Assembly: GCA_002189035.1 (NCBI GenBank)
Contig: NEEC01000015.1
Span: 496,001 to 560,000 of the forward strand
DNA: 64,000 bases
Reading direction: 5' to 3'
Source: Utricularia gibba
Taxonomy: Eukaryota; Streptophyta; Magnoliopsida; Lamiales; Lentibulariaceae
A program made the position numbers and the translations under genes. The notes beneath the pieces are model-generated. The model searched no databases and was not told the DNA's origin. It was given only the letters and a program-made list of their open reading frames with translations. Shown piece by piece: positions 1-64,000 of the stretch. The stretch's first letter is position 1. Each line of letters starts with the position of its first letter.

Positions 1-2
1 TC

Positions 3-65
3 GAGAAAACAGCAAACTTTGATGCACTGATGGCTGCCGAACCAAATGAGAATGAGGAAGAGTAG
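3..65 (+). CDS. 3' end of an unidentified protein-coding gene
   Basis: The third forward frame is open from the left edge and stops with TAG at 63-65, leaving about 20 residues that end in a run of acidic residues (NENEEE). The tail is too short to name the family. The gene enters the window from the left. What follows (66-849) would be its 3' UTR and then the promoter of the next gene. Confidence 0.5.
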   Translation, partial: EKTANFDALMAAEPNENEEE

Positions 66-849
66 TTCAATGAAATATGATCGCAGCCATCACTTCCTGG
101 AGGTCGTTTCTGTATCCGCATAGCCACACTTTAGTACTTTCCTAGTCATGTTCGAGATCTGTCTGTCTTCTCCTTGCAACCGCCTACTGCTTGCTTGACA
201 AGCTTTTTTGTTATATGTGGGCAAATTGTGTTATCATTAGAACCAGCCTTCATTAATAGAACAAATCATTGCAAACCAACCTCAGCATTTTTCATGGTGC
301 ATTGCTCTTACCTTCAGAACGTGTTCGTCTACAACATACCGCACGGATGGATGAAACACCTTAAGATCAACGACAGTAGACTGAGCAAGGGAGGGATGTT
401 TATTACCTAGAAAATCTTCCCAGTTGTATTTCACTGACGCAGGCCATAACAAGAGAGGATGACTAGGATTGCACAATGAACATTCCCTACTTTGCATCTT
501 GCGACTAAAAGGCACGAGCCGCACAAAGCTTGCATTCGTATCGGGGGCTACAGAAATTGGGATTATGAGTGAAGAAGATTTCCACCCACCGTCATGAGTT
601 AATCTCGCGCAGCGGCGGCCGGCGACGGAGGTGACAGTGAAACTCATGGGCCTTAGTGCACTATTTGGTTGGGCGGGCCTGGGCAGGGCTCACTAGGGCC
701 ACCTTTACAATGGGCCCCAAGTCGAAATAGTTGAAAATAGAGTAAAAAGGTGGGGCATTTTTGAAAATAGCGGAAATACTGGGAGAAACTTTCCCAAGAC
801 AAAACTCATTCTCTTTGAAAATTTGGGGCAGAGGAAGGGAGCTCATCAA
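66..849. other. Intergenic: 3' UTR and upstream region of the LOLITA-like gene
   Basis: No supported gene is seen. Short open frames on both strands lack family similarity. The first part is presumably the 3' UTR of the gene ending at 65, and the last few hundred bases presumably hold the promoter and 5' UTR of the gene starting at 850. Confidence 0.4.
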
Positions 850-2056
850 ATGTTGCTCGCTGTCTTGATCGCCAATTCCCAAGGCAACATTCTCATTGAA
901 CGGTATACATCAATTTTCGTTCCATTTTGGCTGAGAAAAAGAATATTTTCTGTTGTTGTGGTTTCCTGATCTGCGATCTTCGATTCCTTGTGTATGTTTT
1001 TCCTCGTAGGTTGTCGTTCTCTGTTTTGGGTGGAAATTCAGTAGTTTGTACTTTGAAATGCCATGAACCTGTGCGCTGATCGAGTTTTAGCTTTGTCAAG
1101 TCTTGTAGGGGGTGCTCTCTAGAAGTTGATACAGCGATCTTGAGTGTTCTCTGGGTTTTGGAGATTATTCCCATATGAATATTTCCTTGCCATATTCTGT
1201 CGACAAAGCCAAATCCGTATCACATGAATAAAAAGCTCTGTGTTTTTTTTTGTTTCAGTTTCAATGGGGTTCCACCAGAGGAGCGTCTTCATTGGAGATC
1301 CTTTTTAGTGAAACTGGGATCAGACAACATCAGGGGAATCAAGAACGAGGAGCTTCTCGTTGCAAGTCACAAGTATGACACTTGTTGTTTTCTATTTTTC
1401 CCATTGTGATTCTTCTTGGCAGCTATGGCTTGTAAAATATTGGAGATACAATGCTCCAAGCAATTTGTTGTAAAATCCTAATGAACAGGCATGACGTAAG
1501 TCCCGGGGAGGATCCCTGCCATCGTCAAACCATGGCAAGATGCCCTAATGGCCCTTTTTCCCTTTTCAGGTCTGTTTACATTGTGTACACAGTGCTTGGA
1601 GATGTCACTGTTTTCGTGGTTGGAAAAGATGAATATGATGAGCTTGCCTGTGAGTATACCATTCAGATGTTACTATTACTTTCAAGAGATCCTTTTGCTC
1701 CTGTTACATGATCTGATGAAGGCCATTTCAAACAGCTCGGATTTGTGCTAAGCTCTATTTTCCTGTTGTTAATGATCCTAGTGGCAGAAGCCATCTTCGT
1801 CATAACCTCGGCCATCAAGGACGTGTGTGGGAAACCGCCGACGGAGCGTGTCTTCCTCGACAAGTACGGGAAAATATGCTTGTGCTTGGATGAGATTGTG
1901 TGGAAGGTGAGCAATACTTTGTGTTTCATTCCCCATTAACTGTTCCCACTCTTGGCATTTACATTGAAGCTTCCCGTTTGGAAGGGTCTGTTGGAGAACA
2001 TGGACAAGGATAGAATCAAGAGACTCATCCGCCTGAAACCACCAAATGACTTCTGA
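850..2056 (+). CDS. LOLITA: LOLITA-like longin-domain protein (small subunit of the TPLATE/TSET complex)
   Basis: Five exons (850-902, 1259-1372, 1570-1649, 1782-1906, 1985-2056) join in phase to give 147 residues. All introns are GT-AG. The protein is a small sigma/zeta-like longin fold: it starts with MLLAVLIANSQGNILIER, continues with GVPPEER and VYIVYTVLGD, and ends in a KYGKICLCLDEIVWKGLLE segment. I match this to Arabidopsis At1g15370 (LOLITA), the sigma-like subunit of the TPLATE adaptor complex that drives clathrin-mediated endocytosis at the plasma membrane. The relation to coatomer zeta is fold-level only; the conserved C-terminus differs. The first exon is short (17 codons) and would be missed by simple ORF calling. 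No frame damage is seen. The assignment rests on remembered similarity. Confidence 0.8.
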
Positions 2057-2395
2057 TCCAGCTCCCCTTCAACAATACTAATTGTCTCCCTCCATCTTGT
2101 GCTTGTGCTGTATGTTGACATCCGAATCCCTATTCCTGTTTGAGAAATTTCAGGAGAAGAAACCATGTTGGTTGATGGATTTCATTCTCCTTCACACCCC
2201 GACGGTTGAGCTGTAGTTACAACTCCCCGCACTTCTCGTGACGGCAGTGAATGTCCCAGACAGACACTTGTCTTCTCTCACCTCTCGTGATTCATTGAAT
2301 TCCAGTCAGCACTCCGACAACGAGCGGCCTGCCTATAGTTATACCCAGTTCACATGCCACCCCAGTTCAGACTTCCTGATCCGAAGGTTCCAAAA
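2057..2395. other. Intergenic between the LOLITA-like gene and TMM
   Basis: This stretch carries no supported gene. It must contain the 3' end of the upstream transcript and the TMM promoter. One open frame (2238-2438) overlaps the TMM signal-peptide region but looks like chance. Confidence 0.35.
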
Positions 2396-3834
2396 ATGCT
2401 GTCCTTGGCTGCTCATCTTCTCATTCTTCTGGTGCTAGCTCCCGACCCTCGCGCTTGTCATTCTCCCTGATCGGCGCGTCGGCGGAGGCGATTCAAGCAG
2501 GCTCGCCGGCACCCGCACCCAGCAGTAGAGCCAAAGCCAGAGCCGACCCGGCGGAGCAGAGGGCGGTGTGTGACATCATGAGAGCCACGGGGAACGATTG
2601 GGTGGCCTCCATCCCCGACGTGTGCCGCGGCCGGTGGCACGGTATCGAGTGCGTCCTGCAATCGGACGGCTTTTTGCACGTTGTGTCTCTGTCGTTCGGA
2701 GTTCTGTCCGAAGACACTGCATTTCCGACGTGCAGTTCATCTCGGCCCGTCATTTCTCCCTCCGTCGCCAACCTCCCCCATCTCCGGGCTCTCTTCTTTT
2801 ACAACTGTCTAGGGAGCAATCCTCAGGTCATTCCATTGTTCTTGGGCCTATTGGGCTCAAACTTACACACTTTGGTCCTAAGAGGAAATGGTCTTATTGG
2901 GCCTATACCAAGTGAGCTGGGAAACCTATCGGGCCTAAGGCTACTGGATCTACACGGCAACAATCTTCACGGTGCAATCCCGGCGAGTCTTGGCCGCATC
3001 GGGGGTTTGACGACGTTGGATCTGAGCTGGAACAGGCTTATTGGAGAAGTTCCAAGCATTTCTTACCCTAAGCTGGTCGTTTTGGATGTGAACCAAAACC
3101 AGCTCACGGGGCGGCTTCCGGTACAGCTTCTAACAAGCAGCTCCCTGTTGAAAGTTGATCTGAGCCGGAACAGGTTTTCTGGCGAAATCCCCCAATTCAC
3201 TGGTCTACCGAACCTCATTCTTCTGGATCTGAGCCACAACGCCTTAACCGGTCCTTTGCCGGAATCTCTGGCGAGTTTGACGTCTCTCCAGGGGCTCGTC
3301 CTCCGTGACAATCCATTAGCGGCGGCGACGCTTCAAGGGTCCACGTTCGCCGGGCTGACCAGCCTAGTCGTCCTCGATCTCTCCAACATGAACTTGGAAG
3401 GACCGATACCTGAATCAATCGGCGGTCTGACGACGCTGCGTGTGGTTCGGCTCGAGCGGAACAGGCTGAACGGCTCCATTCCGAAGAGCTTCGCCAGGAT
3501 GAATGCGCTAAGTGAGCTTTGGCTGGAGGGGAATGAATTGACGGGGGCGATTCCTTTGAAGAGGGAGAAGATTTGGAGAATGGGGAGGAATTTGAGGATT
3601 GCGAAAAACATTGGGCTGTGTTACGATACCGGAATCGGGGATGATGATTTGAGCACATTAGCCGGCAACGGAATAAGGCGGTGTGCGGCGGGGAATCCCC
3701 GGAAACCGGTAAGAGTTGAGCATGTCTCCGGTGAGATGATGGGCTCCGAAACAAGCACCGAATCGGGTTCGTCAAGCAGTGGGTTGGGAATAGGCACCAC
3801 CATCTTCTTCATGGTTCTTTTGCGGTTGCTCTGA
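2396..3834 (+). CDS. TMM: TOO MANY MOUTHS (TMM) leucine-rich repeat receptor-like protein, with a frame break near its start
   Basis: The long frame from about 2455 to the stop at 3832-3834 encodes the TMM ectodomain. It has the hallmark N-terminal cap (DIMRATGNDW, then VCRGRWHGIEC), about ten plant LRRs, a cap with WRMGRNLRIA and cysteines, and a weakly hydrophobic tail (SSGLGIGTTIFFMVLLRLL). TMM is a receptor-like protein without a kinase. It pairs with ERECTA-family kinases and tunes EPF peptide signalling in stomatal patterning. The frame has no ATG before the cap. The only good start, ATG at 2396, begins a signal peptide (MLSLAAHLLILLVLA) in a different frame that stops at 2468-2470. One base missing between about 2430 and 2470 would join the two into roughly 480 residues. 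The Arabidopsis gene is intronless as I recall, so a hidden intron is unlikely. Confidence 0.85.
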
Positions 3835-5052
3835 TCTCCTGTGGCTTGGAAGATTATTCAAACTCAGCCGCTCTGTGGTTCGTCCACATGGGATCCCTTC
3901 ATCATGTTGCAAAACAACCGAACCGAGACTGCTACCAAAATCGGTGAAACCGAAGGAGCTTCACCATGCGATCGGATTAAAAAACACGGAATTCAACTCC
4001 TTGAACTGCCATGTTTCCCCTGTTCCTCCATCCAGACTTAGGGACTGGCTGTGCCATTTAAAAGAGGCTGGAGATAAAAGCATTGATAGGAAACTTACCA
4101 TATGATAGCTGTAGACTGCAGACTCCATGAACTTGGAGAAAATGATGGATAATGTACGCCATATCCTCGCAGATAAAGAACAAGAATATGTATGCTGAGT
4201 GACAGAGCAATTGCGCTTCGGTCAAAGCAGACAACGGAGGCTACATACGCATTTTTTTTTTCCTGCAGAAACAACACATGCGTGAAAAAGCAATTAGACA
4301 GCAACGAAAACATTCAAAAGTGCTGCGTCTTCCATTCATGAACAACCGCGAAACAGAATCCAAAATTTCAACCAAGATTTGAGAATTCGACCACTGAGTC
4401 AACAGATCATCGAATAGACATGACTCAGATGCAATAAACACCTTCAAACTAGAATTCAGAACTAAAGAATTGATCTATACCAAGGCAGCGGATGAAAAAC
4501 CAACCAGATTCGCAAAAAAAAAAAATCCTAACAAAGAATGGCGACGACGGGAACCAGATAACAATCACCAAACTGAATAGCAGATACACGCACCTTGACG
4601 TGTTGCACTCGCTGGAGAGGGGTCTTTGAATGTTGGTGTATCTTTTATGTTTCATAAAATATTTTTTCCCTTACAACTATTATTTTAATAACATTACACA
4701 TATGATTTTAATTATAAATTTTTTATGAAAGAAACAATTTTATTTAAATATAAATGTTTATAATTTTCAAATAAATCTCATTCATATTTAATACCAAGGC
4801 ATACCAAGTCGTGAACGGCCTCGAGATTATCGAATGGGTAAAGAACTAAATTCTGATTACACAACAATACGCACGAAGAAGCCACAAGCATCCCAAAACC
4901 ATTCGTTGCGCATTTAACATACAGTAGTCAGATGTATCAGTTTTCCGGCCTCGCCGGTCGTCCCTGTTCGCCTGTCTCCGAGAAATGCAACGGCCTGTTG
5001 ACAGCCAGGTTAGTGGTCCTTTACGTTCCCCAGCTGCTGCTGCTGTAGGCGA
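3835..5052. other. Intergenic between TMM and PRP8
   Basis: The region holds the TMM 3' side and the PRP8 3' UTR on the minus strand. It becomes strongly AT-rich at about 4660-4790. Short open frames on both strands show no family features. Confidence 0.4.
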
Positions 5053-14455
<9,403 letters not shown>

Positions 14456-15235
14456 CTCTGTATCCCTTTGAACTTCAAGAAAAACAGCTACAAAGTAGAT
14501 TTCCTGTGCTCATGAGATATGGCGATTCTCGGAACCTCGACAGTGAAAAAAGGGTAGTAGCAGAAGAAGACTATCGAGAGGGAAAAGGGTTTACAGTGGG
14601 AAGAAACGCCAACCGTATTTCTCTCGATCCCACGGACACTGAGCGAAATGGCGGAATTGGGCTGGAATTTATAAAGCCCAAAAGAAGCTCGAAAGGCAGT
14701 TGAAATGGACCGACTACTTATTGCTCTCTGAAAATGGGCCTCCGCAAACGATACCAAGGTGCTGAAACGCCTTCTTCTGAAACTTCCAGGTCAGTCGTTT
14801 GAGGGGAATTACACATTACCTAGATTCAGCATCCGAGGTTCTGCAACCCGGAGCCGTCGAGAGCCTGGAACTTCTGTTATGTGGTTCCGTAATAGCGGAA
14901 AATGATGTCGCTCTTTCCAAATCGAGTACCTATTCAAGAACCCACCTCAATTTCATAGCAAGGAAGACGGGAATGTGCAATCTAAACAGCGAAATTCAAT
15001 GCTAAGAAGATGTGCAGGGATTTATTCCGTGTCTTCGATAAAATGGTGGATGCCAATCATTCGCCTGGCCCCGTGAGTTAAAAAGAATGGGTCTTGCGCT
15101 TGCTGTTCTTGTTGGATGATGAAGAGCGGCTGTAATCCCGATACCCAAGTCTTTAGCCCTGTTATGGCAGAGCTATTTCTCCAAGGTAATGTTGACGATG
15201 CAGTTCTTTTGTTTATAGAAATTGTATGTTTGGGA
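14456..15235. promoter_or_regulatory. PRP8 5' UTR and promoter region; 3' side of the DUF247 gene
   Basis: This spacer lies upstream of the PRP8 start (minus strand) and downstream of the DUF247 stop. The overlapping open frames at 14404-14757 on both strands have no recognisable domain and are probably UTR. No clear core promoter element was assigned. Confidence 0.4.
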
Positions 15236-16756
15236 CTAGTTTCTCTTTGCAAAGCCTATCAGTGACAAAAACCCTTCAGAACTCACGATGATCATCATTA
15301 GGACCAGCAATAGCATGAGAATCATCTGCCAAGATTGGAAGTTTTTTCTGTCGAAGAGGTTCCTGAAGCTGCCCCTCTTCCTCCTGTTGTAATAGGCATT
15401 CACCTCTTGAATGACCGTGTCCAAGAAGCACAGTTTTGTCAGTTGGGTAAGCTTGTTCATGCCATTCCATAACTCAGCCGCTTCTTCATCACTTCTCAGA
15501 TGGTTCAGAAGGATCCCTTGTTCCCTCAGCGTCCTTGCATCCTCTGTGGTGTCGATTATTGCATTTATCAGTTCGACGTATCGAGTTAGAACCGGTGGTC
15601 CTGCTGCTATGCACGATTCATAGGCCACCAAGTTCCTGAGAACCACCTCGGAGTTGATGTCTACGCTGATGATGGGAAGGTGTAAAGTTGCTGTTTTTCC
15701 GTCAAATCTGATGCCGGCGATACCGGAATCCATGGCCGAAAAGTGCACCCCGACCCTCGATAGTTCAGTCACTGATGGAATGGTTGTTTCCTCCATCAAC
15801 GCAGGCTGGTTCCCCATGTCACAGTCTCTGTTTTCCGGATTCTCTTCATTGAAGAAAATGTATCCAACCTGTTTGATCAGAATCAGGCCTGGGAATCCGC
15901 AAATAAACTTCAGAAACAGTTTGCAGATGAACTTCACTGGCCTTGAAACCACTAGTTTCCTGATCAAACTAAGCGGGCTCGTCCATGGAATAGATTTTGG
16001 GTCATGTTGATCAGCAGCATCTTGTGATGGCTCTTCCAACTTGGGAACAGTCAGCTTGTACAAGAAATCCAGCAGATGGGCGGAATCCATGAGCTCTTGA
16101 ACATCGTCATCATCAAGCTTCTCTTTGACTCTTCTGAACGGTGAGATCTTCTCAAAAAACCCCATCAATTGTTTATAAAGAAACTCGTCTGATTCACATA
16201 CAGATTCCAACAGATGATGCCCTGTTTTCTTCAGCAGGAACAATGGTATCTGGTTCTCAAGCATGATGATATCTCTGATCACTGAATCATGGCTCCATCT
16301 TGATAACTGAAGTACCCCCTTTTGATCTGAGACATCAGCTAAAAATTGAAGAAGGAAACATGAGCTAACAGCCATCATCCAGGCGAGAGTTTCGCCGTCG
16401 AAACACAACACCTCATAGTAGCAATGCCGGATCATCAGCTCAAACTTGACCAAGTGATCAACAAGAGCCTGAAACTTGAACCCACGGTGCTCTCTTCTTG
16501 CTCTTCTTGCAGTAGCAATCTTAATAAACTCTGATCCTCGGAGCTCTCTTCGGAAATGGTGGTAAGGACTCAACCCCACCACCTGAGGAGTGTAGTGCTG
16601 TGGACTTGTGAGACTCATGGTTTTAGGGATGGTGAAGATGGAAACCTCGGCAACGGACTCCGATTCGTCGCTATCATCATCGACGTCGTCGAGCCATCTT
16701 CGAATGTCGATGATCCAACGTTGTTCGTCAAAATTCAGGTTAGATTTGGAGTTCAT
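15236..16756 (-). CDS. DUF247 (UPF0481) family protein
   Basis: A single 506-residue frame from ATG (16754-16756). It has the family layout: an acidic N-terminus, a HYTPQVVGLSPYHH segment, RDIIMLENQIPLFLLKK, a middle variable part, a C-terminal conserved stretch (GIRFDGKTATLHLPIISVD, then NLVAYESC), and one membrane segment at about residues 478-500 followed by a short basic tail. DUF247 proteins are a large plant family of mostly unknown function, usually intronless as here. One member pair forms the self-incompatibility determinants of grasses. The gene is divergent from acetylornithine aminotransferase. Nothing points to a specific role. Confidence 0.9.
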   Translation of the reverse strand: MNSKSNLNFDEQRWIIDIRRWLDDVDDDSDESESVAEVSIFTIPKTMSLTSPQHYTPQVVGLSPYHHFRRELRGSEFIKIATARRARREHRGFKFQALVDHLVKFELMIRHCYYEVLCFDGETLAWMMAVSSCFLLQFLADVSDQKGVLQLSRWSHDSVIRDIIMLENQIPLFLLKKTGHHLLESVCESDEFLYKQLMGFFEKISPFRRVKEKLDDDDVQELMDSAHLLDFLYKLTVPKLEEPSQDAADQHDPKSIPWTSPLSLIRKLVVSRPVKFICKLFLKFICGFPGLILIKQVGYIFFNEENPENRDCDMGNQPALMEETTIPSVTELSRVGVHFSAMDSGIAGIRFDGKTATLHLPIISVDINSEVVLRNLVAYESCIAAGPPVLTRYVELINAIIDTTEDARTLREQGILLNHLRSDEEAAELWNGMNKLTQLTKLCFLDTVIQEVNAYYNRRKRGSFRNLFDRKNFQSWQMILMLLLVLMMIIVSSEGFLSLIGFAKRN

Positions 16757-17065
16757 GGTGGCATTGTGTAGAGGAGAGGGATCCCCCTCTAGTCTTTATG
16801 TCGTTGAGAGACGCAGGTAACGGAGAGTGTAACTGTAAGAATTTGGTTTATGTTAAATGAGCCCTTAATTAAGAGATTGTTATTAATGTTGACTTAGTTC
16901 TTTATTAGGGAGACCGTGCATTAATTAATATTGTATAATAAAAAGATTTTTTTTTTAAATGGTGAAATTTTAATTATTTATCCCTTAAATTACGCGTGCT
17001 AAATAGATTTTTCGCTGTCACCCAAGTCGCTCACGACGCGCCGCCGCCGCTGCTGGCAACGAAGA
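16757..17065. promoter_or_regulatory. Short divergent promoter region
   Basis: The 309 bp between the DUF247 start and the aminotransferase start must contain both promoters and 5' UTRs. The middle (about 16850-16995) is AT-rich, with a poly(T) tract near 16946. No specific regulatory element is claimed. Confidence 0.5.
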
Positions 17066-18714
17066 ATGAGCTGTTCGATGTCTCTTGCGCTCAACATCTC
17101 ACCAACTCCGGGCACCCGCTGCGCGGTGGCGAAAGGTCCATTCAGTTGGGCCGTAGGACCTCGAGCATGCGTCGGCGAGGCGGTATCGGCACCAGGATCA
17201 AGCAGTGATATATCGGTTCATCAGACGAAAACCGCCAAAATCATGGCCGACGAGAAGAAATTCTTGGTGGGGACCTACGCGAGGTCGCCGGTTGTATTCG
17301 CTAGAGGTAAAGGGTGTAAATTGTATGATGTTGAGGGACGAGAGTATCTGGATCTGACTGCGGGCATTGCCGTGAATGCCCTTGGACATGGCGATCCTGA
17401 TTTTGTCGCTACCGTTAAGGATCAGGTGGAGCTGCTCACGCACGTAAGCAACGTCTTCTACACTGAACCACCGGTGAGTACATGCTATTCCTTTTCCCTC
17501 TTTGAAACGGGGCACCTTCTCCTTAGTCAATTCTGTATTTGATGTGTTCGTTTCTAAAAAAACGACGCGATTTGTGTTGTAGAGGCTGAGTCCCCTGAGA
17601 AATGCACTGTGGAGAATTTTTCTAGAGCTTGAACTCAAAAAGACTGAATCTTTTTGCAGGTGGTGCTTGCGAAACGCTTAGTATCCAGCTCATTTGCGGA
17701 TAGGGTGTTCTATTGCAACTCTGGGACTGAGGCTAATGAAGGTGCGATTAAGTTCTCAAGGAAATTCCAGAGAAAATCACATCCTGATGCAGAGGACCCG
17801 CCAGTGAATTTCATAGCATTTAGCAACTGCTTCCATGGTCGGACAATGGGCTCGGTTGCACTGACTAGCAAAGAGCACTACAGATTACCATTTGATCCTG
17901 TCATGCCTGGAGTCACTTTTTTGGAGTATGGTGATACTCAGGCTACAGTCGACTTGATTCAGACCAGAAAGTTTGCTGCAGTTTTCGTGGAACCAGTTCA
18001 AGGAGAAGGAGGTATACTTGGTGCAACAAAAGAATTCTTACAACAACTGCGTGCTGCCTGTGATGATGCCGGCTGTCTTCTCGTTTTCGACGAGGTATTG
18101 GTCATTGCGCCTCCTTCCCTGTTTTTATACCCTGGACTCTTTCTTTGATATGTGGCTTGCTTTGTGCCTGAAAGGTGCAATGCGGCCTCGGCCGAACCGG
18201 CCATCTCTGGGCACATGAAGCTTACGGTGTATACCCCGACATAATGACAGTCGCCAAGCCTCTCGCCGGAGGGCTTCCCATTGGTGCTATCCTAACAACT
18301 GAGCGCATCGCTGCTGCCATAGCTCCGGGAGACCATGGCAGCACATTTGCCGGCAATCCCTTAGTCTGCAGTGCTGCAATCACAGTGTTTGACAAAATAT
18401 CAGACCCAAGATTTCTTGCCAGTGTGTCCGAGAAGGGACAGTATTTCAAACAACTATTGGCACGAAAGCTTGGAGGCAATCCCCATGTCAAAGAAATACG
18501 AGGTTTCGGGCTCCTTATCGGCATAGAGCTAGATGTGGCAGCCTCCCCAGTAGTGGAAGCATGCCTACAGTCAGGTCTCCTGGTTTTAACCGCAGGAAAG
18601 GGAAATGTAATCAGAATCGTGCCTCCATTGATAATCTCAACGGAAGAACTGGAACAGGCAGCCAGTATCTTGGTTAGTTCACTTACTGCTCTTGATGCCC
18701 GGAGCAAGAGTTAA
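17066..18714 (+). CDS. WIN1: Acetylornithine aminotransferase, plastid/mitochondrial
   Basis: Three exons (17066-17473, 17660-18094, 18175-18714) give about 460 residues. The enzyme is a class III PLP aminotransferase that converts N-acetylglutamate semialdehyde to N2-acetylornithine in arginine synthesis. Visible motifs are [12 protein letters not shown] (phosphate-binding turn), FHGRTMGS, the cofactor aspartate in [14 protein letters not shown], the Schiff-base lysine in [14 protein letters not shown], and GSTFAGNPL. The first 60 or so residues lack enzyme similarity and are rich in S, A, P and R, fitting an organelle transit peptide. Arabidopsis has one such gene, known as WIN1, hence the symbol. 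The start was chosen as the first ATG in frame; a second ATG is four codons later. Frames are intact. Confidence 0.92.
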
Positions 18715-18968
18715 CTGTTTCACCCTGCGTGTGCCATGGTAAATGTGCCATATAACTATATATGAATCGCTGGATGCTGGTCTTTAAAGTTTATCTTTTC
18801 TTTTTCTTGTTCCCTTGAATTCTATGGCAACATGCATTCTCTTCATATGAATGTACTTTGAGGGGATTCATCCGATGCATTTAGTCCTCTATAAGAGCAT
18901 ATGTAACAGTTGCAGAAGTACTCAAAGTTTCAAAAACAATGGTAACTGCTCAAGAATCGAATTTGGCG

Positions 18969-19805
18969 CTATGGGAACTTTTGCAAGGTGTCATTTTGTC
19001 TATTCAGCTTGGTATCAATCAGATCTCCATCTTCCAGTTTCACCTGGGAATGCAATTCAAAGGAGAATGACACATTAGAAGCTGCGATTCTCCATTCATG
19101 CATGAAACAGGGGGAAGATAAAGAGACCTCATCTGGGGTGCTCTCCCCTCGGAGGCGATGACCACGGCACACGAAAACAAAGTGATCCCTCTCCACTTGT
19201 TGTTGGTAACAGTAAGCATTCATCAGTTTCCTCAGAGGGGTTGTTCTTTTCATCCTGAACAGCTTCACATCATCATCCTGCCCCTGTGGAAGCCATGGAA
19301 GGGGAGAACTCAACTCCTGCAGTGCCTTAGGAGACCTACCAGACAGACCTCTTTCTTGAGTTTGAGACAGATTTTGGTGGGCGGCTCATCTTCGTCCAGA
19401 TTTCGATGCAGAAACACATCAATCTCATCCCCATCTTCCAGTTTCATCTAAACAAGGGCATCATCAATGGCGTAACGTGAAAAATAGATAAGCCATCAGA
19501 CTACACAAGAAACAGAGTAGAAACCTGCCGTGGGGTGCTGTCGCCGAGGAGGGAACTGCCGCTGAACAAGAAATCAAAGGCATTCATCTCCGGACGTCGT
19601 CGGACACGAATACAATACGCATCCATCAGTTTCTGGAGCGGCGTTGTTGTTTTCATCCTGAAAATCCTTTCACTCCCACCCTGTGAATCGTCCGCAAAAC
19701 ATCATCTCACAGATGAAAGACAGAGGGAGGAGAGAGGGAGAAGAGTAAAACCCTTTTAACACGAAGGTTGATGCGTGCTGCCGCCGTCTCTTCTGCCGGC
19801 TCCAT
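18969..19805 (-). CDS. Di-SUMO-like protein: two fused SUMO folds, no C-terminal diglycine
   Basis: Five exons (19752-19805, 19525-19680, 19349-19447, 19128-19283, 18969-19043) join in phase to 179 residues. Each half repeats the SUMO exon pattern: a strand before an intron (RINLRVKR; KICLKLKKE), the FRMK..TPL.KLM.AYC core with LF.G..L.GDSTP (second copy FVCRGHRLRGESTP), then KLEDGDEID or KLEDGDLID. The first half ends DVFLHRNLDEDEPP and runs into the second without a diglycine. The second ends QNDTLQKFP, also without diglycine, so neither half should be conjugated like SUMO. Known two-SUMO proteins include the grass DSUL proteins and NIP45/Rad60-type proteins; this one differs in being short and bare. 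It lies beside a single-SUMO gene on the same strand, which suggests local duplication and fusion. Confidence 0.75.
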
Positions 19806-20096
19806 TCTCCGACCCTCCCCACTGGTTGCAGTAGGCATCACTATTTATACAACAGTACCAATGGAACCAAACCAAAAACGCATGATTAAAAATCAAATAT
19901 TATATTTTTAAATGAATATATGAATTTACTTTTATCTCATTTAAACTATTAAAAAACTATAAAAAATAATTTATCTTTAACGCATGTGCTAAATGCCTCT
20001 CTTTAGAGGGCAACTCATGAAATCACAAGCAATTTTTCAACTGTTTATTCCAAAGCCAAGAGTTTCCAGCTCTGAGAGGCAGCCGCATGCGCATAT

Positions 20097-20566
20097 TCAG
20101 ATGAAGTGGATGCGAGCTCCGCCGCCATACTGATGGACGAAAGCATCGATCTCGTCCCCGTCCTTCAGCTTCATCTGAACCAGCGGTAAAAGAAGAGGTA
20201 CTGTTATTTGCTATCACAAAGCTTTCACCTTCGAAAGCGTGCGTGCGTTGGGTTTATATAAAGCCCATATCTTGCCTGGCATGGCGTGTTCTCCTCTTGG
20301 AGACGAAGGCCATCCATCATGAACACGTAGTGCCCGGGCTGGACGCCACGCTCGTAACAGTATGCATTCATAAGTTTCTTCAGGGGGGTCATTTTCTTGA
20401 TCCTGAAGAATGTTCTGTTATCGTCCTGCGAGATGGGAGCCATTGCATATCTAAGTAACAGAAGGACAGGGATTAAGAGAAGAAGGGATGCAAGAATGAA
20501 GCAAAGCCAGACGCTGTCTTTGACTGTGAGATTGATGTGCGTGGAGTCTTCTTTGCCTGTCTCCAT
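20097..20566 (-). CDS. SUMO-like modifier with diglycine
   Basis: Three exons (20513-20566, 20276-20425, 20097-20174) give 93 residues. The intron positions match those of Arabidopsis SUMO genes as I recall them. Motifs: THINLTVKDS, then NRTFFRIKKMTPLKKLMNAYC, MMDGLRLQEENTP, KLKDGDEIDAFVHQYGG. The glycine pair at about residues 85-86, followed by a seven-residue tail, suggests it can be matured by a SUMO protease and conjugated. The first donor (AGC then GTCTGG) is weak. The second intron begins with GC (CAG then GCAAGA) and ends in AG, a legitimate minor class. A longer 220-residue frame (20225-20887) that reads through the first intron into upstream sequence is judged artefactual. The gene is divergent from ordinary SUMO1/2, closer to the minor plant isoforms. 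Confidence 0.72.
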
Positions 20567-21013
20567 TCTATGGGGCTGCAACTGAACGATTCTCCCTTCT
20601 CCGTGCCTCAAATACAAGTGGGGGGTGGAATTTATATCGACACAGAAGGAAACGGATCGCTTGAACCTCAGAGACCGTACTGCTCCAAGGGGTGTTAATG
20701 CTGCTGTTCTTTCACCTTCCAGACAGGTTTCCTCATCAAGGGTGTGCCCATTTATGTAAATCTTAACGCTTGGTTGATAGCCTGGGGCCATCTTTTGAGT
20801 TGTGCAGTTTTGAGCAGGTCTTTTTTGGTGAAAATGGACTGCAGAGGCCATCAGATTTATTGGGGAAAAGGGTGAATAGAACTCCAAGAAAGGAGTTTGA
20901 TTTCATTTCACTTGAGTGCACAGTATAGAGAGTGTGGCGGCTCTTTGCACAACACACAACGCAGCACCAGCACCTATAAAGTACAATACACAGCAGGATG
21001 GCACAAGCATCCT

Positions 21014-21847
21014 TCAAACCTGGGAGACAGGAGCTTGCCCGTTTTCGACACCTAAACCATACAAAACACCAGAGTACTTCTCCATTGGGCCGCTGAAGAA
21101 GTTCTCCCGCAGCTTTCTGAAGGTGCAGGATGTGAGCAGACTGTCGGAGCCGGCTTGATGGCAAACCCCGACTCTCTCCACCTCCAGGAGCTCAGCCAGC
21201 TTGTTCAATCCGCCGTGCAGGCTATTCGAGAACTTCATCAGATGCTTGATATCGTAAATCACAGGGAAGAATATACCCATCAAGCTGAAAAAACCCCCTT
21301 GGGAATCGGGTAAGTTGTGGCAAGTAAGAAGCTTGAGGAGGTATCCGAAGTCATAACCACTGTGGAATGTCACCCAGAAGACCTTATCGTTCAGGACAAT
21401 GCCTGATGACATTAGAAGCTCAGCGAAACGTCTAGCGTCGACGCCCTTCTCATTATTCGCACCGAAATCAATGCCACTTTGGCTCAGGAGTTCGATTGAA
21501 TCATTCGCAAAAACATCCTCATTGGGGTTGAATTCACGGAAGTTGAATTGCCAAATGCACTGTTTATCAGTCCCACAAGTAGGCAAGTTCCCCAGTTCGT
21601 CAGAAAACGTGAGTCCCAACTGAATCAGCTTCAACAAGTCTACATTGTCTTTCAATGTCTGGTAATGATAATCACTCGAGTTCTTGAAGTTGCCCACCGG
21701 ACGAAGAACAACCCCAGGAAACTCAGTGTCCATCGCGACGTAAGGGTACTCATCAACAATTTCACGAATCAAATCAAACTCCTGTTCCAAATTATCAGCC
21801 CAAACCTCCCGGATCTGAATCGAATCGCTTTTAGGCAAGAGTGACAT
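21014..21847 (-). CDS. CAF1: CCR4-associated factor 1 (CAF1), mRNA deadenylase
   Basis: A single-exon 277-residue protein starting at ATG 21845-21847. It is the DEDD-family 3'-5' exonuclease subunit of the CCR4-NOT complex, which shortens mRNA poly(A) tails in cytoplasm and P-bodies. The catalytic residues are visible: D and E in MDTEFPG, D in SGYDFGYLL, and the H...D pair in [11 protein letters not shown]. The N-terminal [13 protein letters not shown] and the core IQLGLTF are standard. Plants have many CAF1 paralogues (CAF1-1 to -11), usually intronless like this one, and I cannot say which. The 5' UTR may be spliced: a GTATGATTG donor-like site exists upstream on the minus strand at about 22205. 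Confidence 0.93.
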
Positions 21848-22600
21848 TTCCAGCAATTTTCACAAGACGGGGTCTTGGTTCTTTACCATTCAACGATCGA
21901 AGATTTTCGAGAGCCCCACAAGCGGATCTATCGAGATTATCGCCAGCTAATATCTGCAGAAACGTCACCGAGGAATCGCAATCAGGCCCAGACCGGAATT
22001 AAATCAAAACAATCTTACTTAAATTTGAACACGGAGTACAATACAACAGATCTACCGTGGAGCCCAGCGTTTCTAAACGAGATCAGTCGGAAAAAGAAAA
22101 ACTCGAACAAGACCAGCACAACCCCAAAAAGGTAATCGGGTAAAACCTAAAGCAGATCTACTATTCGCTCACCGCTTCTTCGCTAGTAATTTCTCAGATC
22201 AATCATACCTCAAGAACCCATATCCCAAAACAACATATTTCAGGAAAGGACCTCACCTCGTCGCCATAAAAAAAAAGGATACGCATCCAAATAAACCAAG
22301 ATCTAGATCCCTTCTGTTCACAGGAGTGCTGGGATCCCTACTGGGCATGCATATGTGTGAGAAAAAAAAGGCACAGTTCAGACCTTGGACGAAAAACACA
22401 CGCTGAGAAAACGGGATTTTGAATGTCCAGACGATGTATTTAACTACAGAAAAGGAAGAAGCAGAAGTCCAAATAAATACCCACTACCTTTTTTCTTCTT
22501 GAATTCGCTGCCGAGGCTCTCCACTCTCTCCCTCCTCCGCCTCCCTTCTCGGATGCTTTTACATTTAAATATTTATTTATTCCGTGTTTCCTAAATATTT
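21848..22600. promoter_or_regulatory. CAF1 5' UTR and promoter region
   Basis: No coding gene is supported. The sequence next to CAF1 probably contains a 5' UTR intron on the minus strand. A pyrimidine-rich tract at about 22508-22555 is typical of plant 5' UTR or promoter DNA. Confidence 0.35.
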
Positions 22601-23856
22601 AAATATCATAAGGGGCATATATTGAATATACGCTAATTTCATTTACACATTTTGTTGAAATATTTGTTTACTTTTTGGATTGACTACGAAATTTTATCTG
22701 AAATTCGAATTTTTCTTTTAGACGAATGTCGAGTACTTGAAAAACGACAGCGTTTTGAAGAGGAGGCGATAGGTTACGGCTTCAGTGTGTGGGTGGCGCC
22801 CGGCGGCCTGGTTCACGCCGGTAGTCTCCGGCTCGGACCTTCCATTCTGCGGCAGAGGCGCTGCGTGTTCATGTCTTCATTCTGTAGGCAGCGCCACAGT
22901 CTTCGATGGAATCCAACACTGGGGATACGAGGCCCTGGAGAGGTTGACGTGCAGAAGGGAAGAATCTAACTGAGCATCGGTGGTGATGTGTGAGACTTCG
23001 ACTGCTTTGTGGAGCCACCGGTTCGAGCAAATCATCGATGGCATTCCGAGGAGGAGAAACGCTGAAATCTGCAATGACGATAACGGATTCAAAGGGGAGG
23101 GCAGAAATAGCGATGAAATAACGGATTCTTTGATACGGGAACCAGTTGAAGGAACATGGGCAGAAGATTACCAGAAGAGACGACCCTTGTCCAAGAGCTT
23201 ACTTTAAATATGGTTTTGTCCAATTTGTCCTTCCTGTGAAAAAGAAGGTTAGGAAAAGGTGAGTTGCATTAACGCATCAACAAGCTCCTAATGGTTATTG
23301 TTTTCAAGTTCAAAGAAATGTAGAAGATCAAGCAGTAGTTGTGGCAACTTACATAGTGCAGCATAATCCATAACCGGCCGGAGACTTGATCAGGTTCGAA
23401 CCAGAGCTCCTCCCCTGGTGCAAGAAAGCACTCCACATCTCTGGCCTTAAGAGCTTACAATGGTAAAATAACTGAAGCCTATGAAGCAGAATCTCAACAA
23501 TCATTGGTGGAGGAGATGGCTTCTGCCTTAACCAAGGATCACAGTTTTACAGAGTAACTTGCTGAAGCCAGTTCTGGCAAGTTCCTTCACCCAAGGAGTC
23601 AGACAAAGAGAAGATGATAGAAGGCAGGAAATGTAGGAAGTTGCTTAGCTGCTTGTGAAAAGAATATTAAACAGCAGTTTCAGTGGCTCGGCCTCCAACC
23701 CATGGAGGATGAAGCGAGGAACAAGAATGAAATTCTCATGACAGACGAATCACAGTTCAATCTACATGATTTGTACACAAAAATACAAATTTCATGATCA
23801 AAGTGTGGAAACTAACTTCTCACATGACAAATCACACTTTTTCTGCCATACAATCG
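22601..23856. other. Unassigned spacer with weak open frames
   Basis: Open frames at 22652-22969 and 22980-23207 on the plus strand have a balanced composition and a GC-richer patch (about 22770-22960). No domain, start context or splice pattern could be recognised. The stretch could be a decayed gene or non-coding transcript. The part next to 23857 would include the 3' UTR of the glycosylase gene. Confidence 0.3.
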
Positions 23857-25547
23857 CTACCCAGACAAATTCAGATGATCAATATCCCTAGATAATTCCG
23901 AGTCTATATAACCTTCAGAAGGGCTAGATTGTGATGCACTTCCATCACTGTTATCCCATAAGTCAGCAGCTTTTACACAGTCCAGATACCTGAAACAGTT
24001 GACAAGGTGATCGTTTGTCATTCCAACTGCTTGCATGAACGAGTAGACTACCGTAGGCCCAGCACCTCGAAATCCTCTTCTAACAAGATCCTTGCTTATT
24101 GCCTCTGCCTTGGATGTTTTGATTGGAACTTGACGAGGATACCGAAAATTACCGAGAATAGGCTTGTAGCTGACAAAACTCCATATGTATTTGTCAAAAG
24201 ACCCATACTCATCCATTATCTGCAGGAGTGCATGCATAGAAATCCTTGTCAAGAGACGCACAAATCCAGTCCATACAGAAGGTCATTGACCACCAATGTA
24301 TACCTTACAAATTTGGCGTGCGTTTTCGATAATTGATCGAAGCTTTAGTTCAGATAAAAGTGAGGTGGCAGGACTTCCAGGAGCTGAAACTTTCTTGTCT
24401 TGTAATTTCGACACAGCAATTGGATCAAAGTCAAAGAAGACATCCCTGTAAACATATTCGCAATAAGTCTCCTTTCCATTCTTGATGGATATTCATCTGT
24501 GCCAAACAGTAGCATACCGGAAAATTTTCCTCCTGCTGAGAATGGCTGGCCAGGATAGCTCTGCCAGGGCAGTAGAATAGCTAAAAAGTTCAAAGAGCTT
24601 CCTGAAATTTGATGAAGTGAATCCAAGGGTCAGCTATCATCCCGATGGTGAATGAAGAGTACAAACAAGCTGAAATCGATTCATACTTATCACTGTGGAT
24701 AGGAAGTCCCCACTCTTCATCATGGAAGGCAGCATAAGATGGATCTTGAACAAAAATAAAGAACAATTAACAAGGGGATCTTGTTATATACAGCATGCAA
24801 AAGGTAAAAATGATCTCCAACCGGAAGAGCAGAGACTTGCACAGGCATAGACCCAACAAGAAAGAAACTTGACTATTTCTGCAGTTTTTCGCTCGCAGTA
24901 CATATTCAGATACTACATGACAAAATCCCTTGATCGTGAACTACAAGATCACCAGTCAATCAAGAAAAAACACGCAAACACGACGACGAAAATGCAAAAA
25001 GCTTTTACTATCTGTGAGGGTGAGAACATGTACCCGTATTTGATGTCACCCATGGACATCTTTTTTTAACAAGGTTGGGATCCGAAACCTCGCCGATTTG
25101 CCCTCCATCTCTTCTCCCATTTCTCAGAATTCTCTCAATACTGCGCTCTAAAACATGAGCCGGGGCTGAACTCCGCCTTCTAATCCTCCCAGCAGAAGCT
25201 CTGCTTTGTGAAGAGTCCGTCGATGCATCTGAAGAACACGAAGCATTTAAGGACATGTTCTGCTTTCTGCACCTCAGAATAGACGACACGGTCCTCCCAT
25301 TTTGCCTAAATCCCCTCATGGAAGCAGGCCCATCAGCCGCCACTTCCGGCGACTGCAATTCTGCCAAAGACTTCTTCCCCTTGTCATCATCACCAACCGA
25401 AACCTCTTTCCCTTTCTCGCTCTTCATCTTCAGCATTGGCTTCTGCAATTCAACAGATCTGGACTTATTCCCTGTCGGTCCCAACACCGGTCGAACCTCA
25501 GCCGCCTTCATGGAATTAATGGATTTCGCTCTCGGCGACCCAGACAT
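23857..25547 (-). CDS. DNA-3-methyladenine glycosylase I (TAG family), base-excision repair
   Basis: Five exons (25034-25547, 24687-24744, 24518-24601, 24304-24445, 23857-24219) give 386 residues. The first 155 or so are a low-complexity, serine- and lysine-rich extension typical of plant TAG-like proteins. The rest is the TAG helix-hairpin-helix glycosylase, which removes 3-methyladenine from alkylated DNA. Seen in order: KKRCPWV, AFHDEEWGLP, AELSWPAILSRRK, FDFDP, KLRSIIENARQ, SFVSYKP, KTSKAEAISKDLVRRGFRGAGPT, MTNDHLVNCFRY. The zinc-snap residues of the family are present: Cys of RCPW, His of FHDEE, and His/Cys of HLVNC. All junctions are in phase. Confidence 0.92.
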
Positions 25548-28126
25548 TATCAAGAAACACACCTACGGCTCCGGAAGCGCCGTAAATTTGCTGAAACTCA
25601 GAAAACGCACAGAGGGACCAAAACTAGGGCTTGACCACCGTAACCCGAAATCTGGGAAGCAAAAAACGGAGGAATCCGAGCAGCGGGAGAAGTTCCAGGC
25701 GACTTTATGGACGAAGGCGGTGAATAAAAGGGCGGCGCCGCCTCATATTCTGGGGATATAATCGATAAATAGTTGGCATTCGCAGAAAGGAGTAGCCAGT
25801 AGTTGAGAGAACACACTGCCAAAAGCGCTCCGTTCACGTTCAAAAATGTTGCCTCTACAAAACAAACGGAAAAGTTTCCTCGTATATTATATTATATTCC
25901 ATATTTAAAACAAAAATAATAAATATAATTCCACGGCAGCATGAAGGAGAATGGATGTAGCAGTGGGCATGGGCCGGCCCGACCCCTATATCCGGTTCAC
26001 CCGTCAATTCTTTTTGGGTGGATGACGGATTGGATCGGCCAAAATCAACCCATAAACCGTACGGGTAGGCCCGTTGGGCTGTAGGTTGACTCTCAATTTT
26101 TTCATTCATCGTAATCTCATAGAAACAAAATATATTCGATTGATTCGAATCCTTTTTTATATATTTTATATAAATACTGATTTTCTAAATATTATGATTC
26201 AACTATTTAATAGAATTTGACATAAAATTACAAATGACAAATTTATAAAAATAATTTTTATTTTTTTTCAAACTACCAAACCCTTCTATCATAGCTAGGT
26301 TGCACCCAAAATTGGTATGAGGTGTGAGATTCCGGGTGCGTTGATGCAAGAATTGTTGATTTCAGAAGTCCGATTTTTAGAGCGCATGCATTATTTTAAA
26401 ACATATGTGTATTATACAAATTAATGCAATCATAAGTAAATCAAAATTAATTTATCAAATAAGAAAAGTTTTGAAGTCAGAAATAATTTAAAACAGTATT
26501 CTGAAAAATTTTTGAAATTTTTTTTAAAATTATTTTAGAAAATTAGAAATAAAAATTAAAATTAATTTATTACTTACTTTTCCAAAAGTAATTTTTATAA
26601 TATAATTTTAAAATTATTTTTTGATAAAATTATTTTTACAATTTTTATGTTTTAGATCAAAATTATTTTTATTTTTAAAAAATAAAATTAGGATTCAAAA
26701 ATTTTCCAGAACATTAATTAAATCTCAAAAATCTGTTAAAAAACATACTCAAATAAGAGAAATATTGAGACAAGAAACCATTCATCTCAAAACTCAAATT
26801 GGAGAATAGAAAATATACCAAAGAGAACGTTGATTTTTCTAAATGACCATTAATTAGGGTATATATATATATATATAGACAGAGTGCACCCCACGTGCTT
26901 GATTTCATTGCAGTAAATCGTGCCACGTAGATCCATGAGTTGGGCCGAATTCATTCCAAATGCACGGGGCCGACAAGTCCTGAATCCACTTTTATCCCAT
27001 GAGTTGGACTCATGTGGTTGGTAGTCCCTGGGGCCAGGCCCTGGCCCGGGTCCCATCTGTGCCCACCACTTGGTCACAAGATTACAATTATAATAATGGC
27101 CTGTTTAGATGTACTTTCAGTATTCGTTTGCCAAAATAGATGATGTTTAAAAATAGTTTGTAAAATAGATGAGATTTGAGTTTTGATTTATCAAATAAAT
27201 GAGTTTTGAAATTTTATAAAAACAATGTATCTAATTATTGTTAAATATTATTAATTACATAAATATATATTATTTTCATAATATTTTAAAATAATGTAAG
27301 CTATTTAATATATATTCAAAAAAGTTGTTAATACAAATAAAATATTGCTATAAATATAAATAATTATATAAAATGATATATTTAATTTAGAAAATAGAAA
27401 AATAATCAAGTTATTATATATAAACCATTTGTTTAAATTTAAATAAATGTAAAAAATTATTTATTTGTTTTTTAATGATTTGTAATCTTATTACATTTTT
27501 TTCAAAAAGTTAAATTTATTATGTGTGTTTTTCATTTCTGATAATTTTGTTATTTATTTCATTGATTTTGCTTAAAAATCATATTGATTTAGATTATGAA
27601 TTATATAAAATTATAGATAATTAATTTTCATTCATTTTGTACCATGGTATATGATATTACCAAGCTAAACATATCATTTTAAAAAAACTTAAATTTTATT
27701 AATTAATTAAATATTAAACCGTTATTTAGTTATAATAAATTCATAAGATTATTTATTGTCATTTAAATTCATAGAAAATAAATAATTAAATACTTACACT
27801 TTAATATTTTAGTAACATCATTTATTTATTAAATGAAAAAAAAACTACATCTATTTCAGTAATAATTTATCAACCTCATCTATTGTGGAAATCAAAATAC
27901 ATAAGTGCCATAAAATCACATTTAAAATAAAGTGTTTATAATATCATACTGATTAATATATCCCAACCGCCATTTGAAATTGAAAAAACTGCCAGTCCAA
28001 AATTGATATTTTACTATTACCGTCAGATTCATGAAAGGACATGTGCACCTAAGATCTATAGACGACAAAAGGTTATGTCGATAGGATATGTTGTGTCCTC
28101 CCTGGAAGCACGATGCCTCATTCTAC
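25548..28126. other. AT-rich intergenic region
   Basis: No gene is supported. Composition becomes very AT-rich from about 26150 to 26850 and from 27100 to 28000, with many A/T runs. A short GC-richer island lies at about 26885-27080. The text near 27100-27200 (repeats of an aaatagatgag-like phrase) resembles the ends of small plant DNA transposons, but no paired ends were found. Confidence 0.4.
26858..26877. repeat. (TA)n microsatellite
   Basis: About nine TA units in a row, next to the GC-richer island that begins at about 26885. Confidence 0.85.
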
Positions 28127-29437
28127 ATGTTAAGTGTCATTTTCTAGTTAATTATTAGGTATTATTATGTGTTAATAATATATGAAGTCACCCAAATTAG
28201 GAGTTTTATTATTAAGTATTTGATTTTTACTAGAAAATTCTTATTTTCCCATTTTGTGTATATTTTGTGTCTCTTTTTCTTACAATTTGATCGAGACATG
28301 TCAGGAGACTGTCATAGAGTGTTGCAGTTAGTCAGACTCTGAGTTTTCGTACCTTGTACGCGAGTTGGAATGATTGTGGGCGGAAGACAGACACTAGTCA
28401 AGGCCCTTGACTTACGGCATGTCAGAGTCTGTAGCAATGATTGGACGCAAACTTGCACGCAAAGAAAGTCTGGTGGCGCACGCAAGACAGAAGAAAGTAT
28501 GGGAAGGGGACCAAAATGAGTTAATGCAAGTGGAAAGTCATATAAAAGCTACTTGGAACATTTAGTTTCGAACTATTTTGCCATTTTTCTTTGTAGACTT
28601 AGAACTTTTGAATTCTTTCTCCCCTCCAAGGAGGAAGAACACTTAGCTTCCTTTTCGTTTCTGTTTTCATTGCCCTTTTGGGCTAAAAACCTTTAGTTTT
28701 TGGGAAGTAGATGAAGTTTATTTCCAAGTCCTGAGCAATACACTCGATTCTTCACTGAATGCAATTTGGATTCCGCATACTTCCACGCATCTTGTCGCAA
28801 TTTTTCTGTAACGACTCTTAGTCAAGGTCCATGAGTAGCAGGCCACTTCTCGCGGATTTTGGTGAAGATCAAGGTGAAGAGCACCAACTCTAATCCTGCT
28901 GGTTCGAGGGAAGTAGCAGATTGTTTGTGGCCTAGGTATTGCAACAGTGGACAGGTTGTGACCTCAGACCTGCCACTAGCCATTGACAAAAGTTGGGCAC
29001 ATGCGCACAATTCGATTTTGAAAGCAATCGAAGTCAATCCTCTTGTTTTCCTAATCGTCCAAGGGGGAATCACATGAGACTATTTCCATGCCTCCTTGTC
29101 AATCAGAGTGTAAGGGAAAGTAGGCTATTCCTTGCTCCTATAAATAGCTATTCGGAAGAAATCAATGAAAATCGAGGCAAGGACGGACAAAGAAAGGAGA
29201 TGGAATTTTATTTCCAGGAACTGCGTACCGTAGTCAAGGCCCATCACTTAGGTTGTAACTTCCATTTCTGCATCTTAAAAACCCTCTTTTAAAAAACCGT
29301 GATATTTTGTAGTAGTTTCTTACAAAACACTTTTCACGAAAAACAACTCCCTGTGATCGATACTCGTACTACACTTTCTAGTGTCCTATGTTTTAAATAT
29401 TTAAAATTTGTTGAGGAAATGACACGCAACAAATTTT

Positions 29438-29456
29438 TGGCGCCGTCGCCAGGGAG
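29438..29456 (+). other. Retrotransposon primer-binding site, tRNA-Asp type
   Basis: The 19-mer tggcgccgtcgccagggag closely resembles the tggcgccgttgccgggga motif common after plant gypsy LTRs, which pairs with the 3' end of a tRNA-Asp. It sits directly after the presumed LTR end and about 110 bp before the gag start. Confidence 0.7.
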
Positions 29457-29569
29457 TTGTGTATTTTTATATTTAGTGTTGTGTATAGTTTTTCTTTTTT
29501 CTTTTCTTTTTCTTTCTTTCTTCTTGTTTTTCTTTTCTTTCCGTTTTGCTGCTGTTTTTCTCTGTTTTT

Positions 29570-30385
29570 ATGCATTCAGCTCCACCAAAGGGTCACCGAA
29601 GCTTGAGATCGTACCGAGACATCTTGTGCCCCTTAGATCCGGAGATTGAGCGCACATTTCTGACAAGAAAGAGGGAACAAACTACAAATCTATTTCCTGA
29701 CGAAGAAATGGATGCTCAACCATCTGCCACAATCCCCACAATACATGGAGAACAAGAGCAACAACATCCGCAATTTTTCCCAGTACTGTCGATCACTAAT
29801 CATGGCCCAGCACTAAGGACCATAAAAGAAGAAATCACTGCCAGGCATGCTGACCGACCACTTTGTATCATTTTTTACACGGAAGAGGACTTTGAGCTTC
29901 GCCCATATCAGTTCCAAACACTTCGTAAGTTCATTGGGAGAGAAAATGACGACTTAAATCGTCATCTTAGAGAGTTGCACACGACTTGTGCATCCATGCG
30001 CTCAAAAGGTGCTACGGAGAACCAAGTCAAGATGCTGGTCTTCCCTTTTAGTCTCACTGAGCAAGCTCTGGAGTGGTTTTATGGACTACCACCATCCTCT
30101 ATTGCAACCTAGGAGCAAATGGTTCAGAAATTTCTTGATAAATATGCGTCTCTAGGGAGAGACTCCGCGGGAAGAAGAGCTTTAGCCACCATGCTACAAA
30201 GTGAAGGAGAGAATATACAGGAGTATTATGACAAATTCAATCGGATCTGCAATACTTATCCACATCATGGACTCACTGAAGGCCAAATTTTACAACATTT
30301 TTAGAATGACTGACCCCCATGATCAGAGGACGAATGGATGCCGCTTGTAATGGATCATTACTAGAGAACCAATATAAGGATCAAC
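29570..30385 (+). pseudogene. Retrotransposon gag fragment with nonsense and frameshift damage
   Basis: The frame beginning MHSAPPKGHRSLRSYRD leads into a retrotransposon gag domain, recognisable by ALEWFYGLPPSSIAT, VQKFLDKY and YYDKFNRICNTYPHHGL. A TAG at 30110-30112 falls where the family normally has tryptophan. The same frame resumes directly after it, so this is a simple nonsense change. A second stop at 30302-30304, followed by a frame change, precedes the last recognisable residues (DAACNGSLL) near 30355. The capsid-like protein is not expressible as it stands. Confidence 0.75.
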
Positions 30386-30392
30386 CCCCATG

Positions 30393-31430
<1,038 letters not shown>

Positions 31431-31836
31431 TATATGATGACCATGATTTGGTCCTACATTGATTCCAATACTTGTAATGGTTGTTTATTTTAATTGAATA
31501 TTAGTAATGCTCTAAATTGATTTTAAATAAATGTAATTTGACTACGATTTTTATCATTGTCGCATTTTTAGTACAATTAGAATATTATGAAACATGTATT
31601 ATCAAATCAATAAATAAATATCGAAATAGTAAAATAGACTATGGCTTTTAGTTTTTATTTTTAATAAAAATTTATTGGATACGTTAACATAAATGTATAT
31701 GTATATTATATAAATCTATGTATCGATTAGGTGAATTTATATATAATATAAAAATAGATGTTTTTAAAGATAAATTATTCTAAATACAAAAGAAGGGTAA
31801 AATACTCAAAATTCAATGTAATGTCTTACTTAGCTG

Positions 31837-31935
31837 TAGGGACATTTTAGACATTTCCTTATCACACCAACACTTTGGAGATAAAATTCCAAGATATAGC
31901 CAACTTTGTCCTCTAATGCTCTACTTTATTTACAC
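31837..31935 (+). repeat. MULE left terminal inverted repeat
   Basis: The core 31861-31935 matches the reverse complement of 35575-35648 with gaps. Strongest blocks are cacaccaa at 31863-31870 and tagccaactttgt at 31897-31909. Confidence 0.75.
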
Positions 31936-32059
31936 ATCATCATTTCTTATTTAATTTTTACACCAAAATTCAATTAGCATTTTATATTTATATTTTACAC
32001 GAAAATTCAAATAAATAATATATTATATTTATTTCTTTTTATATTATATTATAATCAAT

Positions 32060-32530
32060 TTGATCAACACAATAATACATACGTGACATTGATATGTTTA
32101 GATTTTATCATTGAAATTCTATAAAAGTTTGGTGTAACATTATATTAATTTATCTTTTTTTCCAATGCAAAATTAAAAAACAAATCAATAGTACACATGT
32201 GATACTGACATGTTCAGAAATAGCATTAAAATTCTGATAAAAGTTTGATATAATATTAAATTAATTTATTTTTTTTCAATTTAAAATTAAAAAACGTAAC
32301 AATATTACACATGTGATATTGACATGTTCAGATTTTAACATTAAAATTCTGAAAAAGTTTGGTGTAATATTAAATTCATTTGTCTTTTTTCATATTCAAA
32401 ATTAACAAACGAAGCAATAGTACACATGTGATACTGACATGTTCAAATTTTAAAATTAAAATTCTGAAAAAGTTTGGTGTAATATTAGATGCATTTTGTC
32501 TTTTTTCCAATTCAAAATTCAAAAACGAAG
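32060..32530. repeat. Tandem array, about four copies of a 114-116 bp unit, near the left end of the MULE
   Basis: Each unit carries a block like acacatgtgatactgacatgttcag followed by attctgaaaaagtttggtgtaatatta and a poly(T) segment. The atgtga-type marker recurs at about 32081, 32197, 32311 and 32426, spacings of 116, 114 and 115 bp. The first copy is the most diverged. The array lies inside the element between the left inverted repeat and the transposase. Confidence 0.85.
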
Positions 32531-33184
32531 TATATAATGAAATACACATCTCATATCATCATTCTTTCTCCTTTTATTCCTCTTACAATTTCAATGGCTT
32601 CCTCTCCTATTGAGATCCGGTTATACTAGGGAGGTAACTTGTTTTATGGAAACAATAGTGTGCTATGATTCACCACCACAATTTTCTGCTTGCGTTGCTC
32701 GAGATACCTCGATATCCTTGCTGCTGTCATTTATTTATGAAGTTATGCAACTATCTTCAACTGAGTATTCTATTACCATAATTGTGAATTATGTTACAAT
32801 GGATTTAATAATGGGTTTTCAGAGGTATTGCCATCATCTTAATCAAAACGAATGATAGTTTGTCTTTGATTTTTAATCAAAGTCATATGGTTTCAAGTGT
32901 TGATATGTATATTAGTGCAACTCCAAGCTTCCTGAATTTGATCATTCAACAACACACTGGTATGTAATTTTTTTTCAAATAACTTTATTATTATTAGTTT
33001 TAGATTACATTTAAGATATTTTTTTGAATTCATATGATTAATTTGTGCTAATGATATATTTTATGTTTTATTTCTAGTTAATGTTTGAAAATCATCAACC
33101 AGTCATAATAATCCATGCATTTTACCAATATATCACAATTCTTCACCATCAGAATCACCTTGTGATGAAGACATATTATGGTAT

Positions 33185-35317
33185 TTGAATCATTTATGTG
33201 AGGAAGATGCTACTGAGCAAGCTGAAAACGAAATGATGCAAGAAGTTATTCCATCTGCACTTTTTTCAAGTGATGATGATAATAAACAAATAGAAGTCAT
33301 GTTTTATGAAAGCGATGTGGCAATGGAAATTCCAATAGTAGTTGAGTTTGAAAAGACTTTAAAATTCTATGATGGGACAAGCGGTGATCCATGCAAGGAG
33401 ATTTTCTTCAAAGATAAAACTTCAATGAAGGTAACATTGAATTATTATTGTATCAAGAAGCTGAAAAGGCCTTTTCATGTTGAGAAGAGCAATAACAAGC
33501 AGTATGAAATAAACTGTATCAACCGAAATGCATCACCTCCATGTGAATGGCGTGTTAGAGTATGGAATAGCAGTGTCACTCAGTTTTGGACTGTGACACA
33601 ATACGAGAGGCCTCATACTTACTTTTCTACCAGTTCTAGAACTGCTAGAAATGATAGCATTACTAACAAATTTGTATCTCTTCATATCATGCACAAGGTT
33701 AAAGCAAATCCAGGGATACGTGTTTCTGATGTGATTGATGATATTGATGAAGTTTATCATTTCAATATATCATATAAGCTTGGATGGACTGCTATTAGGC
33801 GTGCTATCTTGCATATGTATGGTACTTGGAAGGAATCAATGACAAAGCTCCATTCTTATTTGTTATCAATTAAGGAATTCAACTCAAGTAATTCATTTTT
33901 ATTATTTTACAAATATTGATGTTTGTTTACTAACATATTTGTTTTATCACAGATACTATATTTGAATATGAGAATTTTCGTTCCCATGATGACAAGCAAA
34001 TGCTACATCATATATTTTGGGCTTTTGGATTATGCGTCCATGCTTTTAGGTATTGTCGTCCAATTATTACTGTTGATGTAACACATCTATATGCAGGATA
34101 TAGATATCACCTTTTAATAGCATGCATACTTGATGGTGACCGCACTATAATTCCACTTGCATTTTCTATTGTTGAGGAAGAATCTTATGAATCCGGCTAT
34201 TGGTTTTTTAACCTTTTGGTTAAGCATATCGTGAAAGGACGTCGTATTTGTCTAGTAACTGACCATGGTGCAGGATTATTATCTGCGATTAAGGATATAC
34301 CTGCTTTCAATGAGCCTATAGGAGATTACAGATTTTGTATGCAACATCTACTTGCAAATTTCATATCCCATTTCAGGTCGAAACATTTGGTTAATTTATT
34401 TTGGGAAGCTTCCTTGAGTTCAAAAAAAGAAAAGTTTCAGATAGCTATGCAGAAAATCAGAAATAAGAATGAGACAGCATTTGAGTATTTCCATGAAATC
34501 GATCCAAAGCGATGTACATTATCATATGATGATGGCATAAGGTAACTTGAAATGGTATAATTTTATTCATATTATTACTATGTTAACCTTATATTTCTTA
34601 TTTTTGTAGATGTAGTGTGCATACCATAAGTATCTCTAAATCATTAAACATTGTTTTACGTGGAGCACAAAGATTACCTCCAAAAGCTTTTGTTGAGACC
34701 ACTTTCAAGAGATGTGTTAAGATTTTCACAAATAGTAAAGTGAAGATGAATTTACTCATGAAAAGGGGTCAATTGCTTACTCCATATTCATTATCTGTGT
34801 ATAGGAAATGTGATGACTAATCAATCAACTACAGGATCAAGAAATACAATGCAGAGAAAATGAGTGCCACTGTGATGTCTCGGACCAAAAATTCTAGAAA
34901 AAAAAACATTATTATATTGTTTGTTTGACAGATTTGACATGTACTTATGGAAAGTGACTGCAAAAAACTATTTCATGTTCACATGCTATTCAGATAAGAA
35001 TTATCTTTTGATGTATCATGTTATTTGTAATATCATAACAGCTGTTAACTTTATTTCTCTCTTAGGTGTACAAGGAATTCAATGAAGATGCAAGTTCATA
35101 TATTTCAAAATATTATCAAGTGAAGACCCTTACGAAAATATATAAAAGGCAATTTAATCCACCAATTCTTGAAAGTGGATGGGATGCATTTCTATTTGAT
35201 CTTGTTCACAATCTAGCAAGAAGATTGAATACCAGAGGTCGTGCTAGATCAATACCATTTTTAAACAACTTAACTCATATACATTCGAAGAGAAAATCAA
35301 GAGTTGATATATTTTAA
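33185..35317 (+). pseudogene. MuDR-family transposase, probably inactive
   Basis: Coding pieces at about 33185-33889, 33953-34541, 34609-34820 and 35066-35317 can be joined by plausible GT-AG introns. The first contains a C..C..H zinc-binding region (NCINRNASPPCEWRVRVW, then ERPHTY). The second holds the DDE catalytic region, with TVDVTHLYAGYRY and LVTDHGAGLLSAI carrying two of the acidic residues. The third matches the ETTFKRCVKIF part of the family but ends in a stop at 34818-34820. The SWIM zinc finger normally next is absent. The last piece (SSYISKYYQVKT) resembles sequence that follows the SWIM finger. Loss of that finger suggests decay or internal deletion. Confidence 0.8.
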
Positions 35318-35574
35318 TTTTAGATATTTTCGAGAATGTGTTTTCGAGATTTTGGGATTTTAATTTGAATAATATTGCTTATGCATTTATTAAATATTTT
35401 ATTGTATAATTTTTGCATATATTTAATTGTTATGTTTTAATTTATTGATTAATATAAATATTGTAATATATTATATTTAAATTTTTCAATATAAAATATG
35501 ATTAAATATATATATTATTAGAAAAGTATGTATTTATATGAATTTTTGTACAAAAATAAATAAAAAATAATTAT

Positions 35575-35673
35575 GTGAAAATGAAATGGAACACTACAGT
35601 ACAAAGTTGGCTACATATTAGAATTCTGTGTACAAGTATTGGTGTGATGATGAATTCTCTCCCATAATCCCTA
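35575..35673 (-). repeat. MULE right terminal inverted repeat
   Basis: Reverse complement of the left end. Strongest blocks are acaaagttggcta at 35601-35613 and ttggtgtgat at 35639-35648; a weaker tcccta at 35668-35673 mirrors the left tagggA. Confidence 0.75.
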
Positions 35674-36206
35674 GCATTCGCGCCCGTGCTCCGACGCCCT
35701 TCAATTTTGACACTCGGCGTGAGCCATACGCCATTTTACGGGGTCTTCACTCGGTAGCGTCGTCCTTGGAGGCCGAGCGCAGCGCAGCGCATTACACTCG
35801 GCAACGAATCTCCGCGCACTCTCGGTGTTAGGTTTCAACCACATCCCGGCAACCACAAGACCCGGTATCCAGCCTTCCACTCGTGGACGACCCTGGAGTT
35901 TCAACATTGGGTAGTGGGTACGTCCCTCTTCGTCCTCGTACTTGCAAGGTGTTTCTTGAAGACCGTACTCTTGAGGACTGTTTGGAGTTTGTTACTTGCC
36001 TTTAATTGTAATCCACAATGAAAAATTAAGGGATTCAATGGTGGGTTTGTTAACGTTTCCTCTGGTTCCAGGATAAAAAAATCTGCATTTCGTTGTATTT
36101 GAAGTTTATTTCCCCAGGCATTGTACTTACTGCTTGCATCTCTAGGAATGATCAATCAATAAGTAAATTTCAATTTGAAATTGGGGGTACTATATTGATC
36201 AAAGTG
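35674..36206. other. GC-richer sequence upstream of the duplicated AAMP fragment and PIG-C
   Basis: This sequence follows the MULE and has a clearly higher GC content at about 35670-35900. It could be an old 5' UTR or promoter of PIG-C or part of the duplicated block. No coding gene could be supported. Confidence 0.35.
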
Positions 36207-36540
36207 GGTGGTATCACCTACATCGTTTTTGCTTATCTTCCAAAAGGTTTATGTGAGTTTAGTAATTTGGTTAAAAAATTAATAGAAAGTTGTGCTTATC
36301 TCTCTAAGGTTTGTTTTGTTTGGTTTGCATGCTCTCTGTCTATGAAGCTGTTTGATATTAAAGATTCTCTTTGATTTTTTATTGTAGGTAGGGTTGAATA
36401 TCTATGTAATATCTTTACTCGGAAGTTTTGAAAAATGAATGTACCGTCTTCGAGCAAGCATGAAGATGATGGCGAAGGTTATGCAGTTTTGGAGTTTAGG
36501 AGTTGTTTTTTAGGAATGGAATCTGGGATTTGTTTTGTCC
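36207..36540 (+). pseudogene. Duplicated 5' part of the AAMP/WD40 gene
   Basis: Blocks at about 36207-36280, 36383-36470 and 36481-36533 closely match 41570-41630, 41753-41845 and 41339-41391. The match includes the translation start and first codons of the AAMP gene (MNVPSS here, MNVPSP there). The third block lies after the start codon here but before it in the gene, so the copy is rearranged. Coding similarity stops after about 14 codons. The fragment now forms part of the region upstream of PIG-C. Confidence 0.8.
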
Positions 36541-36775
36541 ACGCCTCGTTATGGATCATGGATTCCAGTTTTTGTCATCCATCTTTATACATATAAATAT
36601 GTAGACCTTTTACTATGTTTTCAATAGCCTGTCGCCATTGAGCCCTCATTTTAGCATTTGTTCCTCTATGGTTTGCAGTCTTGGTTGTTAACAACAGGCT
36701 TTATGTTTGTGTGAGCTTCTCATCTTAAAATGGCTGAAGAAAATGCAGCGTGTATGTTTTTATAGGTACGACAAA

Positions 36776-37687
36776 ATGGAATCTCACCAGCCAAGTAGTT
36801 CTTCCCCGACATTCCAGAAATGGAAAAAAGTTGCATACGGTGGAATGCAACCTGGGTATGATGATAATCACACCGATGATTCATTCTTGGAAGACATGAT
36901 AATGAATGCCAATGTGGTGAAGCGCAACTTGTTCAAGGTGATGCAGGACTCGGTTTCGATCACTCAGTACTTGTGCATTGTTGCTTTGGTTGTCTTGGTC
37001 TGGACTTACACCCTGAGATCCATCTTTAGCGAAACCTTGGTCTTGATACTTGGCATCATCCTCTTATGCTCTGGCTTTTTAGTCATCCTTTTAACTGCTG
37101 AAGTGCAACCATTGGATATGCTGCTCAACTATGTTCTGAAACTCTCCTTTTTCATTTCCGGTTTGTATCTTCTTTCTCCAGTATATCACACATTAACCAG
37201 ATCGATAAGCTCTGACTCGATCTGGGCACTCACAGCAACACTTATCATACTCCATCTCTTCCTCCATAACTATTCTTACTCCCCTGTAAAAGCTCCTGAT
37301 GCTCAGAATCAGTGGACTGTATCCAGTAACATCTCTCTCAATGCTTCAATTGTTGCCTCTCTTCTCATTGCTTCCCGTCTTCCTTCCAGGCTCCATGTCT
37401 TCGTTGTTGTACTCTTCTCCTTGCAGGTTTTCTTGTTTGCCCCATTCGTCAGCCACTGCATCAAGAAGTATTCTTTGAAAGTGCATCTGTGTTTCTCCAT
37501 GGCGCTTGTGGCTTTGACAATGGTGCTGCTTTACCATTTGCACAAGATGCTCTTCATTCTGATGCTGTGTTTAGTGGTTTTTGTGAATGTTGTTTGCCCT
37601 TTTTGGCTCATTAGGATTCAAGCTTACAAATTTGAGATCAATGGCCCTTGGGATGAGGCCAAGCTGTGTTTCAATGTAACAGAGTGA
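36776..37687 (+). CDS. SETH1: GPI-GlcNAc transferase subunit C (PIG-C/GPI2, SETH1-like)
   Basis: A single-exon 303-residue membrane protein starting at ATG 36776. It has the family's N-terminal block ([17 protein letters not shown]) followed by [15 protein letters not shown], the signature [11 protein letters not shown], the paired SLNASIVAS and [10 protein letters not shown] blocks, and the C-terminal [15 protein letters not shown]. Most of the rest is hydrophobic, about eight membrane segments. PIG-C is part of the ER complex that transfers GlcNAc to phosphatidylinositol, the first step of GPI-anchor synthesis. In Arabidopsis the orthologue SETH1 is needed for pollen tube growth. An earlier in-frame start at 36707 is rejected because family similarity begins just after 36776. 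A tatag before 36764 may be the acceptor of a 5' UTR intron. Confidence 0.93.
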
Positions 37688-40293
<2,606 letters not shown>

Positions 40294-41806
40294 TGATCAT
40301 GATTTGGGCTCACGTACTACTACTTGCTTCCAATGATTTCTAGTAGTCATTTATTTTAATTGCCACATCCAATATGAACATGTGGTACCATTTGATGATT
40401 GGTATTAAAATTTGAATAATTCATGTTTTCCTTTAATTACTCTAAATTGTGGCTTGAGCACAAGATGTAATATATCCGAAATAATGAGAATCTAGTACAA
40501 CATCTTCATTTTTATTTGGAGTTTCATATCGAAACTCAGTTGAAATCATACCAAATATAATGATTCATACTCTCACTACGTTCTAAATTGATTTTAAATA
40601 AAGCAAAAATTTAGAAAATGTTTTTGAATAAGATTTTTACCATTTGTTGCATTTCTATAATATAGTAAAATGATAATGTAAACATTGATCTTTAGTACAA
40701 TTAAAATATTATGAAACATAAATATGGTAGGTCTTAGAAATAATAAAATAGACCATGGTTTTTCAAAGATATCATAAATTAAATAAATATATAGTTCAAA
40801 ATTTTTTATAATTTAAAATAATATAATATCATTAAATGTTACCAAATATAGATACATGATGATATGCGTAGTTAGTATTTGGTTGATGTGGATGAAAAAA
40901 AATAAGTTTTAATTTAATTAAATTTAAATAAATATGATATAAAAAGATTAATTTTTTAAGTAATATTTAATCATTAAGATTAGAAATAGGATTAAATACT
41001 TTTAAGTAAAATAAGATGAACATATGGTTTTAAATAATGGGATTAAAAAATTATGTAATGTTTAGTGTGTTTAAAATTATTAATTAAATAATTTATAATT
41101 TATAATTCTAATTAATTTCATCAATTAACCAGCCCCGCATAATTTTTATTTATCTTTTCATACCCCGCACTAAGCCCTGGTATCTCTTTCTGGATTCTGA
41201 ACCGCGAACAAGTCGGAATGTTGACTTATGCAAATCTGATGAACGCCTCTGCGGAACTTGTTCGATAGCGAGCCGCTCGTTGGTAAATTAGTATGCTTCT
41301 AGTTTTCTTAAAGGAAATATCAAAGTGTTGTGCTTGGATTATGCAGTCTTGGAGTTTACGAGTTGTTTTTTATGAATGGAATCTGGGATTTGACTCAAAC
41401 ATTTAGGGTTTTTTGAGAAATTGATGCTGCTGCGGTAGGGTGTAGGAGTTTATTCTCATGTGTTCTTTTTGTGTACATAATGTATGATGAAATGCTTGAT
41501 TGATCGATCTGCCCATGCTTTTGTACTTGTACTTGTACTTGCTTCGTGCAATTTCTCTCCTAGAATATGCCTATATCGTTTTGATTATCTTCTGCAAGGT
41601 TTATGTGAGTTTAGGAATTTGGTAACCGTTTATGTACTCCAATCCTTTTTCTGGTGAGTTTATATCCCTGCATGATAATTTTTTTTCGTTTGTTTTGCAT
41701 GCTATCTGACTGGGGAGCTCTTTGATACCGAAGATTTTCTCTTGATTTCCTGTTGTAGGTAGGGTTGAATATTTCTGGAATATCTTTCATCACAAGTTTT
41801 TGAGAA
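40294..41806. other. AT-rich spacer and 5' region of the AAMP gene
   Basis: The first part matches the 3' flank of the HCT pseudogene. From about 41150 the composition becomes gene-like, and parts of 41339-41806 are duplicated at 36207-36533. It probably includes 5' UTR exons and introns of the AAMP gene, since ttgtag before 41759 looks like an acceptor. A three-copy ttgtac repeat lies at about 41521-41538. Confidence 0.45.
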
Positions 41807-44295
41807 ATGAATGTGCCGTCCCCAGACAAGCTTGAAGATGGTGGTGAAGAGTATTTTTTGGATGAAAATGATATAATTCATGATTATGATATTGATGAAG
41901 AAGGTACATGGTTGGCTGCTTTGCTTGTTGACTTCATGGCCATTGAATTCCGTTGTTCAATATATTCATGTGGATGGCATGGCTAGCGTGGTGCTTATTT
42001 TCTTTTAGAGAACCATCTCATTTTAATTGTTGTTGATGCTTTCTACTCTTCTTTTTCTATTAATTGAGTGATATCTTCAGAACTCCCCGACGCCATTGAG
42101 GAAGCAGGCTCTGATGGAGAACCAGACTATGGTGGGTTCTTTAGTCTTTTTTCTAACATCTTTATTATTCATGGGTTCTTTTCATTACAACGTATTACTT
42201 TTACTGAATTCTCTAAGAATTGTTATATTATTATTGACAGTTTATTTTCACTTTGAGTTTGCTGCATTTGAATATTAACATATTCATTAATTTGCATGAT
42301 AAGCAGAGGGAGCTGATGATTCCGTGCATATATTTAATGGTCATACAGGTGAACCTTGTTGTGATGCACTTTATCTATTTCCATTGAAGTAGTATGCTTA
42401 TCATTAAGCGAGTTTGATTATATATTCATGAAAAGCAGTTTCACTTAGTTAAAGAGGTTTTTTCGGGGCAGAGTAGTTTTTGTGCGAGGCACACCATACT
42501 TTCTATAGATGTTGTCGAATGGATAGAGCAGTTTTCAATAGTTTTGGAGGAAGGTGCCTAGATTGGGTCAAATGTATCTATTCTGTCTTTCAGTTTTTGT
42601 GATTGCAGATCTTTCTTATTGAAAGTGTAACAATTAGTTTTTTTTATAGCGCTGAAGTGAGTCTTTTGTTATGTAGATGAACTGTATGCCATTGCCTGTA
42701 GTCCCACCGATGCCACATTGGTGGCCACCGGTGGTGGTGATGATAAAGGATTTCTCTGGAGAATTTGCCAAGGAGATTGGGCTTTTGAGTTGAAAGGTCG
42801 GTTCACTCCTCTTTTCCTTATTTAATTTCCTCTTTAAAGGAAATGCTATGTTTTAGTGATTTCAGCTTAACTTCGTAAGTATCTTTCACAGGTCATCAGG
42901 AATCAGTCTCTAGTTTGTCATTTAGCACAGATGGACAACTTCTTGCAACTGGGGATATGAACGGAGTGGTTAAAGTATGGGATGTAGTCAGTGGACATCT
43001 GAAATGCACCCTTGAAGGCCCTGAAGAAATTCAGGTAAAACTGAATAAAACCTTCATATTGTTTACTCATGGTGCTTATATATAACTGTATACATATTTT
43101 AGTGGGTCAAATGGCATCCTAGAGGACATGTGGTGTTAGCTGGTTCAGTGGATTCGTCTATTTGGATGTGGAATGCTGACAAAGCGACGTATATGAATTC
43201 TTTTGCTGGTCATGGGAGTAGTGTAACATGCGGTGATTTTACTCCAGATGGTAATTCCATTTATTTAATCAATTGTAATTTTGCAGTTCATAACGGTTTC
43301 TTGCGTGATGATAATTGGCATTCTGAAGGGCGTAAAATATGTAGCTGTTCTGATGATGCGACTATGAGGATTTTCAATCCCACGAGTGCCACCGTTATTC
43401 ATGTAGTTGAGGGTATGCTTTGACTAGCTTGCATGTGTTGCTTTTCAATAGAAGCCTTGTAATATAATGATCCATCCGGGTTCAGGGATTGCTATATTAA
43501 ATTTGACACCTTCCTCTTTCTGTAATTCCAGGCCATCGATATCATTCCGATGGAGTCACTTGCCTGACCATCACATCTGATTCTTCGCTTGCACTTAGCG
43601 GAGCAAAGGATGGTTCCCTCTGTGTTGTAAACATAGAAACTGGGCAGGTGCCTTTTTTTGTTATCTTTTTCATTTTTACTTGTGGCACCAGCATACAGAA
43701 TGTGTACCTGATGCCTATGACTTACAATTTGCAGGTTGTTAGTTCCTTAAATGGGCATTCCGATTCAGTGGAGTGTGTTGCATTTGAGCCAAGGTTGGAA
43801 CCCTTTCCATCTAATCATTGCCTAACAATTTGAGCCAGCTCCTTTTGCTGCAACTTTGGTCGTGAAATGATATATTGGTGTAGCTCTCGACGAGATAAAT
43901 GGAGGGCTGCAACAGGTGCATTGGATAACAAGCTCATAATATGGGATCAGGATTCGTCTCCCCGTTGCACATGCGAGCATGAGGTCCGCACGGTTTTTAC
44001 TCTCCTCTCTCTTTCTTCTCATTCACCTTAAAGCCACCCTCAAGGGTATATGCATCTTATTTCGTAGTCTGGTGTCACCTGTTTGCTATGGCTCTCCGGT
44101 TCAAGATATGTCGCGACGGGCACGAACAGTGGGACTATTCACATTTGGGACAGTCTTTCTGGTAACCGTGCGAGAATACTCCGTGGACACACCGATAACA
44201 TCCAGTCCATTTCCACATCTAAAGATGGGCGCTTCTTGGTGTCTGCATCGCTTGATGGCACATCTCGAGTCTTCGAGATTGCTGAGTTTATTTAG
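41807..44295 (+). CDS. AAMP-like WD40-repeat protein
   Basis: Eleven exons (41807-41903, 42081-42131, 42307-42348, 42677-42796, 42892-43034, 43103-43250, 43329-43412, 43532-43647, 43735-43793, 43884-43983, 44068-44295) give 395 residues, all in phase. After an acidic N-terminus the protein is a chain of WD40 repeats, for example GHTDELYAIACSPTDATLVATGGGDDKGFLW, GHQESVSSLSFS, WVKWHPRGHVVLAGS, GHSDSVECVAFEP and GTIHIWDSLSG. I match it to plant homologues of angio-associated migratory cell protein (At1g71840 type), whose yeast relative Sqt1 is a dedicated chaperone of ribosomal protein uL16. A ribosome-assembly role is therefore possible but inferred. The repeats end in VFEIAEFI. Confidence 0.9.
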
Positions 44296-44690
44296 TTAGG
44301 CTTTCCAAAGACTGGAGGTATGTTGAAACCAGTGGCTCTTTTTAAGCTTCACATTAGTTCTGTTAAACCAGCCCGAAGGCGGTGGTTATTGGGACGTGTT
44401 GCGTATACATGAAAAACTGTGTAATTTTGAGTTATGGAATTGCATGAAGTTTCAATTATTTCCAGTAATTGTGTAGGCCATTTAATATTGATTTTAGTTT
44501 TCCCATTCAGCTGGCATGGGAAATCACCCTATCGAAGCTATTCCTCTTTTCGGTTTTTTTGCCATCGACAGTGATACTTCCCCATTGCATTGACAGCGAT
44601 TAAACTGGACGTTGAGAGAGAGTGTGTAGTTCGTAAAGCGATCAGGTAGCATAATATCGAACTTGGGCAGTAAGAAGTAGAAGAAGAGTC
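44296..44690. terminator. Convergent 3' ends of the AAMP gene and the minus-strand neighbour
   Basis: The 395 bp between two facing stop codons must contain both 3' UTRs and polyadenylation regions. No further feature is seen. Confidence 0.4.
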
Positions 44691-47600
44691 TCACCAGCGT
44701 TTCTTTCTCATCCTCTGGAAGATGGGCTTCAGCGGCTGGCTGGAGTCCGGGGCATGATTAGTATCTGCAGCCACAGCTGACTTGTAAGGAAGCATGAGGG
44801 GCTTCTTAACCGGAGTAGACACATGTACCGGGGACACCGCTGCCTTTCTCTTCAATCGATTCGGCACCTCAAGCCTTTCCAGTATTCTACTAGTTTTCTG
44901 GTCCAGTTCCTTGATGCTTCGTGATGGTGATGAGCTACCGAGATGATCCAGCTTCGCAAGGGATGTGCATTTAGGAGAGGCTGTTATGCCTTCCAGATCA
45001 GTAACGAGAAGCTGTTCCCATTCCTCGATAGTGCATGGACTCGTTGCAAGGGAGTCGCAGGTTGATGGCTTGAGGGTGTTTTGTGCCGACTCTGATGATG
45101 ACGGCGGTGGCGATTCTGTGTCCACTTGTGGAATCGTTTTCACGTGGCTGGTTACGGAATCACCGTGATTGCTCTCTAGAACAAGTGTGGTCTGCGTCAG
45201 CTCAGATGATTGTGGGACTGAACCAGTGGAAATTTTAGGAGGCACGGCACTGCAACAATGAATCAGTTCAAAAAGGAAGCAGTGATCAAGGAATCATGAA
45301 GATGAGAAGGGTACCTTAAGTGGAGGCTCTCCTTAACAAGGAAGTTGAGTTTCTGATGGAAGCCTCTTTCATGCTGGAGAGGATTGTAGTCACCTACTTC
45401 CACCTGGATGTCAGAAGCCAGAGAGGGACAGAACTGGTAAGTTTCCCCTAAAAGAGTTGATGCACAGGGAGAAAGAAAGAAGAATGTAGGCAGGCACTTG
45501 CCAAAAAAATGACGTTAACAAGATCACAGAAATAACTACTAACTGATTCAGGGAATAGCAGCTAGTCTGCTGTTATTTATATGAAATTTTCTTGGCAACC
45601 TTAGAATGCATGTGAGAAAAATTTCCATAGAGTTCAACCTTTTTCAAGGCGGATTGAACGGCTGTTTCTATCTCTTCACTTACAATGGAGTCAGTGACGC
45701 CAGGGGATGGCAAAAACTCTTCTGACGCTGAAAGCCTCTGTATAGCAGAAACATAGAGAATTATGAAACAAAATGGAGGTAAGTTGGCTGCAAGAATGGG
45801 TGGGAATTTTCTAGTTAATGATCTTGCGGTAAAGTGCAAATGAGCGAAGAATAGCAAGATGGTGACACACAAGGTTGAATTGAAATGTTTACTCTAGTCA
45901 TACGTGGAAAAGAAACTAATCTGAGATGCATATTTGATGCATGCAGGTAAACCTAATGAGCAAAATAATTACCCTGAGAAGCATCTGCTCTTGATGGGAA
46001 GGTAACAGAACATAATAGAACCGGAATGAAGTCTCCGTCAGAGTCTCAATGTTACAGTTTGTGTAGCAGACCAACCCATCATCAACAGAATTAAGAAAAC
46101 GGCATACTACTTGAAAAACTGCAGAATAGTAAAGAAAAAAGAGGACAGAGAGAAAGCGAAGATCAATTCACTCTTCATAGACCATGGTCATATTGGAGAG
46201 AACAAATGCTACTTACTTTGGGTGTTAAGCTCTGACTTTCCATTCTCTGAGCCTTTACCAGAAGATGGAGAAACATAGTAGCTGGCACCAGTTATTAGCC
46301 CTGATCAGATTAAAGTATAAAATTAAACGCACATAATGAGGTGCTTGCTTCTAAAGCCATAGTATCATTCAAGAAAAGAGTGACTTGCCAAGAACTGGCA
46401 TACCATAACGAAAGCTAAACTAATGCAATATCTGTCTCCTTTCCATCCCCTAGTTTCATAGGCTAAGGTGCGTATTTTCTGAAATGCCAAAGATATAAAC
46501 ATGCACCTTCGCTTAGTGATCCCAAGTTTGTCCTCTGAATGACATTAAATTCTATAGGACATGAAACTGGCTTCGGCTCTGGATGGTCCTGGAAAGATGG
46601 CATGTGGAGCACGGTAAACGCCCCAACCCTCACGGAGTTTTCAGTTGTATCAAAGGCCCCTTGTTGCTCATCTGTTATGGGAGTTGATGATGAGCAGGTA
46701 CTCTGCTTCTTATTTGAGTTGTATCTGGATGTCTGAATATAAACAAAAAAAGTTCATCCAATGAGTCCATGTTCAAAGCTACTTGGATGCCCAATTTAAG
46801 TTGTTACCCAGGATAGACCCTGGTAAATATTGAAAATGAAAATAATTGATAGTCTGAAACTGAATGCGCAAGAGAAATACACATGCAAATTTTAGAACTC
46901 ACGACCGTTGCTGAAGCTCAAAGAAGGATATGACAAACTTCAATACCTTAGAGTAAACGAACTCATCGTCAATGGAGTTGAAAGATCCACGCAAGTTACA
47001 ACATATACTGTTCACAGGGCCTAACAAATTTGTCTTAAAAACGAAACGAGCTTCTAAGGGGTCCTCACTTTCGTCCTGTAGCTCCAGGGACCATCTTTTG
47101 ATTAGACCATGTAATGCCTGTGGAACTGAGAGAATTTCTGACAGAGTCTGGATTCCATAAACGAAAAAACCTAGCCCCAATAATTTTTCTTGCCCATGCA
47201 TTTTTCTCTTCTTTTTAGATTGAAGGACTAAAGCAGTTTTTCATCATTCAAAAATGAGTGGTCTGATCCCTGATATGAAGAAGGAATAAGAATGCCAGTG
47301 GAATTCTAGATTTCATTTTACTAGATTGAAAAGTGCAGCATCATCATTTAAAGCCCATTCAGAGAACAAAGACCTACTACCTGAAATGCATTTCTGGAAG
47401 GAGCAGTTTTTAAGAGAAGCCAACTGCTGTTCAAAGTGGTCCATAGTCTCCATTACTCCTCCATTAAAGCTTGAGTTTTGGTCTAATAAAATAAATTCTA
47501 CAGTAACAACATTTTCAGATGCATCCTGCAAAGAAAGTCGTGAGATGTGTGGTTCCAAGCATGATTATCCAACGCAAACAAATTATTTCTTCCTACCACC

Positions 47601-48440
47601 AGTGCCTTCATCATCACCGAGTCCAGTGTCACGAAGTAAAGAGAAGTTATCAAAATAACTTTTTTTGTATCATTCGAATCACTCGATGCCCACGGATATG
47701 CTACTTTTTGACTCAGAAGATCTGCCAGCTTGATGTCTACCCCTCAAAAAAAAATCAACACCAATAAATGAAATCAATAGCTTTCACTAGAAAAACTATT
47801 TTATGATGAAGAAATGGGATGCGATACGCACACAGGTCACAACAGTTGTTGTCATCTGGTGCACAACCATCCGAGGGTAGAGTGTTCAGAGCATGGTGGA
47901 GCTCACGCAAGTTGAAGTTTCCCTGGGGGTTATATGCAATCTTCAGCTGGTAGAAAAAAACACCATCAGGCATGAAGTCAAGTAACAAAAATTGCAATTC
48001 TCAAACTAGTTTCACAAGAACGCTTTCTGATGGCCTGTCCATGAACAGTAAACCAACACAGCGTAAAAATAAGAGGTAAAATTGTAAAAGATAGTTTACT
48101 TCACTGCAGCAAGTAGTTCTATTCCGTACTACATAGCAAATCCCAATGCGATCAACCTGATGCTTCGAGCCAATCCTCGGACGAGAAACCGCGTAGTAAT
48201 TTGCGAGCTGAAACAACGACTGATACAACCGGCAAAAGCACAGTGAAGAATTCGACTACAATTCAATATCATCGTCCATCTTCAACTTATTATCACTAGG
48301 TTATTCTTCGAATCAGTCAGCGGAAACGAATTCTTCAGGTGTCCGTAAAAAACGGAGGATCGTTCTATTACCTGCTTCAGATTACGAAACACCGGAGGCG
48401 ACAAGCTTCTCAAATCCAGCACAAAGCAAAGTAGCACCAT
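44691..48440 (-). CDS. Unidentified plant protein with a vWA-like N-terminal region
   Basis: Twelve exons (48372-48440, 48100-48219, 47832-47946, 47597-47742, 47322-47525, 46947-47117, 46507-46732, 46217-46300, 45973-46118, 45600-45737, 45315-45403, 44691-45249) join in phase to 688 residues. The start MVLLCFVLDLRSLSP, then DRIGICYVV, KKVILITSLYF and VTVEFILLDQ, alternate hydrophobic strands in the way of a von Willebrand A fold. The middle contains LLPSHQEQMLL and VEVGDYNPLQHERGFH. The C-terminal third is serine-rich and disordered, with a short IEEWEQLLV motif and a basic end (KPIFQRMRKKRW). I do not recognise the family. vWA-like meiotic or replication proteins such as M1AP or treslin are comparisons to test, not calls. 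The exon 5 end was chosen by coding continuity. Confidence 0.65.
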
Positions 48441-48789
48441 TTTCCGAACTCCTCCTCTGCGCTTCCCGCCTTCAAAGTTTATCCGACCGGACAAATACTC
48501 GCTTCAGATATTCACGGCAACATATCGATTGACAGAGGTTGCGGTTTCTCTTATATAGATATTCTTTATGAGAAATGGGTTTTTATTATAATTCATTTTT
48601 TGGCTCGAGAACCCGACGATTCGCATATAACTGAAAGCTGCGTGTGAAAGAGAACGCCATTACAAACTCTAAACCTTAGAAGGAAGGAACAAACGGCCAA
48701 AAGAACAGGTCCGGACAAAATCCAGAATGCGAAACTAACCACCAAACAAAATTCAAGCACCAGATGATTGTCTTCTTCTCCAGAGCCGA

Positions 48790-50976
48790 TCAATCATCCC
48801 TTCTCGTGTTCCTTCTACGAGGAGCAGCAGCAGCATCACCATCATTCTCGTCTTTATCGTCAGTAATCTCCTGAATGTCCGAAGACTGGGCAATGTTCGT
48901 TGCCTCCTTGCTCTCAGCCTTGGCTTGAGGAGCCTGTAGTGCAACATTACAATGATGGTTAGATCACACCCAAGCAGCAAGGGTTGCGCTCAAGTCAATG
49001 CTGGAATAGTGAAGAGATAACTTACCGGCTTCTTACGACCGAAAACTAGCCTGAAGAAAAGAGACAAGATGATAACCACGATGGAGACAAGGACACCAAT
49101 TGCGAGGTTGGGTTGCTTCTCAGCCTTCTCAATCAGGTCCTGAAAATGAAGAACGATTGCAGGTTAAGATACATATGATATGGAGTAGCTAATGATCCAT
49201 CTTAGTTAGTTATACCAACACTTACCAAAACCTTGCCCTTGTGTTCACCCAAGAAAGGGAGGTCAGCGGCCTTGTAAAGGTAGTCGAACACCACTTTCTG
49301 ATTTGGTTAAACAAGAGAACCTTCAGCATGAAGGGTGAATAAAGGAAAGGGGGTTTAAACAAGTATCCTCAATCAATTACCTGGAAACCCTTGAGCCCAT
49401 CGGAGCCACTGGGTTCTTCAGCTTTTTGTTTCTCTTTCTCAGCCTCGAACTTGGGCTTCCAGTTAGCATCACGGTATGATGCTGCAACTTTCTCGCTTGA
49501 AGCAACCAAAATGTTGTCAAACAGTATACCATCTTGCATTGTCCAAATTTCAATTCCAATAGCAGCAATTGGTTCATAGTTTGGACTGTCGAGCTCAAAA
49601 TACTCAGGATTATCAATGTCCCTGGGCTTCCATATTCCCTTGTAATTGGGGTTATCGATGAGCGGGGCGCGCCATTTTCCCTTGTAAGCAGGGTTCTTCT
49701 TCTTTGGCCTCTTCCACTCACCACATCCAGGAGCTTCTTGACACTTGGGATTTTCAATCTTAGGTGCCTCAAACTCACCATCCTCCTCATCATCCCAATC
49801 TTCAGGTTTTGTTGCATCTGGATCATCGATTTCCTCAGGCTCATCATCCAACCACCCTTCAGGTTTCACAGCATCTTCGTCATCAATTTCCATTGGAGCA
49901 TCCTCATCCCAGTCATCCGGTTTTGTTGCATCCGTATCAGGAATTTTCTCCCTCTCATCCCAATCCTCTGGTTTCTTATCATCCGGATCGGGGATGGTCT
50001 TAGGAGGAATAATTGGTGGTTCAAAATCATCCTTAGATAGAATATTGGTCTTCTTCTTCTCTTCGCCATCAATCAGAATCCTCAATTCATTATCCGGCTT
50101 CAAAATGGCAGTGTAGACATGGGTCAACTTGTCATACGGCACAGAGGGTGGAAGCTGGAGATGGTGTTCAACAAAGTTTCCAGTCTTTGGGTTTTTGTGC
50201 TTCAGAATGAAGTGAACCTTGTTTGTTGCACCACATTTATCGGGTCCAAACATTATTGTGTAAGGTGACTCATTATCAAACTCCTTCGGAGTCCAACCAG
50301 CTTCCTGAGGCCTCAAGAATTTGATATAAGCACCACCACATTCAAGTCCTTCTTGGAGACGAACCTCATACTGAAGTACAACGGTTCCATCTTTCAGGTC
50401 CACGGGCTCATCAAGTTCCTTCACAATTGCATACTTCCGTGCCTTCTCACTCACAAGAAGCCCATAATCATCGTGTCCTTCACTCTTTTCGTGTTTCCAA
50501 ACGCCTGATATTATAAAACATTTTAAAGAAAATTTAAAATTACAATTTCAGCACCTAGAAAGTCACAAGCTTGAACTACTTTCCACACAAAAAGCACAAA
50601 CGTTAATACATTCGCTATTTCCCAATCGAGAAAATAAACAGAAACTTCAAACCAAACCAGGAAACTCCAGGAGCAAAATCTCTAGACATATAATTGTTAA
50701 GACAAAAAGGAGCAGGAAAACAAAAACAAATCTCACCCGTATATTCCTTATTCTCAGACAAAGTCCATGTCCCCTTGAAGTCCTCATCAAACGATTCATA
50801 GAATTTCTAAACGGAAAGCGAAAACAACAAACTCAAAACACCAATAAAATTAATAAACGATGATATCAAAATAAAGAAAAGCATTAAAGGAACACTACTC
50901 ATACCACATCATCGGAGGCGTGTAGACTCCCAAAGAAGCAGGCTATCGCCAGCAACAGCAGCAGAAACGATTTCAT
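48790..50976 (-). CDS. CNX1: Calnexin, ER lectin chaperone, one-base frame break in exon 2
   Basis: Six exons (50905-50976, 50737-50807, 49381-50504, 49226-49297, 49026-49139, 48790-48933) give 531 residues. Order: signal peptide ([16 protein letters not shown]), lectin domain ([36 protein letters not shown]), P-domain repeats of the KPEDWDE and [10 protein letters not shown] types, a membrane segment ([18 protein letters not shown]), and a short cytosolic tail ending in basic RRRNTRRDD. Calnexin holds monoglucosylated glycoproteins in the ER during folding. A run of four A at 50760-50763 (T on the coding strand) should be three. As written, exon 2 hits a stop before its end. Everything else is in phase. 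Its promoter carries an ER-stress element. Confidence 0.94.
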
Positions 50977-51309
50977 TTCTTAGAGATCAAGCCCCTGACG
51001 ATCTGAGGCCTATTCCCCAATGAAATCTGAGAAGTCTCTAGAAACTTGAAATGCAGCACGAGAAACAATTGAAATAAAAGTGCTGAAACGCGCTTTATAG
51101 AGATCTGAATGACGGAGCTGTCTCGCCCAATCAAATTCGTTTCACGTGTACATTGAACCAATAATAAAATGCCACGTGTAATCATGTAATTAGTCCAGAT
51201 CTGCGTTCGTGGGCCTAGTTTACACACATGTTTTGGCCCAACTTCATTAGTTTTTCCTTTTTTTCTTTGAGAAATTGATGCTGCTGCGGTAGGATATTGA
51301 GATTTGAGA
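50977..51309. promoter_or_regulatory. Bidirectional promoter of calnexin and the SDR gene
   Basis: Only 333 bp separate the two start codons. On the minus strand a TATA-like ctataaagcg lies at about 51091-51100, some 115 bp upstream of the calnexin ATG. Two CCAAT boxes (51127-51131, 51158-51162) and two CACGTG-type cores (51143-51148, 51173-51178) cluster in the middle. Confidence 0.7.
51158..51176 (+). promoter_or_regulatory. ER stress response element (ERSE), perfect CCAAT-N9-CCACG
   Basis: CCAAT at 51158-51162, nine bases, then CCACG at 51172-51176: exact consensus for the ERSE bound by NF-Y and bZIP60/bZIP28-type factors in the unfolded protein response. It lies about 180 bp upstream of the calnexin start, where such elements are expected. 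ERSE acts in either orientation, so the divergent SDR gene could also respond. Confidence 0.75.
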
Positions 51310-52898
51310 ATGGGCAGAAAGGAGAGGATCAAGGAGAGAAGAGAGAAGAGGCGTGAGGAGATCTCAATCCTTCGCACAGTTCCCTACCCCGATGAGCAAA
51401 GGTGACGGATACTGGTTGCGAATTTGAATGATTATAGAATAAGTGCGGTTTCTGAGGTTTTACAATAGGATTTTGTAGCATACCTGACTTCTTCTCCGAA
51501 GATATCGAAGTTTTGTGTTCATGATATTTATGATTTGATGAATAGGGTGTTTTGACCGTCGTCGATGATTTTTGGCAAGTGAGATTTCTAGTGGTATCAG
51601 TGTATTAGACTTGGATTTGGGAATTGGTTGCGTAGATTTATGTGCCCAATGTTAACTGTTTGTAATTAGTGTCTTTTGACTGTGATGATTTAATTACCAA
51701 GAAGAATTATTTGAGTCGCGGATTATGCATTCCGAGTTGTTTTCACCTGAGTTCTGATGGGAAATCAACCGGAACACTTCCATATAGTCCATATTATATG
51801 ACAGAGGTTGAAAGAAAGGGCCATGAATTTTCTTCTTTGCTCATGGTCTTGCGTGCTTTTGATTTTTAATAAGGAAGCTTTTTCATTGTTAGATGGTGGA
51901 GCTCTGATACTATTGCAGTGGTGACGGGTGCAAACCGAGGAATTGGATTCGAAATTGCTTCCCAGCTCACGTCTCATGGGTTGACTGTCATTCTCACATC
52001 AAGGGAAACTTGTGCAGGAGAAGAGGCATCCAAGGTCCTGCAAGAACGAGGTCTCAATGTCGTGTTCCATCAGCTCGATATCACTGATGAATCATCAATC
52101 GATGCATTTGCAGTATGGGTACAGAAAGTATATGGGAGCATAGATATTCTGGTACGTCGCCTCTGTTTCTCTGTTTCTGCTCGGAGATCTCCCTCCAGTA
52201 GCCATGCATTTTTATGCTTGTGTGGTTCAAGAACTCCCTGTAGGTAAACAACGCAGGAGTGAATTTCAACACTGGGTCTGACAACTCAGTGGATTTCGCT
52301 GATAAAGTTCTTGCAACGAACTATTTTGGTACCAAAAACATGATCAAAGCTATGGTGCCTCTCATGAGATCTTCACGCGATTCTGGTGCTCGTATTATCA
52401 ACGTGAGTTCGAGGCTAGGAAGATTGAATGGCCGCAGAAACGTAAGATTTGCTTTCACCTTCCATTTTTATGGCATCTTGAATACGTGGTTTCCTGCATG
52501 CATTCTATCTACAGAGAATCGGCAATGTTGATCTGAGAAAGAAGCTGGAGGACGATGAGACGCTCTCGGAGGAATTCATTGACCACACGGTGAACACCTT
52601 CTTGGAGCAAGTCAAGGATGGAAGTTGGACAGAAGGTGGATGGCCTCAAGTTTTCACAGATTACTCCTTGTCGAAACTAGCAGTCAACAGTTACACGAGG
52701 GTGATGGCGAAAGTGCTATCTGATCAACGGATTTACATGAATTGCTACTGCCCCGGATGGGTGAAGACCGCCATGACTGGTTGGGCTGGGCATACGAACC
52801 CAGAAGAAGGCGCCGACACCGGAGTGTGGCTGGCGCTGCTCTCCGATCAACTCATCGCCGGCAAGTTCTTCGCCGAGAGGCGTGAGATCAGCTTTTGA
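51310..52898 (+). CDS. Short-chain dehydrogenase/reductase (carbonyl reductase / At5g51030-like)
   Basis: Four exons (51310-51401, 51893-52151, 52244-52441, 52515-52898) give 310 residues. It starts MGRKERIKERREKRREEI, a basic plant-specific extension, then the NADP-binding TGANRGIGFE motif, NNAG, the serine in NVSSRLGRL, and the catalytic YSLSK (Y-x3-K). The C-terminus (CPGWVKTAMTG, then GADTGVWLALL) matches plant SDRs annotated as carbonyl or (+)-neomenthol/salutaridine reductase-like. These reduce carbonyls with NADPH; the natural substrate is unknown. The first exon is only 31 codons and is followed by a 491 bp intron. Frames are intact. Confidence 0.92.
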
Positions 52899-53062
52899 AC
52901 TGTATTGCGCTTGGAAATACTTCTTTTTGTTTTTGTGACAATAAAAATAAATAACCTTATATTTAGTTATTTATAAACAGTAATTTGAGAAAAATGTTTC
53001 AACATTATAATTATCTTATCAGTTGGGTGCTTGTGAGTCGGTGTTCCTCCCAGACGAGAAGC

Positions 53063-53783
53063 ATGAGGCGTATCCTATCCGTTTCGCTGCTAATCCTCGT
53101 CCATTGCCTTCGCTCTGCGGCGGCGCGCACACCGCCGTCTTCACCGTCGCCGACCCCATGGCCACTGCAATTCCACTCGATTCTGTTCCAGAACAACACA
53201 GCAGGGAATCTACAGATTATCGATCTGTGGTATGATTGGCCCAACCGCCGAAACTTCAACATCATCCAAAGTCAGCTGGGGAAGAAGACGTACGATTTGG
53301 AATGGGGAAACGGGACTTCGTATTACTACACTCTCGACGCTAACAAAGAATGCCGGACCATGCATTTTTCGGTGGGGATTCTCCGCCCCGATTGGCTCGA
53401 CGGTGCGGAGTATCTAGGGCAAGAGAACAAGGATGGGTTTTTGTGCAATGTGTGGACCAAAGTCGATTTCATTTGGTACTACGAAGATGTGGTTTCAAAG
53501 AGACCTGTTTACTGGGTTTTCTTCACAGGTATTTGTATCGTCTTCCCACCGGATACTTGTTATATCCTACTCTGCATGTTCTTTCTATGCTTAGATGTGT
53601 GATTGACGACTTCCAGGAATGGAATTGCATGTGATGACATTTGAGGTTGGTAAGGTTCTGGAGGATCCAAATTGGCAAGCTCCGGTTTACTGTTTCGAAG
53701 AAAAGGTGCAGGAAGAAGAAGCCTCAGATTTGGTATTTGATGCACCCTTCAAACTCAGGAGCTTGATGCCATATTCCAGTTGA
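53063..53783 (+). CDS. At4g14100-like secreted protein
   Basis: Two exons (53063-53528, 53617-53783) give 210 residues. A signal peptide ([21 protein letters not shown]) is followed by [30 protein letters not shown], the conserved [34 protein letters not shown], and after the intron [11 protein letters not shown] and APVYCF. The family is plant-specific and of unknown function; older annotations of it as a glycosyltransferase are weakly founded. The start was chosen because the preceding residues in the same frame show no signal-peptide character. It follows the SDR gene at 164 bp. Confidence 0.88.
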
Positions 53784-53902
53784 ATCAGTATGGAAATCGG
53801 AAACGCTTCCTTCCCCAATCAAAATAACTGGCTCATCATCGTTGTATCTCAGTGTGCATTGTAGAGGACTCCCGTGCGCCATGTTTTTCATCAGTAATAA
53901 CC

Positions 53903-54207
53903 ATGGCTTCTTCATTAGAAAGCAACTTCAATGGCGCAGTGTTGCAGCAAATTAGAAAGATACGAACAAATCTCCTGGGGCGCTGGGCGTGGCTCCTAAA
54001 ACTTTCAAGAAAACTCCCGATCCATTATACATTGCCGACAGCCTACAATAATCCAGATTCAACAAGACGAAAGCTGTAGATTTTCTTAAAAGCATTCCGC
54101 AGAAAACTGATCCTTACGCGTTCGCCGGCTTTCAGGGGGTGAGCTATGGAGAAGAAAAGGCGAAACCCTTCAACCCTAATTTTGAGGGAAGCAATTACAG
54201 ACGGTAG
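53903..54207 (+). pseudogene. Broken small gene, unidentified
   Basis: A frame starting MASSLESNFNGAVLQQ (53903) loses sense at about 53975. Another frame, starting near 53962, continues GALGVAPKTFKKTPDPLY, hits TAA at 54049-54051, then runs on in the same frame through KTKAVDFLKSIPQKTDPYAFAG to a stop at 54205-54207. The flow suggests a real small protein interrupted by one frame change and one stop. Given other one-base errors in the window it may be intact in life. I do not recognise the family. Confidence 0.4.
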
Positions 54208-54315
54208 CTTTTTAGGATTAGGTAGTAAATGACCAGTTTAATTTTGGATAAAACGGCATGCTTGACGATATCTTTCGGCATTTCAATATCGTCGATTCCC
54301 GCCGGGAGAAAGCCG

Positions 54316-55879
54316 ATGAAGACGAGTAGGTCGATGGCGCCGGCGCACGTTCTCCGGTCGAAGCTCATGCAAATCGTTTCCCGACACGAGCAGCTGAAGG
54401 TTGTCTATCATCAGCTTCATTCGCAGATCAAAGCTGGTTTGATCGAGGTACTCTGCCCCTTCGAGAACTTCGATTCTACATTCCTGTGATTGTGCCTACT
54501 ACGGTGATGAATTTGTGCTACATTTTAAGGCGGAAGATGTTTTTGCGTCGTTGGCTGTTCCGCTTACAGCGCTTGTGGGACTTAAGACGACGGAGATGGT
54601 TCGTGACGGACGATCTAGTGCTATTTTGACTAGTAACGATCTTTCCTGCGCTAAGGTGACCCTCCGAAACCGCGAAGAGTAGAAGTGATCGATAATCGAT
54701 GCTATCTTGTGTGCTGCAGCTCATTCAACACTTCTCTTAATTGTTCTCTGTTAGATACAGTGATTGCTTGGATTGACTAGACACTTCTTAAAAGCTTCTT
54801 CATTGAAAATTTCTACTTCAAGCTTCGGCATCATTGTCTTGGTTGAAGAATTCTGCAATTTTTTTCGGGATCTTTAACTTACTTCAGGTGTTTCAATGCT
54901 GCATCTTTTGCATATGCAGGCTCCATTGTTGCTAGAGCAGAATTACTCAAGCAAAGCCACAGCCGCCAGCAACGAAATGATCAACAGACAGAAGCTGCAT
55001 TTTTCTAAACTCATCAACCTCCTCAAAACAGTGGAGTTCCAAATAAATTCCAGGCACAGAACACTATTTCAGGAGCTTGCCGATAACCAGGCCTCCTTCA
55101 AGAAGCTGATCATCAAGTCCTTTGCCTATATTTCTACAGTCCATCAGTCAGGGCGACCTGATGACCTCTTGAATATCATGGTAAAGATTCTTAAAGCCAT
55201 ATATAAGCTCATTGGAGGTACCCTCGGATCGGTGGAAATCGGAATCCATGACCTGATTCATGAACTTGCACAAAAGATGTGCAATCCCATGGTTGAGTAT
55301 GTGAATGATGTTAAGCAGGATATCACAGCAGGAACATGCTCACGTTTATTAGACATCATCAAGGAAATGGATGAGGAGTTGAAGATCACAAGGTTTGAGT
55401 TGGTGGAAGCAAGACAAAGAGCCAGAGTAGCAGAGGAACGTGCAGCCAAGGCTTTGGATAAACCAAAGGCATCAGAAGAAACAGTTGTGAAACTGAACAC
55501 TTTCCTCACTGGCTACTCTACAGAACCCCCACAAGTTTTGGCCCCAGAAAAGGTACATATTCTTCTTCTAAATCATAGCTGCTTAGCAATCTAATCCACT
55601 CCTGTGAACAAGAAGCTTTCAGCCACTGAAGAAGACCACAGAAGAGACGACGACTTACTCTGGGACATCCTCAAGAAGAAGCGGAAGCTTCAGGTAGAAG
55701 AAGTAAAAGAGGTTGCTGAGCTTGGAAAAGGCAACAAACGACTCTGCAAGAGGGGCACAGCAGTTTCCCACTTGAGTCACCGGATAACCACGCGATCGCA
55801 GTCACGGGCATTGGCTCTTCAATCTCCACCGTCCATCAAGTCGAAGATGATCGGTACCTCCTCTCTTTTCCGAAAATAG
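54316..55879 (+). CDS. Coiled-coil protein of unknown function
   Basis: Four exons (54316-54447, 54530-54655, 54920-55552, 55613-55879) in phase 0 give 385 residues. The first two encode a basic helical start (HEQLKVVYHQLHSQIKAGL) and VFASLAVPLTALVGLKT. The third is long and helical, with NRQKLHFSKLINLLKTVEFQ and a coiled-coil-like DEELKITRFELVEARQRA. The last is basic, with KKKRKLQ and a TRSQSR stretch that could be a nuclear signal. The acceptor of exon 4 was chosen to keep phase; an alternative AG six bases on breaks it. I have no confident family name. Confidence 0.6.
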
Positions 55880-56592
55880 CTCCTTGGCTCTTTGGTATCC
55901 TTCTGCTCTTTTCCCTTATTATTTGAATCTCGTGCATTCTCAACTCTCAAGGCTGGTATGAGTTCATTTTTTTCCTTCAAAGCTTGCTTTACAAGATGTA
56001 TGGAACCTTTTACAAATCTTTCGTGGAGCAGGCGGGCCCACGCCCCCGTTTTATGAATATAATGCTTTAGTTTTATATTCATATAAATATAAATAAATAA
56101 ATAAATAATATATATATATATATATATTTTGTGAGAAGGAAGAAGAATCTAGAATAAACTTTTTATTTCCAGTTCCATTTCCGCAAGCGGGCTTCTTTCT
56201 CGTCTTCCCTAGGGATCGCGTGTTCTTCTCTTCGACGCCGTTTCTGGAGCTCTGCGTTTTTCTTGGTACGTTTTTCCGATGTATATTGATTTTTGAGTTA
56301 GTTCGATGGTTCGGGGGAAGGAGTTACGTAGGTTTGCGGTTTTGTCTCGAAGGAGAGAACATGTTTTCGATTTGTTGAGGTCGTTTGAGGTTTTCTTTCT
56401 TAAAATTTTCTCGCACGGAATTTTTTTTTTCTGTTGCCTTTTCGTGATACTGTCGATGTATTAAATCGTTATGTATAGGCAATTTCTTTTGTTTAAAATC
56501 CATGTTGTTTGGATATTTTGCTGATGTACATCTTTTTTTCTTGCAGACTATTGATTTAGACAACCTACTAGCCTTGATCAACATCTAAATCC
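55880..56592. promoter_or_regulatory. PAM16 upstream region with microsatellite and probable 5' UTR intron
   Basis: It contains an (AAAT)n-(TA)n tract at about 56088-56128. A 5' UTR intron is likely from about 56265 (donor gtacgt after ttcttg) to 56546 (ttgcag acceptor). Confidence 0.5.
56088..56128. repeat. (AAAT)n/(TA)n microsatellite
   Basis: Several aaat units are followed by about eleven ta units, about 460 bp upstream of the PAM16 start codon. Confidence 0.85.
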
Positions 56593-57494
56593 ATGGTATG
56601 CACTTTGAAGTTAGATTCCAGTGAAAGTGAACTTAGAAGTACATCGCGTTGGTTATCATGGAATTTTGTGGTTGCTGGTTCATTTGAAAGCTGTAAAGTG
56701 ATATGGCCTTGTACCTTAGTTGATTGGATATAATTTTTGTTCACAGGCTGCCAAAATTATTGCAAATTTGATCGTTGTGGGATCTGGAGTATTGGCAAGA
56801 GCATTTGTCCAAGCGTATCGTCAGGCTCTAGCGAGTAAGGTCTTCTACTCTAATGCAATTTAGATTTTTCGATACAGCTGTGTTTCAGATGTCTAGAAAT
56901 TATCTTAGAGTGCAATTTATCCATTGGGACTTGCTTTTAATTGAGTTTCATATATGTAGGAAGCATCGACAGTTTTATTCCTGTTTTAAAAATTAGTCTT
57001 CTGTGACCTCGGACTTGAATTTAGGGTTTAGGGTTACAGTTTAGTAGGAAAGAAATGAGGATGTCTTTAGAATCAGGAATGTTTGATGCAATACCCTACG
57101 AGTCAAACTGAAGATGAAAAATACAAATCACCCGAGATCAAAATTCTGCACTTTGGTAACTGCCATTCACGTTGCAGATGCTTCAAAAAATGGTGTAGCC
57201 AAGGAAGCAGTCCAAAACATTAGACGAGGCGCAATGACAGAGACGGAGGCGAGACAGATTCTTGGTGTGTCTGAAAATTCAACGTGGGAAGAGGTTTCAA
57301 AGGTAACAGCTTCACTTCGAACGAGTGACACTTCTCATTGCTATTGACTCGGATTGATTCTTCTTTTCCAGAGGTACGAGAGGTTATTCGAGCTGAATGC
57401 AACGAAAGGGAGTTTCTATCTCCAATCCAAGGTCCACAGAGCCAAAGAATGTCTAGAATCTGTTATGAATCAAAAACAGCAGGGCACAAGTTGA
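56593..57494 (+). CDS. PAM16: PAM16/TIM16, mitochondrial import motor subunit
   Basis: Four exons (56593-56595, 56747-56834, 57178-57302, 57372-57494) give 112 residues. The first coding exon is only the ATG. The protein begins AAKIIANLIVVGSGVLARAF, the membrane-associated start of PAM16. It continues with a degenerate J-like domain (MTETEARQILGV, then EVSKRYERLFELN) that lacks the HPD motif of true J proteins, and ends FYLQSKVHRAKECLESV. PAM16 pairs with the J protein PAM18 to regulate mitochondrial Hsp70 at the TIM23 channel. In Arabidopsis a mutant was found as thaxtomin-resistant (TXR1) and as a negative regulator of immunity (MUSE5). Length and order match the family. Confidence 0.92.
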
Positions 57495-57808
57495 GCTTTG
57501 TCACCTCTACAAAGGTTTTTCGCCGCCTGCTGCCGATGTCTTCCTCCTTACAGGAGATCAAGTCTCAGCCCCTGAAGCTTAGTGGATCCATCCGTCTTTA
57601 ACCCCTACGAGTTGTTTTGATATATTTTTCTGATATTCCCACAACGGGAGTTGAAAAATGAACCAAAAGAACAAAAAACCGTCCCCAGCTTCTGGAATGA
57701 TGTACTGCTTACTAGATGTTTATTGGCGTTGTGGTGGTGCATGGTGACTAAAAGCTCCAAAATGTTGTCCATTGGTATAAACTACGCCTGTTGGGTGGTG
57801 CCGTTGGG
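57495..57808. terminator. Convergent 3' ends of PAM16 and the minus-strand neighbour
   Basis: The 314 bp between facing stops hold both 3' UTRs; no gene is supported. Confidence 0.4.
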
Positions 57809-59075
57809 CTATTGAGTCTGTTTCTCAGGCGCGTTGTTGTGAGAGTTTGCAAGGCGTTCGGCCTCAGCTTGGTCGAGTAGTGCTTTCCTTTGCATGGCTT
57901 TTATCATGTCTCTCATTCTCGCTTCCTCTCCTTCCAGCTGCATGTTCATGATGATCTCTGCTTCCTTGTCAATGGGGCTGAAGTACTCCTCGATGGCTGC
58001 TTCCTGCGCAAATTCAGTTCACGTTTAGTGTCACAGTAGAACAGGCCTGAAAACAAATAATCGGCCCATGAGAAGGAACATGAGCGAGTTAGCAACCACA
58101 TATGCACGAGCCAAAAAAGAAAAATATAGCAAGCCTTGCCAAGCTCAACTCCTTAACGAGGTCCTAAAGAAGAGACTGCTTAGGTCGAATCCGAGTACTC
58201 TGCACTTTTATCTTTGGAAACGAGGCCTCTGCAACTTTCTGCACTATATTCAAACAACTAAGACTATGTTTTACGCCTTACAGTGGGCCAACAGCTTCCT
58301 GAGACTCTTCATGCGTTTCAAGGCACTTAGTATCTTCTGCTCTACTACATTTTTTAATCAGCTTCTGCTTTTACTTTATTAAAACAAGTGTCAGGGTCAT
58401 ATCCTCTAACTCTCCCAATGATGCTAAATCAATCCAGAAATACTATCCAAGTTAACTGGAAGCATCCATGGGAGCACACCCAGCAGAAGCACAACCACGG
58501 CAGAAAGGCTGTTATAGTAGATAAATAAAACACAAACTTACTGTTTCGTCTAGCTTCTTGTTCAATGCTTGCATCTCCTCTACCATTCGTCGCACCTCTG
58601 ACAAAATAACCTGCTCAGGAATCCTTTTGAGTGCCTCTTTCCTTTCTTGTGCCTTCATAACAAATCAGAAAAGAGTAAATCCTTGTTCCATATCATGGAT
58701 TATGAGATGCAAACGGCAACATCCAAGTGAAAGACAGTTTCCTATTGGCTCTCAGTGAGCATTTCAATAGCTTTCAGAAACATTTAAAAAACAGCCCCAT
58801 TTATCTCAGTTTGTAACCAGTTAGGTTAATATTTTTTCCTCAATCAAAATTCAACCGTAGTTCCGCGAAATTTCGCAATTCAAACAACGAAACTCCGTAA
58901 TCAGACAATCCACGTACTAGATGGAAACGGGAGAATAGAGAAGGCAGGCAAAGAAAACCTTCTGGAGGCGTTGGTGGAGCTGCAATCTATAAGATCGGAT
59001 TCTCCGCTGCTCGTAACCTGAAAGAAGTCTCACATAGAACATAGCTTTTCGCCCAAATTCCAAAAACCTCTTCAT
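57809..59075 (-). CDS. Small conserved plant protein, helical, unidentified
   Basis: Three exons (58959-59075, 58542-58652, 57809-58003) in phase 0 give 140 residues. The start (MKRFLEFGRKAMFYVRLLSG) is basic and amphipathic, a possible mitochondrial signal. The rest is highly charged and helical (RIPEQVILSEVRRMVEEMQ, then IDKEAEIIMNMQLEGEE and AMQRKALLDQAEAE), consistent with a coiled coil. I recall similar unnamed plant proteins but no function. It sits tail-to-tail with PAM16. Confidence 0.75.
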
Positions 59076-59425
59076 CGCCGGAACCGCCGTGTTCTTCAAT
59101 CAGAGTGCAGTGCTCCAATTCCAGACCAGCAGCGAGAGAATTTCCAAATGGAGGAGGAAACTGGGAACAGACAAAGCTTCGAATGAATCTTCTTCATTCG
59201 CTCTTCCCAGAAATTCTAATTTAATTTAAATGTTTCTTTTAAGAAATCAATTTCAAAATACCTTGTTTTTTTTTTCTACACTCGATATTCCCATTTTTTC
59301 ATGGCGAAAATAAGAGCATTTATTATTAAATTAATATACACGGGAAAAGAAAATGTAGATATAATTATCACATAATAATAGCCAATAAATTGAAGATATA
59401 AAATGAGGAAAGAATAAAAGATACA

Positions 59426-60326
59426 TCATAAATCAGCTGTCGGGATCGAATCTGCAACAGCACTGTCATCGTTCCTAGGGATCTTCTTCCTCTTCTTCTC
59501 GGCCAGAGGTTCCTTTGCTTTCAGATCGTTGCAGAAGGATCTCAGCATGGCAGTCAGATTATCATTGCGATGTGCTTCAATGAAATGCGTAGCCCTCAGA
59601 TACAGGGGTGAAGGATGGAGTTAAAGGGCTGAGAAGTATGGGAATGTTACCACAAAGAATGACGTCTTCCATGTTGACGGACTTGCGGCCAGCATGGCGT
59701 GCAAACACCTCGACATCCTTCGCCATCTGCTCTGCTTTCAGAAGCAATGCAAGATAAGTGTTGTTACAGATTTCCAGCACTTCTACCCATTGAATTGGGA
59801 AGCAATAAGAATGCGCGAAACTGGTCACATGGTTCATGAATTTGAGTGGTTTCCCGTGTCTAGCTAACAAAATTCCGACAACCAGAAACCATGTGGGAGC
59901 TAAAGCCACTCCTGAAATCACTTCAAAAAGTTTCCGTCCCGCAATGCGGAATCCGGCAGCAATAATACCTCATGATACTTTTACAGCAGGAAGAATGCGT
60001 ACTTCACAACCGGCACATGAAGCAAAAGCAGAACCGTAGTCAAGATGAAGGAAATACAAGCAGAAAGGGACTAACGTGCGTATTTGAATGCAAGATCGGA
60101 GACACAGGCGACGATCAAGGGAGAAATTTCCATGCCATTCTGCTTCGCTGCAACAAAAAAAAAAAAACAAGTGAAGAAAAATTCATCACAGCCAAAATCG
60201 TGAAAGTAGTACTATATTGAGACCTTCGGCCTCTGCAATCGAAATGCTACAGAGCCTGAATCGATCTCTCAAGAGCTCGCTCACCGAGTCCTCTTCTTCT
60301 TCTCCTCGCTCCACGTTGCTTTCCAT
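59426..60326 (-). CDS. MHF1: MHF1 / CENP-S histone-fold protein
   Basis: Four exons (60224-60326, 60076-60147, 59651-59734, 59426-59574) give 135 residues. Family features are the acidic start and ELLRDRFRL, ISIAEAE, GMEISPLIVACVSDLAFKYA, the hallmark VFARHAGRKSVNMEDVIL, then AHRNDNLTAMLRSFCNDLKAKEP, followed by a basic tail (KKRKKIPR). MHF1 pairs with MHF2 as a histone-fold dimer that binds DNA. It works with the FANCM helicase in crossover control and repair, and also belongs to the CENP-T-W-S-X centromere complex. The junction of exons 2 and 3 adds a proline not expected between YA and EQ, so that acceptor could be misplaced by me. Larger frames on either strand through this locus are shadows. 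Confidence 0.88.
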
Positions 60327-62476
60327 TTTCCCGCTTCGGCCGTCTGTGGATCGACAGACGCGTCAATGGAAACCCACGAATTTTGATTTCTAGGGTTACC
60401 GCAATTTTGGGTTGGGAAAGAAGCAAATATGCGCGGGAGATCATGGTGCCGGTGCACGTGACTCGTGCGCGTGACAATGGCTCGTCCAAAAAGGCACTAA
60501 AAAGAATCCTCCGCCGAAATCAATTTCAGCTCCAAAGCTTCGGGAACCCGAGTCTGCCGAACCACCATGCTGCGATTCACCATCGCCATAACTACCTCGA
60601 CAGATTCCCGAACCATCTCAAATTTGCACACTCGGATATGCGGAATCGGGCCGTCGACACGCAAATGAAGATCCCGAGTGCTTTCTCAGGGCAACGCTTC
60701 TTTTCGCGGAATTCGGATTCTGATTGAGGCAACCTAGGGAGTGGCGAAGATCGGATTCGAGAGATACGGCGTTGGATAAGAATCTGGAGAGGGAATATAT
60801 CGGACGTTGACGGGCGCAGACGACCGTGGATATGAGATTTATGGTGCTCCGACGAATGTCGAAGATTCCTTACCGCTGTTCCCATGGCGGCGGCCAACGC
60901 GGGCCTTCGGACTTCGGGTTTCACGGTTTTGGGCAGCCCATGTATTCTTCTTTATTATTAGGACTTTCTTTTTTGTTATCGTTTCTTATTTCTATTTTCA
61001 TTTTCAGGGAATTAACAAAAAGACAAGGCGTGCATCTCCTTCCTTCTTGGACACCTCAATTTTCCTTATCCATTTAGGGTTCAATTTCTATGGTATATGG
61101 TACGTGGGACATACATGTGTGACATGCCAATTATCCTCTCACCCAAAATCTCAATCACATCTTTTTTTAATATCCTCAAAAGAAAAATCCAGTTTCTATT
61201 ATTATATTAGATTTGAAAATCTAAAACACTACTTTTTATTATATTAGATTTGAAATTTTGTTTCACTTTTTGAGTAACCGCAATTAAGTTAAAGATTTTG
61301 TCAAACAACGAGGTGCTACTTTGATAATTATTTTTAAATAAATTTAAATTATAGTCGCGTGTGCTCTAATCTCTGTTTTTTTAAGAAAAAATAATGTCAA
61401 CCACTCAAAGTCAAGACTCACCCAACACGGAACGTAGGAATATTCAAATGTTGAGCGTTGACATTGGATATTCATATGCATATATGAATAGACGGGTGTA
61501 CATCGAATCCTAAACGTTAGATTCGGTGTTTGAAATTTAAAGCATGGTTGGTAAATGGTAGATATTTATGAGTGATATTAAAGCATTTTATTTAATAAGA
61601 ATATTTGGTAAAAAAAATTAAAATTAAAATAATAATTTAATTCAGTATTTTGCATTTTCTGCTCTCAATTTATCGAAATAGAGGGAAGATTAAATCTTAC
61701 ATATCTAATTTTCAAACATATCTAAATTTTTAAATTGCATTTTATTTTAGTATATATAATTACAATTTTACAGAAAACGACAAAACCATATTCTATTTGT
61801 GTTTGATATAATGCAAGGTCATTTTCGTATTATGTCATTTTTTAATATTTTTAATTATAAATGATATCTCATTATGTCTATTCATTCTAAATTTTGTACG
61901 CATCTATGAGTAATAGTTTTGAAAAACCATATTCTATTTATGATTATTATTATTATTATTCAAATAACAAGCATTTGAATGTGATCATGTAAGTATACAA
62001 ATAAATTTTATATAGAAAATAATACAAATATAAAAAAATTTTATTTATAATAAAGATCAAACTTATGCTTTATTAGAAACATTATTTTTAAAAAAACATA
62101 ACTAAATATAACCTTAGTTTTATAATTCTAAGCAAACTCGTTGACCGGAGTAGTGATGCGCGAATGATATTGGCGTTTAGATAAGATCATCATATGTGTA
62201 AAAAATTTGTTGTATGAAAGAGAAATTGATAGTGACGGATTTTCTAAATGAGACTTTAATGTGAATGGTTGGTTAATCAAGTACCCAAATGATGTAATTA
62301 GCCATTTTCAACTGCGTATTATTTTTTATTTTTTTATTTTGAAAGATTCTGAGGAATCCAACTGGCCTATTAAAGGGTTGCTTGCTTCACTCTGCTCATC
62401 CATTCATTCCTGGATTCCACTCAAGGTGGTCGGTCAAACTTCCCAGCACCACAAGGCACTCGAGAGAGGATAAACA
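60327..62476. other. Spacer between MHF1 and glutamine synthetase
   Basis: The first 600 bp are GC-richer and hold overlapping open frames on both strands (60383-60727 plus, 60592-60924 minus) that I cannot support as genes. One may be a small or decayed gene. From about 61000 the sequence is AT-rich with no gene. The last few hundred bases include the promoter of the glutamine synthetase gene. Confidence 0.4.
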
Positions 62477-64000
62477 ATGGCTCTCCTGAATGATCTACTG
62501 AATCTGAATCTCTCCGATACTACTGAGAAGACTATTGCTGAGTACATATGGTTCGTTTTCGGTTTTATTTCTCATTTTGGAGGTTGCGGATCTGGGTGCT
62601 CAAGTTTTTTTTTTTTTTGAACTCTCTTCTGAGTTTCTGGGATTTTCGTGGTGTTGTTTACATTAAAATCTCGATAAAGGATGTTTCTTTTTGGAGTCCG
62701 GTTAGACTTTTCTTGTTCCTCTTTCCTGGAAGTTTGGAATCTGGGTAACCAAGTTTTTTGATCTTTTGCGTATATTCCGTTTCTTTCTCGCTTCCTGGGC
62801 ACTTTTTTGCTAACTCTACATGTCTTCTGAAGTTTAATCGCCACGAAAATGGCTGCTTCTGAGGGCCTCTGCATATGTGCGTTATCTTTTAAAAGAAACT
62901 TTTTTCTCACTTCGATTGCTAAACAGGATTGGTGGATCCGGAATGGACCTTAGAAGCAAGGCCAGGGTAAAGATTTTTCTCTTTCAAAACTGAAAAATGG
63001 CAAAAACATGTTTTCATTTGATTACGTTTCATAATGTTTTCATAGAATTGCATTTTAATACTAAAAAGCAACACAAGATTCACTTTGCCGGCCATCTTTT
63101 TCACTGTATTTTGGTTGTGGGTTCATTTATTCCACGAATCAGACTCTTCCCGGCCCTGTGTCTGATCCTGCTAAGCTTCCAAAGTGGAACTATGACGGTT
63201 CTAGCACAGGCCAAGCCCCTGGACAGGATAGTGAAGTGATTCTCTAGTAAGATTCCTTCTTTCATACTCACAGTACCTTTGTCAACAATATCACAACTTG
63301 CTATATTCATTTATTGTTTTGCAGCCCACAAGCAATCTTTCCTGATCCATTCAGACGAGGAAATCACATTCTTGTATTACTCGACTCAGTGTTTTACAGT
63401 TCATTGATGTAGATGTCTTTTTTTTGCTCTGACCTTTTATTTACAGGTGATCTGTGATACTTACACTCCAGCTGGAGAACCGATTCCAACAAACAAGCGA
63501 TTTGATGCTGCGAAGATTTTCAACCACCCTGATGTTGTTGCTGAAGTTCCCTGGTAGGATACCAAGTTCCAAGTTTTTTCTGGTCTATGATGTGGTCTCC
63601 TGTCCTTATCTTTCTGGGATTGTTTCGACTTGATATAACTGATCCGACTATTTGGAGTAGAGGTTCTCATTTGACAATATTGAATCACAGGTATGGGATT
63701 GAGCAAGAGTACACCCTCTTGCAGAAAGATGTGAAGTGGCCGCTTGGCTGGCCTGTGGGAGGCTTTCCAGGACCCCAGGTACTTGAAGAAGAACCGCTAT
63801 GGCATCATTTTCGATTCACTCAGATCAGGAAAAATAGCTCGATTTGAGTAGTTGCCTTCTTCCTTGCTGAACTTGATGGGTACTCTCTGCTTAAACCAGG
63901 GGCCATACTACTGCTCCGTGGGTGCTGATAAGTCCTTTGGACGCGACATCGTCGACGCCCACTACAAAGCTTGTCTCTATGCCGGCGTCAACATCAGCGG
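62477..64000 (+). CDS. GLN1: Cytosolic glutamine synthetase (GS1), 5' exons, runs off the right edge
   Basis: Seven exons are in the window (62477-62550, 62927-62966, 63143-63246, 63325-63373, 63447-63553, 63691-63778, 63900 to the edge), all in phase and giving about 187 residues of the usual 355 or so. The start [14 protein letters not shown] is typical of cytosolic GS1, with no plastid transit peptide. Next come [13 protein letters not shown], the [14 protein letters not shown] block, [22 protein letters not shown], the metal-binding glutamates in [10 protein letters not shown], and [11 protein letters not shown]. The enzyme joins ammonium to glutamate using ATP and is central to nitrogen reassimilation. 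The gene continues past 64000. Confidence 0.96.

What the first reader, a model, noticed from the sequence alone, without database searches (positions are those of the whole stretch)
18969..20566. Cluster of SUMO-like genes, including a bare two-SUMO fusion without diglycine
Two neighbouring minus-strand genes encode SUMO folds with the same exon pattern. One is a single SUMO with a processable GG and an unusual tail. The other is a head-to-tail pair of SUMO folds in 179 residues with no GG at either end. Two-SUMO proteins are known (grass DSUL, NIP45/Rad60 type), but a short eudicot version made only of two diverged SUMO folds is not something I can name. It could act as a non-conjugatable SUMO mimic that binds SUMO-interacting motifs, or could be a decaying duplicate. 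The exon phases show how it arose: the last exon of one SUMO copy is fused to the first strand of the next.
Basis: partly seen in the sequence, partly recalled or inferred. Interest (0 to 1): 0.72.

Follow-up and report, generated by a model that had tools for sequence, protein, structure and literature searches.

The report
Two fused SUMO-like domains, no diglycine
A small plant genome carries a compact gene that looks intact and encodes two joined SUMO-like domains without the tail needed to attach to other proteins, so its product, if made, probably works as a fixed docking partner; related fusions are already known from grasses.

Summary
On the minus strand, five exons (19805-18969) splice in frame into a 179-residue protein of two SUMO folds (Pfam Rad60-SLD, two stretches, E 1.2e-24), neither with a diglycine. 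Its neighbour (20566-20097) encodes a 93-residue SUMO with the GG at the usual place. Exon 3 is the last exon of unit 1 fused to the first exon of unit 2. In the genome (100 Mb, unnamed; probably Utricularia gibba) searches found two archetype SUMOs, one more SUMO-like gene and no second fusion. Changes in both units avoid positions conserved from yeast to human (p = 0.0002 and 0.016), but dN/dS between the units is 0.73, not distinguishable from 1. Most SIM-groove residues are kept. The acidic residue that binds the back of the E2 is Ser in unit 1 and Arg in unit 2; Asp-to-Arg there abolishes UBC9 binding of human NIP45. Most likely it is a non-conjugatable di-SUMO ligand for SIM proteins. 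Such concatemers are known from grasses (PMC6680281), so this is an apparently independent eudicot case of a known kind. Expression is untested.

The parts
19752..19805 (-). Gene A exon 1: start codon, 10-residue N-terminal tail and first strand of SUMO unit 1 (MEPAEETAAARINLRVKR)
   Evidence: phase-0 boundary as in the archetype SUMO
19525..19680 (-). Gene A exon 2: core of unit 1
19349..19447 (-). Gene A exon 3, the fused exon: end of unit 1 (19447-19400, MKLEDGDEIDVFLHRN), linker LDEDEPPT (19399-19376), first strand of unit 2 (19375-19349, KICLKLKKE)
   Evidence: the inner limits are set by eye on the alignment
19128..19283 (-). Gene A exon 4: core of unit 2
18969..19043 (-). Gene A exon 5: end of unit 2, tail DTLQKFP, stop; no diglycine
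19842..19849 (-). TATAAATA, 44 bases before the start codon of gene A
   Evidence: sequence; promoter function inferred
20513..20566 (-). Gene B exon 1 (METGKEDSTHINLTVKDS)
20276..20425 (-). Gene B exon 2: SUMO core
20097..20174 (-). Gene B exon 3: ends HQYGG-GARIHFI, diglycine at the canonical place
20631..20636 (-). TATAAA, 70 bases before the start codon of gene B
   Evidence: promoter function inferred

Best explanation
Gene A is a real, fast-evolving SUMO paralogue gene. A tandem array of three SUMO-like units (B, unit 1, unit 2) lost the DNA between the last two: the diglycine, stop and 3' end of unit 1, and the promoter, start codon and part of the N-terminal tail of unit 2. The result is one five-exon gene for a linear di-SUMO (shown: the anatomy of the locus; inferred: the deletion). 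Without a diglycine the protein cannot be matured, conjugated or cut by SUMO proteases (inferred from established SUMO chemistry). Both units keep most of the SIM-binding groove but have lost one acidic residue that binds the back of the E2. So it most likely acts as a free, uncleavable di-SUMO that binds proteins with one or several SUMO-interacting motifs and competes with, or stands in for, SUMO chains (inferred).
For: Two Rad60-SLD stretches, E 1.2e-24. Best of 155 solved-structure sequences matched is 4bkg, E 7.3e-24, a linear di-SUMO-2 (passages of PMC4083429; there isopeptide-linked SUMO-2 binds RNF4 with apparent KD 2.5 uM as tetramer, 13.5 as dimer, 59.5 as monomer, said to be in line with linear fusions). 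Frame open over 5 exons, 4 of 4 GT-AG introns, TATAAATA 44 bases upstream. Class-changing substitutions against the archetype avoid positions conserved in SUMO1, SUMO2, Smt3 and the archetype: unit 1, 4 of 33 conserved versus 22 of 41 variable, p = 0.00017; unit 2, 7 of 33 versus 20 of 42, p = 0.016. Exons of the units align better than their introns (z 2.2 to 11.2 against -1.0 to 2.8, 6 pairs each). Groove: F32, R/K33, K35, T38, K42, L43, A46, Y47 kept in both units; E2-back D63 is Ser and Arg, which lines up with NIP45 D394, whose change to Arg abrogates UBC9 binding (passages). Arabidopsis SUMO without GG still has interactors in yeast two-hybrid (PMC5714883, passages).
Against: No transcript, protein or orthologue data. 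dN/dS between the units is 0.73, no significant departure from 1 (2dlnL 0.7), so selection on the fusion itself is not shown; the lower ratios against the C412 archetype (0.40, 0.35) include that gene's own constraint, and against the C1 archetype unit 2 is at 0.55 and not significant (2dlnL 2.7). The weakest exon pair (z 2.2) lies below the best intron pair (z 2.8). Groove positions 30 and 31 differ from the archetype in both units, I34 is Met in both, R36 is Thr in unit 1 and R50 is Gln in unit 2. The other acidic stretch of the E2-back surface (EDGD) is kept in both units, so some E2 binding may remain. No structure was predicted. A short frame can stay open by chance for a while: no stop in 25%, 4.4% and 1.2% of neutral runs at 0.1, 0.3 and 0.5 substitutions per site.
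Confidence: 0.5

Rival explanations
1. A decaying or recently silenced duplicate: a birth-and-death product of a SUMO cluster, still open by chance, with no function.
For: dN/dS between units 0.73, not distinguishable from 1; units 46% identical to each other and about 51% to the archetype. Arabidopsis SUMO4, 6, 7 and 8 are called pseudogenes (PMC6680281, passages). The donor of intron 3 departs from the consensus.
Against: No stop or frame break in 179 codons, length changes only in whole codons, splice dinucleotides and a TATA box in place; substitutions avoid conserved positions in both units; exons conserved above introns on the whole. GTTT and GTCT donors are also used by the archetype SUMO genes here.
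Confidence: 0.28
2. A RENi-type (Rad60-Esc2-NIP45) adaptor whose second SUMO-like domain recruits the SUMO E2 by its back.
For: Same order of two SUMO-like domains without diglycine; the RENi family has two SUMO-like domains at the C-terminus (PMC2946365, passages). The EDGD stretch of the E2-back surface is kept.
Against: The acidic E2-contact residue (NIP45 D394) is Arg in unit 2 and Ser in unit 1, and D394R abrogates UBC9 binding. Only 10 residues precede unit 1. The units are about 51% identical to the plant archetype SUMO, whereas Rad60 SLDs share about 20-23% with SUMO.
Confidence: 0.05
3. Two separate single-SUMO transcripts rather than one fused gene.
For: None direct; only the absence of RNA data.
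Against: The folds are joined by one coding exon and a 65-base intron; no start codon lies between them, and unit 1 read on alone stops soon after running into that intron.
Confidence: 0.05
4. A developmental regulator like maize DSUL, with a reproductive role rather than a general SIM-ligand role.
For: DSUL is the closest plant gene architecture found in print here (PMC6680281); its role in maize reproduction is recalled, not read here.
Against: No expression data; DSUL arose by its own fusion in grasses; no sequence comparison with DSUL was made here.
Confidence: 0.12

Closest known systems
Grass GSUL2/DSUL concatemers (maize DSUL, rice Os07g38700 and Os07g38710; PMC6680281)
   Same: Head-to-tail fusion of SUMO-like domains at a tandem SUMO-like cluster; some lost internal and/or C-terminal diglycine
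   Different: Grass lineage with fusions of its own; here an apparently eudicot genome, two units, both without diglycine, next to a single SUMO with diglycine. DSUL sequences were not compared.
Linear di-SUMO-2 (PDB 4bkg)
   Same: Two SUMO folds in one chain; best solved-structure match
   Different: Two identical SUMO-2 copies (seen in the alignment; that it is a laboratory construct is recalled); here the units are 46% identical and natural
RENi proteins (Rad60, Esc2, NIP45)
   Same: Two SUMO-like domains, no diglycine
   Different: The SUMO-like domains sit at the C-terminus of a longer protein; NIP45 keeps the E2-contact acid, here Ser and Arg; the units here are far closer to true SUMO
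Divergent eudicot SUMO-like genes (SUL-gammaC, AtSUMO5; PMC6680281)
   Same: Fast-diverging SUMO paralogues of eudicots
   Different: No eudicot concatemer is mentioned in the sections read; whether this locus belongs to that lineage was not established

Membership tests
SUMO-like domain (Pfam Rad60-SLD, PF11976) | Profile match over the curated cut-off (23.8 bits) | tested here: met
   A 86.4 bits in two stretches, B 64.7 bits
Plant SUMO gene family | Introns in phase 0 at the two places where the archetype gene is split (after HINLKVKGQ and TPDE) | tested here: met
   Same boundaries in B, unit 1 and unit 2
Conjugatable SUMO | C-terminal diglycine after the last strand | tested here: not met
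   Absent in both units of A; present in B
SUMO-like concatemer of the GSUL2/DSUL kind | SUMO-like domains fused head to tail in one gene beside tandem SUMO-like genes | tested here: met
   the kind is described in PMC6680281
GSUL2/DSUL as a grass orthogroup | Descent from, or collinearity with, the grass locus | not testable with these tools
   No other plant genome was available for search
RENi family | Acidic E2-back contact in the second SUMO-like domain | tested here: not met
   Arg in unit 2, Ser in unit 1
RENi family | Longer N-terminal region before the two SUMO-like domains | tested here: not met
   Only 10 residues precede the first strand
SUL-gammaC lineage | Collinearity with SUL-gammaC regions of other eudicots | not testable with these tools
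   No other eudicot genome was available. Within the genome, window plus 40 kb on each side against 80 kb around the C409 SUMO-like gene gave 3 matches from 714 ORFs, all SUMO itself
Functional gene | Transcription of the predicted mRNA | not testable with these tools
   No RNA data

The most novel reading that the evidence does not exclude
A dedicated natural SUMO-chain mimic of a eudicot: a genetically fixed, protease-proof di-SUMO whose E2-back contact has been removed while the SIM grooves stay, so that it occupies tandem-SIM readers (for example SUMO-targeted ubiquitin ligases) without entering or feeding the conjugation cycle.
Probability: 0.25. Interest if true: 0.6.

Novelty: new variant of a known kind. 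Interest (0 to 1): 0.4.

Why it matters
If expressed, it would show that head-to-tail SUMO fusions without diglycine also arose outside grasses, with the fused exon still recording the step. Mostly kept SIM grooves together with a charge reversal at the E2-back contact would be a natural separation of functions, and so a ready test of what free, uncleavable SUMO chains do in a plant. As it stands it is one locus in one genome without expression data.

Tried and rejected
Synteny: 80 kb around the C409 SUMO-like gene against the window plus 40 kb on each side gave only SUMO-to-SUMO matches (3 rows from 714 ORFs), so the C409 gene and the cluster are not shown to be partners of a genome duplication. 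Regions around the two archetype genes were not compared for synteny. The CAF1-like neighbour has three close paralogues (C375, C328, C402; 86-94% identity); 11 SUMO sequences found nothing better than E 2.6 within about 1.5 kb of them. A 149-residue stretch of the aminotransferase neighbour has only its own match at E up to 1e-20. A domain tree left unit 1, unit 2 and B unresolved (0 of 8 inner branches well supported), so which unit is closest to B is open. The 95-residue stretch upstream of gene B's start has no Pfam match up to E 10; I leave it out of B because a TATAAA lies between its ATGs (20851, 20791) and B's start, which is an argument, not a proof. Further SUMO remnants in the window: none convincing (best outside the cluster E 0.054). 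High pairwise dS values are saturated and not used for dating; the C409 row is partly misaligned at its N-terminus. In one search the Lys of unit 2 at position 22 comes from gap placement (by eye Leu), and positions 49-50 of unit 1 lie beside its two-residue insertion, so its R50 is uncertain. Paper searches bearing on a eudicot di-SUMO: 7 papers; 1; 0; 4; 15 held at least 4 of 6 terms, 12 listed. I opened PMC6680281 (sections), PMC13380885, PMC12428226 and PMC5714883 (passages only); the others were seen as listings. None shows a eudicot two-SUMO gene, but alfalfa family members of up to 381 residues are reported, so a precedent under another name is possible.

Full report
What is there. The size, the plant gene content and the ca. 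100 Mb given for Utricularia gibba in PMC8333044 (passages) make that species likely; the name is not proven. On the minus strand lie two genes head to tail: B (20566-20097) and A (19805-18969), 291 bases apart. A splices to 179 residues through 4 of 4 GT-AG introns of 65-84 bases, all in phase 0; B splices to 93 residues with one GT-AG and one GC-AG intron. For intron 3 of A a second donor 9 bases on would give 182 residues.

Similarity and exon pattern. Pfam finds Rad60-SLD twice in A (E 1.2e-24) and once in B (6.9e-18). The best solved structure for A is a linear di-SUMO (4bkg, E 7.3e-24), aligned over residues 11-166. The archetype SUMO of the same genome (C412:1465k) breaks after HINLKVKGQ and after TPDE; B, unit 1 and unit 2 break at the same places. 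Exon 3 of A, 99 bases, is the end of unit 1 (MKLEDGDEIDVFLHRN), a linker (LDEDEPPT) and the first strand of unit 2 (KICLKLKKE). By eye the linker resembles the acidic N-terminal tail of plant SUMO, so the junction probably lies inside the tail of unit 2. The simplest origin is a deletion between two members of a tandem array (inferred).

How many such genes. A search of the whole genome with A gave 9 matches at E up to 1: 5 exons of A, one of B and 3 elsewhere (C412:1465k, C1:5790k, C409:2113k). The search with B also gave 9, at the same places. No second fusion was found; these searches score only the best candidates, and weak Rad60-SLD matches were not all examined. Identities over the domain: unit 1 to unit 2 45.9%, each to the C412 archetype 50.7% and 51.4%, B to it 55.4%.

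Selection. Codon-model estimates: unit 1 to unit 2, dN/dS 0.73, no significant departure from 1 (2dlnL 0.7); unit 1 to the C412 archetype 0.40 (6.0); unit 2 to it 0.35 (8.3); B to it 0.13 (22.4); against the C1 archetype 0.46 (4.8) for unit 1 and 0.55 (2.7, not significant) for unit 2. The first value is the fair one for the fusion and shows at most weak constraint; the others include the archetype's own conservation. Other signs of constraint: substitutions that change residue class fall on 4 of 33 conserved versus 22 of 41 variable positions in unit 1 (p = 0.00017), 7 of 33 versus 20 of 42 in unit 2 (p = 0.016), 6 of 35 versus 19 of 42 in B (p = 0.008). The classes were my choice; the plain changed/unchanged count gives p = 0.002, 0.021 and 0.011. 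Matching exons of the three units align with z 2.2 to 11.2 in 6 pairs, matching introns with z -1.0 to 2.8 in 6 pairs; the two ranges touch. A neutral simulation of two domains keeps both open in 25%, 4.4% and 1.2% of runs at 0.1, 0.3 and 0.5 substitutions per site. Together this argues that both units were under constraint for much of their history; it cannot exclude recent silencing.

Functional surfaces. With SUMO2 numbering, units 1 and 2 keep F32, K35, T38, K42, L43, A46 and Y47 of the SIM groove, and R33 as in the archetype. I34 is Met in both; position 30 is Arg and Lys, position 31 Ile and Leu; R36 is Thr in unit 1 and Arg in unit 2; R50 is Gln in unit 2 and uncertain in unit 1. Groove positions 31, 32, 34, 35 and 36 come from the QFI and IKR mutants of PMC12077520 (passages); the rest are recalled. 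The E2-back contact is an acid at position 63 (Glu67 of SUMO1, PMC12687455, section read). It is Ser in unit 1, Arg in unit 2, Asp in B and in the archetype. NIP45 D394 falls on this position if chain 3rd2 ends at residue 419, and D394R abrogates UBC9 binding (PMC10497417, passages). That paper bases the change on a corresponding Rad60 mutant; that this is the damage-sensitive rad60-E380R (PMC2946365, passages) is my inference. The other acidic stretch of the E2-back surface (EDGD) is kept in both units, so loss of E2 binding is a prediction.

Mechanism. Without diglycine A cannot be conjugated or cut (established SUMO chemistry; said of grass concatemers in PMC6680281). What is left is the SIM groove, twice. 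SUMO chains bind tandem SIMs more tightly than single SUMO does (PMC4083429, passages), and Arabidopsis SUMO without GG still has interactors (PMC5714883, passages). Hammoudi et al. (section read) report from other work that dominant-negative SUMO1/2 variants strongly activate plant defence. So a free di-SUMO could compete with SUMO chains at their readers. Every step after the gene model is inference.

Known or new. Grass genomes hold SUMO-like concatemers formed by independent fusions, several without diglycine (PMC6680281). Searches of an open-licence library showed no eudicot example in listings or in the few papers opened; that library lacks most subscription papers. I rate this as a new variant of a known kind: an apparently independent eudicot fusion with both diglycines gone and an E2-back charge reversal in one unit.

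Noticed in passing
G000:C1 near 5790951 (locus L013): The second archetype SUMO reads HQTG and then leaves the frame, losing the second glycine, by a difference in a run of G against the C412 copy; either a broken copy or an assembly error in a homopolymer.
   Followed up: partly
20225-20902: The frame of gene B stays open for 225 codons, from upstream of its start through intron 1; a retained intron 1 would code for a strongly hydrophobic stretch (VWLCFILASLLLLIPVLLLL). Probably a pyrimidine-rich intron read by chance.
   Followed up: partly
20175-20275: Intron 2 of gene B begins with GC, not GT (CAG|GCAAGA), a rare but known donor type.
   Followed up: no
G000:C409:2113065 (locus L014): A further SUMO-like gene with HQMGG, 46% identical to the archetype, in a region without detected collinearity to the window.
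   Followed up: partly
21014-21859: A single-exon gene that looks like a CAF1-type deadenylase (name recalled); three close paralogues elsewhere in the genome have no SUMO gene detected within about 1.5 kb.
   Followed up: partly
33089-34542: Open frames that look like a MULE/FAR1-type transposase (named by eye, no search run).
   Followed up: no
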